In this document: positions 1 to 46,933 of the stretch, piece by piece
Position numbering within the stretch: position 1 is the stretch's first letter
Layout: every line of letters starts with the position of its first letter
Assembly: GCA_001794055.1 (NCBI GenBank)
Contig: MGJB01000002.1
Span: 1 to 46,933, forward strand
Reading direction: 5' to 3'
Source: Candidatus Yanofskybacteria bacterium RIFCSPHIGHO2_01_FULL_41_26
GTDB lineage: Bacteria; Patescibacteriota; Minisyncoccia; 2-02-FULL-40-12; GWA2-44-9
Length of the DNA stretch: 46,933 nucleotides
Notes under the pieces: generated by a model
What the model was told of the DNA's origin: nothing
The model's input: the letters and a program-made list of their open reading frames with translations, nothing else
Databases searched by the model: none
Position numbers and translations under genes: made by a program

Positions 1-475
1 GTCTTTATCAGACAAAGAACTTCTAATATTTACTTTGGCTTGATTGAATATGTCAATAATACCCAAAGCGATTCTTGCCTGCCTCTGCTTTAAAAGCAGA
101 TGGGGTAGTAATCGCTCAAGCGTTATTTTTAAATCCGATCGTTTCTGAATTACTAATTCAGACAAGTTATGAGTTCTTGTTTCTCTGACATTGCCAATAT
201 TGCCTAATGCTTTCTTGAGAAGAAACATCATGTTCTTATGTCTCACGTGTTGCGTAAAATTTATTTTTAATCTTACGCGAAAAGGAAATCTTCTTCTACC
301 AGGCAACTTTTCAACATGTGCGCTAATAGAACCATCTCCATCTAAAAAGCCGGCAATATACCCATCAGATACATATTTACTATTAACTTCCCATGGCGTT
401 GTCTCCATATATGGTAATAATATCATGCCCGTAAATTTACGGATACAATATTTATCAACAGAAGGTTTCACCATT
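1..475 (-). CDS. LAGLIDADG homing endonuclease inside the 16S rRNA intron (C-terminus runs off window)
   Basis: Minus-strand ORF from ATG at 475 open to the window edge; translation MVKPSVDKYCIRKFTGMILLPYMETTPWEVNSKYVSDGYIAGFLDGDGSISAHVEK... contains the LAGLIDADG-like motif YIAGFLDGDGSI. Absent from the ORF track because it runs off the edge. Confidence 0.88.
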
Positions 476-532
476 ATAAGCTAGATTTTACTAAGAAATT
501 ACTTTCTTAGGAGACTACTTTTATTTAATCTC
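1..532 (-). other. Intron/intervening sequence in 16S rRNA (partial)
   Basis: 16S similarity stops after ...GATGGAACTGAGA (E. coli about 323-327) and is replaced by AT-rich sequence, a hairpin CTAAGAAA-GTAA-TTTCTTAG (about 493-512) and the endonuclease ORF. Confidence 0.85.
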
Positions 533-837
533 AGTTCCATCGTTGAGGGTCGTGCTCTCACACCCCCTACCCGTCATAGCCTTGGTGGGCCATTACCCCG
601 CCAACAAGCTGATAGGATCTAGGCCGCTTCCGAAGCGAATTGCTTCTTTACCCTTACGAGACTATCGGAAATTAATTCGCCTTTCGGCGAGTTATATCCG
701 ACTTCGGAGTACGTACCAAGATGTTACTAACTCGTTCGCCGTGGTGTCAAAGTATTGCTACTCTGCGCCACTCGACTTGCATGACTTATCCGTGCCGCCA
801 GCGTTCATCCTGAGCCAGAATCAAACTCTCTTAAAAA
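529..837 (-). rRNA. rrs: 16S rRNA 5' exon (about first 325 nt)
   Basis: Reverse complement contains AGAGTTTGATTCTGGCTCAGGATGAACGC and GGCCCACCAAGGCTATGACGGGTAG...GGAACTGAGA, conserved 16S 5'-domain sequences. Confidence 0.95.
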
Positions 838-941
838 ATAGATACTAAATTATAAAATAATTTAGACCTAAGAATTCACTGGTTAAACTGTACAAAATTG
901 GGAAAGTTCAGGTTATTCTACTCCTCCACTTGAAGGAATAA

Positions 942-982
942 TATAACCACGATTAGCCCCAGTGGAACCAATCGTGGTTATA
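942..982 (-). repeat. 13-bp inverted repeat in rRNA leader
   Basis: TATAACCACGATT (942-954) / AATCGTGGTTATA (970-982), between promoter and 16S start. Confidence 0.65.
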
Positions 983-1024
983 CAATTCGTATTCGGTTTT
1001 AATTGTCACTACATATTAATACCC

Positions 1025-1053
1025 ATATTATTCCAAATCAATTTTAATGTCAA
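1025..1053 (-). promoter_or_regulatory. Sigma70-like promoter of the rRNA operon
   Basis: Minus strand TTGACA (1048-1053), 17-nt spacer, TAATAT (1025-1030). Confidence 0.7.
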
Positions 1054-1060
1054 TCATCAC

Positions 1061-1197
1061 CTTATTTCAATAGTTCACACAACCTCTATGCATGCTGCGG
1101 AGCATACTTTTCTGAAATACTACTGATTTCATAAAAGCATGCTCCCTCCGCCGGTTGCTTTAGTGTTAGGCGGTGATTGACCATAGAGATTCAAATT
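1061..1197 (+). repeat. Intergenic palindromic element A, copy A1
   Basis: CTTATTTCAATAGTTCACACAACCTCTATGCATG...CCCTCCGCCGGTTG...TTGACCATAGAGATTCAAAT; matches A2 at 21551-21687. Confidence 0.7.
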
Positions 1198-1267
1198 ATT
1201 CTGAAATAAAATCAACAGGGCTGCGCTTAATAAAAACAAAAACTCGCCCGTAGGCGAGAAAATGGAA

Positions 1268-1477
1268 CTAAAACAGAATTGCCGAAAGAAGAAGAGTCAT
1301 TAGCCATGATTCATAATAGCTAATCTGTCGAAAGTTAAATAATTGTGGCAATAGTTCTGGCAGAAATATATTCCATACCAGCATCAGTAAAAGAGCTTTA
1401 ATCGGTGACACCATGAGTGTCACAAAGACTAACTTAAGGGTCTTTTCAAGAGATTTTGCCACCCTGTCTCTGAACAT
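1268..1477 (-). CDS. Small hypothetical membrane protein (69 aa)
   Basis: ORF with upstream AGGAGGAGG-like RBS; hydrophobic segments. Confidence 0.65.
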   Translation of the reverse strand: MFRDRVAKSLEKTLKLVFVTLMVSPIKALLLMLVWNIFLPELLPQLFNFRQISYYESWLMTLLLSAILF

Positions 1478-1553
1478 CTAAACCTCCTCCTGCTTTCAAT
1501 CTATTTTATAATATACACGATAACTTATGCCGTGTCAATATCAAACGTATCAA

Positions 1554-2246
1554 CTATCTAGATTTTTTGGTCCTCCACTCTTCTATGCTTTTATGGTTCC
1601 CGGAAAGCAAAACTGGGGGTACTTTCAGCTTTTTTCCGCCCAACATAAACACTTTAGGACGAGTATAATGAGGGTGCTCTCTATAAGAGTTTACAGTTTT
1701 CAGTTTACTGTTTACAGAAACAGAGAAGCTTTCATTTTTTATAGATTCTTCTTTGGCAACCACTCCCGGAATCAATCTTAAAATGGTTTCAATTATTACC
1801 ATCGTAGGAACTTCTCCGCCAAATAAAACATAATTTCCAATGGATATTTCTTCATCGGCAACATGTTTGGCAACTCTTTCATCTACTCCCTCATAGCGCC
1901 CACAGATAAAAATTATCTGGTCATATTTGGCTAATCTTCGAACATCATTTTGGGTAAATGTTTCCCCCTTAGCTGATAGTAGGATTGTCCTCGTTTTACG
2001 TTTTACGCTTTTCGCTTTTCGCTTTAAAAATTGAACCGCTTTCCAGATGGGTTCAATTTTTAAAACCATCCCCGCTCCCCCACCATATGGCCGACCGTCT
2101 ACGGTCTTATGATTATCATCAGTCCATTTTCTTAAATTATGTAAATTTATTTTTATCAGTTTTTTCTTCTGCGCCCGCGCCAAAAGCGACTCGCTGACGA
2201 ATCCTTTAAATAAGTCCGGAAAAATTGTGATGATATCGAATTTCAT
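1554..2246 (-). CDS. trmD: tRNA (guanine-N1)-methyltransferase TrmD
   Basis: MKFDIITIFPDLF...DGRPYGGGAGMVLK...IFICGRYEGVDERV...EISIGNYVLFGGEV...HYTRP: TrmD signatures. Confidence 0.95.
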   Translation of the reverse strand: MKFDIITIFPDLFKGFVSESLLARAQKKKLIKINLHNLRKWTDDNHKTVDGRPYGGGAGMVLKIEPIWKAVQFLKRKAKSVKRKTRTILLSAKGETFTQNDVRRLAKYDQIIFICGRYEGVDERVAKHVADEEISIGNYVLFGGEVPTMVIIETILRLIPGVVAKEESIKNESFSVSVNSKLKTVNSYREHPHYTRPKVFMLGGKKLKVPPVLLSGNHKSIEEWRTKKSR

Positions 2247-2422
2247 GAATTTAATATTATACCATAAAAATAGGAATTAAAAAGCAATCTCGCTCCGCCC
2301 CATCATTTTTCTGATCATAATCCTCATCTCGTCATTCGCTTCAAGATATTAGTTTTTTGTTTGATCTTCTCTTGCTAAATATCACCTGTCACCAAAACGG
2401 ACTTTGGCGGAGGGCGTGTGCC

Positions 2423-2465
2423 AATACAATGGGGGTCTTTGTGATACAAAGACCCCCATTGTATT
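2423..2465. repeat. Perfect 19-bp inverted repeat
   Basis: AATACAATGGGGGTCTTTG-TGATA-CAAAGACCCCCATTGTATT. Confidence 0.85.
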
Positions 2466-2477
2466 TCTGAAATGTTG

Positions 2478-2514
2478 CAACCAAAAACCGCCGAAAAGGC
2501 GGTTTTTGGTTGGG
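2478..2514 (-). terminator. Rho-independent terminator after khpA
   Basis: Minus strand AACCAAAAACCGCC-TTTTC-GGCGGTTTTTGGTT. Confidence 0.75.
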
Positions 2515-2516
2515 AT

Positions 2517-2837
2517 TTATAAATTACCCAATTCCCCCATAACGTCATCAACATTCTTTGTCTTTCCGACTGGTGCAACTCTGCCACCTTCCGGTTCCTC
2601 AATCTTGAGGTTAACTCTGGCGTTGTTTCTCATCCCAACAATTCTTGCCAAAGTTCTGACGGCCTTTGCGGTTGAACCGCTTCTTCCGATAAGCAATCCC
2701 ATATCTTCGGGAGCTACTTTGACTGTAAGCAAGACACCGAGTTCATCAACAGTCCTGTCTACCTTTACAGCATCGGGATTGTTGACGATTTCTTTTATAA
2801 TAAACGTAACAAATTCCTGATCTCGATCTTTAGCCAT
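2517..2837 (-). CDS. khpA: KH-domain RNA-binding protein (KhpA/YlqC-like)
   Basis: DMGLLIGRSGSTAKAVRTLARIV: GxxG KH motif; about 106 aa; next to trmD. Confidence 0.9.
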   Translation of the reverse strand: MAKDRDQEFVTFIIKEIVNNPDAVKVDRTVDELGVLLTVKVAPEDMGLLIGRSGSTAKAVRTLARIVGMRNNARVNLKIEEPEGGRVAPVGKTKNVDDVMGELGNL

Positions 2838-2955
2838 TTTTCATAAACTGGTCTTTCAACTATAGTTCAAATATATTCAACAATAGCCGATTTTCCAGTA
2901 AATTATTATCTTTCGACCAAGCCCATCAAACAGGCTTTATTATTAATATCTTACT

Positions 2956-5370
2956 CTAAATCACGATATTTGTCAATCGATTTTTGACGTAAATAAATTT
3001 CTTTATATCTTTTCCAACAAGATATTTTTTGATATTTTCGTTGCCCAAAACGATTCTTTTTACCTCTTCCTCCGATAATCCTTTTGTAATTTTCAGTACG
3101 TCTCGTTTTGTTCCATTTACCTGGATAACTAAATCAACTGGGCCATCTATTAGTAACGCTTCATCGTATTGAGGCCAGGCTTCAAGGTGAATAGATTTTT
3201 TATTTTTCAAAACGGTCTGCCAAAGCTCTTCGGTGATGTGTGGTGCAAAAGGCGCAAGAAGTTTGAGAAATGTTCCAAACTGTTTTTTTGTTAGCCACTT
3301 GTCTTCTAAAGCATTGAGGAGTTTCATCAATCCGCTCACTCCGGTATTGAATTTCAAATCCCTGATGTCGCCCCCTATTTCTTTCGTGGCTTTATTCAAT
3401 ATTTTATCAACCTCTTTGTCAGATACCTTGGGTTCTGTCGGTTTATCTATAAAATTCCAAATCCTGTTTAAAAATCTGAAGACTCCTTGAATTCCATCGG
3501 TATTCCACGGTCCGCCTTGGTCATATGGCCCCATAAACGACAGATACATTCTTATTGTATCAGCGCCGAATTTTTTAACCTCAATGTCCGGATCTACAAC
3601 ATTACCCCGCGATTTAGACATTTTCTGGTTATCAGGACCGAGAATTACTCCGTGATTTCTACGAGTCAAATACGGCTCGTCAAAATCCAAATAGCCCAAA
3701 TCGTGCAGGGCTTTAGTAATAAACCTTGAATATAAAAGATGCATGGTATTATGCTCCGCTCCACCGATATACAGCGGTACCGGCAGCCATGCCCGCAGTT
3801 TTTTCTTATCGGCAAACTCTTTTTGATTAATAGGGTCGGCATAACGCAGGAAATACCAGGATGAATCAACAAAAGTATCCATGGTATCGGTTTCTCTTTC
3901 GGCATCCTGTCCACATTTGGAACATTTAGCCATTGTCCAACCTTCTGCTTTTGCTAAAGGAGAACGGCCGTCGTCGGTGGGTTTAAAATCCTCAAGCACA
4001 GGAAGCTCAACTGGCAAATCTTTTTCCGGAACTGGCTGATAGCCGCACTTGTCGCAGTGAATCATCGGTATCGGTACGCCCCAGTATCTCTGGCGGGACA
4101 AAACCCAGTCATGCAATTTGTAATTCTTTTTAAAATCGGCCAAGCCCTTCTCCTTTAATTTATCTACAATTTTTTTCCGGGCTTCTTTAGAAAACACGCC
4201 TTCAAATTCTCCGGAATTAATTAAATCTCCCTCGTCTTCATATGCGCCGTCTTCCGTTCCTTCTGGTTGTGCCATTGCAACAACCTTTTCAATAGACAAA
4301 TCAAATTTCTTGGCAAAGTCCCAATCCCTCTCATCATGTGCCGGAACAGCCATCACTGCTCCTGTTCCATACCAACCGATAACATAATCGGCAACCCAGA
4401 CAGGAATCTTTTCGTTATTAATCGGATTAACAACATACCCGCCCGTATTCACACCTGTTTTGGATTTATCAATATATAAACGCTCAATCTCTGTTTTATT
4501 TTTTACCTCTTCCAGATACTTATTTATGGTATCCAAGTTTTCATCTTTGGTAAGTTTTGTTACCATCGGATGCTCGGGAGCAAGAACAAGATATGTCGCA
4601 CCAAATAAAGTATCGGCGCGGGTAGTGAACACTTCTATATATTCCTGGCCCCCTTTTGAAAATTTAGAATTGAAAATTGGAAATTTCAAAAGCGCCCCCT
4701 CGGAACGGCCTATCCAGTTTCTTTGGGCAACCCTGACTGTTTCCGGATAATCAACTTTATCCAAGTCGTCAAGCAACCTATCGGCATAATCCGTGATCTT
4801 AAACATCCATTGGAAGAGTTCTTTTTGTTCAACTTCTGTTCCGCATCGGTCACAATGACCGTCTTTGACCTGTTCATTGGCCAACACTGTTTTATCTTTC
4901 GGACACCAGTTTACGAAAGTCTTTTCTCTGTATGCCAATCCTTTTTCGTACATTTTTAAAAAAATCCACTGCGTCCACTTATAGTATGCGGGATCAATAG
5001 TTGAAACTGCCCGGGACCAATCAAACATAGCCCCTGTGTTCTTTAATTGCTTGGTCATTTGCTTGATATTATCTTCCGTCCAGTCGCGAGGATTAATGTT
5101 CCTCTGAATGGCCGCGTTCTCCGCCGGCAGGCCGAAAGCATCAAATCCGGTCGGATACAAAACATTATGTCCGGTCATTTTCAAATAGCGGGCCAAAATA
5201 TCGGGCACCGAAAATGCCAGCCAGTGGCCGATATGGAGATTGCCGGAAGGATAGGCAAACTCCGTAAGCAACATATAATTGTTTTTTCCTTCTTTTGTAT
5301 GATAAAACTTCTTGGCTTCCCAATATCTCTGCCATTTTTTTTCAATTTTTTCGGGATTGTATTTAGGCAT
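2956..5370 (-). CDS. leuS: Leucyl-tRNA synthetase
   Basis: FAYPSGNLHIGHWLAF (HIGH), MSKSRGN (KMSKS), LeuRS domain layout, 804 aa. Confidence 0.97.
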   Translation of the reverse strand: MPKYNPEKIEKKWQRYWEAKKFYHTKEGKNNYMLLTEFAYPSGNLHIGHWLAFSVPDILARYLKMTGHNVLYPTGFDAFGLPAENAAIQRNINPRDWTEDNIKQMTKQLKNTGAMFDWSRAVSTIDPAYYKWTQWIFLKMYEKGLAYREKTFVNWCPKDKTVLANEQVKDGHCDRCGTEVEQKELFQWMFKITDYADRLLDDLDKVDYPETVRVAQRNWIGRSEGALLKFPIFNSKFSKGGQEYIEVFTTRADTLFGATYLVLAPEHPMVTKLTKDENLDTINKYLEEVKNKTEIERLYIDKSKTGVNTGGYVVNPINNEKIPVWVADYVIGWYGTGAVMAVPAHDERDWDFAKKFDLSIEKVVAMAQPEGTEDGAYEDEGDLINSGEFEGVFSKEARKKIVDKLKEKGLADFKKNYKLHDWVLSRQRYWGVPIPMIHCDKCGYQPVPEKDLPVELPVLEDFKPTDDGRSPLAKAEGWTMAKCSKCGQDAERETDTMDTFVDSSWYFLRYADPINQKEFADKKKLRAWLPVPLYIGGAEHNTMHLLYSRFITKALHDLGYLDFDEPYLTRRNHGVILGPDNQKMSKSRGNVVDPDIEVKKFGADTIRMYLSFMGPYDQGGPWNTDGIQGVFRFLNRIWNFIDKPTEPKVSDKEVDKILNKATKEIGGDIRDLKFNTGVSGLMKLLNALEDKWLTKKQFGTFLKLLAPFAPHITEELWQTVLKNKKSIHLEAWPQYDEALLIDGPVDLVIQVNGTKRDVLKITKGLSEEEVKRIVLGNENIKKYLVGKDIKKFIYVKNRLTNIVI

Positions 5371-6151
5371 TCAACTTAAACAAATTCTGACAGTTTTTTG
5401 TCGTTTGTTCAATTACTTTTTCGTAGGACTCGTTTTTCAGTTCGGCAACCTTTTTTGCCACTTCAATTACATATGCCGGTTCGTTTCTTTTGCCTCTATG
5501 TGGTTCGGGGGTTAAATATGGAGCATCAGTTTCAAGAAGCATTCTTTCTAAAGGAACATCACGAACTATCTCGTCATACTGACGAGCGAATGTCACAATT
5601 CCATTAAATCCAACATACAGTCCAAGATCAAGAAACTGTTTAGCCTCTTCCAAGGAACCGGTATATGAATGAATGACTCCTCCGTTAGCGACATAGTTGC
5701 CATTTTTCAATATCTCGATCATGTCCGGATAAGCTCGCCCACTGCTGCCGGCCTTAGAGTCGCGACAATGCAAAATCAAGGACACTTTCATTTCTTTTGA
5801 TAATTCTAATTGTTGGATAAATCTTTTTTTCTGAAATTTCTGGTCTTCGGATTTTTTGGTCCGGTAATAATCCAAACCTATTTCTCCGAATGCAACCACC
5901 TTGTTCTGCTGCAATAATTCTCGATATTTTTCTGGTTCAAACTTTTCATTTAAATTATCATTCGGATGCAATCCAACTGAAGCCCACATGCCTTCATGTT
6001 TTTGAGTCAATTCAATCGCTTGTTTTGAGGTTTCCAAATCCGTCCCTACACAAATCACAAAAACATCCTCTTCCAAGGCTCGGTTAATGACTTCCTCGCG
6101 GTCTTTGTCATATTGAGCCATCTGCGGATGGCAATGAGAATCAAAAATCAT
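5363..6151 (-). CDS. tatD: TatD family DNase/hydrolase
   Basis: MIFDSHCHPQM...GEIGLDYY...LHCRDS...HSYTG...LLETDAPYLTPEPHRGKRNEP. Confidence 0.95.
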   Translation of the reverse strand: MIFDSHCHPQMAQYDKDREEVINRALEEDVFVICVGTDLETSKQAIELTQKHEGMWASVGLHPNDNLNEKFEPEKYRELLQQNKVVAFGEIGLDYYRTKKSEDQKFQKKRFIQQLELSKEMKVSLILHCRDSKAGSSGRAYPDMIEILKNGNYVANGGVIHSYTGSLEEAKQFLDLGLYVGFNGIVTFARQYDEIVRDVPLERMLLETDAPYLTPEPHRGKRNEPAYVIEVAKKVAELKNESYEKVIEQTTKNCQNLFKLNA

Positions 6152-7641
6152 TTTAATCTTGGAAATAGTCCTTCTTCCTTCTTCACTTTAAACTTGTAAT
6201 TTTCGGGAATTTCTTTGTTTGACAAGTCGTCTCCGAATATTTTTGCAATTTTATCGGCAGTTTCTGGCATGAATGGCTGAAGCAACCAAGCAATGTCGTG
6301 CATACTATCAATTAAATTAGTCATGGTTTCTAAAAAATTGCTTGGATTTTCTTTTGTTTCTACCCACGGTTTTCTATCATCCACATATTGATTTGCTTTG
6401 GAAATTAACTTCCAAATTTCTCCCAACGCATCATGCAATCTGAATTCTTCTATTGAATCTTGATATTTTGCTTGAGTTATTAATTCATCGTTTGTGATTT
6501 TGTCTTTATCATAGATTAACTCACCATCAAGACTATTCTCAATCAATGTTGCCACTCTCTGAACCAAATTCCCCAATCCATTTGCCAAATCACCATTATA
6601 TCTTTCCCCCAATTTTTTATATGAAAAGTCACCATCGTCTCCTGATGGAATTTCCCGCAACAGGAAATATCTGACCACTTCAGCACCGTATTTTTCTATA
6701 ACATTAAAGGGGTCTATGGTATTACCCAAAGATTTAGATATCTTCTCGCCATCAATATTCACATATCCATGCACAAAAACCTTTCTTGGTAACACAAGAC
6801 CGGCTGACGTAAGCATTGCCGGCCAATATATTGTATGGAAGCGATTAACACCTTTGCCAAACAGATGAGTTACATATCCATTCTGCCAATAATCCTGAAA
6901 TTTTTGCGTATCATCTGCATACCCAAGAGCGTTGACATAACAGGTTAGAGCATCAAACCAAACATATTGAATCTGTTCATCGTCCCCTGGTACTGGGATC
7001 CCCCAATTTTTTGCACGAGTTTTGCTTCTTGATATACTAAAATCTTTCAATCCTTGTTTAATAAACTGTAGGGTTTCGTTTCTTTTGGCTTCGGGAATAA
7101 TGGTCAATTCACCAGATTCAATTAATCTTAAAAGATCTTTTTCGTATTTACTTAATCTGAAAAAATAATTTTCTTCCTCCACAATTTCCGGTTTAATACC
7201 ATGTTCGGGACACTTTTCGTCAACTAAATCTTTCTCGGTTTTAAATTCCTCACAACCGATACAATACAAACCTTTGTAACTTTTCTTGTAAATATCTCCT
7301 CTGCCCATACAGGCCTGCCAAAGTTTTTGAGCTCCTCTTATGTGTCGCTCTTCTGTTGTCCGAATAAAATCATCATTGGAGAGATTTATTACTTTAGTAA
7401 GATCAATAAACTTTTGTGCATGTTTATCTATAAATTCCCTAACAGGAACATTGGTCCTTTCAGCAGCTTGAACATTTTTTAAGGCATTTTCATCAGTTCC
7501 GGTCATGAAAAAAACAGCATCACCCATTAAGCGTTGATATCGAGCAATTACATCGGCTTGAATCAATTCCATAGTAAAGCCAATGTGTGGGTCAGCATTT
7601 ACATACGGGATTGCTGTTGAAATATAAAATTTATTTTTCAT
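6148..7641 (-). CDS. metG: Methionyl-tRNA synthetase
   Basis: FYISTAIPYVNADPHIGFTMELIQADVIARYQR; KISKSLGN; 497 aa. Confidence 0.97.
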   Translation of the reverse strand: MKNKFYISTAIPYVNADPHIGFTMELIQADVIARYQRLMGDAVFFMTGTDENALKNVQAAERTNVPVREFIDKHAQKFIDLTKVINLSNDDFIRTTEERHIRGAQKLWQACMGRGDIYKKSYKGLYCIGCEEFKTEKDLVDEKCPEHGIKPEIVEEENYFFRLSKYEKDLLRLIESGELTIIPEAKRNETLQFIKQGLKDFSISRSKTRAKNWGIPVPGDDEQIQYVWFDALTCYVNALGYADDTQKFQDYWQNGYVTHLFGKGVNRFHTIYWPAMLTSAGLVLPRKVFVHGYVNIDGEKISKSLGNTIDPFNVIEKYGAEVVRYFLLREIPSGDDGDFSYKKLGERYNGDLANGLGNLVQRVATLIENSLDGELIYDKDKITNDELITQAKYQDSIEEFRLHDALGEIWKLISKANQYVDDRKPWVETKENPSNFLETMTNLIDSMHDIAWLLQPFMPETADKIAKIFGDDLSNKEIPENYKFKVKKEEGLFPRLK

Positions 7642-8309
7642 TTTTTGTTTATTACCACCACAAATTCTCCTAAAAGATTTTTATCGGTTAGGCGGGGTTT
7701 TATTTCTGCCAATGTCCCCCGATAAATTGTCTCGAACTGTTTTGTTAACTCTCTGGCAATTACCATTTGTTTATCACCAATCTTAGAAAATTTTTCCAAA
7801 TTTTCCAATGCTTTTAAAATTCTATGCTTGGATTCATAAAACACAATAATGCTGTCAATTTCTGAAATTTTTTTGAAAAATGTTTGACGGCCTTTTTTGT
7901 GAGGTGGGAAACCGAGAAATACGAAAGAGTCCTTAGGAAATCCGCTGATACTTAATGCCGCAATCGCCGCATTCGGCCCGGGTATCGGCACAATTTTCAA
8001 ATTAGGAACTGCTCTCAATGCTTCACTGACCAAATAATTTCCAGGGTCATTTATTCCGGGAGTTCCGGCGTCGGTGACAAGAGCTAAGTTTTTGCCTCTT
8101 TTTAGTAGTTCAATAATGTGGTCTATCTTTTTAAATCCACTATATTGATGGTAACTCAAAATCTCTTTTTTTATATTATATCTGTCGAGCAAAACTTTGG
8201 TAACCCTTGTGTCTTCAGCAAGAACAAGATCGGCATTGCTTAAAACATTAATTGCTCTCAAAGTAATGTCTTCGAGATTTCCAATTGGAGTTGCAACAAT
8301 GGAAAGCAT
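7638..8309 (-). CDS. rsmI: 16S rRNA (cytidine(1402)-2'-O)-methyltransferase RsmI
   Basis: MLSIVATPIGNLEDITLRAINVL...AEDTRVT...LVTDAGTPGINDPG...PGPNAAIAALSISG. Start chosen at internal ATG 8309 rather than 8348. Confidence 0.94.
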   Translation of the reverse strand: MLSIVATPIGNLEDITLRAINVLSNADLVLAEDTRVTKVLLDRYNIKKEILSYHQYSGFKKIDHIIELLKRGKNLALVTDAGTPGINDPGNYLVSEALRAVPNLKIVPIPGPNAAIAALSISGFPKDSFVFLGFPPHKKGRQTFFKKISEIDSIIVFYESKHRILKALENLEKFSKIGDKQMVIARELTKQFETIYRGTLAEIKPRLTDKNLLGEFVVVINKK

Positions 8310-8310
8310 A

Positions 8311-9354
8311 TTAAGAACTTTGACGGCGGGAGTCCTTGTGTTTGGCAAAGTCGTCCATCATCTCTACTATTATAGTGGCTATTGGAACTGAGAGTATCAT
8401 TCCTGGAATCCCGGCAAGCTGTTGACCGACTAAAAGGGCAATAATAACAACCACGGGATTTAAACCAATTGTCTTGCCAAGTACTACGGGAACTAAAAGA
8501 TGATTTTCAAGCTGCTGGACTACAATATAAAAGACTATCACCCACAAACCCAGCGCTGGTGACAGAAGAAAAGCAAGAAATATGGCCGGAATAGCAGCCA
8601 AAACTGGACCGACCATCGGAACAATTTCAAGTACAGCGGCAAGAACACCAAGCACAAGAGCAAACTTAATACCCATAAACGAGAGACCGACGTAGACCAA
8701 CAAACCCATTATCAACCCCAGAAGTAACTGCCCCTGAAGCCAAAGACCAACTTTAAGTTCTGCTCTTTTCCAAAGGTTCAACGCATAACCCTCATATTTT
8801 TCCGGAACGATAGAGCCCAGAAAATTCTCAATCCCGTTTTTGGTAACCGACAGATAAAATGAGATTATCAAAATAGCGATAGCTGACATTACGCCTCCAA
8901 AAATATCAATTATCAAACCGAGTATTGATTGGGATGATTGCTGAAGATAATCAGAAAAACCTTGTAATATGTTTTCAATCTCGCTTATGAAATCAAGGTA
9001 TTGGGGCGAACCTTGTTGAACTTTTTCCAAGGAAACAGAAACTTTTGCGACAAACTGGGGCAAAATTGTAACTAATTGGCTTATCTCTTGAGAAACGTAG
9101 GGTATAATAAGCGACAAAACCCCGACAACCAACGCAAGAACTACCAAAAATAAAAGAAGGACTCCGAAAAGGCGTGGAAATTTTTTCTCATCCAGCCAAT
9201 TAGCAAAAGGCGAAATCGCTGATGCAATTATAATGGCGAAAAGAAAAATGATCAAAACATCTTTCAGAACATAGAGAAACACAAAAAACAATATGACCAA
9301 AACAGTCTTTACGATTGTACTTGTATTTATTTCTACGTGTATATGGTCAGGCAT
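8311..9354 (-). CDS. AI-2E family transporter (PerM/YdiK-like)
   Basis: Multi-TM protein with ...VPMVGPVLAAIPAIFLAF...VQQLENHLLVPVVLGKTIGLNPVVVIIALLVG. Confidence 0.9.
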   Translation of the reverse strand: MPDHIHVEINTSTIVKTVLVILFFVFLYVLKDVLIIFLFAIIIASAISPFANWLDEKKFPRLFGVLLLFLVVLALVVGVLSLIIPYVSQEISQLVTILPQFVAKVSVSLEKVQQGSPQYLDFISEIENILQGFSDYLQQSSQSILGLIIDIFGGVMSAIAILIISFYLSVTKNGIENFLGSIVPEKYEGYALNLWKRAELKVGLWLQGQLLLGLIMGLLVYVGLSFMGIKFALVLGVLAAVLEIVPMVGPVLAAIPAIFLAFLLSPALGLWVIVFYIVVQQLENHLLVPVVLGKTIGLNPVVVIIALLVGQQLAGIPGMILSVPIATIIVEMMDDFAKHKDSRRQSS

Positions 9355-9357
9355 ATT

Positions 9358-10638
9358 TTAAAGTCTTAAAATTTTTTTAAAAGGTTCCTCGTCTTCAAAG
9401 GGCCCTATTACCGCAAAATTAAGTTTATTATTTTCAAAAACATCTTTGGCAACTTGATGAACTTCTTCTAAGGTTACCGTCTTTATTTTAGCGAGTTCTT
9501 CCTCCGGGGTCAAAACCTTGTTTTCAAAAAGGATAGGTCCAGCATAGGCGTTGGCGACAGAATCAGAATGCTCAAGACCGAGAGCCGTCGAACCGGAAAT
9601 ATTGTCTTTGGCACGCTGAAGCTCCTCGGCCGTGATTCCTCCATCTTTAATCTTTTTTATTTCGTCCACTATTACCCTGATTGCTTCATGCACCTTTTCA
9701 TTGTTTACCCCCGCTTTAACCATAAAATAACCCGTATCGGTAGCAGTGTCGTTGCCGGCGCCGACGTAATAAGCCAGACCCCGCTTGTCGCGAACTTCTT
9801 CAAATAATCTCGAGCTCATGCCTCCGCCCAAAACAGTTCCCAAAATTCCCAAGGCATATTTGCGATCGTCAAACATATTACAGGAACGAAACCCGAGATG
9901 AAAATGGGTTTGATCTGTTTTTTTATAATGAACAAGAAGTCCCGGTTCAGATTGTTTTTCCAAAACTGGCAGCTTGGTCACTAAGTGGCCGTCTCTTATG
10001 GTGGCAAAATATTCTCCGGCTTTATTTTTAACAATTTCCGGATCAATATTGCCGGCGACAGCGATAATTGTGTTTTTGGCAACATAATGGGTGTTAAAAT
10101 AATTTACAAACTGCTCTCTTTTCAGGGACATGACGGTTTCTTTTTCTCCACCGATATCCCAACCGGCTGGCTGGTCGCCATAGAGAAGTTTTTCAAATAG
10201 ATCACCGATATAGCGTTGAGGCATATCACGGTACATATTCAACTCCTCAACAATCACTCCCCTTTCGGTATCGATATCTTCTTGGGCCAATTTTGAGTTC
10301 AAGAAGATATCAAACACTACATCCATTACCGTATCCAATTTTTCCATACTGGCTTTAGCGTAGTATCCGGTATATTCTTTTCCTGTGAAAGCGTTATATT
10401 CAGCGCCGATGGCATCAAGCTCTCTGGCGATATCCATTTTGCCGGGCCGTTTGGCGGTACCCTTGAACATCATGTGCTCAAGAAAATGAGAGATGCCATT
10501 TATTTCTTTGGTTTCATATTTTGAACCGGTCCCGACCAAAACCAAAACCGTCACGGTTCGAGTGCCTTCCATAGGAATCGAAATCAGCCGGAGTCCGGAA
10601 TCAAACTGATGGAATTGATGTCTAAAACTTTTGGTCAT
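9358..10638 (-). CDS. M16 family zinc peptidase (processing-peptidase-like)
   Basis: GISHFLEHMMFKGT (HxxEH), ...GGGMSSRLFEEVRDKRGLAYYV. Confidence 0.94.
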   Translation of the reverse strand: MTKSFRHQFHQFDSGLRLISIPMEGTRTVTVLVLVGTGSKYETKEINGISHFLEHMMFKGTAKRPGKMDIARELDAIGAEYNAFTGKEYTGYYAKASMEKLDTVMDVVFDIFLNSKLAQEDIDTERGVIVEELNMYRDMPQRYIGDLFEKLLYGDQPAGWDIGGEKETVMSLKREQFVNYFNTHYVAKNTIIAVAGNIDPEIVKNKAGEYFATIRDGHLVTKLPVLEKQSEPGLLVHYKKTDQTHFHLGFRSCNMFDDRKYALGILGTVLGGGMSSRLFEEVRDKRGLAYYVGAGNDTATDTGYFMVKAGVNNEKVHEAIRVIVDEIKKIKDGGITAEELQRAKDNISGSTALGLEHSDSVANAYAGPILFENKVLTPEEELAKIKTVTLEEVHQVAKDVFENNKLNFAVIGPFEDEEPFKKILRL

Positions 10639-10643
10639 AATTT

Positions 10644-10717
10644 TGGTGCCGGCGGATGGAATCGGACCATCGTCTAAGGCTTATGAGTCCTTCGTTCTAC
10701 CATTGAACTACGCCGGC
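10644..10717 (-). tRNA. tRNA-Met or tRNA-Ile2 (CAT anticodon), CCA encoded
   Basis: GCCGGCGTAGTTCAATGGTAGAACGAAGGACTCATAAGCCTTAGACGATGGTCCGATTCCATCCGCCGGCACCA folds as a cloverleaf; anticodon CAT; one A-G mismatch closing the anticodon stem. Confidence 0.88.
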
Positions 10718-10789
10718 GGAGCAAAATATTTATTCTTACTATACATTAAAAACACATCTTTAACAATAAAAACGCGGCTACACGCCGCA

Positions 10790-11116
10790 CTATTTATTAT
10801 AAACACTACCGAGCAATTTAACCTTGATGATACGGAGATTTTTATGGGCCACATCATTGGACGGGCATCTTTCTGCCGAACACAGAGCACAAATATCTTT
10901 TTGACTCACTCTCTTGGCCTCTATCATTTCAGGGCTAAGCATGAAAACCATCCGCAAATCCAGAGTGTTCCACATTTTAAGAAAGCACCCATCTGGCATA
11001 ATTGAAAATATCATTACTCGAAGTGTGCGGTATTCCTTTTTTACCAAATCCATTGCTTCTTCGGGATTAAAGAGGTTAAAAATTAAACAATTTTTAAAAA
11101 TCTTTCGGGCATTCAT
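10790..11116 (-). CDS. Hypothetical protein with Cys cluster
   Basis: ORF of 108 aa; ICALCSAERCP motif; start may be internal (MDLVKKEY). Confidence 0.55.
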   Translation of the reverse strand: MNARKIFKNCLIFNLFNPEEAMDLVKKEYRTLRVMIFSIMPDGCFLKMWNTLDLRMVFMLSPEMIEAKRVSQKDICALCSAERCPSNDVAHKNLRIIKVKLLGSVYNK

Positions 11117-11204
11117 AAAAACCTTTTTAATTCAAGGGACTGGTCAGATAATACAACTAAAAAATTGAGGTGTCAAGGACAGATATTTCACAAAGAGCAT
11201 TTCA

Positions 11205-11375
11205 GTGGCAATCGGAATTATCCTCATCTGGCGGGGCGTATGGATTTTATTAGACATGATAGATAGCTGGATTTTTGGCGGCAATCATATAGTTACAGCC
11301 GTCGGAGGAATTGTTGTCGGTATTCTCATGCTTTGTTTACCAGAAAAAAACCTCGAAGCTCTCGAGAGACTATAA
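11205..11375 (+). CDS. Small membrane protein (56 aa, GTG start)
   Basis: Translates (M)AIGIILIWRGVWILLDMIDSWIFGGNHIVTAVGGIVVGILMLCLPEKNLEALERL; below the track's length cutoff; followed by a terminator-like hairpin. Confidence 0.6.
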   Translation: MAIGIILIWRGVWILLDMIDSWIFGGNHIVTAVGGIVVGILMLCLPEKNLEALERL

Positions 11376-11413
11376 ACAAAAACATCCCTGAAATGGGGTG
11401 TTTTTGTTTATGA
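11376..11413 (+). terminator. Terminator
   Basis: ACAAAAACATCCC-TGAAAT-GGGGTGTTTTTGTTT. Confidence 0.65.
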
Positions 11414-11490
11414 ATGTTGCGGGGAAACGAAGATGTTAAAACTTGTAAGAAGGTCGTTGAGCAGGTATTTAGATATTATTTAGACAAATA

Positions 11491-11512
11491 AAAAGCCGAC
11501 TAAGTCGGCGAA
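11491..11512 (-). terminator. Terminator of lipoprotein gene
   Basis: Minus: GCCGACTTAGTCGGCTTTTTATTTG. Confidence 0.65.
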
Positions 11513-11516
11513 AAGA

Positions 11517-11924
11517 TTACTGAAGACAAGGAGCAGGAACTCCAATATCATCTGCGGAATTAGAGCCTGCTAGACGATTGGGGTCAAACTCTTTATTGCT
11601 CTTATCTTTTACATCCCTAACCACGAAACTGATTTTTGTTCCTACGCAAATTCGTGGGACAAGAATAATTCTAGAAATTTTATAACCCTCTCTGATGTCT
11701 AGTGTGTATATATCGTTGTTCACTCTGACCATGTATACCAGAGAGGGTTCAGCTAGCCTAACTGACTCATTTCCGAATAAGGCACCCGACGATTCAACCA
11801 ATGAGGGTAGAGTACCTGAAACCTTGACGACTTCTCCTTCTATGCGTTTTGTTTTGTCCGCACATCCAGAAGCAAATATCAATGAAGTGAGAAGTGTTAC
11901 GGTGAGAACAGGGGTATTCTTCAA
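11517..11924 (-). CDS. Putative lipoprotein
   Basis: MKNTPVLTVTLLTSLIFASGC: signal peptide with lipobox (FASGC). Confidence 0.75.
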   Translation of the reverse strand: MKNTPVLTVTLLTSLIFASGCADKTKRIEGEVVKVSGTLPSLVESSGALFGNESVRLAEPSLVYMVRVNNDIYTLDIREGYKISRIILVPRICVGTKISFVVRDVKDKSNKEFDPNRLAGSNSADDIGVPAPCLQ

Positions 11925-12100
11925 TTTCCTCTCCTTTTTGAACGAACTTTAACTGTCAAATATGGTAACACATGTTTTAGTATAAAGCAAGTAGTTGTTG
12001 CAGAGCTCGGACGCAGTTGGCAACAATTACTTTTGAATATCAAAGAGATTTATGTTTTTGCTTCGGTATAAAAATGATGAAGCCCACCTTGTGAGTGGGC

Positions 12101-12386
12101 TTAGAGCTTCGCGTCCATCTCCATCAGTCCTTGGAGTTCAGTGAGACCGGATCTGATGTAGGTGGTGAGAACTTCGTGAAGCGGGATTGTCGGTGTCGGT
12201 TCAGCGATGGATGCCTTGTCGTTGATGTGCACGAGCAAGCCGGCGTCGATGGCGAAGTCCCGAGCACCGGGGAAATAGAGGGGCGACCATCGTCCGCACT
12301 TCAGCGAAGAAGGCCTTGAAGGCCTCCTCGAAGGTGAGGTGTTCCGAAATGTCTTTCGTCACGAAAACCTTGAACAGTGTTTTCAC
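12101..12386 (-). pseudogene. Hypothetical GC-richer cassette gene with an apparent +1 frameshift
   Basis: Frame 1 MKTLFKVFVTKDISEHLTFEEAFKAFFAEVRTMVAPLF continues in the +1 frame as PGARDFAIDAGLLVHINDKASIAEPTPTIPLHEVLTTYIRSGLTELQGLMEMDAKL*; total length 286 nt (3n+1). Confidence 0.55.
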
Positions 12387-12437
12387 AGTTGACTCCTTCC
12401 CACTTGAGGCAGTAGGCGCCTTGAGAACTGTAGCGAT

Positions 12438-12466
12438 ATTATATCACGACTTTAATATTCTTGCAA
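12438..12466 (-). promoter_or_regulatory. Sigma70-like promoter of the 12.1-12.4 kb cassette
   Basis: Minus: TTGCAA (12461-12466), 17 nt, TATAAT (12438-12443). Confidence 0.7.
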
Positions 12467-12606
12467 GAGCAACCAAAAACAGCCACTTCTGATTGTTTTT
12501 GGTAAGATGCCAACCAAGTCCTACTTCTGGGAAATCTGTTGTGAGGGTGGGATTCGGCTACAAGTTGTAATTTTTCTAAAAAATGATAGGCTAATTGTTG
12601 GTTGAT

Positions 12607-12901
12607 CGCGGGGTAGAGCAGCGGCAGCTCGTCAGGCTCATAAGAAATTGTGACCTATCATAGAAATGTGGTATGGAAAAACTTTCGAAATTGCCGGAAA
12701 CCCGATTGTCTTGCAAAAGACGTAGGGCAATCAGCAGCGAAATCTTTTGATAAACAAAAGAGACGTTCAGAGACTATAATGGAAGCATCCCTCCCCAGTT
12801 TTCCCAAACTGGGGAGGGATGATGGGATAGTCCGACACTGTCAGTAATGGCAGCAAACAGCCAGAACCTGAAGGTCGTGGGTTCGAATCCCACCCCCGCA
12901 A
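12607..12901 (+). tRNA. Initiator tRNA-fMet (CAT), interrupted by group I intron (12642-12864)
   Basis: Exons CGCGGGGTAGAGCAGCGGCAGCTCGTCAGGCTCAT + AACCTGAAGGTCGTGGGTTCGAATCCCACCCCCGCAA; C1:A72 mismatch of initiator tRNA; close to E. coli tRNA-fMet. Confidence 0.94.
12642..12864 (+). other. Group I intron (about 223 nt, no ORF)
   Basis: R-like GTTCAGAGACTATA (about 12765-12777) and S-like GATAGTCC (12826-12833) pair as P7; 5' exon ...TCAT pairs with GTGA in the IGS with U.G at the splice site; intron ends in G; GGGCAATCAGCAGCGAAATC resembles the P/Q region; perfect 16-bp P8-like hairpin CATCCCTCCCCAGTTT-TCCC-AAACTGGGGAGGGATG. Confidence 0.9.
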
Positions 12902-12904
12902 CAT

Positions 12905-12938
12905 GAAAAATAATCCACATTAAATGTGGATTATTTGT
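12905..12938 (+). terminator. Terminator after tRNA-fMet
   Basis: AATAATCCACATT-AA-ATGTGGATTATTTGTT. Confidence 0.65.
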
Positions 12939-13011
12939 TGGAACAGTATTGCGGTCTAGAATTCTTTGTGATATTTTCTTGTCAGTAAATTAAAGTCTAA
13001 AGGAGTTGTAA

Positions 13012-13374
13012 ATGAGTGAGATATCACATCCTGTGTTTAGTTACTATGACCAGGAATTAGTTTGCGAATGTGGTCATCCAAGAAAATATCATAATGATAT
13101 GGGGCTATCGGAAAATCTGATAGTGGGGACGAATTGTAATGCTTGTAGATGTCGAGAATTCAAACAATCTATTGAAAATCCCCAGAATGAAATTATTAGA
13201 CTTCGGAAAGAAATCGAGGTTCGTAAAAAGAAAGCGGAAAGTGTGGTTATTGAAATAGATAATGAATTAAATCAATTACGGAAAAAATGTGAGCATCCGA
13301 ATCAAAAATCACAGCAGGAACATGATTTTACTGCTTACTGGTGCGATGACTGTGGTAAAAATTGGTCGCGCTAA
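13012..13374 (+). CDS. Hypothetical zinc-ribbon/coiled-coil protein
   Basis: AAAGGAG RBS; CxCG...CNACRC and C-terminal CDDCGKNW Cys pairs. Confidence 0.8.
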   Translation: MSEISHPVFSYYDQELVCECGHPRKYHNDMGLSENLIVGTNCNACRCREFKQSIENPQNEIIRLRKEIEVRKKKAESVVIEIDNELNQLRKKCEHPNQKSQQEHDFTAYWCDDCGKNWSR

Positions 13375-13400
13375 ACCTGTCTTAATCAACAGGTTTTTAA
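13371..13400 (+). terminator. Terminator
   Basis: AAACCTGTCTTAATCAACAGGTTTTTAATT. Confidence 0.65.
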
Positions 13401-13413
13401 TTAGAATTTATTA

Positions 13414-13890
13414 CTACTGTAAAATTGTAGCCTGAAGCAAAATTTTTCCGACGTTTCCCGAAGAGCCACAAGTCACGACTAATTCTTTAGGCAAGCTTGA
13501 GCTTGATAGAGTAACTATTTTATAATCGTAAGCACCCAGATCATATTTTATTCCGCCGACCACCACTGTTCTTATGCTTGCCGATCGGTTATCTAACATA
13601 ACAACAGTCCCGTTTTTATAAGTAGGGTTTTGAGGAGTTACTTGGCAACGATCATCAAATTGTATTCTTCTGCCTTCGTATTCTTTGACAGCATCGGAAT
13701 AGCTTTTGGCAGCAACGGGGGCAGTGATTTTCTTAACCGCTGGCTTAGCTACTGTTTTCGCGGTAGGGCTTGGACTTGAACTTGCCGGATTTTGAGTTTC
13801 ATAACCCGGTAAACTAGTCTTGTTTGAGTATGCCCACCATGCTCCGATTACTAGTATCACGACCAACACGAACCACCATATTTTTTTCAC
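13414..13890 (-). CDS. Hypothetical membrane-anchored protein
   Basis: N-terminal TM (IWWFVLVVILVIGAWWAYS), Ser/Pro/Thr-rich linker. Confidence 0.8.
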   Translation of the reverse strand: MKKIWWFVLVVILVIGAWWAYSNKTSLPGYETQNPASSSPSPTAKTVAKPAVKKITAPVAAKSYSDAVKEYEGRRIQFDDRCQVTPQNPTYKNGTVVMLDNRSASIRTVVVGGIKYDLGAYDYKIVTLSSSSLPKELVVTCGSSGNVGKILLQATILQ

Positions 13891-14063
13891 TTTATATTTT
13901 TCTAATCATTGGTCGTTTTATTGGCCAATAGATTGAACTTTAATTTATTAAAGTAAGTATACCAAATAAAAAATGCATTGGTTATGTAGGATATCCACAT
14001 GGGGATGATGCGGAATTAGTTAATTATGCTATTTTAGGACAAAAGTTTTAAAGGACTTTAACA

Positions 14064-14963
14064 ATGCGCAATTGCATCCGATTGGCGACAACTGTCTTTT
14101 TTTTCTTGTTCCAGCCCCTGGCTGGCGCTCAAGCTCAAAGTTTTAGAGCGTTAGAATCAAAAGTTGAACAAGGCGGTGTTTTGATTATCAAAATTGCTCC
14201 GCAATGGCAGAGTCCGGCGGTATTTAATCCGGCGATATCTCTTTTTGGCAACCAGTATTTGCCGAATAAATACGGCGAGGTTTTTGTCGGTGTGGATGTC
14301 AGCACCAAACCAGGTGAATACGTCGCCATTCTTATTGAGTATGGCCGTGGGCTCCAACTTAACAACGATCAGGAAATATTGAAAATTGTCGAGAGAAGTT
14401 TTTATACGAGGAAAAGATCGCCGTTTATTCCTACTGGAAAATGGGAGCAAGAGCGTAAAGTTATCCGTGCGGCTTTTGATAAAGGCGATTACTTTGAGAA
14501 GTATTTTGACAGAGAATTTATAAACCCAATGGATAAACTGGTGATTGACCGAAACAGAACAATAGGAGAAGAGTCTAGTCCGTTCGGAAAAGGACACAAT
14601 GGAGTTGATCTGATCACTCTTGATCCCGGCACGGGAAAACACAAAAGGCCGGTTAAAGCAGTAAATTCAGGCAAGGTTGCGCTGATAGCAAAAAACTATT
14701 CTATCGAAGGTAATATGGTGATTATAGACCATGGTTCGGGGATATTTTCTGGATATATGCACCTGTCCGGATTTTCCGTATCGAGAGTTGGCCAAATGGT
14801 CAATAAAAACGAAATTATTGCAATGTCTGGCGATACTGGTAATGCCAAAAAAGGAGGTCCGCATTTGCACTTTTTCGTTAAAGTAAGAACCAAAGATGGC
14901 TCAAGCGACGTCTACGTTGACCCGCTGGCCTTTTTTGATACAATGAATTCAGTACTTAGATGA
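14064..14963 (+). CDS. M23 family metallopeptidase (LytM-like), secreted
   Basis: Signal peptide; GKGHNGVDLI...MVIIDHGSGIFSGYMHLSG...GPHLHFFVKV (HxxxD, HLH). Confidence 0.9.
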   Translation: MRNCIRLATTVFFFLFQPLAGAQAQSFRALESKVEQGGVLIIKIAPQWQSPAVFNPAISLFGNQYLPNKYGEVFVGVDVSTKPGEYVAILIEYGRGLQLNNDQEILKIVERSFYTRKRSPFIPTGKWEQERKVIRAAFDKGDYFEKYFDREFINPMDKLVIDRNRTIGEESSPFGKGHNGVDLITLDPGTGKHKRPVKAVNSGKVALIAKNYSIEGNMVIIDHGSGIFSGYMHLSGFSVSRVGQMVNKNEIIAMSGDTGNAKKGGPHLHFFVKVRTKDGSSDVYVDPLAFFDTMNSVLR

Positions 14964-14975
14964 AGGGGAAAAATA

Positions 14976-15194
14976 ATGTTTAAAAATACTGGCACATTGT
15001 GCATTGTTTGTAAGTTGGGCGAGCTTATCCAAAATGCTTACGAAGATTTTCATTGCAATACTTGCGGACTGAAATATAAGTTTTTGCCGGCCAGAACACT
15101 ATTACCCCCCGAATCTAATGATTCCATGGTTCAAATGCAGCCGGGAATATGTGTGGTAAAAAAGTCAACATCAATTTTTTCGAAAGACCGATGA
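14976..15194 (+). CDS. Small zinc-ribbon hypothetical protein
   Basis: LCIVCK...CNTCG; RBS-like sequence upstream; directly follows the M23 gene. Confidence 0.6.
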   Translation: MFKNTGTLCIVCKLGELIQNAYEDFHCNTCGLKYKFLPARTLLPPESNDSMVQMQPGICVVKKSTSIFSKDR

Positions 15195-15196
15195 TT

Positions 15197-16111
15197 TCAT
15201 CGGTTTTTATTGTGAAATTTTTTATGTATTTCCCTCAATTGTTTATCTGTTACATGAGTATAGATTTGAGTCGTTGTAACCGAAGAGTGGCCTAGCATTG
15301 ATTGAACGGAACGAATGTCGGCGCCGTTGCGCAAGAGATCAGTGGCGTAGCTGTGGCGAAGTGTATGGGGCGATACATTTTTTCCGACAATTCCGGCTTT
15401 GGTGGCGTGTTTTTCTACGATTCTCTGGATACTGCGGGGGGTGAGCCGTAAGTTAGAATTTTTGGAAAATATGTTGGTTTTAGGAATTCGGATAAACAAT
15501 GCCTCATCTATATCCGATCTTTTATCTAGATATTTATTTATATTCCCCTTAGCTTCATCAGATAAAAATACCACTCTAATCTTGCTTCCCTTTCCCCGAA
15601 TGCTTAGTTCTCCTCGTGTCGTGTCTATTTTATCTCTATCCAACGAGCAAAGCTCTGATACGCGCATACCGGTGCTGAACAAGGTGCCAAGAATTGCCCT
15701 GTCTCTTAAGACATCCAAGCTGTCTCCTTTTGGGGACTTAAGAAGTCGTTCCAATTCATCCGTTTCGAGAAATGTAACCTCTCTCTCTTCTTGTTTTCCC
15801 AGCTCAACTTTTTCGGCAGAGACGGATTTAATATCTCTTTTCGCTAAATACTTTAAGAAACTTCTCAAGGCGATGATGTGATAGTTTTGGGTGACTTTCT
15901 TGAGCGGATTACCCTCACTGTCTTTGAGGCGGTTTAAATAAAGCCGATACTGCCTTATCAGGTCTTCGGTGATGCCTGACGGGCCGGAAACTTTAGCAAA
16001 TTGCAAAAATCTATCCAAATATCGGCCATAATTTTCCATAGTTTTTGGCGAACGGTTCTTCTCTATTTCCAGATGCTCAAGATACTGAATTTTTAGGTCT
16101 TTCAGGTCCAT
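15197..16111 (-). CDS. xerC/D-like: Tyrosine recombinase, XerC/XerD type
   Basis: GTLFSTGMRVSEL, HTLRHSYATDLL, LGHSSVTTTQIYTHV (R..HxxR..H..Y). Confidence 0.93.
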   Translation of the reverse strand: MDLKDLKIQYLEHLEIEKNRSPKTMENYGRYLDRFLQFAKVSGPSGITEDLIRQYRLYLNRLKDSEGNPLKKVTQNYHIIALRSFLKYLAKRDIKSVSAEKVELGKQEEREVTFLETDELERLLKSPKGDSLDVLRDRAILGTLFSTGMRVSELCSLDRDKIDTTRGELSIRGKGSKIRVVFLSDEAKGNINKYLDKRSDIDEALFIRIPKTNIFSKNSNLRLTPRSIQRIVEKHATKAGIVGKNVSPHTLRHSYATDLLRNGADIRSVQSMLGHSSVTTTQIYTHVTDKQLREIHKKFHNKNR

Positions 16112-16201
16112 TGTCTTGATTATAAATCTTTGTGTCGCAAAATGTAAGTTGATTTGCAGGTAAATTATATTTGTGCTAATATGTCAAAGTAATATTGGAA
16201 C

Positions 16202-16468
16202 ATGTTGACCCCAAAAGAAAAATTAAAAGTTATAGAAAAAGTTAAGATCCATGATAAGGATACGGGTTCTGCCGAGGCGCAAATTGCTTTGTTTACTGAG
16301 GAAATTGAACAACTTGCCAAGCATCTCAAAAAACATGGCAAAGATAACTCATCTCGCCTCGGGTTGTTAAAAATGGTTTCCAAGAGAAAACGACTTTTGG
16401 ATTATCTCAAAAGAGAAGCCCCCAAAAGACATGCTTCAGTTGTTAAAAAACTCGGTTTAGATAAGTAA
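16202..16468 (+). CDS. rpsO: 30S ribosomal protein S15
   Basis: HDKDTGSAEAQIALFTEEIEQLAKHLKKHGKDNSSRLGLLKMVSKRKRLLDYLK. Confidence 0.97.
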   Translation: MLTPKEKLKVIEKVKIHDKDTGSAEAQIALFTEEIEQLAKHLKKHGKDNSSRLGLLKMVSKRKRLLDYLKREAPKRHASVVKKLGLDK

Positions 16469-16478
16469 TCTACAGGTC

Positions 16479-17015
16479 TTGCCTGTAGGTAAAGATTTTA
16501 TGTCTCATAAAATTACTGTACCCCAAAGAAAGAACCACCGAATCGGTGTTTTTGTTGACGTTTCAAACATGTATCATTCGGCTAAAAATCTCTACAAATC
16601 GCGGGTCAATTTCCGTGAACTTTTAAAGTTGGCGACTGCCAATAGACAATTGGTCAGGGCCATTGCTTATGTCATCAAGTCTGACACGAAAGAAGAAAAA
16701 GCATTTTTTGATGCTTTGGAAAAAGCCGGTTATGAATTGAAAAGCAAGGACCTTCAAGTGTTTCCGGGAGGCATGAAAAAGGGCGACTGGGATGTGGCAA
16801 TTGCGATTGATGCCGTTACTCTTTCCAAGCTCGTTGACGTTGTAGTACTCGTTTCGGGAGATGGCGACTATGAGCCGTTGGTTGAATTTCTTAAGTTCAA
16901 CGGGACAATTGTTGAAGTGGCCGGATTTAAAAGAAGCACCAGTTCAAAGTTAATAGATGTCGCCAATAATTTTACAGATTTAGAAGAATTGAAAGAAAAG
17001 ATATTGCTCAAATAA
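16479..17015 (+). CDS. NYN domain protein (LabA/PIN-like)
   Basis: RIGVFVDVSNMYHSAKN...KKGDWDVAIAIDAV...VVLVSGDGDYEPLV; start probably 16500 (MSHKITV). Confidence 0.9.
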   Translation: MPVGKDFMSHKITVPQRKNHRIGVFVDVSNMYHSAKNLYKSRVNFRELLKLATANRQLVRAIAYVIKSDTKEEKAFFDALEKAGYELKSKDLQVFPGGMKKGDWDVAIAIDAVTLSKLVDVVVLVSGDGDYEPLVEFLKFNGTIVEVAGFKRSTSSKLIDVANNFTDLEELKEKILLK

Positions 17016-17042
17016 AAATCCAGCGGAAGGCTGGATTTTTTA
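17016..17042 (+). terminator. Terminator after NYN gene
   Basis: AATCCAGC-GGAA-GGCTGGATTTTTT. Confidence 0.7.
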
Positions 17043-17122
17043 AAAGAGTTGTGGTACGTTCACCATAGAGTTAATTAACAACCAGCAAAGGCATCAAAAA
17101 CCAATACTAATGGGGCTTGCAA

Positions 17123-17202
17123 TATTGGCCAAAGGAAATATCGAAATACCTGCCTGTCCGGCAGGCGGGTCGACATGTCGAAATATCTTTTGGCCAGAAT
17201 TG
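17123..17202 (+). promoter_or_regulatory. Long imperfect hairpin in the pnp leader
   Basis: TGGCCAAAGGAAATATCGA ... TCGAAATATCTTTTGGCCA (about 16/19 paired) enclosing CCTGCCTGTCCGGCAGGCGGG. Confidence 0.7.
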
Positions 17203-17230
17203 TTTTTTACTCTTTTGTTGGTATTTAGTC

Positions 17231-19354
17231 ATGGACATAAAAACTTATAAAGAAGAGTTTGCCGGGAAGCCATTAATGGTTGAATTTGGTCGTCTTGGTG
17301 GACAAGCCAATGGTTCTTGCCGGATTCAGTATGGCGAAACGACGGTGCTTGTTAACGCCACTATGTCGGCTCACCAGAAACAGGTTGACTATATGCCCCT
17401 CTCGGTTGATTACGAAGAAAAATATTATGCCGCTGGAAAGATAAAAGGTTCGAAATGGATAAAACGCGAAACCCGTCCTTCGGACGAGGCCATTTTGACC
17501 GGTCGAGTAATTGACCGTTCAATTCGCCCTCGTTTTAATCACAACATCAGAAATGAAATTCAGGTTGTTGCAACCGTGCTTTCTTTCGACGGAGTTAACG
17601 ACCCTGACATGCCTGCACTTTTTGGCGCTTCGCTGGCACTTATGACTTCGGATATTCCTTTTGACGGACCCATTGCCGGGGTAAGGGTCGGCAGGATTGG
17701 AGGCAAGCTTGTTTTCAACCCAACTTATAAGGAAAGAACTGAAAGCGATTTTGACATTATTGTTGCGGGAACAGCCAATAAAATAAACATGATAGAAGCT
17801 GGTGCCAAAATAGTTCCTGAGAAAGATGTAACCGAAGCTATCGCTGCTGGCTTTAAAGAATTTCAGAGTTTAATTAAATTGCAGAATAAAATTGCTAAAG
17901 AGTTTGCTTCCAAGAAAAAAGAACTATCGGTGTTTACTCACGACGAGGCATTGGTATTGGCGGTTAGAAATTTTGCTGATACAAAATTAGAGAAAGCTCT
18001 TTATGCTCCCGGTAAGAATAAAACTGAATTTTACGAAGGATTGGGTCAGATCAAAGACGACTTGATGATTTATATCAAAGAACAGTATAAAGAGTATCCT
18101 GAATTAAGTAAAAAAATTGACGAGGCTGGATCTGTCTATGAAGAAGAAATAGACCGTATCGTCCACAGAAATATTATTGATCCGCCGGCTGGCGGAGAAA
18201 AAAGACCCGATGGCAGAAAGACCGATGAATTAAGACCGTTGAACGCCGAGGTCGGCATTCTTCCCCATTCCCACGGAACAGGACTATTTAATCGCGGCAC
18301 CACTCAAGCGCTTTCTATTTTGACTTTAGCAGCTCCTGGACTTGAACAGTGGATAGAGACGATGGAAATAGATCTTACCAAAAAGCGTTTTATGCACCAT
18401 TATGTTTTTCCTCCTTTCAGTGTCGGAGAAGTCGGCCGAATGGGCGGAGGCGGCCGCCGTGAAATTGGCCATGGAGCTTTGGCTGAAAGATCGCTTGAAC
18501 CAATTATTCCCGCTAAGGACAAATTCCCATACACCATTCGTGTTGTTTCAGAAATCCTCTCTTCAAACGGATCATCGTCTATGGCTTCGGTCTGTGGTTC
18601 TACTTTGGCTTTGATGGATGGCGGAGTTCCTATCAAATCCTCCGCTGCTGGCATTGCTATGGGTTTGATGTTGGACGAGAAGGGTGAGAAGTATAAAATT
18701 CTTACCGATATTCAAGGTCCAGAAGACCATCACGGCGACATGGATTTGAAAGTTGCCGGAACCAAAGATGGCGTAACTGGAATGCAAATGGATGTAAAAG
18801 TTGAGGGAATTACTGTTGAGATAGTTGAAAAAACGTTGATTCAGGCCAAAAAAGCTCGCTTGGAAATCTTAGCGGCTATGGAAAAGGCAATCAGCACTCC
18901 TCGGCCGGAATTATCTCCGCATGCTCCCCGAGTAGAAACGATTAAAATTAATCCTGCCAAGATCGGAGCTCTTATCGGTCCGGGAGGCAAGATAATAAAT
19001 GAAATTATTGAAAAAACCGGGGCTGAAATTGATATTGAAGATGACGGCTCGGTGTTTGTGACTTCTCTAACTCCTGAAGGGATGAAAAAGGCGTTGGCCC
19101 TGATTCAAGAAGTTACATATGAACCACAACCTGGAGACGAATTTGATGGTACGGTGGTAAGCATCAGAGATTTCGGGGCTTTCGTAGAAATAATACCTGG
19201 TAAAGACGGGATGGTCCACATATCAGAAATCAGTACACAAAGAGTAAATAAAGTGACTGATGTTCTGAAAATGGGCCAGAAGGTTCATGTTTGGGTCAAG
19301 GCCGTTGACGATATGGGGAAGATAAGTTTGACGATGAAGCCCCCTAGAAGATAA
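17231..19354 (+). CDS. pnp: Polyribonucleotide nucleotidyltransferase
   Basis: PNPase catalytic repeats, KH (IGALIGPGGKIINEI) and S1 (GDEFDGTVVSIRDFGAFVEIIPGKDGMVHISEI). Start placed at MDIKTYKEE rather than the track's 17117. Confidence 0.97.
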   Translation: MDIKTYKEEFAGKPLMVEFGRLGGQANGSCRIQYGETTVLVNATMSAHQKQVDYMPLSVDYEEKYYAAGKIKGSKWIKRETRPSDEAILTGRVIDRSIRPRFNHNIRNEIQVVATVLSFDGVNDPDMPALFGASLALMTSDIPFDGPIAGVRVGRIGGKLVFNPTYKERTESDFDIIVAGTANKINMIEAGAKIVPEKDVTEAIAAGFKEFQSLIKLQNKIAKEFASKKKELSVFTHDEALVLAVRNFADTKLEKALYAPGKNKTEFYEGLGQIKDDLMIYIKEQYKEYPELSKKIDEAGSVYEEEIDRIVHRNIIDPPAGGEKRPDGRKTDELRPLNAEVGILPHSHGTGLFNRGTTQALSILTLAAPGLEQWIETMEIDLTKKRFMHHYVFPPFSVGEVGRMGGGGRREIGHGALAERSLEPIIPAKDKFPYTIRVVSEILSSNGSSSMASVCGSTLALMDGGVPIKSSAAGIAMGLMLDEKGEKYKILTDIQGPEDHHGDMDLKVAGTKDGVTGMQMDVKVEGITVEIVEKTLIQAKKARLEILAAMEKAISTPRPELSPHAPRVETIKINPAKIGALIGPGGKIINEIIEKTGAEIDIEDDGSVFVTSLTPEGMKKALALIQEVTYEPQPGDEFDGTVVSIRDFGAFVEIIPGKDGMVHISEISTQRVNKVTDVLKMGQKVHVWVKAVDDMGKISLTMKPPRR

Positions 19355-19452
19355 CGCTCCGCCCCCTCCCCATTTTCGACCTATTGCTTGCGCCTTCGGT
19401 CTCCTACAGAGATTCGAAAGGCGGCCAAAGCACGCTTCTCCGAGATCGGACA

Positions 19453-19573
19453 AATGCTCAAATTAGATCTCAATTTGCTTAATAAATCTTAGCATCCGTT
19501 TCTCCTTCGACAAGCTCAGGATTTTCTGGCTAAGATTTATTATCTAAGAAAATTATCAACTAATTTGAGCATT
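19453..19573. repeat. Palindromic element B, copy B1
   Basis: Outer stem AATGCTCAAATTAG/CTAATTTGAGCATT, inner stem AATAAATCTTAGC/GCTAAGATTTATT; homologous to B2 at 24062-24179. Confidence 0.8.
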
Positions 19574-19684
19574 GCGTTATTTTGGGCAATGGTGGCCATG
19601 ATTGGATTTTTGCCCTGTGTGTTGTTTGGTGGTCAGTTGTAGCTTCGATACAGAAAGGTCTAGTGGTCGTCACCTGACGAACTG

Positions 19685-19715
19685 CTGGCTCCCCTGTCTC
19701 GGGGCTTTTATTTTT
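19685..19715 (+). terminator. Terminator-like hairpin
   Basis: GGCTCCCCTGTCTCGGGGCTTTTATTTTT. Confidence 0.5.
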
Positions 19716-19837
19716 AAATGTTTACAACTTATTTCCTGATTGTGTTAAAATAAAATAGTTAAAAGTTTATCGAGTTCATCATGTTTATAAAGTTAACTTT
19801 AAGAACTTTATAACTTTACGAACTTTCAACTATCTCT

Positions 19838-21214
19838 ATGGCAGACGATAATAACACTACAAAAAATATGGATATAAATGATTTGGTCAGGGAATTAAGC
19901 AAGAGTCCTACAAGTCCAGTGCCCCCTTCGCCTTCTCCTGCGCCTCAAGCGCCGAGGCCGGCTTTTCCTTCTCCTCCTCCTCCGATTACTCCTTTCCAAC
20001 CAAAACCATCGGAAATGCCTCGACCCCAGTTTAATGCTCCTCCTCGACAGTTTGACAAACCCATGCCTACCGACAAACAGGCAATTCAGCCAAAACCAGC
20101 TCCAACAGCCCCAACTCCAACCATGCCTACTCCTGCTGTCCCCCTTCCGACTCCAGGGGTCAAAGAATATCAGTCATCCATAAGAACGATGAATGAAGAT
20201 ATTTCCAGACTTAAACAAGGCCAAAAACCGACGGGAATCGACGTTCCAAGAAAGGTTGAACAGGTTGTTCCTGCTCCGGTGACACCTTCTCCAACTAAAC
20301 CAGTGATACCGAGTCCACAATTAAAAGTTCCAAGCGTAAATCTTGGTGAAACACAAAAAACCGGGCCCATAGCTCAATCAAAAGATGTTTCTAAGCCGCC
20401 CGCAATTCCGAAAGTAGAGCCGAAACCTCAAATTTATATTCCTCAAGAAGGCCAAAAAGGCGGCAACAGAAATATGCTTTTTATCGGAATTGGCGCCGCG
20501 GCCATAGTGGCGGGATTTTCGTATTGGTTCTTTGTTTTAAGATTGCCGGCCTCTGATTTTATAGTTGAATTACCCACTCCTGTTCCGACAGCTATGACAA
20601 CTCCGACTCCTGTTTTGAGCGATATTTTTGCAAATTTAGAAAACCAAACGGTCTGTACCTCTGAATGCACTCCAAGTTCTTTTTTTGAAGATATTAATGA
20701 GCAACCGATTAGCGGAGGGCAATTCAAGTTTCTTTATTTTAGTGAAAACAACACATTGCGAACGATTGCTCAGTTGTTTGATGATTTCAAATTGGTTTAC
20801 CCGGGTAGCCTGAAAGGCTTATTAGGAGAAGATCGTGGAATATTTGTTTATGGTCAGAAGGAAATATTTGACCAAAAAGGCCTGATTAGAACCGATTCCA
20901 TAGTTGAAAAACGCTTGGTACTTATTAATGAAGCAACAGACTCCATCGCAGTTTCTCAACTGTTGAAAGAATGGGAAACAGATATGCCGAATAATTTAAG
21001 AGAAATATTTTTACTTGAATTAAAGAGGCAGACGAGCCAAGCTTTTTCTGATAATTTTTATCGAGGGGTCAGTATAAGATATCAAAATTTTGCATATTCA
21101 GACAAAAGCATAGATTATGCGGTTGTCGCTGCTCCTAATGGCAAATCATATTTGGTTATAGCCGGTTCAAGAGAAGCTATGTACGCAACAATAGATAAAC
21201 TCCTAGGCTTTTAA
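19838..21214 (+). CDS. Hypothetical Pro-rich protein with single TM and C-terminal extracellular domain
   Basis: 458 aa; long Pro/Ala-rich N-term, TM MLFIGIGAAAIVAGFSYWFFVL. Confidence 0.85.
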   Translation: MADDNNTTKNMDINDLVRELSKSPTSPVPPSPSPAPQAPRPAFPSPPPPITPFQPKPSEMPRPQFNAPPRQFDKPMPTDKQAIQPKPAPTAPTPTMPTPAVPLPTPGVKEYQSSIRTMNEDISRLKQGQKPTGIDVPRKVEQVVPAPVTPSPTKPVIPSPQLKVPSVNLGETQKTGPIAQSKDVSKPPAIPKVEPKPQIYIPQEGQKGGNRNMLFIGIGAAAIVAGFSYWFFVLRLPASDFIVELPTPVPTAMTTPTPVLSDIFANLENQTVCTSECTPSSFFEDINEQPISGGQFKFLYFSENNTLRTIAQLFDDFKLVYPGSLKGLLGEDRGIFVYGQKEIFDQKGLIRTDSIVEKRLVLINEATDSIAVSQLLKEWETDMPNNLREIFLLELKRQTSQAFSDNFYRGVSIRYQNFAYSDKSIDYAVVAAPNGKSYLVIAGSREAMYATIDKLLGF

Positions 21215-21217
21215 TGG

Positions 21218-21401
21218 GGTGACACATTGTGTATAACCTGTTGTCACTATCAAGCAATGTCACCAATAACCACTTGTCCAAGCAAGTGGTTATTGAATCA
21301 TTTTACTTATTTAAAGCCAATTTTTCATGGTGACATGGTGACATTATCACCATGTCACCATGGTGTCACCTTATCCACAGTTTTGCTATTGCAATGTCAC
21401 C
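21218..21401. promoter_or_regulatory. Operator-like array of TGTCACC/GGTGACA sites with DnaA-box-like TTATCCACA (21371-21379)
   Basis: Sites at 21218, 21242 (TGTCACT), 21258, 21329, 21337, 21353, 21364, 21395; also hairpin CAATAACCACTTG...CAAGTGGTTATTG. Confidence 0.7.
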
Positions 21402-21417
21402 ATCGACTTTATATAAT
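21389..21417 (+). promoter_or_regulatory. Sigma70-like promoter overlapping the array
   Basis: TTGCAA (21389-21394), 17-nt spacer starting with TGTCACC, TATAAT (21412-21417). Confidence 0.65.
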
Positions 21418-21423
21418 TAGTTT

Positions 21424-21540
21424 AGATCTTTGGCTGGTGGTCTGACACACAAGTGGATCATTGGCATTTTTCCTCGCAAGAGGACAGGAGGCGCAGAGCT
21501 CACACTACATATTTTTTAGGAGCGTTCTGCGCCTTTTTTG
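21424..21540 (+). ncRNA. Candidate structured small RNA with intrinsic terminator
   Basis: Downstream of the promoter, no credible ORF, TCCTC-GCAA-GAGGA GNRA-type hairpin, then GGCGCAGAGCTC...GAGCGTTCTGCGCCTTTTTT. Confidence 0.45.
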
Positions 21541-21550
21541 ATTTTTTGTT

Positions 21551-21687
21551 TAATTCTGAATAGGTGACACAACCTCTATGCATGACTGCGGGGTGCACTT
21601 TTTTAAAATATTACTAATTTTAAAAAAGCACACACCCTCCGCCGGTTGCATAGTTGTCAGATGACAACTGGCCATAGAGGTTCAAAC
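21551..21687 (+). repeat. Element A, copy A2
   Basis: GTGACACAACCTCTATGCATGACTGCGGGGTGCACTTTTTTAAAATATTACTAATTTTAAAAAAGCACACACCCTCCGCCGGTTGC...GGCCATAGAGGTTCAAAC. Confidence 0.75.
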
Positions 21688-21822
21688 TTTCACTGATTTT
21701 GGCTCAAAGGGCCGGTTTTATTTTGCAAAAGTTGTCTCAGGTAGAGTTTAGATTCTAGTTGAGGTCAGACACCTCAAGAGCTTACCACTTTCTCGCTCGG
21801 TCGCTCACAAGGCCGGTTTGAC

Positions 21823-21850
21823 TTGACAAAAAGATTGAAAGTATTATAGT
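21823..21850 (+). promoter_or_regulatory. Promoter of 21894 ORF
   Basis: TTGACA (21823-21828), 16 nt, TATAGT (21845-21850). Confidence 0.6.
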
Positions 21851-21893
21851 TATGTAACTTTCGTGCCAAGAGCAAGAGGGTGGGAGGTAGGAA

Positions 21894-22103
21894 ATGAGAG
21901 TCGAGTTCGTGCCGATTGTTGGATTCCTCGTAAGTTTTCATCGCGCGATAAAAATGCAGTCACTACAAAGAAACAGCGTCATTTCAGTATGGGATGGCAG
22001 TGATTATGTTTTTGGTCCGTTTACAATTTCTGCAATCATTTCTTACGGTTTTCTTCAGTTAATTATTGTGATTCTTGCTTTGTGTAAATCATTTTTAGCA
22101 TAA
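21894..22103 (+). CDS. Small hypothetical membrane protein (69 aa)
   Basis: GGGAGG RBS, promoter upstream, terminator downstream; C-terminal TM. Confidence 0.6.
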   Translation: MRVEFVPIVGFLVSFHRAIKMQSLQRNSVISVWDGSDYVFGPFTISAIISYGFLQLIIVILALCKSFLA

Positions 22104-22117
22104 CAATCAAGTTTATT

Positions 22118-22144
22118 TGCCCCATCTCGCTTTGGGGCTTTTTG
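22118..22144 (+). terminator. Terminator
   Basis: GCCCCATCTCGCTTTGGGGCTTTTTG. Confidence 0.7.
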
Positions 22145-22182
22145 TTTTTAGATAAGCCGTTGATCTTACTTTATCAATGGAA

Positions 22183-22285
22183 GTTTGAATCTTTGTTGCC
22201 AATCGTCACCTGTTTACCCAAACAACCGGCGGAGGGAGAGGCTTTTTACAAAATTAGTAAATTTTAAAAGCGAAACCCTAATCCA
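22183..22285 (-). repeat. Element A, divergent copy A3
   Basis: Minus: GGGTTTCGCTTTTAAAATTTACTAATTTTGTAAAAAGCCTCTCCCTCCGCCGGTTG...TTGGCAACAAAGATTCAAAC. Confidence 0.55.
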
Positions 22286-22449
22286 TTAGAGGGACTTATG
22301 GAGTTCGGCAGAACGAGTACGAGGCAAAATTTTAGCAAGAGTTTATGCCGTGCCCGAGAATGGGTTAGGGTTGAGCTTTGCTTTTTAAAACAGAATAGTT
22401 ATTATATTAAACATCATACTAACTATCGCAGGAGGGGCGATGCGCTTTT

Positions 22450-23994
22450 TTGTCCATACGGCTTTTTTCTTCAGCAATCAACGGTATAGATGCCCAGCTC
22501 ATAGAGGTAGAAGTTGACTCAACTCCCGGTATTCATGCTTTTAATATTGTTGGTCTTCCTGACAAGGCAGTCCAAGAATCTAAGGATAGGATTGCCTCGG
22601 CTATCAAAAACAGCTCTTTAGCCGCCCCCAACTCAAAACACAGGAAAATTATCATAAATTTGGCTCCAGCCGACCTCAAAAAAGAAGGACCTTCTTATGA
22701 TTTACCCATTGCCGTCGGTTATCTGATGGAAACTAAGCAAGTCCAGTTCGATTCTTCTCAAAAATTGTTTATCGGGGAGCTTTCTTTAGACGGTTCCCTA
22801 AAGCACACCAATGGCATCTTGGCCACGGCGATTTTGGCGAAAAAGCTGGGTTTTAAAGAGCTGGTAGTCCCCTATTCTAATCTTGCTGAAGCTCAAATAG
22901 TTCAAGGCCTAAATGTTGTCGGAGCCAAGAATGTAAAGGAAGTGTTTGATCATCTTAATAATACACGACCCCTATCTGCCAAATATCTCAAAACTTCTAA
23001 TTTGTCGGAAGAAAAAGATGAGGACTTGCTAATGTCTATAAAAGGCCAAGAAACAGCAAAAAGAGCTTTGATTGTTGCAGCGGCCGGAGCTCATAACATT
23101 CTGATGTCGGGCCCCCCAGGTTCTGGCAAGACACTTTTGGCTAAGGCATTAGCCGAACTGTTACCTAAAATGTCTTTTGAAGAAGCGATTGAAGTGGCTA
23201 AGATATATAGTTCGGTCGGACTCATTAAGAACTCTCCCCTGTCTTTCAAACGGCCATTTAGAAGTCCGCATCACACAACATCTGCTCCGGCAATGGTTGG
23301 CGGAGGTACTTGGCCAAAACCGGGAGAAATAAGTTTAGCCCATCGAGGTGTTTTATTTCTGGACGAGCTTCCTGAATTTCCAAGAAATGTTTTGGAAAGT
23401 TTGCGACAACCACTGGAAGAAGGCACTATCTCTGTTTCTAGGGCCTCAAGCTCGGTTATTTTACCGGCTAACTTCACTTTAGTAGCGGCAATGAATGCCT
23501 GTCCTTGTGGTAATTTTGGTGAAGAGAAGGGGGTCTGTTACTGCTCCCCTATTCAGGTTTTAAATTACAGAAAGAAAGTGTCCGGGCCGTTGCTGGATAG
23601 AATAGATATTCAAATAAACGTTCCGCGCGAAACAATTGGCTCTGTCGATTCGCCCCTAAGCAAGGCTTCGGGGATAAAAGTAGGCGAAATAAAGGGTCAA
23701 ATAAATAAAGCCAAGGAGGTTCAGTTGGCCAGATTCAAGAATACCGGCCTTTTGGCCAATTCCGAGATTGATTACAAAAATATAGATAAATATTGTGTTT
23801 TGGATTCAGGAGCAGAAAATCTGCTTAAACAAGCCATTAATTTTAAAAATCAGTCATTAAGGGCGTATCACAAAACCAAGAAATTGGCCCGCACCATTGC
23901 CGATTTAGACGGTTCGGAGTCAATCAAAGAGCAACATGTGGCTGAAGCGGTAAATCTTCGCATGAATGAGAAGATGTTGAACGAGTTGGCATAG
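22450..23994 (+). CDS. comM: YifB/ComM family Mg-chelatase-like AAA ATPase
   Basis: TTG start after AGGAGG; GIHAFNIVGLPDKAVQESKDRI, GPPGSGKTLLAKAL, FRSPHHTTSAPAMVGGG, CPCGNFG. Confidence 0.95.
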   Translation: MSIRLFSSAINGIDAQLIEVEVDSTPGIHAFNIVGLPDKAVQESKDRIASAIKNSSLAAPNSKHRKIIINLAPADLKKEGPSYDLPIAVGYLMETKQVQFDSSQKLFIGELSLDGSLKHTNGILATAILAKKLGFKELVVPYSNLAEAQIVQGLNVVGAKNVKEVFDHLNNTRPLSAKYLKTSNLSEEKDEDLLMSIKGQETAKRALIVAAAGAHNILMSGPPGSGKTLLAKALAELLPKMSFEEAIEVAKIYSSVGLIKNSPLSFKRPFRSPHHTTSAPAMVGGGTWPKPGEISLAHRGVLFLDELPEFPRNVLESLRQPLEEGTISVSRASSSVILPANFTLVAAMNACPCGNFGEEKGVCYCSPIQVLNYRKKVSGPLLDRIDIQINVPRETIGSVDSPLSKASGIKVGEIKGQINKAKEVQLARFKNTGLLANSEIDYKNIDKYCVLDSGAENLLKQAINFKNQSLRAYHKTKKLARTIADLDGSESIKEQHVAEAVNLRMNEKMLNELA

Positions 23995-24061
23995 GTATCG
24001 CTCAACCCCACCCCCCCATTTACTGGCCTGTTGGTTACGTCCTCCGGATCTTCGTCAGACA

Positions 24062-24179
24062 AATACTAAAATTAACCTTCAATTTGCTTAATAAATTTCA
24101 GCAACCGTTCCTCCGCCTGCTGGCGGATTTTCCGGCTAAAATTTATTGTATAAGCAAATTATCGGTTAATTTTAGTATT
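24062..24179. repeat. Palindromic element B, copy B2
   Basis: Outer stem AATACTAAAATTAACC/GGTTAATTTTAGTATT, inner AATTTGCTTA/TAAGCAAATT and AATAAATTT/AAATTTATT. Confidence 0.8.
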
Positions 24180-24268
24180 GTGTTGCCTGGCGAAACCAAA
24201 CGGCCTCAAATGGGGATGGGGTTTCGCTCAAAGCCAATAAATCGGCTCAAAAGGCCGGTTTTTTGGCC

Positions 24269-24297
24269 TTGCAATTTTATTTAAGTTGTGGTATAAT
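24269..24297 (+). promoter_or_regulatory. Sigma70-like promoter
   Basis: TTGCAA (24269-24274), 17 nt, TATAAT (24292-24297). Confidence 0.65.
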
Positions 24298-24333
24298 TAG
24301 TTTATTCTGAAGAAGTACTGAACAGGAGGACGA

Positions 24334-24504
24334 GATGGATTTCTGGCAAGTTCACGGAATTTGGTTCCTTATCTTCATCATGATGTTCCCACGGTTGACG
24401 ATGTTGTTCGCCGTGACGGTGCCGTTCGGCTGGCTCGCTTGGCTGGGCTGGGTATTCACCCCCTCCCTCCGTACGCGTAGAGGTTGCGGGGTGCTATTGA
24501 AATA
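24334..24504 (+). CDS. Small membrane protein, possibly truncated (56 aa)
   Basis: AGGAGG RBS; MDFWQVHGIWFLIFIMMFPRLTMLFAVTVPFGWLAWLGWVFTPSLRTRRGCGVLLK*. Confidence 0.65.
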
Positions 24505-24507
24505 AAG
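24478..24507 (-). repeat. Element A end fragment (A5)
   Basis: Minus CTTTATTTCAATAGCACCCCGCAACCTCTA, like A4 CTTATTTCAATAACACCCCACAACCCCT and A1 CTTATTTCAATAGTTCACACAACCTCTA. Confidence 0.55.
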
Positions 24508-24543
24508 TGCTGGGCGGAACGAAAGTTCCGCGCGGAACTTTTA

Positions 24544-24573
24544 AAAACCACCGATTTCGGTGGTTTTTAGTAT
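24544..24573. terminator. Bidirectional terminator
   Basis: AAAAACCACCGATTTCGGTGGTTTTTAG. Confidence 0.7.
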
Positions 24574-25700
24574 TTAAGGAGGGGATTTCTTGCTCCGTGG
24601 ACTTCAAAGTGAAGGTGGCAGCCCGTAGAGCGGCCTGTTGAGCCCATGATGCCTATTAATTGGCCCTTGGCGACGGTTTGTCCGGAGAGAATGACTATTT
24701 TGCTTAGATGGGCGTAGAGAGTTTCTGTGGCGTTAGGATGGTTTAATTTAATGAATTTACCAAATCCGCCGTTATATCCAACAGCATCAGCTGTTATTGT
24801 GTTGCCGTCGGCTGCTGCATAAATAGGGGTTCCGCAAGAATTGGCCAAGTCAGCACCGTTTCTTCCGTGGAGTCCTTGGCTTATTCTTCCTTGAGTCGGG
24901 ATCATAAAATAGTCGCCCAAGTTAGGAAGGTATGAAAACCTCTTAGCAATTGCCGACTGTGCTCCTGGTTTTGTTATAATAAGAGACTTTATCTGTCCAT
25001 CCGGAACAATCAATTCCTCATTTATTTCCAAAGGCTGGCCTTCCTTGAGGTCATTGAATGCTAATATTTTGTCTGAAGGAATCCCATACTTCTTAGCGAT
25101 TGAAGTCACTGTTTCACCATTTTTAACTTTGTGAATAACTCCGGAAACTGGAGGAATTCTCAAGACTTGGTCAGGTTTTATGCTGTTTGCATTTGCTAAA
25201 TTATTAGCCCAGATAATAGAATCAACACTTACACCATAGTCGGAAGCAACAAAAGACAACAAATCTCCGGTCTGGACCGTGTATTCGACTATCTGATTGC
25301 GTTTAAATCCAATTTCTATATAGTCGGTTATGGTTGGGTTGCTGGCTATTACAGAGTTTTCTTGGATTGTTGAGGGGTCAAGATTATTGGATTCTTCCCC
25401 TCCTTGGCCAAGATTTTGGCTACTTAAGGCGGTTAAACTATTAATGTAAGCTAATTGATTTTGGGATTGAGTGATATTAATTATTGATGCTGAAGTTTCC
25501 TCTATGTAATTTCTAATAAGATTACTAAACAGGTTTGTTTGTCCTTCGCTGGATGCTCCTTTAAATATCAAGACCAAAAAAACAAGTGTTAATGTTCCAT
25601 AAAAATTGAATAAACGGCTTGTTGTAAAGCTTTTAAATTTAGGCCAAAATGACCCTTCCCTTCCGAATTTTATCGAAAGAGTTTTTAAGTTTTGGAGCAA
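24567..25700 (-). CDS. LysM-domain M23 peptidase
   Basis: Two LysM repeats (YTVQTGDLLSFVASDYGVSVDSIIWANNL; HKVKNGETVTSIAKKYGIPSDKILAFN) and M23 domain (HGRNGADLA...GCHLHFEVHG). Confidence 0.93.
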   Translation of the reverse strand: MLQNLKTLSIKFGREGSFWPKFKSFTTSRLFNFYGTLTLVFLVLIFKGASSEGQTNLFSNLIRNYIEETSASIINITQSQNQLAYINSLTALSSQNLGQGGEESNNLDPSTIQENSVIASNPTITDYIEIGFKRNQIVEYTVQTGDLLSFVASDYGVSVDSIIWANNLANANSIKPDQVLRIPPVSGVIHKVKNGETVTSIAKKYGIPSDKILAFNDLKEGQPLEINEELIVPDGQIKSLIITKPGAQSAIAKRFSYLPNLGDYFMIPTQGRISQGLHGRNGADLANSCGTPIYAAADGNTITADAVGYNGGFGKFIKLNHPNATETLYAHLSKIVILSGQTVAKGQLIGIMGSTGRSTGCHLHFEVHGARNPLLKY

Positions 25701-25862
25701 CTTACTAATAGTTTTTTAATTAGTTAAACTCGGCTCATTTACACGTTTTTGGCCAAATAAAGCAAAAATCCTCTTGCGAGAATTTCCTATTGAGTTTATC
25801 ACTTTTTGAGTCAAAAAGTCAATTTGGTTGTCAACACAATAATTCGGTGGTATTTTTCTTGG

Positions 25863-26228
25863 ATGAGTACATTTGAACTGGGTTTTTTGGCAGAAAATTT
25901 AGCAGCTCGATATTTAGAAAAGAAAGGGTACAAGATACTCGATTTAAATTATAGAAAACCATGGGGCGAGATAGATATTGTTGCTTCAAAAGAGGGGATT
26001 TTAGTTTTTGTGGAGGTCAAGGCTAACAGGAAAATAATTGCCGGTTTTGAGCCGGAATTAAGAGCCACTACTTCTAAAATAATTAAAGTAGCTAGAACTG
26101 CGAGAACTTATCTTGCTGAAAAACATTTTAGTATTGAACAAGAATGGCAAATAGACGTGATTTCCGTAGGATTAGACGAACCTCAAGAAGTGGCCAAAAT
26201 AAGGCATTTCAAGAATATTGATGTTTAG
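25863..26228 (+). CDS. yraN: YraN/UPF0102 family nuclease-like protein
   Basis: GFLAENLAARYLEKKGYKILDLNYRKPWGEIDIVASKEGILVFVEVKAN; start placed at internal ATG. Confidence 0.92.
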   Translation: MSTFELGFLAENLAARYLEKKGYKILDLNYRKPWGEIDIVASKEGILVFVEVKANRKIIAGFEPELRATTSKIIKVARTARTYLAEKHFSIEQEWQIDVISVGLDEPQEVAKIRHFKNIDV

Positions 26229-26310
26229 AATTATCTACTTTAAATAAAGCTTTTATTGACCGAAAGAGGGAAGTTCCGTGTGGAGTATTTGTTCGAAGTC
26301 TACATAGCCC

Positions 26311-26339
26311 TTTACATTTGTGTGTTTTTCTGATATAAT
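26311..26339 (+). promoter_or_regulatory. Sigma70-like promoter
   Basis: TTTACA (26311-26316), 17 nt, TATAAT (26334-26339). Confidence 0.65.
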
Positions 26340-26390
26340 AAAGGTATTCTTTGAAATTCAGATTCTGCCCAAAAGGGCAGGGAGGACAGC

Positions 26391-27134
26391 ATGAGAAAAA
26401 TGTTAGCGATCTTCATTTTGGCAGTTCTGACGACGGCCGTTCCGGTAAACGCCCAGGCTATTCGATGGGGATACATTCCTCAGACAACGGAGGGTTGGTA
26501 TTATCTGGTCAATGGTGATCAGGTGGGTATGCTTACCGCCGATAATCTCGGCATGGTGAGAGGTCTCACTCACCAACTCCGGCGGTCGGAGATACGTTCC
26601 CTGTCCGACGATCTTGTTTGGAACGGAGCTGCATACGGTGTCAACACTGCGCGCGGTTTCTATCCGATGTATGATCACAACATGCGTCCAATGAGTCGCC
26701 GAGAGGCGAGTATCACTGGAGCAGCAATCGGAGCGGCAATTGGTTTTGGTGTCTCGGGAAATACTCGGGGCACAGCAATCGGTGCGGCTGGTGGCGCGAT
26801 TGTGGGGCTTCTAACACACCGTGGCAACAGCAATAAGAACGATATCGGTACGAGGCCGAATCGACAAGTGTCCGTTTCGAACCAACCATCAACCGCGGGG
26901 GATTGGCGAGTTTCAAACCGAACGTCCAAGCGTGCCGAACTCTGGGACGGCGAGCAATTTGTCGCTCGTATCGAGTCTGGCAGGAGTATCCAGGTCGATG
27001 CGCCCCGGAATGGCGGCTACAAGGCCATTTTGCTGATCCCGAACCGCTCCGGTGGTTTAAATCGGGAAGCGGCCCAGATCCGCGGAAATGACAATCTCAA
27101 TGGCTGGGACATCGTTTCCGCGGCTGTAAGATAG
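26391..27134 (+). CDS. Secreted hypothetical protein with glycine-zipper segment (GC-richer cassette)
   Basis: GGGAGG RBS; signal peptide ...VNAQA; AIGAAIGFGVSGNTRGTAIGAAGGAIVGLL. Confidence 0.82.
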   Translation: MRKMLAIFILAVLTTAVPVNAQAIRWGYIPQTTEGWYYLVNGDQVGMLTADNLGMVRGLTHQLRRSEIRSLSDDLVWNGAAYGVNTARGFYPMYDHNMRPMSRREASITGAAIGAAIGFGVSGNTRGTAIGAAGGAIVGLLTHRGNSNKNDIGTRPNRQVSVSNQPSTAGDWRVSNRTSKRAELWDGEQFVARIESGRSIQVDAPRNGGYKAILLIPNRSGGLNREAAQIRGNDNLNGWDIVSAAVR

Positions 27135-27149
27135 AAGACTCAAGTCTAA

Positions 27150-27196
27150 CCGCATTTGCAACCACATCACGTGGCCATCGCAAATGCGGTTTTCTA
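27150..27196 (+). terminator. Terminator
   Basis: CCGCATTTGC...GCAAATGCGGTTTTCT. Confidence 0.6.
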
Positions 27197-27231
27197 ATTG
27201 AAAAAAACAATAAAAAAAGCTAATATTAGTC

Positions 27232-27666
27232 ATGATTTTTAATTCTCACAGTCCAAAAGAAACCCAGAAAATTGCTGCTGATTTAGCTCACAAAATTATC
27301 AAAACCAAAAAGGGTGCGGTGGTAGCATTAGAAGGGGAGTTAGGAGCTGGCAAGACAACTTTTATACAGGGATTTGCTAAAGCTCTTGGCATAAAATCAA
27401 AAATAAAAAGTCCGACTTTTGTTTTAATGAAAAAATATAAGGTTCCGGGCGGAACATCTAATCTCTATCACTTGGATTGTTATAGAATAGGGGACCATAA
27501 AGATTTAAAAATTCTAGAATTGAAAGAAATTTTTTCAGAGTCGCACGATATTATTTTAATAGAATGGGCAGAGAGGGCGAAGGAGATTCTTCCCAAAAAA
27601 CACGTTACGATTCACATTGACCATATCGATAAAAAAACCAGAAAATTATTAATTACTAATGACTAA
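27232..27666 (+). CDS. tsaE: tRNA threonylcarbamoyladenosine biosynthesis ATPase TsaE
   Basis: LEGELGAGKTTFIQGFAKALGIKSKIKSPTFVLMKKY...LYHLDCYRI...LIEWAERAKEILP. Confidence 0.94.
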   Translation: MIFNSHSPKETQKIAADLAHKIIKTKKGAVVALEGELGAGKTTFIQGFAKALGIKSKIKSPTFVLMKKYKVPGGTSNLYHLDCYRIGDHKDLKILELKEIFSESHDIILIEWAERAKEILPKKHVTIHIDHIDKKTRKLLITND

Positions 27667-30304
27667 AAAATTAATTTTGATAGACGGCCACGCATTAGTT
27701 CACAGAGCATTTCACGCATTGCCTCAAACATTGGCTTCACCGACAGGCCTTTTAACCAATGCTGTTTATGGTTTTACGGCGGTATTGATTAAAGCTATCA
27801 AAGACATAAAACCTGATTACATCGTGGCCACTTTTGATTTGGCTGGTCCGACATTCCGCCATGAGGAATTTGCCGATTACAAAGCGCATCGCGAAAAAGC
27901 CCCTGAGGGATTGCATGAACAGGTGCCTTTAGTAAAAGAAGTTCTTGCGGCTTTTGGAATACCAGTTTTTGAAAAACCAGGATTTGAAGCCGATGATGTT
28001 ATCGGTTCAATTTGTGAGAAAACCAAAAAAGTTAAAGGCCTGCAAACCATTATTGCTACTGGAGACATGGACACGCTTCAACTTGTTGAAGGCGACAAAG
28101 TGGTGGTTTTAACGCTTAGAAAAGGGGTAACAGACACAGTTTTATACAATGAAGACGAGGTCAGAAAACGCTACGGCATTGAGCCGGAACAGCTGGTTGA
28201 TTATAAAGGGTTGAAAGGAGATCCATCCGATAATATTCCCGGGGTTCCTGGAGTGGGGGAGAAGACCGCATCTGTTTTGATAAAAAAATTTGGCAATCTT
28301 AATAATTTGTATAAAGAAATAGAAAAACCAGCAAACAACAAAAACAAAGATGTTTCAGAAAAGTTGGTTCAGAAATTGATTGAAAACAAAGACATGGCCT
28401 TTTTTTCCAAGAAACTCGCAACTATCATTAAAAATGTGAACATTGATTTTAAGTTAGAAAATGCCGAATGGCGAAAAACAATGAAGAAAGACGAAATTTC
28501 TCATCTTTTTCAGAGCATGGGCTTTTATAGTTTACTTAAGCGTGTTTCGGAAGTTGATGGTTCTGTTGTCCAGGAGCAGACGTCTTTTTTGCCTCCGCCA
28601 AAAACCGGGTCAGGGACAAATGAATTAAAAACTGACAAAGAAATAGCGGACCTGCTGTTTAAATTAAAAAATCAAAAAGAATTTGCCCTGGATGTATCCG
28701 GCAACAGTATTTATTTTGCCGTTGACCCAAAAGAGTGTGTTTCAGTTTCATTTGAATGTTTATCAAAGAACACATCCTTGAGGTTAAACCTCAAGGATGT
28801 GTTGGAGAATCCAAAAATAAGTAAAGTGGGCCACGATTTTAAAATGATTTCTAAATATTTTCTTGGCAAAGGGATTCATGTTGAGGGAATAAGTTTTGAT
28901 TCCAAAATTGCCGCTTATCTTCTTAATTCAGATCTTAGAGACTACTCCCTGCACAATGTTTATTTCATTGAATTTAAGCAAAACATGGATATTAACCCAA
29001 AAAGAAGTCCTTGTGTTGTTCTCGAATTGAAAAATAAACTTGTTGCTAAGCTAAAACACATCGATTCTTTGTGGGTTTTGGAAAAGATAGAACTGCCACT
29101 TTCGATAGTATTGGCTGAGATGGAATTAAGCGGAATTAAAATTGATTCTTCGGCTATTGCTCGACTTGAAAAGACAACAACCAAAGAGCTGACCAAGCTT
29201 GAAAAAAATATATATGAATTAGCCGGTAAGGAATTTAATGTCAACTCGCCCCAGCAAATGTCGGCTATATTGTTTGAGCATTTGAAGATAACAGGAAAGC
29301 TTAAGAAAACCAGCAAAGGAGCTATTTCTACGGCAGCGCCGGAATTAGAAAAATTATCAGGAGTACATCCTATAATAGACTTGATACTGAAATATAGAGA
29401 ACTTCAAAAACTGAAAACAACGTATATTGACCCATTTCCGAACCTGGTCAATAAACATGGACGTATTTGTACGACTTTTAATCAAACAGGCACTACTACA
29501 GGCCGTCTTTCAAGCGAGGAGCCAAATCTTCAAAATATTCCGATTCGTACCGATATTGGCCAGGAATTTAGGAAGGTTTTTATTGCGTCGCCTGGATATA
29601 AATTAGTTTCTTTTGACTATTCACAACTTGAACTTCGCATCGCAGCTCATATTTCCAAAGATAAAAAAATGAGCGAGGCTTTCAAAAGAGGAGAGGATAT
29701 TCATACCCGGACCGCTGCTGAAATATTTGGCGTTCAGGCCTCGGAGGTTACTACTGGCATGCGAAGGCAGGCAAAAGTTTTAAATTTCGGAATTTTGTAT
29801 GGCATGGGAATTATTGGTTTTCAGAGAGCTTCAGGAGTTGATAGAGCTAAGGCCAAAGAATTTATCGATAGATATCTTCATGAATTTTCCGGAATAGCTC
29901 GCTATATGCAAGAAATGAGAGATAAAGTCCGCCGAGATGGTTATGTAACAACAATTTTCGGGAGGCGTAGACAATTGCCGGAAGTCTTTTCTGGCATACC
30001 TCAACTTGTAAACCAAGCCGAAAGAATGGCGATTAATATGCCCATTCAAGGGACAGAGGCCGATCTTTTGAAACTATCCATGATCGAGATTCATGAATTA
30101 ATTCATAAGGAAAAAACAGAAAAAAACGTAAAACTGTTATTACAAGTTCATGATGAACTCTTGTTTGAGGTGAAAGAAGATCTAATTAGGGATTGGGCTT
30201 CAAGAATAAGAAACATAATGGAAAATATCCACAAATTTGATGTGCCCTTGATCGTTGATGCGAAGTATGGTATAAATTGGGCAGAGATGGAAGAGATAAC
30301 ATAG
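27659..30304 (+). CDS. polA: DNA polymerase I
   Basis: 5'-3' exonuclease domain (LIDGHALVHRAFHALP...) and family A polymerase motifs (DYSQLELRIAAH, RRQAKVLNFGILYGM, LLQVHDELLFEV). Confidence 0.97.
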   Translation: MTKKLILIDGHALVHRAFHALPQTLASPTGLLTNAVYGFTAVLIKAIKDIKPDYIVATFDLAGPTFRHEEFADYKAHREKAPEGLHEQVPLVKEVLAAFGIPVFEKPGFEADDVIGSICEKTKKVKGLQTIIATGDMDTLQLVEGDKVVVLTLRKGVTDTVLYNEDEVRKRYGIEPEQLVDYKGLKGDPSDNIPGVPGVGEKTASVLIKKFGNLNNLYKEIEKPANNKNKDVSEKLVQKLIENKDMAFFSKKLATIIKNVNIDFKLENAEWRKTMKKDEISHLFQSMGFYSLLKRVSEVDGSVVQEQTSFLPPPKTGSGTNELKTDKEIADLLFKLKNQKEFALDVSGNSIYFAVDPKECVSVSFECLSKNTSLRLNLKDVLENPKISKVGHDFKMISKYFLGKGIHVEGISFDSKIAAYLLNSDLRDYSLHNVYFIEFKQNMDINPKRSPCVVLELKNKLVAKLKHIDSLWVLEKIELPLSIVLAEMELSGIKIDSSAIARLEKTTTKELTKLEKNIYELAGKEFNVNSPQQMSAILFEHLKITGKLKKTSKGAISTAAPELEKLSGVHPIIDLILKYRELQKLKTTYIDPFPNLVNKHGRICTTFNQTGTTTGRLSSEEPNLQNIPIRTDIGQEFRKVFIASPGYKLVSFDYSQLELRIAAHISKDKKMSEAFKRGEDIHTRTAAEIFGVQASEVTTGMRRQAKVLNFGILYGMGIIGFQRASGVDRAKAKEFIDRYLHEFSGIARYMQEMRDKVRRDGYVTTIFGRRRQLPEVFSGIPQLVNQAERMAINMPIQGTEADLLKLSMIEIHELIHKEKTEKNVKLLLQVHDELLFEVKEDLIRDWASRIRNIMENIHKFDVPLIVDAKYGINWAEMEEIT

Positions 30305-30313
30305 GAGTCCAAA

Positions 30314-30577
30314 ATGGCACTTTCAGAACTTGAACCGGATGTAAACAGAGTGGAAATCGCTGCTTTAAGAATGAAGGAAATAATTGAAACTACTTGGTTA
30401 AGAGACCCCGTCTTAAACGAGGTAGAAATAGTCGAGTTTAATCGTTTAAAGGCAGAGATCGAGAATGTGGGTTTATATGTAAATTGGGAAGTAAGATTTA
30501 AAATAGATGATTCGGGTGATCCTAAAATTGAGGCAGATGTAAACGTATTAATACCAAAAAACACTACAATCCATTAG
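30314..30577 (+). CDS. Hypothetical protein (87 aa)
   Basis: AGGAG RBS; downstream of polA; followed by terminator. Confidence 0.7.
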   Translation: MALSELEPDVNRVEIAALRMKEIIETTWLRDPVLNEVEIVEFNRLKAEIENVGLYVNWEVRFKIDDSGDPKIEADVNVLIPKNTTIH

Positions 30578-30602
30578 AACTGGTAAAAGGCCAGTTTTTT
30601 TG
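30578..30602 (+). terminator. Terminator
   Basis: ACTGGTAAAAGGCCAGTTTTTTT. Confidence 0.65.
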
Positions 30603-30619
30603 TTAATAATTAGACTAAT

Positions 30620-31516
30620 ATGCCAGAATTGCCGGAAGTACAAACTATAGTCAATTATCTTTCCAAAAAAGTAGTTGGACTTAAGATAACCGATGCCTGG
30701 ACTGACCGGCCTAAAACCCTGAAACAGGCAGGTGGGCTTATTAGTTTTAAAAAGCAGATTAAAAATAAAAAAATATTAAGCGTAAGACGTCGAGCAAAAT
30801 ATATTGTGGTGGACATAGAGGGAAAAAAGACGATTTTCATACACCAAAAAATATCCGGCCATCTGCTCTATGGCAAGTGGAAAGTGGCAAGTGGAAAGTG
30901 GGAAAGTATCGTTTCCGGTCCTTTGAAAGACGACAAGCAGAATGGTTACATCCGTTTCATGCTGATGCTGAATAACGGGTATCAGTTGGCATTGTCCGAT
31001 TTAAGGCGTTTTGGAAAAGTGATTTTGGTGGATGACGACAAGGTCAAAGATCTGAAAGAAATAAGAGATTTAGGCCCGGAACCTCTGGAGATAAACTTTG
31101 AACAGTTTAAAGAATTGTTTAGAAGTTCAACTTCTAAACACAGAAAAAGGGGAAGAATAAAACAGATTCTAATGGATCCGACCTTCATTGCTGGAATAGG
31201 CAATATATATGCTGATGAGATATTGTGGGACTCCGGATTTCATCCTCTTTCAAGGGTAGAAAATTTAAATACATCAGATTTGAGGAAAATTTTTAATGGG
31301 ATTGCAAAAATACTTAAAAAGGCAATTAAATATCAGGGGTCAAGCATAGATGATTACAGAATTCCATCCGGAGAAAAAGGTAAGTTTCAAGACATCCAAA
31401 ATGCTTATCAATTAATCGGAAAAAAGTGCAAAAAAAGAGATAGCGGTATTATGGAACGGTTGAAACTTGGCGGCCGTTCCGCCCATTTTTGTTCCAAACA
31501 CCAGATATTAAAATAA
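30620..31516 (+). CDS. mutM: Formamidopyrimidine-DNA glycosylase
   Basis: MPELPEVQTIVNYL, DPTFIAGIGNIYADEILW, LGGRSAHFC. Confidence 0.95.
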   Translation: MPELPEVQTIVNYLSKKVVGLKITDAWTDRPKTLKQAGGLISFKKQIKNKKILSVRRRAKYIVVDIEGKKTIFIHQKISGHLLYGKWKVASGKWESIVSGPLKDDKQNGYIRFMLMLNNGYQLALSDLRRFGKVILVDDDKVKDLKEIRDLGPEPLEINFEQFKELFRSSTSKHRKRGRIKQILMDPTFIAGIGNIYADEILWDSGFHPLSRVENLNTSDLRKIFNGIAKILKKAIKYQGSSIDDYRIPSGEKGKFQDIQNAYQLIGKKCKKRDSGIMERLKLGGRSAHFCSKHQILK

Positions 31517-31529
31517 TTTCTAGTTTTTA

Positions 31530-32549
31530 ATGAATTTTAAATTTTTAAATCTTAACTTAAACAAAATATTGATAATCACCGGAGCGGTCATGTTCGTTTT
31601 TGTCGTTATATTTGTTATCTGGTGGAACAAGGAGATAGTTATTAGCAACAGCATAGGCATTATAAACAAAGACGAGATGTCAAAAAGCTCAATTACGGGA
31701 CTTGATTGTTCTGGCGCCGATGTGCGGTCTATTGCCATAATGTTGGCATCTGATCCTGAAGCTAGGCCTCTTTCCGGAATAAGCCAGGCCGACTTGGTTT
31801 TTGAGATGCCTGTTGATCCGACGGGGATTACCAGATTTCTGGCTATCTTTCAGTGCGAAAAACCGAAAGAAATTGGATCGGTAAGATCAGCCAGAAGCGA
31901 CTTTATTCCACTGGCAGCGGGTTTTAAGGCGATATACGCTCATTGGGGCGGAGAACACGATGCTCTTGAAAAACTGGACGGTCGAATTGTTGATAATATA
32001 GATGCTTTAAAATATGAAGGGGAAACGTTTTATAGAAAATCGGGAATTCGTCCTCCCCACAACGGATTTACTAATTTTGATCTTCTTACAAAAAAAGCTC
32101 AAGATCTTAGGTATGATTTTCAGAGTAATTTTTCCGGATATCCTCATCAAAAAGAAGAGTCAAAGAAAAACCTGTCTAACTTAACTGGTCAGGTCAGTAT
32201 AAATTATCCGGGAACTCATGCTGTTGTTTGGACTTATGATCTCGAAACTAATTTATACAGCCGGTTCAGGAATGGCAGCGGCGAGATAGATAAAAATAAC
32301 GGCCAGATGGTTAAGGCCAGTGTCGTTGCGGTGATGAACACAACCTCCAAATTCTTGAAGGAACAGTATATAAGCGTTAATGTTTCTGGCAGTGGAACGG
32401 CTCAAATTTATCAAAACGGCAGCATTATAAACAGTAAGTGGGAAAAGAATGTTTCTCAACTGGACAGTAAATTATATTTTTACGATGGTTCGGGAAAGGA
32501 AATTCAGTTTGTCCCCGGAAAAATATGGGTGGAAATTTTGACGCGATGA
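31530..32549 (+). CDS. DUF3048 (YerB-like) membrane-anchored protein
   Basis: N-terminal TM; RPLSGISQADLVFEMPVDPTGITRFLAIFQCEKPKEIGSVRSARSDFIPLA. Confidence 0.88.
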   Translation: MNFKFLNLNLNKILIITGAVMFVFVVIFVIWWNKEIVISNSIGIINKDEMSKSSITGLDCSGADVRSIAIMLASDPEARPLSGISQADLVFEMPVDPTGITRFLAIFQCEKPKEIGSVRSARSDFIPLAAGFKAIYAHWGGEHDALEKLDGRIVDNIDALKYEGETFYRKSGIRPPHNGFTNFDLLTKKAQDLRYDFQSNFSGYPHQKEESKKNLSNLTGQVSINYPGTHAVVWTYDLETNLYSRFRNGSGEIDKNNGQMVKASVVAVMNTTSKFLKEQYISVNVSGSGTAQIYQNGSIINSKWEKNVSQLDSKLYFYDGSGKEIQFVPGKIWVEILTR

Positions 32550-33499
32550 TTATTTTTTTATATGGGCCGGACAGCTACCGGCTGAAACAAAATAGCCGCA
32601 TTGTTTTGGATAATTACCGAAAAAAGCATTCGGATGGTATTTTTTTTAAATTTGATTTATCAAACATAGACGAAATTGCAAAAGCCGAAGATGCTGTTAA
32701 GAGCGGTTCTTTGTTTGGCGAGATAAAATTGATAGTTATCAAAAATTCCTTTTTCAATAAAGCCGGCTCGGATCGGATGGGGAATCTGATCAAGGCCCAA
32801 AACCTCTTGAAAGAAAAAGACACAGTCCTTTTGTTTGTTGAGAATCAAGACGAAAAAGAACTGGCTAAAAACAAAACACTTTTTAATTTATTGGCCGGAA
32901 AAGACAGCATGGTAAAAAATATCGAGTATCTTGAAGGAGAAAAGCTGGTCAAATGGATAAGGGGGGAGTTTGTTTCAAGAAATTGCTTGATAGAGCCCGA
33001 TGCAATAAAAGAATTGGTTATTACCAGGGGAAATGACAGCTGGGCTTTGATTAATGAGATAGAAAAATTAAGTAATTATAGTGGCCAGACCACTATAACA
33101 AAAAAGGATGTGGCGCTTCTTGGTTTCAAAAAAATCGACCTGAATATTTTTGATTTTGTCGATGCCATTGCTGGGAAGAACAAACTGAAAGCTTACGAGA
33201 TTTTGTTTAAAGAGATACAAAACGGCCGGGATCCATATTATCTTTTGACCATGATTGTTTACGGATTTAGAAATCTATTAGCCGTTAAGGATTTGTCGGC
33301 TAGAGGCATGTCTTTAAGCGATATAACCAAAAGAGTTCGCCTTCACCCGTTTGTTGCTAAAAAATCATACCAAAGCGCGGATAGATTCAGCCTAGAAGAA
33401 TTGAGGAAGGTTTATGGGCGTTTGCTTGATTTGGATACCCGTTCCAAAGAGGGGGTTCTTAATTTGACCGATTCTCTATTCTCGTTTGTATTGATCTAA
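32525..33499 (+). CDS. holA: DNA polymerase III delta subunit
   Basis: MIIFLYGPDSYRLKQ...; delta-subunit layout; start probably 32546. Confidence 0.88.
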   Translation: MGGNFDAMIIFLYGPDSYRLKQNSRIVLDNYRKKHSDGIFFKFDLSNIDEIAKAEDAVKSGSLFGEIKLIVIKNSFFNKAGSDRMGNLIKAQNLLKEKDTVLLFVENQDEKELAKNKTLFNLLAGKDSMVKNIEYLEGEKLVKWIRGEFVSRNCLIEPDAIKELVITRGNDSWALINEIEKLSNYSGQTTITKKDVALLGFKKIDLNIFDFVDAIAGKNKLKAYEILFKEIQNGRDPYYLLTMIVYGFRNLLAVKDLSARGMSLSDITKRVRLHPFVAKKSYQSADRFSLEELRKVYGRLLDLDTRSKEGVLNLTDSLFSFVLI

Positions 33500-33528
33500 T
33501 TAAAAGCGCCCTTAAAGGCGCTTATTTT
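33500..33528. terminator. Bidirectional terminator between holA and spoVR
   Basis: AAAAGCGCCCTTAAAGGCGCTTATTTTTT. Confidence 0.7.
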
Positions 33529-35021
33529 TTCTTTCTTTCACTATCGAACATTGCTAGTAGATCTTTGTCATCAACCCTGGTTTCTAAAAATACCTTCTTT
33601 CCCCACAGGTGGTTAATTTTTTCTAAAGTGGCGTTCATATATTTGGGGTCAAGCTCATATCCATTCCAGACATGTCTAAGCAAAAGATGATTCTGGCTGT
33701 TATAGTTTCCGTTTTCAACTCTGATAAGCGGCACTCCGTAATAAGTGAACTGATTTTTTAGGATTTCTCTTATTACATCCGGATTATCTTCGACAATCAC
33801 ATAAACAATATCCCCATTTGCTGTCGGTAATCCTGCCCAGATATATAATTGCTGTTCCCTGATGAATTCGTCAGTGAAAAATTCTTCTACAGCCATTCGA
33901 TCGCTATAAAAAGAACGAACTTGGAATATTTTTTGATTTCCCAGTCCAGCGGCCGTGTCCCACCTAGAGTGCTTAAAAGCATTTTTTTCTTCCTCATACT
34001 CTCTACCGAATTGGCCCTTGTCCCATCTTTCTTTGATGTTCTCAAACAAGGAAAGATAAATTCGATACCAGTTAAAGCCGGCTTTGTTTTCTCGGGTTAC
34101 CCCTGAATGAAAATCATTGAATACCCCATGTTCTTCAGGGGTGATAACGCCTTCTTCAAAAAGTCGTCTCATTATCCTGACGTGCCAATAAGTAGCCCAA
34201 CCCTCATCGAGTCCTTTTGTTTTTCTGTTTGGCGCCAAACTTCTGGCTTGATTTCTTATTACCGTCAAGACATCAATCATCCAGGGCTTAAGAGGTTTAG
34301 GCGACTTTTTGATTAAATAATTAAGGATATCATAGGTTGGTTCGGGCGGAGTTTTTGTTGATAATCTTTCCAGCCTTTTTTCTATTTGCTCAATTTCTTG
34401 TTGGGTTTCTGATTTTTTGAATTTTGATTTTACGTCTTCAAATCTTTCAAGTTTTGCTCTTTCAAAAGCTATTAACCTTTCTCTGACAGTTTCTTCATCC
34501 TGTTCTTCAAAGAATGGATCAGGATCCTGGTGCCATTGAATCGACATTCCTGCATCAATTACTTTCTCTACTTCCTGTTGTCCATGACGTGCTTCGTATT
34601 CTTTAAAGCGCTTGGAGGCGTTTCTAGCTTCTTCAGCAACGTTGGAGAAGGAACGCCCATGTTTTAAATATCTGTTTGCCAAAAAGAAATCAACATGGCC
34701 ATAAACGTGGGCGATGACAAGAACATTTAAAGCAAATGGGTTTGTTTCCACTAAAAAGGCTTTTGGTTTGTCAAAATTCCAAACTTGCTCATAAGGTATG
34801 CCTGCTCCCGTGTGTTCATAAATAGTACGGTGTTTTTCGTAATCCCTGCCGAATGTCCAATGAGAAAAGTTAACTGGAAATCCGTAAGACATTCCCTCAA
34901 GCACTCTCTGGGCTGTAGTTATTTCGAATGTAATTTCGGTGGTTAAGAGGCCTGATTCTTCTGCTATTTCTTTTATTCTCTTTTCGATTTGAATTAAACG
35001 TTCAACTCCTTGCTTCTTCAT
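33522..35021 (-). CDS. spoVR: SpoVR family protein (YcgB-like)
   Basis: HVYGHVDFFLANRYL, DEGWATYWHVRIMRRL, GVPLIRVENGNYNSQNHLLLRHVWNGYELDPKYMNATLEKINHLWGKKVFLET. Start at MKKQGVE overlaps the yeaH stop (ATGA). Confidence 0.95.
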   Translation of the reverse strand: MKKQGVERLIQIEKRIKEIAEESGLLTTEITFEITTAQRVLEGMSYGFPVNFSHWTFGRDYEKHRTIYEHTGAGIPYEQVWNFDKPKAFLVETNPFALNVLVIAHVYGHVDFFLANRYLKHGRSFSNVAEEARNASKRFKEYEARHGQQEVEKVIDAGMSIQWHQDPDPFFEEQDEETVRERLIAFERAKLERFEDVKSKFKKSETQQEIEQIEKRLERLSTKTPPEPTYDILNYLIKKSPKPLKPWMIDVLTVIRNQARSLAPNRKTKGLDEGWATYWHVRIMRRLFEEGVITPEEHGVFNDFHSGVTRENKAGFNWYRIYLSLFENIKERWDKGQFGREYEEEKNAFKHSRWDTAAGLGNQKIFQVRSFYSDRMAVEEFFTDEFIREQQLYIWAGLPTANGDIVYVIVEDNPDVIREILKNQFTYYGVPLIRVENGNYNSQNHLLLRHVWNGYELDPKYMNATLEKINHLWGKKVFLETRVDDKDLLAMFDSERKKK

Positions 35022-36337
35022 TGGGTCCACCTGTCTTTTCTCAAGAATGCTTTCAGGGCTGGTAAAATATGTTCTCGCTCCATGAGGCGTACACACAGAA
35101 GGGGCAAGTCTTTATCGCCTTCGGCTATTCCCAAACCATTATCTTGTGTTTCTTTCAAGGTAAAGTAGTTTTTAAATTTCTGCCAGAGTCCGGATCTTTT
35201 GTTCTTAAACCAATCCGGATCAGCATCCGGTTGAACTTCCCCGTAGCCAATCATGTTCACTCCTTTATCAATAAGTTTTCCCAACTCTTCAATGGTTCTT
35301 TCGGGGTCAAAGTCTTCACCGTCGGAAAAGTGCCATACATAAACGTTCCAACGATTGGTTGGGTATTCCGTATCAATCAAGCTGCTTGCCAGTTCATATG
35401 CTGTATGGCAATTAGTTCCTCCACTTTCCCCGGTTCTAAAAAAATCCTCTTCGCCCACTAATTTAGCTGTGGAATGGTGGATTATGAACCTAACTTCAAC
35501 GTTTCTGTATAATTTTCTCAAAAATGCCACCAACCAAAAAAGCATTGCTCGGGCTAAATATTTTTTCATATAGCCCATTGAACCGGAAACATCCATCATG
35601 GCAATAATAACTGCGTTGGACTGGTTCTCCGTGTCTTGCTGAATTTCCCGGTATCTCAAATCGTCAGCCTCAAAAACAGGGAATGGAATTATGGTAGATT
35701 CTTTTGAGGTCAACTGGTTTTGTTTAATAATTTCAATGGCTTTTTCCAGTAATCCACCGGCTTGTTTAAGGGCGCTAAAGCATATAAATTCGTCAGATCC
35801 GGTCTCCGCTTTGAGCGTTTCTAAAAAGATCCAAAACCTTCTCATCCCTTCTTGGGCAGTAGCCCTTCTGTCAAGTAGAGGCCAAGGGCCGGATTTTACG
35901 ATTCCGCCTATCTTGTACCCCAACTCTACAATTAATTCTTTTACTTCCTTTTCTTCCAATTGCGGAAGACCAAGATCTTCAAGCATCAGTTCAATAATTT
36001 CTTCAATTTCCACTTCTGTTTCTATATAATCTTCTCCGGGTTCTTCTCCGGGTTCTCCCGGCTGACCTTGAGCTGGTTTATGGCCAATGACATCTCCGGG
36101 CTGACCATCTCCTTGGCCGATTCCTTCGGATTCATTTCCTGTTTTTGGACGAAAATGAGGCAAGTCAATGTTTCTAATCGGGATCTTTATCACTCTGCCT
36201 TTTTTTTGGGTGATTATCGACTCGTCGGCAATAATTTCAGGAAGCTTTTTGATTATAGCTTCTCTTTGTTTTTCACGGTGCCGGCGGGCATCTTTACGAC
36301 CGCGCTCTGTAACGGGTTCCGATACTATGATAGGCAC
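35018..36337 (-). CDS. yeaH: YeaH/YhbH family (DUF444) vWA-domain protein
   Basis: RHREKQREAIIKKLPEIIADESIIT..., MMDVSGSMGYMKKYLARAMLFWL (MIDAS), GGTNCHTAYELA. GTG start after GAGGTGAT RBS. Confidence 0.93.
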   Translation of the reverse strand: MPIIVSEPVTERGRKDARRHREKQREAIIKKLPEIIADESIITQKKGRVIKIPIRNIDLPHFRPKTGNESEGIGQGDGQPGDVIGHKPAQGQPGEPGEEPGEDYIETEVEIEEIIELMLEDLGLPQLEEKEVKELIVELGYKIGGIVKSGPWPLLDRRATAQEGMRRFWIFLETLKAETGSDEFICFSALKQAGGLLEKAIEIIKQNQLTSKESTIIPFPVFEADDLRYREIQQDTENQSNAVIIAMMDVSGSMGYMKKYLARAMLFWLVAFLRKLYRNVEVRFIIHHSTAKLVGEEDFFRTGESGGTNCHTAYELASSLIDTEYPTNRWNVYVWHFSDGEDFDPERTIEELGKLIDKGVNMIGYGEVQPDADPDWFKNKRSGLWQKFKNYFTLKETQDNGLGIAEGDKDLPLLCVRLMEREHILPALKAFLRKDRWTQ

Positions 36338-36414
36338 AAAATCACCTCTGTAAATTTTTAAATTTCTGGAGAAAGAATAACAACAAACTCCGCTCTTGAA
36401 AAGGGGCAAATAAA

Positions 36415-36437
36415 AAACTCCCGATTAAGGGAGTACT
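36415..36437 (-). terminator. Terminator-like hairpin between prkA and yeaH
   Basis: Minus: ACTCCCTTAATCGGGAGTTTTTTATTT. Confidence 0.65.
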
Positions 36438-36456
36438 GTCCTTTTCAAGGGCGGGG

Positions 36457-38541
36457 TTACTCATTTAAGAATTCATCGGCTTTTTCGATGATCTCTTTGG
36501 CGCAAGTTTTACAGAACCCTCCGGGACCGGTGAGTTCCGAGAAAAGATCACTAGCCCGTTTCTTTGATTCTTCGTCTTTGGGCTTATGAATAGCCAATAC
36601 TGTTTTTAACATGTCTTTCGAGTCAGAAAGAAGTTTTTTGTCGACAGCCCGAGATAATGGAGGATATGAATCATAGGCCAAACTTCCTGCTTCCAGTATT
36701 TCTCCTCTAAAATTATCAGCTTCAGATTCGGAAATTGGTATAAACTCCTCAATCTCTCGTAGAAATTTTACATTTGGTGTCTTGGGTCTTCCCGTCAACG
36801 TATCACGGACAACATCAGTTCGGCCTCTGACAAATTTTCTTTTCTGTTCTCTGTAAAATCTTGCCTCTCTTACATAATCGTCGAACATTTGGCGAGCCAA
36901 ATCATCGTGAGATTTGAGAAACGCCTTCTCAACAGCGCTAACTGTAAATTCTTTATATTCAGCAACAACAGTGCCACCCTCGCTTGAGGAAAGTAGTTCC
37001 TTGTAGCGGCTTACTTCTTCCGGAGTGACACCCATTCGATGTTCAAAAATTTCTCTTAGAGCCGTCAAGGTCTTAAGGGGGGTTAAACATCCGTTGTCAG
37101 TATCTGATTCTTTGGCAAGAGCGCTGTTTAAAGCGGCCAGAACGGTTCTCGAACTGACCCCGAACATACCTTCTATTTTGGCAATGTCCGGTGATGTGCG
37201 GCCCTCTTCAATAAGCTCCCTTATATCGATTGGTTTTTTATCTTTATCCCTAAGTTCTGTTAAGGCTCGGTCGCCATTATAGACCTTAGCTTTTGTTAAT
37301 GAATCAATTCCCATCTGCGAAGGCGTAAGTCGTGTCAAAATGGCAAATAACGCCGCAAGTTCTAACGCTCCCGGAGCGATGTGATGTCCTTTTAATCGGA
37401 CAAAATCACTTTCTCTTTCGATAAGCTTTTTATAGAGTCTTACCTCGTCTCTTATTCGCAGAGGATAGTGAAAAGGTACTACGATAAATCGGTCATGGAG
37501 CCCTTCATATTTTTTATTTGTAGCAAACTCCTTAAAAGCAGTTAGGTTGGTGTGGCCGATTATTACGGTATCGACAGAAAGATGAGGGAAATAAGAGCCT
37601 TCAATTTTTAATTGTTTTTCTTCGGCTACACTGAAAAAAACTCTCAAAACCTTAGGATCGCTTGAAGTAACCTCTCGTCCTTCAACGAAACCTCTTTCTC
37701 CAGCCGGAATTTCCCCGCCTATCTCAAAAGCTCTGGGATGATTGTGACCGTATGCAGGATTTGAAGTTATGCCGATGTTTTCCCGGCCGCTTAACGCTGT
37801 AGTATCGGAAGTTATTTCGTTTGATGGTTCAAATGAACCAATGCCGCGTCTACCCTGAATCGAGAAAGTAAAAGTCTCTACCGGAACTTCATGCCAACGA
37901 ACAGTTCCGTCCGGATCACTGTACTTTGTTTCTAAAAGATCTCGGCAAACAGGGCAAAGGTCGCCTTCTATTTGGACTCCTATATGTAGATGTTTGGGAT
38001 CTGGATCCGCTTTGCATTCTGTACAATGTTCTTTTTTTGTTGCTGCTTGGTCCCTCATATAACGGGGAAGAAGATGAAGCGGTTCCTCGTGTTTTGGACA
38101 TCCTTTGATAAAAAATACCGGACGCTTGTTATAGTTTTCCAACGCTTTGCCCAGAATTCTTACCCAAGTTGATTTTCCTGCTCCAGGAGGACCGACAAGG
38201 ATCAGAAGGTACTTTCCTGTGGAGCCTCGAGTTGCTCCGACTTTAATATGTTCAACCGCTTCAGATATGGGTTTATCTACCCCGTAAAGTTCTTTACGGA
38301 AAAGATTATATCCAGTAGAAACCCCCATCCACTGTTCTTCTTCGGGAAGTTGAACTACTTCGGCGTTTTGAATTATTTCCCACAATCTCGAAGCAGATAG
38401 TTGAGCAATGGCCGGATCTTCCGCCACTAAGGCTAAATATTCACGAAATGTTATTTCTCTATGGAGTTTCTTTTTCGCTCTTTTTCGCTCGGCATCTTCT
38501 TTAATAATGCTGTTAAAGCCGTTCTTTTTTTCTTCTGACAT
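36457..38541 (-). CDS. prkA: PrkA/YeaG family AAA+ serine protein kinase-like protein
   Basis: LLILVGPPGAGKSTWVRILGKALENYN, CPKHEEPLHLLP, IEGDLCPVCRDLLE, ALSGRENIGITSNPAYGHNHPRAFEIGGEIPAGERGFVEGREV. Start at MSEEKKNGF (AAGGAG RBS). Confidence 0.94.
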   Translation of the reverse strand: MSEEKKNGFNSIIKEDAERKRAKKKLHREITFREYLALVAEDPAIAQLSASRLWEIIQNAEVVQLPEEEQWMGVSTGYNLFRKELYGVDKPISEAVEHIKVGATRGSTGKYLLILVGPPGAGKSTWVRILGKALENYNKRPVFFIKGCPKHEEPLHLLPRYMRDQAATKKEHCTECKADPDPKHLHIGVQIEGDLCPVCRDLLETKYSDPDGTVRWHEVPVETFTFSIQGRRGIGSFEPSNEITSDTTALSGRENIGITSNPAYGHNHPRAFEIGGEIPAGERGFVEGREVTSSDPKVLRVFFSVAEEKQLKIEGSYFPHLSVDTVIIGHTNLTAFKEFATNKKYEGLHDRFIVVPFHYPLRIRDEVRLYKKLIERESDFVRLKGHHIAPGALELAALFAILTRLTPSQMGIDSLTKAKVYNGDRALTELRDKDKKPIDIRELIEEGRTSPDIAKIEGMFGVSSRTVLAALNSALAKESDTDNGCLTPLKTLTALREIFEHRMGVTPEEVSRYKELLSSSEGGTVVAEYKEFTVSAVEKAFLKSHDDLARQMFDDYVREARFYREQKRKFVRGRTDVVRDTLTGRPKTPNVKFLREIEEFIPISESEADNFRGEILEAGSLAYDSYPPLSRAVDKKLLSDSKDMLKTVLAIHKPKDEESKKRASDLFSELTGPGGFCKTCAKEIIEKADEFLNE

Positions 38542-38623
38542 CGATGTCTCCTTGGCGAGTAGTTTTAAAAGTTCTAGATTTACCCATATTAGTATAAGGG
38601 GGCTTAAAGTCAATCCCACCATG

Positions 38624-38651
38624 TTGATTTTTCTTAAATAATATGTATACT
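38624..38651 (+). promoter_or_regulatory. Promoter of lon
   Basis: TTGATT (38624-38629), 16 nt, TATACT (38646-38651). Confidence 0.55.
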
Positions 38652-38689
38652 ATTGACAAGTTCTTTACCAATTAGGGAAACAAAGAAAA

Positions 38690-41122
38690 GTGCATCCAAA
38701 ACATCAAATCGTGCTTCCTGTACAGCACGTCTTGATAAATCTTGGTCCGAGCATAATGGTAATGCCAGGGACTTGGTCTTATATTCGTTTAGACGATCAT
38801 GAATCTTCCAGTAAGATTTTGACAGCAGTTAAGGCCGGGCAAGCCCCTTATGTTTTTGCTGTAATGTCTGATCCTCAGATAAAAGATCCGCCGGACAGAT
38901 TTTATAAAGTTGGCGTAGTTGCTGAAACACGACCATACAATGATGATCGGGCCATTGTTTTGGGGGGTCTTTTAAGGGCCGAGATTACTAAATTCATAAG
39001 GGTTGGAGAAAAGGGCGGAGGTCTTTGGATGGTTAGCCTCAAGAAGATAGAAGACGAGAATCACGATGATTATTTTGTAAAATCTAATCAACATGTTTTG
39101 GCTGATATGATAAAAATTAGAGATCTTCTGAGGTCTTTTGTGATCAGAGCGGAAGGATCTTATCTTTTTGACAAGAGGCTTCTGGATCTTCTGTTGGATA
39201 ATTTTGAAAATACTGACTGGGGAAATAAAGATGCGGTTGATAATTTTATCTGGTCAACACTGCATGCGGTTCCGGATTTACTCCAAGAAGATAAACAGCC
39301 TATTCTTGAAAGCATGAGTTTGCCGGAAAGAATTGAGCTTTGCATTAAAACTATTAAGAAAAGATTAAAGCTTCTAGAAATTCAAAAAGAGAATATGTCA
39401 AAAGATGGCAAGCTTATTAGAAGAGCAAGAAAAACCGAAGTAGATCCCCGAGGTGATGCAAATAAAAACGACGAAGATGATTTTGTCAAAGGCATTCATG
39501 TCGACATAAAAAAGAGATGGGAACAATTCAAATTAATTAGGGATCACATGAACGAAGATGCTGGCGATGTGATAATGGAGGATCTTGAGAAGCTGAAGTC
39601 CTTAGGAAGTCCGCAAGGGAATAATTACGAATGGCCCAAGTATATGCGGCGCGTAGACTTTATTCTTGGTCTTCCCTGGAAAGAAGAAACGGTTCAAGAA
39701 GGCAATATCTCTAAAGTGGCACAGATTCTCGACGAAGATCACTTTGGCCTTGTTTGTGAAAAGGATTCAATTTGCGACCAAGTCGCTCCCAAATTGCTTA
39801 ACCCCGGTAGTAGGGGATCCATTATTTGCCTTGTCGGTCCTCCCGGAACAGGGAAGACTTCTCTTGCCAAATCAATAGCTAGGGCATTGAACAGAAAATA
39901 TATCAGGATGTCTTTAGGTGGTGTTAGAGATGAAGCCCAGATCAGGGGCCACGGCATTACTTATGTTGGTGCTGAACCCGGAGAGATACTGAAGCTGATG
40001 AAGCGATGCGGAGTTAAAAATCCATTGTTTGTTATTGACGAGATTGATAAATTGGGACAAATGTCCACCAGCGGAGACCCATCCGCAGCGATGCTTGAAG
40101 TTTTGGATCCCGAACAGAACGGTACATTCAAGGACCATTTTGTAGCTTGTGGATTCGACCTTTCAAGGGTTATGTTTATCGCTACGGCAAATCAGGAACA
40201 TACGATCCATCCCGCTCTTAGAGACAGGATGGATGTTACTCGTTTGCCAGGATATTTAGAAGTTGAGAAGGTGGAAATTGCCAAGAGGCACCTAATCCCT
40301 CGTTTGATGAAAGACTTAGGTCTTATTCAAAATAACGTCGAAGTTGCATGGGAAGAGGGCCTGATCTCCAAAATCATCAGGAGCTATACAAATGAAGCCG
40401 GAGTCAGAAACATTGAAAGAGCTCTTGCAAAAATTTTAAAAAAGATTTGTCGAGCATATCTCAAATCAAAAAACGAGGAAGAGCCGGTTACTAAATTTAA
40501 TGTGACTGAACAAAAAGTCCATGAGTATCTCGGACCACCCAAGTTTACCAAGGACAGAGTCAGGCCTACGAAAGTGGGAGAGGCAATAGGCCTTGCCTGG
40601 ACTCCTGTCGGCGGAGACATTCTTTACGTTCAAGTAGAAACCTACCCCAGACTACAGGGCAAGAAAGTTTTTGCTCGAACCGGAATGCAGGGCAAAGTTA
40701 TGGAAGAATCTGATGAAGTTGCCTTAACTCTAGTAAGAAATAGGCACCCAGAGTTGTCTGAAAAGTTATCGGAGCTTGCTATCCATTTGCACATACCAAA
40801 CGGTGCTGTTCCTAAAGATGGACCTTCTGCTGGGATAACCATAGTAAGTGCTTTAGAATCTGAAATAACGAATAAGCCTATAAAATTTAATTTAGCAATG
40901 ACGGGGGAGATAGATTTAAAAGGCAGAGTTTTAGCGGTTGGCGGGATTAGAGAAAAGATAGTGGCCGCTGAAGGAGCGGGCATAGAATCAATTATTATGC
41001 CAAAGGATAATGAGAGAAATCTTCACGACGTGCCTGAGGCCGTAAAGGACAAACTAATATTTCATTTTGTGGAGTCAATAGATGAAGTTTTGGAAAATGC
41101 ATTTCCACGGGACCCGGCTTAA
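38690..41122 (+). CDS. lon: ATP-dependent protease Lon (GTG start)
   Basis: DFILGLPWKEET, LVGPPGTGKTSLAKSIARALNRKYIRMSLGGVRDEAQIRGHGITYVGAEPG, GAVPKDGPSAGITIVSAL, GEIDLKGRVLAVGGIREKIVAAEGAG. Confidence 0.97.
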   Translation: MHPKHQIVLPVQHVLINLGPSIMVMPGTWSYIRLDDHESSSKILTAVKAGQAPYVFAVMSDPQIKDPPDRFYKVGVVAETRPYNDDRAIVLGGLLRAEITKFIRVGEKGGGLWMVSLKKIEDENHDDYFVKSNQHVLADMIKIRDLLRSFVIRAEGSYLFDKRLLDLLLDNFENTDWGNKDAVDNFIWSTLHAVPDLLQEDKQPILESMSLPERIELCIKTIKKRLKLLEIQKENMSKDGKLIRRARKTEVDPRGDANKNDEDDFVKGIHVDIKKRWEQFKLIRDHMNEDAGDVIMEDLEKLKSLGSPQGNNYEWPKYMRRVDFILGLPWKEETVQEGNISKVAQILDEDHFGLVCEKDSICDQVAPKLLNPGSRGSIICLVGPPGTGKTSLAKSIARALNRKYIRMSLGGVRDEAQIRGHGITYVGAEPGEILKLMKRCGVKNPLFVIDEIDKLGQMSTSGDPSAAMLEVLDPEQNGTFKDHFVACGFDLSRVMFIATANQEHTIHPALRDRMDVTRLPGYLEVEKVEIAKRHLIPRLMKDLGLIQNNVEVAWEEGLISKIIRSYTNEAGVRNIERALAKILKKICRAYLKSKNEEEPVTKFNVTEQKVHEYLGPPKFTKDRVRPTKVGEAIGLAWTPVGGDILYVQVETYPRLQGKKVFARTGMQGKVMEESDEVALTLVRNRHPELSEKLSELAIHLHIPNGAVPKDGPSAGITIVSALESEITNKPIKFNLAMTGEIDLKGRVLAVGGIREKIVAAEGAGIESIIMPKDNERNLHDVPEAVKDKLIFHFVESIDEVLENAFPRDPA

Positions 41123-41136
41123 AAAGCCGGTTTTTT
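41108..41136 (+). terminator. Terminator after lon
   Basis: CCCGGCTTAAAAAGCCGGTTTTTTG. Confidence 0.7.
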
Positions 41137-41174
41137 GTAAAAAAGTGATTTTTGGCGTATACTTTTTAAAGATT

Positions 41175-42734
41175 ATGTTCAACTACCTCCATGTCGGCCG
41201 GGCTACTGATTTAATCGACGACAAAGACCGGCACTTATTCCGCCTTCTGGAAGTAATGCCTGGTTTTTTGGCTTGGCTTACGTTGTTTTTGGTGGCCTTG
41301 TTGTCTTTTTTGGTCCCGTTTTGGATGGCGATATTTATAATTGCCTTCGATGTTTATTGGCTCATTAAAACTGTGTATTTGTCTTTGCACCTGCGAGTTT
41401 CGTACAACAAACTGAAAAAGAATCTGACCTTAAACTGGATTGAAAAATTAAACAGACTATCGACTATCGACTATCGACTATCGACTATCAAATCGTGGCA
41501 GGATATTTACCACTTTGTTTTTCTGCCTTTGTATAAAGAAGATTATTCTGTCGTTGCTTCCACGATAGAAGGTCTTTTAAAAACAAATTATCCAAAATCA
41601 AAGATGGTGGTAGTTATTTGTTGGGAAGAAAGGGGGGGCAAAGAGACTGAGTCGGTTGTCCGTGAAGTTGAAAAAAATTATAAAAATGTTTTTTTAGATT
41701 TTGTATCAGTAATGCATCCGGCCAACCTTCCTGATGAGATTCCTGGCAAGGGTTCAAATACTGCTTATGCCGCAAAGATGGTCAGGGATTCTATTGTTGA
41801 TGTCCGTCGGATTCCATATGATCATATTCTTGTTTCTAATCTTGATATTGATACTGTCGTTTTTCCCGAATATTTTGGAATTTTGATGCACACTTTTCTT
41901 ACTACGCCTAACCCGCTACGTTCTTCTTATCAGCCGATTCCTTTGTATGTTAATAACATTTGGGAAGCTCCGTCATTTGCAAGAGTAGTTGCTTTTGCGG
42001 CGACATTCTGGCATACCGTGAAACAGGAGAAAGCCGAAACGGCCACGACATTTTCATCCCACTCAATGCCATGGCAGGCATTGGTAGATGTCGGATTTTG
42101 GCAAAAAAATATGGTTTCAGAGGATTCTCGGATATTTTGGCAGTGTTTTTTAAGGTATGACGGCGATTACAAGGTTGTGCCGTTATTTTATCCGGTATCA
42201 ATGGATGCCAATGTTGCTTCAACAAATTTTCAAACACTGAAGAATGTTTACAAACAACAAAGGCGCTGGGCATATGGGGCCGAGAACATACCTTATTTCA
42301 TGTTTGGTTTTATGAGAAATAAAGCCATTTCTTTCTCTAAAAAATTGTATTATGGGTTCATGGTCATTGAAGGAAATCACTCCTGGGCAACGAATGCCCT
42401 GCTTATTTTTGTTTTAGGCTGGCTGCCGGTCTTGCTGGGCGGTCAGGAATTTAACAGAACAGTTCTTTCTTTTAATTTGCCTTATTTGACTAGAATAATC
42501 ATGACTCTTTCGATGCTCGGCTTGGTTTCTTCGGCTATTTTATCTATTATTCTTCTTCCGCCTCGGCCTCTTAAATACGGCAAATTTAAATATTTCTGGA
42601 TGCTGGTTCAGTGGGTATTATTTCCCGCAACGACAATATTTCTCGGTTCCATACCGGCATTGGAAGCTCAAACTCGCCTGATGCTCGGCAAGTATATGGG
42701 GTTTTGGGTAACCCCGAAGATTAGGGCAAGGTAA
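41175..42734 (+). CDS. Membrane glycosyltransferase family 2
   Basis: VFLPLYKEDYSVVASTIEGLL..., SNLDIDTVVFPEYF, QQRRWAYG, C-terminal TMs. Start placed at MFNYLHVG. Confidence 0.88.
   Translation: MFNYLHVGRATDLIDDKDRHLFRLLEVMPGFLAWLTLFLVALLSFLVPFWMAIFIIAFDVYWLIKTVYLSLHLRVSYNKLKKNLTLNWIEKLNRLSTIDYRLSTIKSWQDIYHFVFLPLYKEDYSVVASTIEGLLKTNYPKSKMVVVICWEERGGKETESVVREVEKNYKNVFLDFVSVMHPANLPDEIPGKGSNTAYAAKMVRDSIVDVRRIPYDHILVSNLDIDTVVFPEYFGILMHTFLTTPNPLRSSYQPIPLYVNNIWEAPSFARVVAFAATFWHTVKQEKAETATTFSSHSMPWQALVDVGFWQKNMVSEDSRIFWQCFLRYDGDYKVVPLFYPVSMDANVASTNFQTLKNVYKQQRRWAYGAENIPYFMFGFMRNKAISFSKKLYYGFMVIEGNHSWATNALLIFVLGWLPVLLGGQEFNRTVLSFNLPYLTRIIMTLSMLGLVSSAILSIILLPPRPLKYGKFKYFWMLVQWVLFPATTIFLGSIPALEAQTRLMLGKYMGFWVTPKIRAR
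41455..41489 (+). repeat. 5 x GACTATC tandem repeat inside the glycosyltransferase gene
   Basis: GACTATC repeated five times (35 bp), encoding RLSTIDYRLSTI. Confidence 0.95.
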
Positions 42735-42735
42735 C

Positions 42736-42764
42736 TTGACGTCAGTCTTGCTATTGTTTATGAT
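42736..42764 (+). promoter_or_regulatory. Sigma70-like promoter
   Basis: TTGACG (42736-42741), 17 nt, TATGAT (42759-42764). Confidence 0.55.
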
Positions 42765-42800
42765 ACGGCTTGGTTATTCTGATTATTTAAAGGTGGCAAG

Positions 42801-42950
42801 ATGACTAACAAAAAGTGGGAATACAAGATGGTAACGATTGCCCTGTTAGATCAGACCAGAACAGAAACAATCCTGAATGAATTAGGCAAAGCTGGATGGG
42901 AGCTGGTTGTTGTAAATTATGCCGCAGCCTATTTGAAGATGGAAAAATAA
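42801..42950 (+). CDS. Small DUF4177-like protein (49 aa)
   Basis: MTNKKWEYKMVTIALLDQTRTETILNELGKAGWELVVVNYAAAYLKMEK*; WEYK...LNELGxxGWELV pattern; below track cutoff. Confidence 0.75.
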   Translation: MTNKKWEYKMVTIALLDQTRTETILNELGKAGWELVVVNYAAAYLKMEK

Positions 42951-42993
42951 ATCAGGAATTAATTCGGCTAAGTGCCGGATTTTTGTTAAGCCG

Positions 42994-43064
42994 GTTTGAA
43001 TCTCTATTGCCAACTGCCATCCCCATCCATATTCACAGGGGTTGTGGGGTGTTATTGAAATAAG
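42994..43064 (-). repeat. Element A, short copy A4
   Basis: Minus: CTTATTTCAATAACACCCCACAACCCCTGTGAATATGGATGGGGATGGCAGTTGGCAATAGAGATTCAAAC; 3' of recG. Confidence 0.6.
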
Positions 43065-43068
43065 TTAG

Positions 43069-45261
43069 TTATTCAAAATGAGTAAGACGCTGGAATTTTT
43101 CTAATTTGTCTTTGAGAAGAGGGTAGTTTGTTAATGACGAATCATCTTTCAGTAAAAACCTTGCCTCAAGCCGGGCTTTTTTGATTAGTTCTACGTTGGC
43201 CAACGAGGCCATGGCGAGGTCGGGAAGGCCGGATTGCTTAACGCCGAAAAATTCTCCGGGACCGCGGATGGCCATATCTTTTTCGGCAAGCAAAAATCCG
43301 TCATCGCATTCAACCAGAGCTTTTAACCTTTGATTGATTTTTTTGTCGGATGTTAAACTGAACAACAAACAATAAGATTGGTGTTCTCCTCGTCCAACCC
43401 GGCCTCGGAATTGGTGTAACTGGGCCAGACCGAATCTTTCGGAATTCTCTACCATCATAATTGTGGCATTCTGAATATCTACTCCGACTTCAACAACTGA
43501 AGTCGAGACTAGAATTCCATACTTCTTGTTTTTAAATTTGTCCATTATTTCATTTTTTTCTTTTGGTTTCATTTTGCCGTGGAGCATTGCTACCTTAAGG
43601 TCCGGAAACACCTCTTCCGATAATTTTTTATATTCAACTTCAACGGCCTTTGCTTCGGACCAGAGGATATTCATTTTGGATTGCTTGTTTTTGCCTTTTA
43701 TTTCTTTGATCGGATCGGCCAGTTCTATCCGTGGACAGATGACAAAAACCTGCCGGCCTGAATTTACTTCTTCTCGAATAAAGTTGTAGGCAGATTTTCT
43801 TTGCAGAGGCGAGATTACTTTAGTAATTATTTTCTGGCGGTTTTTTGGTTTTTCTTTAATTAGGGAAATATCCAGATCGCCATATATAGTCAAGGCAAGA
43901 GTACGGGGAATGGGAGTGGCAGTCATGGACAATAAATGCGGCACAATCTCTTTGTTCTTAACCAATGCTGCTCGTTGGGCCACTCCGAATCTGTGTTGTT
44001 CATCTAAGACCACCAAGGCAAGATTTTTAAATTCTACATCTTTTTGTATCAAAGCATGGGTGCCTATGATAATCTTGGCTTGACCTGAGGCAATGCGTTT
44101 TTTGATATTTGATTTTTTGCCGGCTCGGAGTGGGCTCTCGGGGCGGTGCTTTAGCCCGCCCTGGGAACTCTGTAAACTGCAGGTGCTCCAGGCGATAGAA
44201 CCGGTTAGAAGTGCGACCTCAATGTCGGTGTGAGATATGAGTTTTCTGATTGTTTCCATGTGCTGGTTGGCGAGAACTTCAGTTGGGGCCATAAATACGG
44301 TCTGGTAGCCGGCTTTGGCTGTTTGGATAGCGGCTATTAATGCAACCACAGTTTTGCCAGAACCGACATCTCCTTCCATGAGACGATTCATCGGATATGA
44401 TTTACCGATGTCTTTTAATATTTCCCAGGCTGCGACTTTTTGATCGCGAGTCAATTCAAAAGGCAACTCGGAGATAAAATTTTGGATTAAGTTTTGATCA
44501 AATCCTACCCTTACCGATTTCAGTTGATTTAATTTTCTTCTTTCCAAAAGAGCTTTGAGTTGAAAAAGTAGCAGATCGTCAAAAGCCAATCGTTCTTTAG
44601 CAATATTGGCCTCTGTGTCATTTGTTGGATAATGAATCTTGGCAATCGCCTCCTCCAAAGAGGGGAGCTTATATTTTTTAATAATTTGTTCGGGGAGTGG
44701 GTCTAGAATTTTTAAGTTTTTTAAAATTGGCTTGATTAGAAATCGGAGATACTTTGAGGTAACTCCCTCTGTTTCGGGATAGACCGGAATCAATCTTCCG
44801 GTGTGGGTTAGTCCGCCAGCTGGAGGAATAAAAGGATACTCATCGGCGTTTATCTTTTCGTAAGTCGGACTGGAAAGGTATAGGCCATGTTTATCAAGAT
44901 TGGCTTTTCCGGCCAAACTCACTAAGGCTCCTTCCCTTAAACTGTTGGCAATAAAGGGTTGATTGAACCAAACCACTTTTACAGCTCCGGTTTCGTCGCT
45001 AACCAAAGCATTTGTTATAGACATTCGTTTTGGGAATATCATCCGGCTACTCATCTTTAAAACTTCTCCTTGGATGTTCACTTTTTGGCCGGGCTCGATT
45101 TCGGAAATTGTTACGACCTTGCTGTAATCTTCATAGCGTGCAGGAAAATGCCACAAGAGGTCTCTTACGGTCTTTATGCCGAGTTTGGCCAAGCGAGGGA
45201 GATTTCTTGAACCCACATTCCTAAGTTGTTCGACGGAAAGGTTTAAGTCCATTTCGCCCAT
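43069..45261 (-). CDS. recG: ATP-dependent DNA helicase RecG
   Basis: MEGDVGSGKTVVALIAA, LALVVLDEQHRFGVAQR, MTATPIPRTLALTIYGDLD, QFRGRVGRGEHQSYC. Confidence 0.97.
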   Translation of the reverse strand: MGEMDLNLSVEQLRNVGSRNLPRLAKLGIKTVRDLLWHFPARYEDYSKVVTISEIEPGQKVNIQGEVLKMSSRMIFPKRMSITNALVSDETGAVKVVWFNQPFIANSLREGALVSLAGKANLDKHGLYLSSPTYEKINADEYPFIPPAGGLTHTGRLIPVYPETEGVTSKYLRFLIKPILKNLKILDPLPEQIIKKYKLPSLEEAIAKIHYPTNDTEANIAKERLAFDDLLLFQLKALLERRKLNQLKSVRVGFDQNLIQNFISELPFELTRDQKVAAWEILKDIGKSYPMNRLMEGDVGSGKTVVALIAAIQTAKAGYQTVFMAPTEVLANQHMETIRKLISHTDIEVALLTGSIAWSTCSLQSSQGGLKHRPESPLRAGKKSNIKKRIASGQAKIIIGTHALIQKDVEFKNLALVVLDEQHRFGVAQRAALVKNKEIVPHLLSMTATPIPRTLALTIYGDLDISLIKEKPKNRQKIITKVISPLQRKSAYNFIREEVNSGRQVFVICPRIELADPIKEIKGKNKQSKMNILWSEAKAVEVEYKKLSEEVFPDLKVAMLHGKMKPKEKNEIMDKFKNKKYGILVSTSVVEVGVDIQNATIMMVENSERFGLAQLHQFRGRVGRGEHQSYCLLFSLTSDKKINQRLKALVECDDGFLLAEKDMAIRGPGEFFGVKQSGLPDLAMASLANVELIKKARLEARFLLKDDSSLTNYPLLKDKLEKFQRLTHFE

Positions 45262-45320
45262 ATTTTAACATTTGCGGATTAAATTTAAAAGCGGATAAAA
45301 ATCCGCCTTAATCAACGATG

Positions 45321-45394
45321 TGTCCCCGGGGTGATTTGAACACCCGGCCTTAGGGTCCGCAACCCTACGCTCTATCCAGCTGAGCTACGGGGAC
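45321..45394 (-). tRNA. tRNA-Arg (GCG anticodon), CCA not encoded
   Basis: GTCCCCGTAGCTCAGCTGGATAGAGCGTAGGGTTGCGGACCCTAAGGCCGGGTGTTCAAATCACCCCGGGGACA; anticodon loop TTGCGGA. Confidence 0.92.
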
Positions 45395-45405
45395 AATATG
45401 TTTTT

Positions 45406-46005
45406 TTATAATCCCATTTTTCTGCTGATTAAATCTACCAAAGATTTCTCATGTTCTTTTTCTGCGATGAATTTTACCATCAAAGATCGGAGTTTCACCG
45501 GATTTTGGTTTTCAATGGAAATCTTAACATACGGCATATACCATTTTCTGGCTTCCAGGCTTAACTCTTTCGGGCCGTTTGGATTATAATCCAGCCAAAA
45601 AGATTTTAGTTCCTTATAAAAATAAGCATGGTTATCTATCATTACGCCCGCTTGATTGACTACGACCTTAGATGCCATCGGTTTTTTATTGACATAAAGA
45701 GCCATTACCACAGAAGAAAGAATTAAAAAAATAGCGGTCAAAGCATCCATGCGATAAAAAATTATGGCACCTGCTCCGGCTAATAACGCAATTATAATCC
45801 AGGCAAGATATTTTTTCTGGGGGTTGTAATAAAACGATGGTGCTTCCCATTCAAACCGATCAGTTTTTTCGGGGAGTAGACTAATTTCGGCTGTTGCCGG
45901 TTGTATCTTTTCTCTCATCTCTTGTTTAACCAAAGGCACTTTCTCAGCAGTGGAGAGTGTTTCTTTTTGCCGGATTTTTTTTCTTAAATCAACAGTTCTA
46001 GACAT
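45406..46005 (-). CDS. Hypothetical membrane protein (two TM, C-terminal cytosolic domain)
   Basis: 199 aa; YLAWIIIALLAGAGAIIFYRMDALTAIFLILSSVVMALYVNKKP. Confidence 0.82.
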   Translation of the reverse strand: MSRTVDLRKKIRQKETLSTAEKVPLVKQEMREKIQPATAEISLLPEKTDRFEWEAPSFYYNPQKKYLAWIIIALLAGAGAIIFYRMDALTAIFLILSSVVMALYVNKKPMASKVVVNQAGVMIDNHAYFYKELKSFWLDYNPNGPKELSLEARKWYMPYVKISIENQNPVKLRSLMVKFIAEKEHEKSLVDLISRKMGL

Positions 46006-46124
46006 TGGCGGTGTATTCTTGAAATAGCTCGAACGGAATTCTGCCCTCGTCCCGCTTCGCGGGACTCGGAATGGGCGGGCAAAATGAATTCTGAAGCCGA
46101 GAGCATTAACAATTTCAAGTTTTT

Positions 46125-46188
46125 AATTGAGTTAAGTATAACTCAATTCAGTGAATTTTTCAATTTAAAATTATTGAAAAATTCACTG
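46125..46188. repeat. Two abutting perfect inverted repeats
   Basis: AATTGAGTTA-AGTA-TAACTCAATT followed at once by CAGTGAATTTTTCAAT...ATTGAAAAATTCACTG. Confidence 0.85.
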
Positions 46189-46292
46189 GCTTTGGCGGCA
46201 AATTCTCGCTCTTTGAATTATGAAAAAGAAAGGGCCACCGCTCCCTTTCGAAAGTCGGTGGCCGTTGGTGGAACATGAGGTCGCCAGCTCAA

Positions 46293-46745
46293 CTAGCCCT
46301 CACTGGAACCGAATCGACGCGCGAGGACGTAGATGTCTTTCCGTATCGAGAAGTCGGTTGGGTTGTCGTCGGAGCTTGCCAACCGCTTTGCATCCTCGAC
46401 ATTACGGAAGGTGTACACGATGAGAACATCCTCGTTGAAGATACGATATTTGTAGCCAGGAGGACGGTCAAAGACACTCCTCTGGACCACGAAGCATCGG
46501 AAGGCGAGATCACCTTCGTCGACGATGTTGTCACACGTCTTGTGAGCAGCGGCCCAACCCTCGGGCTTCACGTGGGGAGAGATGCTGTCTTTGAAGATGA
46601 CGGCGCGTGCGTCAGCCGCCATCAACTGCCCGCGCGAGATCGCCCGAATGTCCGATTCGTTCGGAACTCCGGGGACAACGCCGAACCTCGCCGCGATGAG
46701 AACCAACACTGCACCAGCCAGGAAACCAAGAAGCGTGTTCTTCAT
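46293..46745 (-). CDS. Hypothetical exported/membrane-anchored protein (GC-richer cassette)
   Basis: GAGGAGG RBS; MKNTLLGFLAGAVLVLIAARFG N-terminal TM; start placed at internal ATG. Confidence 0.78.
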   Translation of the reverse strand: MKNTLLGFLAGAVLVLIAARFGVVPGVPNESDIRAISRGQLMAADARAVIFKDSISPHVKPEGWAAAHKTCDNIVDEGDLAFRCFVVQRSVFDRPPGYKYRIFNEDVLIVYTFRNVEDAKRLASSDDNPTDFSIRKDIYVLARRFGSSEG

Positions 46746-46787
46746 ACTCGTCTGTCCTCCTCTCAAGGAACGTCCGTACTGGCCTGC

Positions 46788-46816
46788 ACTATACTAATTA
46801 TTAGCTTAAATATCAA
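46788..46816 (-). promoter_or_regulatory. Promoter of the 46.3-kb cassette
   Basis: Minus TTGATA (46811-46816), 17 nt, TATAGT (46788-46793). Confidence 0.6.
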
Positions 46817-46840
46817 GAAGCGGCGTTTAGCCGCTTCTTG
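46815..46840 (-). terminator. Terminator-like hairpin
   Basis: AAGAAGCGGC-GTTTA-GCCGCTTCTT. Confidence 0.55.
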
Positions 46841-46851
46841 GAAAAAATTGA

Positions 46852-46933
46852 TTAAAAAATTTCTTTTGCCCTTCCAAAATATGATTCGAGCCGATTTGTT
46901 TTCAGGTTCTTTGGCAGTTTGGAATGCTCTCGG
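46852..46933 (-). CDS. C-terminal end of an unidentified CDS
   Basis: Open minus frame ...REHSKLPKNLKTNRLESYFGRAKEIF* running off the window. Confidence 0.45.
   Translation of the reverse strand, partial: REHSKLPKNLKTNRLESYFGRAKEIF

Follow-up and report, generated by a model that had tools for sequence, protein, structure and literature searches.

The closest solved relatives of the protein considered here are I-MsoI and I-CreI, the endonucleases of group IA3 introns in the LSU rRNA of green algal chloroplasts. Like it, both have a single LAGLIDADG motif, but they belong to another rRNA gene and another site and are only distantly similar in sequence. Much nearer in host are the LAGLIDADG group I introns already published from the rRNA genes of CPR bacteria, or Patescibacteria (Tsurumaki et al. 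2024, PMC11270868). The portions of that paper drawn on here report insertions in 48% of CPR 16S genes, with group I introns at sites 16IS4-7 and 10, and experimental cleavage of its own site by a LAGLIDADG enzyme that a CPR 23S insertion encodes. As far as those portions go, the introns described there share with ours the hosts, the 16S gene, the group I core, a single-motif LAGLIDADG_1 protein and a proposal of homing, and the 16S positions named in the main text are 1400 and 1498, although 328/329 may be one of sites 16IS4-7; the screen given there used Rfam at E 1e-5, a setting that would miss the same-site introns tested here. The archaeal IA3 and IB4 group I introns of Nawrocki et al. 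(2018, PMC6125680), which a structure-aware search brought to light, likewise interrupt rRNA genes and carry LAGLIDADG genes, but their sites are LSU 1923, 1931, 2500 and 2593 and SSU 1498, with none at SSU 328. Group I introns, IA3 included, also occur in the 16S genes of another bacterial group, the giant sulfur bacteria (Salman et al. 2012, as cited in PMC4853749), which belong to a different phylum. A literature search for introns at position 328 or S329 found no paper. The intron described below is a good example of an already known phenomenon, and a clean case of it: one intron lineage, at one base, in many Patescibacteria.

The interrupted 16S rRNA gene

The window, by which we mean the whole stretch of DNA analysed, is the entire contig C2 (46,933 bases) of an 18-contig Patescibacteria genome bin. 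At its left end, all on the minus strand, lie an exon, an insert and an ORF:

528..828, minus strand: 16S rRNA 5' exon, E. coli about 9 to 328, final base T528 (RF00177; 23 intron-less relatives)
1..527, minus strand: very probable group I intron, 5' part, ended by the contig end (complete same-site introns in relatives; covariation; fold z -3.3)
1..408, minus strand: LAGLIDADG_1 homing endonuclease gene, probable start METTPWEV, 136 codons, 3' end past the contig (PF00961; same-site homologues; I-MsoI/I-CreI)

RF00177 matches window positions 828-301 (minus strand, 174 bits, E 2e-51), and genuine 16S homology stops at 528, short of the end of that match at 301. The bin contains neither the remainder of the intron nor that of the 16S gene. 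The sole full 16S there, at 1454-3071 (minus strand) of the 5.7 kb contig C4 (L002), matches the archaeal model RF01959 (1379 bits); it is a contaminant that would assign the bin the wrong 16S identity. This has a practical side: the intron splits the 16S gene in Rfam searches, and the search of its own genome reported only the contaminant. The insertion also lies just upstream of the 338F/341F primer region, and an intron of about 0.7 kb lengthens amplicons that span the site from an upstream primer. No group II intron family reached its gathering score in the window with Rfam, and the phage records searched yielded ordinary 16S fragments only.

The same insertion in other Patescibacteria

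Relatives were gathered from a search of the order, a contig scan of genomes and two wider genome searches. At least 17 further Patescibacteria loci carry this insert at the identical base, giving 18 introns with that of the window once duplicates are excluded. Host bins are labelled Yanofsky-, Sung-, Nomura-, Kaiser-, Levy- and Daviesbacteria, with further groups besides. The search of the order alone gave three same-site endonuclease homologues, 53-78% identical to the window protein (73-78% for the full-length ones). Complete inserts measure 700-792 nt in the 15 relatives where length was taken, and in all complete relatives listed the last base of the intron is a G, directly before ACGG. 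The first-pass annotation had predicted a 3' exon beyond the contig end, and had said that its absence would point to a chimeric assembly; the exon does resume after the insert in 16 of 17 relatives, the exception being L068.

At L068 / L024 (relative G042) about 40 bases are missing from the start of the 3' exon, right after the intron, and the near-identical L067 keeps them; the gap is either an assembly error or a damaged copy. L067 is labelled Levybacteria and L068 Yanofskybacteria, but their sequences do not differ near the junction, and one of them may be a mis-binned copy from a single organism. L025 and L026 (relatives G003 and G011) have another LAGLIDADG-like ORF, about 250 aa long, further along the 16S locus, so two or more introns are probably present in each of these 16S genes.

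The exact site follows from comparison of interrupted and uninterrupted genes. In 23 of 23 intron-less relatives of the same order the exons are contiguous, as ACTGAGA[T/C/A]ACGG, and intron-bearing relatives read ACTGAGAT, then the insert with its final G, then ACGG, that is, ..GAGAT-intron-ACGG... Since the two sets together fix this arrangement, T528 corresponds to E. coli 328 and is the last exon base; by numbering from the 338F motif, the junction is placed between E. coli 328 and 329. The interruption of the 16S gene noted from the sequence is real, and its position, first given as 323-327, moves by 1-5 bases to 328/329. The reading of GAGA as intron sequence (site 323) is ruled out by the same exon sequence, and its placement, earlier called ambiguous, is settled by the relatives on the exon side. 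The same-genus genome G012, tried as a control, has a contig that stops 26 bases before the insertion site and is hence uninformative. The insertion point is in the terminal loop of helix 12 of the 16S rRNA; where no intron is present, the site forms a 14/22 palindrome whose centre lies two bases before that point.

The group I core

The helices of the window strand, and the first strands of those completed beyond the contig, are as follows:

511..532, minus strand: P1, exon GAGAU (532-528) with guide GUCUC (515-511), U328.G at the splice site (window fold; exon/guide covariation)
491..510, minus strand: P2 hairpin, CUAAGAAA-GUAA-UUUCUUAG (DNA 510-491, CTAAGAAA..TTTCTTAG) (window fold; relatives have a hairpin of variable sequence at this place)
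480..484, minus strand: P3 5' strand CUAGC, partner GCUAG past the contig end (in relatives, both bases differ at 4 of 5 pairs)
393..474, minus strand: P4, AUGGUG (474-469) with CGCCAU (398-393) (covariation; window fold)
403..464, minus strand: P5, CUUC (464-461) with GGAG (406-403), the endonuclease AUG (408-406) at its 3' strand (covariation; fold)
390..392, minus strand: P6 5' strand GGG, partner CCC downstream of the ORF in relatives (invariant in 16 of 16 sequences, so that covariation is uninformative)

Folded alone, the window strand forms P1, P2, P4 and P5 (z -3.3), and the hairpin seen at first reading, at 510-491, is present as P2 of the intron. The window holds the 5' half only; P6', P7, P3', P8 and P9 are deduced from the complete introns of relatives.

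For the comparison, we aligned core blocks of the window and of 15 complete relatives without gaps on a model of P1, P3, P4, P5, P6, P7 and P8 (31 pairs). The cells of this core are paired in 95.4% of cases against 87.3% after shuffling (0/500), a percentage flattered by the choice of the blocks by hand, and pairing falls to 35-44% when the partners are slid. Changes on both sides of a pair, which are less affected by that choice and are the stronger evidence, number 47 cells in 12 pairs against 17.5 expected from shuffles. They are found in P1, P3, P4, P5 and P8. P3 alone appears as CUAGC/GCUAG, UCUGC/GCAGA, CCUGC/GCAGG, CUUGC/GCAAG, UCAAC/GUUGA and CCAAC/GUUGG, and in P4 the window has AUGG/CCAU where 15 of the 15 relatives counted have ACGG/CCGU, a compensatory change from C-G to U-A (pair 33-63: CG 15, UA 1). 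P7, with its S-type element, reads GACU / ..ATAGTC in 15 of 15 complete relatives and, being invariant, is uninformative as to covariation. P6, once thought to be missing, was recovered when P4' and P6 were located within the first codons of the ORF. Inspection revealed no evident P10. Two hairpins lie between P7 and P3' in relatives, again by inspection, the interval in which subgroup IA3 has its hairpins P7.1 and P7.2; these suggest subgroup IA, and the intron is probably IA3-like.

A check against the Rfam group I model, proposed along with the original reading, stayed below threshold: RF00028 matches four relatives where expected, at 22.7-30 bits, short of the gathering score of 50, and the insert of the window is not reported at that score. 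All same-site introns tested fall below it, probably because the ORF splits the core; the score is a cut-off of the model rather than a property that defines group I introns biologically. Complete elements at the same base in relatives, together with the covariation of the core, bear out the proposal of a group I intron in the 5' domain of the 16S gene, and we regard the insert as very probably the 5' half of such an intron, mobile and probably IA3-like, between E. coli 328 and 329.

The endonuclease gene

The LAGLIDADG endonuclease ORF recognised in the insert at first reading is upheld by a match of its protein to PF00961 (LAGLIDADG_1; E 3.5e-9), to I-MsoI in the PDB (E 4e-31 and 1e-14) and to I-CreI (E about 1e-9). 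It has a single LAGLIDADG motif, with the catalytic GFLDGDG intact. Going by the alignment, translation probably starts at 408, 66 bases inside the ATG at 474; the latter was rejected as the start because it falls within P4 and because, in the alignment, proteins of relatives begin METTPWEV or MKTTPWEV. L079 has a frameshift in its same-site endonuclease gene but an intact intron core; this endonuclease is decaying.

The gene is situated in loop L6, and both of its ends run into the ribozyme. Its first few codons contain P5', P4' and P6, and in relatives the last codons of the ORF (..NPVTT) coincide with P6' and P7. At P4'/P6, ACCGTGGGAAGT is unchanged in relatives despite a different protein frame (ETTPWEV or GNTVGS), so the constraint acts on the RNA. 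ORFs that reach into the core of a ribozyme are an arrangement already described (PMC3984707).

The splice-site pair and the host base

Exon base 325 and its partner in the guide swap together, as A-U or C-G; L076 and L077, otherwise very similar, differ at 325 and at its guide partner. The splice-site pair itself has two forms: 13 members have U328.G and 5 have C328.A, and the form follows the host base at 328, with at least two changes of pair on the endonuclease tree. To our knowledge a natural C.A pair at the splice site is unusual, U.G being normally near-universal. In vitro, C.A can substitute for U.G. A search of the open-licence literature for natural C.A splice pairs found nothing useful, and the dimorphism that tracks the host base may be a new detail.

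A larger proposal is that this is a family in which U.G and C.A forms are interchangeable and track the polymorphism of the host at 328, and in which splicing and enzyme synthesis are mutually exclusive; we put it forward tentatively, as possible but rather doubtful. The family raises two questions in this regard: whether natural C.A pairs are as good as U.G, and whether folding of the ribozyme blocks translation of an endonuclease whose gene starts in P5'.

Proposed mechanism and alternatives

From these parts we infer a cycle of splicing, cutting and homing, with competition between folding and translation. In the pre-rRNA the guide GUCUC would pair with exon GAGAU, and a guanosine held at P7 would attack after U328; the freed exon would then attack after the terminal G of the intron, rejoining ..GAGAU/ACGG.. 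so that the ligated exons would read ..CTGAGATACGG... The missing 3' half would be expected to hold CCCCGTAACGACT, the P3' strand GCTAG, the terminal G and the 3' exon ACGGTTCCAT, predicted from helix 12. As a homodimer, the endonuclease would cut the pseudo-palindromic intron-less 16S gene at helix 12, and repair off an intron-bearing copy would spread the intron. Since the ends of the gene are written through helices of the core, folding of the ribozyme and translation of the enzyme are probably competing fates of the precursor.

Three other explanations of the insert have to be weighed against an active group I intron. A chimera of a 16S fragment with an unrelated endonuclease gene might be suspected from a contig that ends inside the insert, with the remainder absent from the bin and a contaminant archaeal 16S contig present in it, but an identical junction, homologous on both sides, recurs in 17 other loci of independent assemblies; the chimera has a negligible probability and is, for practical purposes, refuted. 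That the insert is an intervening sequence, cut by RNase III without rejoining to give a fragmented 16S rRNA, is very improbable. Its location in the hairpin loop of helix 12 is common for such elements, and those reported in these bacteria, in the portions of PMC11270868 drawn on here, are mostly in 23S; against this, the covariation of exon with guide and within P3, P4 and P5, together with the terminal G, fits self-splicing introns and would be unexpected in an RNase III element; the length of the insert, its homing endonuclease gene and the constancy of its junction also weigh against this reading.

A degenerate or inactive remnant, its core still recognisable but its endonuclease or ribozyme defunct in this organism, we regard as unlikely. 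It draws on the end of the window copy at the contig end, with the 3' half out of view, and on the relatives with a frameshifted endonuclease (L079) or without the start of the 3' exon (L068). The window ORF, however, is open over its 136 codons with GFLDGDG intact, the compensatory change in P4 shows a helix that was under selection in this lineage, and an inactive intron in the sole 16S copy would probably be lethal.

Other probable introns in the bin

The window holds a further interrupted RNA gene, an initiator-like tRNA-Met(CAU) at 12607-12903 (plus strand), for which ARAGORN made no call; its anticodon arm holds a compact group I intron (RF00028 at 12630-12854, 81 bits). Elsewhere in the genome, tRNA-like genes with a group I-like interruption lie at about 1483-1984 (plus strand) of contig C16 of G000 (L005) and at about 1096-830 (minus strand) of contig C12 of G000 (L006), with RF00028 scores of 47.6 and 41.7 bits respectively, just below threshold. 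Taken with the interrupted tRNA-Met, these two loci make tRNA introns seem common in this genome.

Follow-up and report, generated by a model that had tools for sequence, protein, structure and literature searches.

In this Candidatus Yanofskybacteria genome, a small, ORF-less, IC3-like group I intron splits the initiator tRNA gene at the junction of positions 36 and 37; the intron would be removed by GTP-dependent self-splicing and appears to belong to an old clade specific to this site. We assign this reading, which rests on sequence and comparative evidence, a probability of about 95%. Within the window (the whole 46,933-nucleotide stretch of contig MGJB01000002.1 that was analysed), two tRNA halves at 12607-12641 and 12865-12901 rejoin as an initiator tRNA (CAU), the spliced exons reading CGCGGGGTAGAGCAGCGGCAGCTCGTCAGGCTCAT/AACCTGAAGGTCGTGGGTTCGAATCCCACCCCCGCAA. 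The initial annotation had placed a group I intron directly after the CAU anticodon, and its coordinates proved correct: the Rfam group I family RF00028 matches, and ARAGORN with introns allowed returned tRNA-Met(cat) i(36,223), i.e., an intron after base 35, which is standard position 36. Run without introns, ARAGORN overlooks the gene. The features of the locus, all on the plus strand, are as follows.

12564..12593, +: likely promoter (TTGTAA, about 16 nt, TAGGCT), picked out by eye
12607..12641, +: tRNA-fMet 5' exon, C1 to U36, anticodon CAU at 12639-12641 (ARAGORN)
12642..12864, +: group I intron, 223 nt, ORF-less (RF00028, 81 bits; ARAGORN i(36,223); covariation in 26 homologues)
12638..12653, +: P1, exon UCAU and intron AA (12638-12643) with the internal guide sequence (IGS) UUGUGA (12648-12653); 99.4% of cells pair in 26 genes
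12656..12673, +: P2, 7 bp, with GAAA tetraloop L2; double changes in 7/7 pairs
12682..12686, +: P3 5' strand, partner 12781-12785; double changes in 5/5 pairs
12692..12697, +: P4 5' strand, partner 12731-12736 (Rfam match and covariation)
12701..12703, +: P5 5' strand, partner 12725-12727
12737..12766, +: P6 (12737-12739 with 12764-12766) and its extension; C-G/G-C swap between lineages
12770..12776, +: P7 5' strand, guanosine-binding site with bulged A12771; partner 12828-12833, 100% paired, two pairs double-changed
12781..12785, +: P3 3' strand (covariation)
12786..12821, +: P8, 16-bp hairpin, 12786-12801/12806-12821, 100% complementary
12828..12833, +: P7 3' strand (covariation)
12838..12853, +: P9 with GUAA tetraloop L9; double changes in 6/6 pairs
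12864, +: terminal (omega) G of the intron
12865..12901, +: tRNA-fMet 3' exon, A37 to A73, starting AACCTG, discriminator A73 at 12901

A consensus scan did not report the promoter at 12564..12593. The spliced tRNA carries the hallmarks of an initiator, namely the CAU anticodon, an unpaired C1:A72 and A11:U24, so that the near-canonical initiator with a C1:A72 mismatch described earlier is indeed what is seen when the exons are rejoined. CCA is absent from the encoded 3' end of the gene. Initiator tRNAs usually have three G-C pairs adjoining the anticodon loop; here there are two at 29-31:39-41, 29:41 being A-U. This is a lineage trait and not a sign of decay, because the tRNA of an intronless congener is identical.

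The covariance-model check that had been proposed was carried out with Rfam 15, which yields the general group I family only and no subgroup: RF00028 aligns over its full length to 12630-12854, scoring 81 bits (cut-off 50) at an E value of 3.9e-19. The folding of the precursor beats that of dinucleotide shuffles by 7 SD (z -7.1). The conserved core, P3-P8 together with P4-P6, is present according to the RF00028 match and the covariation of P3, P4, P6, P7 and P8, and the P3/P7 pseudoknot includes the guanosine-binding G-C pair and the bulged A in P7. The perfect 16-bp hairpin remarked upon between the P7 strands is real, and amounts to the ordinary P8 helix. The P5 pairing appeared poor (58%) when only the first register was considered, but a one-base register shift accounts for the shortfall, all three pairs forming in 25 of 26 genes in the given register or in one shifted by one. 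The longest stop-to-stop frame within the intron is 67 codons, in keeping with the earlier description of it as lacking an ORF.

The IC3 introns of tRNA-Ile(CAU) (Azoarcus) and tRNA-Leu(UAA) are about 200 nt long, lie in the anticodon loop, and have P1-P9 without large peripheral domains and with GNRA loops L2 and L9. The intron described here shares those general features in a different tRNA. In IC3 introns such as those of Azoarcus and Anabaena, the GNRA loops make two docking contacts, L2 with P8 and L9 with P5. Both L2 and L9 are GNRA loops in 26/26 introns at this site, as expected for those contacts. Small size, anticodon-loop position and GNRA L2 and L9 are thus consistent with assignment to subgroup IC3.

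An archaeal-type intron of the bulge-helix-bulge kind, removed by proteins, was considered in view of the site at 36/37, which is near the canonical archaeal 37/38 site. The gene lies in a bacterial genome, however, and the intron has a complete group I core with the P3/P7 pseudoknot, the U.G wobble at the 5' splice site and the omega-G; we give this explanation next to no credence, and regard it as ruled out by the group I core.

Further evidence for the preferred reading, that of a group I intron splicing within a functional tRNA gene, comes from comparison. When 384 genomes of the class were searched with a covariance model that spans the 5' exon and P1-P4 and was built from five members, 26 proved to have this split gene, set apart from other loci by a clear gap in score (at least 68 bits, versus at most 54). 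All 26 genes retain the CAU anticodon and carry the intron, 205-416 nt long, between CAU and AA. The U.G wobble at the 5' splice site (U12641.G12650 in the window) and the terminal G, both pointed out in the initial annotation, are likewise present in 26/26 introns. Across the 26 genes, a structure of 67 pairs (tRNA plus P1-P9) has 97.2% of its cells paired, versus 38-46% when the partners are slid. Compensatory double changes occur in 43/67 pairs against a shuffled mean of 25.9, and the covariation score is 0.516, versus 0.161 for shuffled alignments and at most 0.103 for slid ones. The exon and its guide also change in concert: in three genomes the exon reads CCAU (for UCAU) and the guide GUGG (for GUGA), replacing a U-A pair with C-G. 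Finally, the strands of the anticodon stem that flank the intron are 100% paired in the 26 genes. Because this stem is always paired, with double changes in 4/5 of its pairs, the two exons evidently evolve under selection as one tRNA.

A homologous intron is inserted at this position in 25 further genomes of the class, and same-site introns are found in three named public records, two of Candidatus Yanofskybacteria and one of Candidatus Paceibacterota (L091, L098 and L094). The window derives from a draft metagenome bin, in which an artefactual joining of unrelated sequences might be feared; given the recurrence of the homologous intron in 25 independent genomes and three named records, the probability of an assembly chimera is negligible.

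Splicing would then be expected to follow the usual group I route. The precursor would be transcribed as a single RNA, the intron would fold, and P1 would form between exon UCAU and the internal guide GUGA. An external guanosine bound in P7 would attack after U36, at the U.G pair, and the freed 5' exon would in turn attack after the terminal omega-G, joining the exons. The joined exons would serve as the initiator tRNA of the cell, with CCA added afterwards. We infer both splicing itself and its independence of protein help from the intron's family.

A second, intact tRNA-fMet, a possibility raised in the initial annotation, was sought by using the spliced tRNA as a query against the 0.8-Mb draft genome; only the two halves and short cross-matches were returned. 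One further CAU tRNA is present in the tRNA set, at 10644-10717. The genome is a draft bin of 18 contigs, some of them foreign, and a second tRNA-fMet may sit on an unassembled stretch. The fragmented and partly contaminated assembly thus leaves some room for the split gene being a decaying pseudogene whose function is filled by an intact copy elsewhere. We consider this very improbable: no other tRNA-fMet is found in the draft genome, the exons are identical to the tRNA of the congener, and the splice sites and helices covary across 26 genes. Moreover, no intact full-length copy was seen in the other four genomes of the family with a split tRNA-fMet.

The search for an intronless allele among relatives, also suggested initially, found one in the congener G009 (L059), where a letter-identical 74-nt tRNA stands without interruption and represents the empty site. 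Its 5' flank is 90% identical over 100 bases ending in the 5' exon. Among the 28 genomes of the family, tRNA-fMet is split in five, intact in 20 and not judgeable in three. The same-site introns of the family share 74-78% of their bases with that of the window, and those of two of the public records (L098 and L094) are letter for letter the introns of two family genomes (G019 and G021). The three named records came from a scan for split tRNA-fMet over all bacteria, whose remaining matches were rejected as chance or as tRNA 5' ends that are incomplete or rearranged, and not introns. On rumen and other bacterial contigs (L090, L092, L096 and L097), the 5' portion of tRNA-fMet runs into unrelated sequence, which suggests integration inside the tRNA gene. 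The model search of 380 genomes of the phylum gave no match to an fMet-site intron outside the class; the sole outside-class match (L129) was rejected as a different tRNA. In one genome (G717, L126:1500-1782), a divergent intron apparently splits tRNA-fMet at another point, after U33 and before the anticodon.

In a tree of 54 tRNA introns from the class, the fMet-site introns form one clade with a support of 99; since the model that retrieved the 26 genes had been made from five of their number, the search was biased towards a single clade, and the monophyly is partly a product of sampling. The introns of tRNA-Phe and tRNA-Asn lie outside it. The fMet-intron tree, in which several deep forks are left open, tracks the host families, with 10 changes, the minimum possible, versus a shuffled mean of 18.9. 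ORFs were sought in all 26 introns and none was encoded, the longest stop-to-stop frame being 94 codons; 0/26 introns therefore encode the homing endonuclease characteristic of a mobile group I intron.

These observations bear on whether the intron might instead be a mobile element that homed in recently, with a homing endonuclease acting in trans. The patchy distribution in the family (five split, 20 intact, three not judgeable) and the congener without the intron would suit such a history, and homing at cyanobacterial tRNA-fMet is known (Bonocora and Shub 2001, cited in PMC3984707). Nevertheless, none of the 26 introns has an ORF, and those of the family are only 74-78% identical to that of the window and follow the host families without mixing, leaving recent homing unlikely. 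The fMet-site clade appears instead to be of long standing, inherited mainly by vertical descent and lost on many occasions. The many intronless relatives and the lack of an endonuclease are best accounted for by long residence with repeated loss, while transfer among close kin only may offer an alternative explanation of the patchiness. It is a decidedly speculative thought, and to us an improbable one, that the intron has been kept since early in the class because GTP-dependent splicing of their only initiator tRNA would tie translation initiation to nucleotide supply in these host-dependent bacteria.

Group I introns are not confined to this gene. RF00028 has matches in 20/28 genomes of the family (L031-L058), several per genome, and many of these introns interrupt the anticodon loop, at differing positions, of tRNAs for fMet, Phe, Asn, Asp, Ser, Ala and Thr. 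The initial annotation had stated that two core translation RNAs of this organism depend on splicing, naming the 16S rRNA alongside tRNA-fMet, a statement that is only partly borne out. The window's 16S gene, which runs on the minus strand from 828, shows nothing unusual until about E. coli position 327, where it is interrupted by an insert (window 1-538, minus strand) encoding a LAGLIDADG_1 ORF (474-1, minus strand; E 3.5e-9); the Rfam scan finds no intron there within the contig. Both the gene and the insert run off the contig edge, beyond which the remaining 16S and any intron core would lie. Such inserts are common in CPR bacteria, in 48% of 16S genes (PMC11270868), and the dependence of the 16S on splicing is likely. 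The sole full-length 16S of the bin was set aside as evidence on the insert: it is archaeal (RF01959, 1379 bits), lies on a contaminating contig (C4, L089), and has nothing in common with the window. A better second case than the 16S is tRNA-Asn(GUU): its single gene in the bin (L003 / L028:818-1093, minus strand) is also split, by a 201-nt group I intron of a different lineage from that in tRNA-fMet.

The kind of intron is known, while the lineage appears to be undescribed. Group I introns have been published for the tRNA-fMet of the cyanobacteria Synechocystis PCC 6803 and Gloeobacter violaceus (Biniszkiewicz et al. 1994, Paquin et al. 1997, cited in PMC8450103, PMC5733544), and the authors of tRNAscan-SE 2.0 counted 36 bacterial genomes in which an fMet or Ile2 gene was overlooked owing to a group I intron, the fMet cases including Gloeobacter and Synechocystis (PMC8450103). 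The cyanobacterial introns thus affect the same gene, lie in the anticodon loop and defeat tRNA finders alike (PMC8450103). Some of them contain an ORF, 150 codons long in Synechocystis (PMC5733544), whereas all 26 introns here are ORF-less. Group I introns in tRNAs of CPR/Patescibacteria, the same bacterial group, are mentioned in PMC8172020, in a passage that gives no tRNA species, site or structure; compared with that passage, the fMet site is defined here and traced through the class. Tsurumaki et al. 2024 surveyed insertion sequences in CPR rRNA only, with no mention of tRNA (PMC11270868). Their survey likewise documents abundant group I introns in core translation RNAs of these bacteria, but the rRNA introns often carry LAGLIDADG genes, unlike the fMet-site introns. 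Our literature search, incomplete in its coverage, found no paper describing an fMet intron lineage in CPR bacteria. The case indicates that in streamlined CPR genomes a ribozyme can be required for essential tRNAs, among them the only initiator tRNA found, and that false gaps will be reported where tRNA finders overlook such split genes. The 26 same-site introns and their intronless sisters also provide a ready set for studying the persistence of introns that lack ORFs and for deciding between loss and transfer as the cause of the patchiness.

Several minor observations were made on the tRNA genes of the bin. Two tRNA-Ile(UAU) genes are present (L009 and L019, on contigs C17 and C15), and neither a tRNA-Ile2(CAU) nor a match to TilS was identified in the bin; for these reasons AUA seems to be read without lysidine. 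A 7-kb contig (C16) duplicates several tRNAs and may derive from a related organism; on it, a group I intron of about 414 nt interrupts a tRNA-Phe-like gene (L015:1498-2001). A downstream repeat of the tRNA-fMet 3' end, such as a phage integrase att site would leave, was sought in the window and rejected, the only copy of that end (12884-12903) being an inverted one upstream, matching at 18/20 positions, at 12537-12556, 327 nt away. In several relatives, direct copies of this 3' end do occur downstream, at a distance of a few hundred bases, and are perhaps scars of integration.

Follow-up and report, generated by a model that had tools for sequence, protein, structure and literature searches.

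Described systems that resemble the locus

Gene regulation is poorly understood in the tiny, uncultured and genome-reduced bacteria that carry the locus. The closest functional analogue of the protein and site arrays considered here is the ParB/omega–parS system of pSM19035, in which the 7-bp repeats of omega overlap promoters and arrays of heptads serve both partition and repression (PMC9499535). Common to both are arrays of 7-bp non-palindromic sites, direct and inverted, which overlap promoters and recur at a number of loci, one of them that of the (here putative) binder. The components nonetheless differ: omega is a ribbon-helix-helix (RHH) protein with contiguous WATCACW heptads and a ParA partner, and is plasmid-borne, whereas here the candidate is a winged helix-turn-helix (wHTH) protein, variable spacers separate the sites, both arrays are chromosomal, a small RNA is the putative target and no ParA linked to them was seen. 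Given that the candidate matches HTH_DeoR and HTH_11 rather than RHH, and that its sites are not contiguous, we do not assign it to the omega/parS family.

Further points of comparison are provided by DnaA and by the DeoR/GlpR regulators. DnaA is known as a transcription factor (reviewed in PMC8203912), and the consensus box TTATCCACA near a promoter is shared with the present locus; the difference is that here a single putative site lies just upstream of the −35, at about two promoters per genome. The DnaA of the genome under study carries the GGRDHSTV signature, as is usual for DnaA. The likeness to DeoR/GlpR lies in the HTH segment of the candidate, which matches PF08220, but this segment is C-terminal rather than N-terminal, there is no sugar-phosphate sensor domain and DeoRC finds no match: membership of the DeoR family was therefore rejected. 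A search of open-licence papers returned no description of the array, the wHTH regulator or the small RNA.

We consider it probable that the array described below (array 1) is a multi-site operator of a lineage-specific wHTH protein, which probably represses a small RNA whose promoter may also be contacted by DnaA. Sequence alone yields a regulator that can be tested, its putative binding word, the two loci that would be its chief targets, and a small RNA that is conserved.

A cluster of 7-bp sites over a conserved promoter

The window, by which we mean the whole stretch of DNA analysed (46,933 nucleotides), is contig C2 of a genome (G000) of 799,807 bases in 18 contigs. Array 1 extends from 21218 to 21401 and contains seven exact copies of TGTCACC/GGTGACA in mixed orientation, starting at 21218(−), 21258(+), 21329(−), 21337(−), 21353(+), 21364(+) and 21395(+). 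These, and an outlying GGTGACA on the minus strand at 21563..21569, just past the terminator of the small RNA, lie where the original prediction had placed them; one-mismatch copies begin at 21242, 21345 and 21362. For most neighbours the start-to-start distance is variable, between 8 and 35 bp.

Clustering of the sites beyond chance, claimed at the outset, was borne out. The window contains 13 copies of TGTCACC/GGTGACA against 2.58 expected, a number reached in 0 of 100 shuffles, and its densest cluster of any 7-mer is that of GGTGACA, with seven copies within 185 bp; in 40 simulated windows the best cluster of any 7-mer held three to five copies and never seven. Genome-wide there are 68 copies, compared to 34 of the reversed word, and these form two clusters only: array 1 and a second (array 2) at C6:126044-126171. 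The objection that the word might be abundant without clustering thus does not hold. Nor does the objection that the array might be absent from relatives: array 1 occupies the corresponding position in those family genomes that were examined, and array 1, the DnaA-box-like element, the promoter and the small RNA are conserved across the family. Array 1 has the layout expected of a multi-site operator, with one site repeated several times over a promoter more densely than chance would allow and retained in relatives, and the original reading of it as such is well supported by the sequence.

A conserved gene of 458 aa, with no Pfam match and no assigned function, lies upstream (19838..21214, plus strand), and in those genomes of the family in which it was found the array comes after it. 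A perfect inverted repeat of 13 bp with a 6-nt loop (21264-21276/21283-21295, plus strand), noted in the original prediction, stands within the array; several relatives have a GC-rich hairpin at the corresponding position, and that of G000 is probably the terminator of the upstream gene.

The promoter consists of a −35 hexamer, TTGCAA (21389..21394), and a −10 hexamer, TATAAT (21412..21417), both on the plus strand and separated by 17 bp. As had been claimed, the last site of the array, a predicted operator site (TGTCACC, 21395..21401, plus strand), abuts the −35 directly and so falls within the spacer. In 16 of 21 family genomes a site likewise overlaps the −35/−10 region, where binding normally blocks polymerase; this, and the consensus TTGACA present in several genomes, speak against the alternative that the same HTH protein, bound to the same operator, activates the small RNA from the upstream array. 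Activation would accord with the location of most sites upstream of the −35, with the weakness of TTGCAA in G000, and with the five genomes (G003, G006, G012, G015 and G018) that lack an overlapping site and in which repression would need a different mode. We regard activation as rather unlikely, and repression through the spacer site as the preferred reading.

Between two sites of the array lies the consensus DnaA box that the original prediction had reported: TTATCCACA, at 21371..21379 on the plus strand, 9 bp upstream of the −35. The order of elements holds throughout the family – array, TTATCCACA, −35, −10 – with TTATCAACA or a near-match in place of TTATCCACA in some genomes, and the gap from box to −35 is 7–10 bp in 18 genomes and zero (the two abutting) in three. 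When ten genomes were scanned for the pattern TTATCCACA-N7-10-TTG-N18-21-TANNNT, each returned between zero and four matches, and the controls none. The matches include the small-RNA promoter in several of the ten genomes; in most of them they also include that of a large exported protein encoded downstream of array 2. We hypothesize that DnaA may act at the small-RNA promoter, a possibility that the original prediction had raised.

A REP-like palindrome (CCTGTGGATAACCGACTTGCGAAGTCGGTTATCCACAGG), whose paired ends are TTATCCACA, supplies many other exact copies of the box in G000. The palindrome flanks an IS200-like Y1 transposase gene (L009:11970-12704 and flanks), which is a REP/RAYT-type arrangement; its positions in G000 are C6:127968 and 128717, together with C1:33953, C1:57831, C6:116699 and C9:23319.

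A small structured RNA

Downstream of the promoter lies a previously undescribed gene for a small structured RNA of ∼116 nt (21424..21539, plus strand; covariance model E 3.8e-23), which we take to be transcribed. It comprises a first hairpin (∼21433-21465) and a terminator hairpin followed by a T-run (∼21486-21537), that is, an intrinsic terminator. Across its two helices 12 of 21 pairs show double compensatory changes, a result obtained in 0 of 500 shuffles and to which no slid control comes close. No Rfam family matched the locus at gathering score, and since a permissive search also gave nothing credible, identity with a known Rfam family was rejected.

Of 45 genomes of the order, 23 give a match to the covariance model, as a rule a single one at the corresponding locus; because the filters were strict, and further members were recognized by eye in groups f3 and f4, absence from this search is weak evidence.

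A second array beside the gene of a winged-HTH protein

Array 2 of G000 is located near a gene (C6:129493-130089, minus strand) that encodes a wHTH protein of 198 aa with the HTH at its C-terminus. In a protein of this type with 205 residues the HTH segment (148–201) matches HTH_DeoR (PF08220) with an E of 3e-7, whereas searches of solved structures and of NCBIfam gave no useful match, NCBIfam scores falling far below the cut-offs. By profile search, proteins of this kind (∼200 aa) are present in 27 of 28 family genomes and in 41 of 45 genomes of the order, the sole family genome without one being 83% complete. The original prediction, which mentioned neither array 2 nor the small RNA, had left the regulator unidentified; the wHTH gene at array 2 can now be named as a candidate. 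Two details of these proteins may be mentioned. A short NVAQ(Y/C/S)-like motif recurs in their otherwise divergent N-terminal half in several families, and the gene of G033 (C1:1172-1784) appears to be split into two overlapping frames, which suggests a frameshift or an assembly error.

The paired word GGTGACA-N0-30-TGTCACC occurs in 26 of 28 family genomes, usually at two loci, compared to 1 of 28 for a reversed control. The exceptions are G006, which has sites at other spacing, and G002, which has another word. In every family genome where it was located, array 2 is found beyond the 3′ end of the HTH gene, at an interval of 10–450 bp in most genomes and of 2–5 kb in seven, G000 included; as the array is not placed at the promoter of the gene, autoregulation does not suggest itself.

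In most genomes array 2 is embedded in a lamin-tail-domain gene, within a linker rich in Ser, Thr, Pro and Val; in G026 and G018 it occupies DNA without a convincing ORF. The array of G000 contains nine words, in several frames and on both strands, and when codons were permuted within the segment nine words were reached in 0 of 20,000 permutations (maximum eight). The DNA word, and not the peptide only, is thus maintained, and a protein linker here bears a regulatory pattern at the level of DNA. The coding arrays of group f4 (G033 and G040) sit in repeat-like coding sequence, and their words could partly reflect the code. Downstream of array 2 is the gene of the large exported protein (∼1,130–1,250 aa, no Pfam match; G000 C6:122750-123293 and equivalents, L114:6961-7576), which has a DnaA-box-type promoter and a leader of ∼500–600 nt.

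Concordant change of the word at two loci

When the 7-mers of the HTH locus were counted blind, GGTGACA ranked first, alone or jointly, in 21 of 25 family genomes. The remainder comprise G022, in which it is second, G006 and G021, with three copies each, and G002, in which GGTGCCA occurs ten times. G002 carries GGTGCCA at both loci (11 copies at the RNA locus, ten at the HTH locus), while in its congeners G017 and G022 the HTH locus retains GGTGACA. TGCGCCA stands at both loci of G040, and in G041 the motif has again changed at both, to GACACCAT / CGACACCAT (GACACCA/CGACACC). A change of motif, then, is seen at both loci wherever it occurs. The cause is unlikely to be copying between the arrays, since the two arrays of a genome share only motif-sized blocks, none longer than 10–21 bp. 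The joint change at unlinked arrays provides a natural experiment on the co-evolution of a DNA-binding protein and its sites.

Absences and more distant relatives also bear on the link. In G028 and G034 the HTH gene, the array and the small RNA are absent together: the gene after the 458-aa one follows it immediately, and no array or RNA lies between the two. The two genomes belong to one genus, so this co-absence counts as one event. Counting against the link, G032 has the RNA locus, and no HTH protein was detected in it. Other relatives of the HTH protein have different words directly 3′ of the gene: TGCGGCC (seven copies) in G195 and GGCGTGA (five) in G103, both from other families of the class, and GGTGCCA (seven) in G038. 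Most of the distant homologues tested, however, showed no array above the simulated maximum.

With sites clustered both at the small RNA and beside the HTH gene, the HTH protein very probably controls the RNA through them. The alternative is that a different, unlinked protein binds the sites and that the HTH gene merely adjoins array 2. Binding by the HTH protein is predicted from sequence, and the residues of the predicted recognition helices do not clearly track the motif: between G002 and G022 there is little difference in these helices, which do not account for the one-base difference of motif. Yet array 2 stays 3′ of the HTH gene while other neighbours change, gene, array and RNA are missing together in G028 and G034, and in further lineages members of this HTH family have different words immediately 3′ of their gene. 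We judge an unlinked binder distinctly unlikely, and retain the wHTH protein as the candidate regulator.

Proposed mechanism

The sequences show the anatomy of the locus and its conservation, the covariation of the RNA and the concordant change of the word; the protein that binds, the sign of regulation and the role of DnaA are what we infer from them, as follows. On the simplest model, the wHTH protein would bind non-palindromic 7-bp sites (TGTCACC in G000) in either orientation. Occupation of the spacer site, with cooperative binding to neighbouring sites, would most likely repress the small RNA, the promoter being closed when the protein is abundant. The DnaA-box-like element upstream of the −35 is probably a second input, positive or linked to the cell cycle, and array 2, in or before the lamin-tail-domain gene and upstream of the exported protein, probably serves feedback or control of the cluster.

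A broader view, tentative and to our minds somewhat doubtful, is of a conserved Patescibacteria circuit. Its HTH protein, fast-evolving and with lineage-specific arrays, would set the levels of the small RNA and of a large exported surface protein jointly with DnaA, which would keep a fixed promoter position, so linking the envelope to the replication cycle, with one array kept inside coding sequence by selection at the level of DNA.

Chromosome organization and replication

By analogy with pSM19035, the heptad arrays of which serve partition as well as repression (PMC9499535), the arrays might instead be centromere-like or organize the chromosome, the HTH protein acting in the manner of ParB or of a nucleoid protein. 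Such a role would be consistent with short sites that are numerous, run in both orientations and are confined to few loci, with the persistence of arrays within coding sequence, and with the proximity of array 1 to a switch in GC skew. The sign of the skew changes at ∼11–12 kb in the window, within ∼10 kb of the array; in the complete relative G012, sampled in stretches of 8–12 kb, the switch falls at 376–390 kb and array 1 at ∼410.6 kb, a distance of 20–34 kb. However, array 2 of G012 (251.5 kb) is ∼130 kb from the switch, G000 encodes a canonical ParA–ParB pair elsewhere (on C15), and the overlap with the promoter is precise and conserved. Chromosomal ParB–parS, with its 16-bp palindrome and linked parAB, was rejected, no canonical parS pattern having been found in the window or at the array 2 locus. 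A centromere-like role is thus very unlikely, and an operator role is preferred.

The suggestion in the original prediction that the array might be iteron-like or mark an origin, in favour of which stand a DnaA box and repeated short sites, proved highly improbable: rather than a cluster of DnaA boxes at the skew switch, array 1 has one exact box, the switch lies elsewhere, the array moves with the promoter and the RNA, and almost every genome has a second array elsewhere, far from the first.

Other features of the window

Between the small RNA and the next gene lie ∼870 bp of intergenic DNA (21571-22440) with nested inverted repeats, in which 21602-21697 pairs with 22173-22269 (∼79% complementary); several relatives have in its stead a short TraR/DksA-like zinc-finger gene. 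The downstream gene (22450..23994, plus strand), which we regard as context and not as part of the unit, is a ComM-like member of the Mg-chelatase family, its closest records being from Candidatus Yanofskybacteria (Patescibacteria, Parcubacteria group), the best at 91% identity. Near the contig end, both on the minus strand, are a 5′ fragment of 16S rRNA (301-828; model positions 9–546) and a group I intron (12630-12854; Rfam RF00028), a combination consistent with an interrupted 16S gene.
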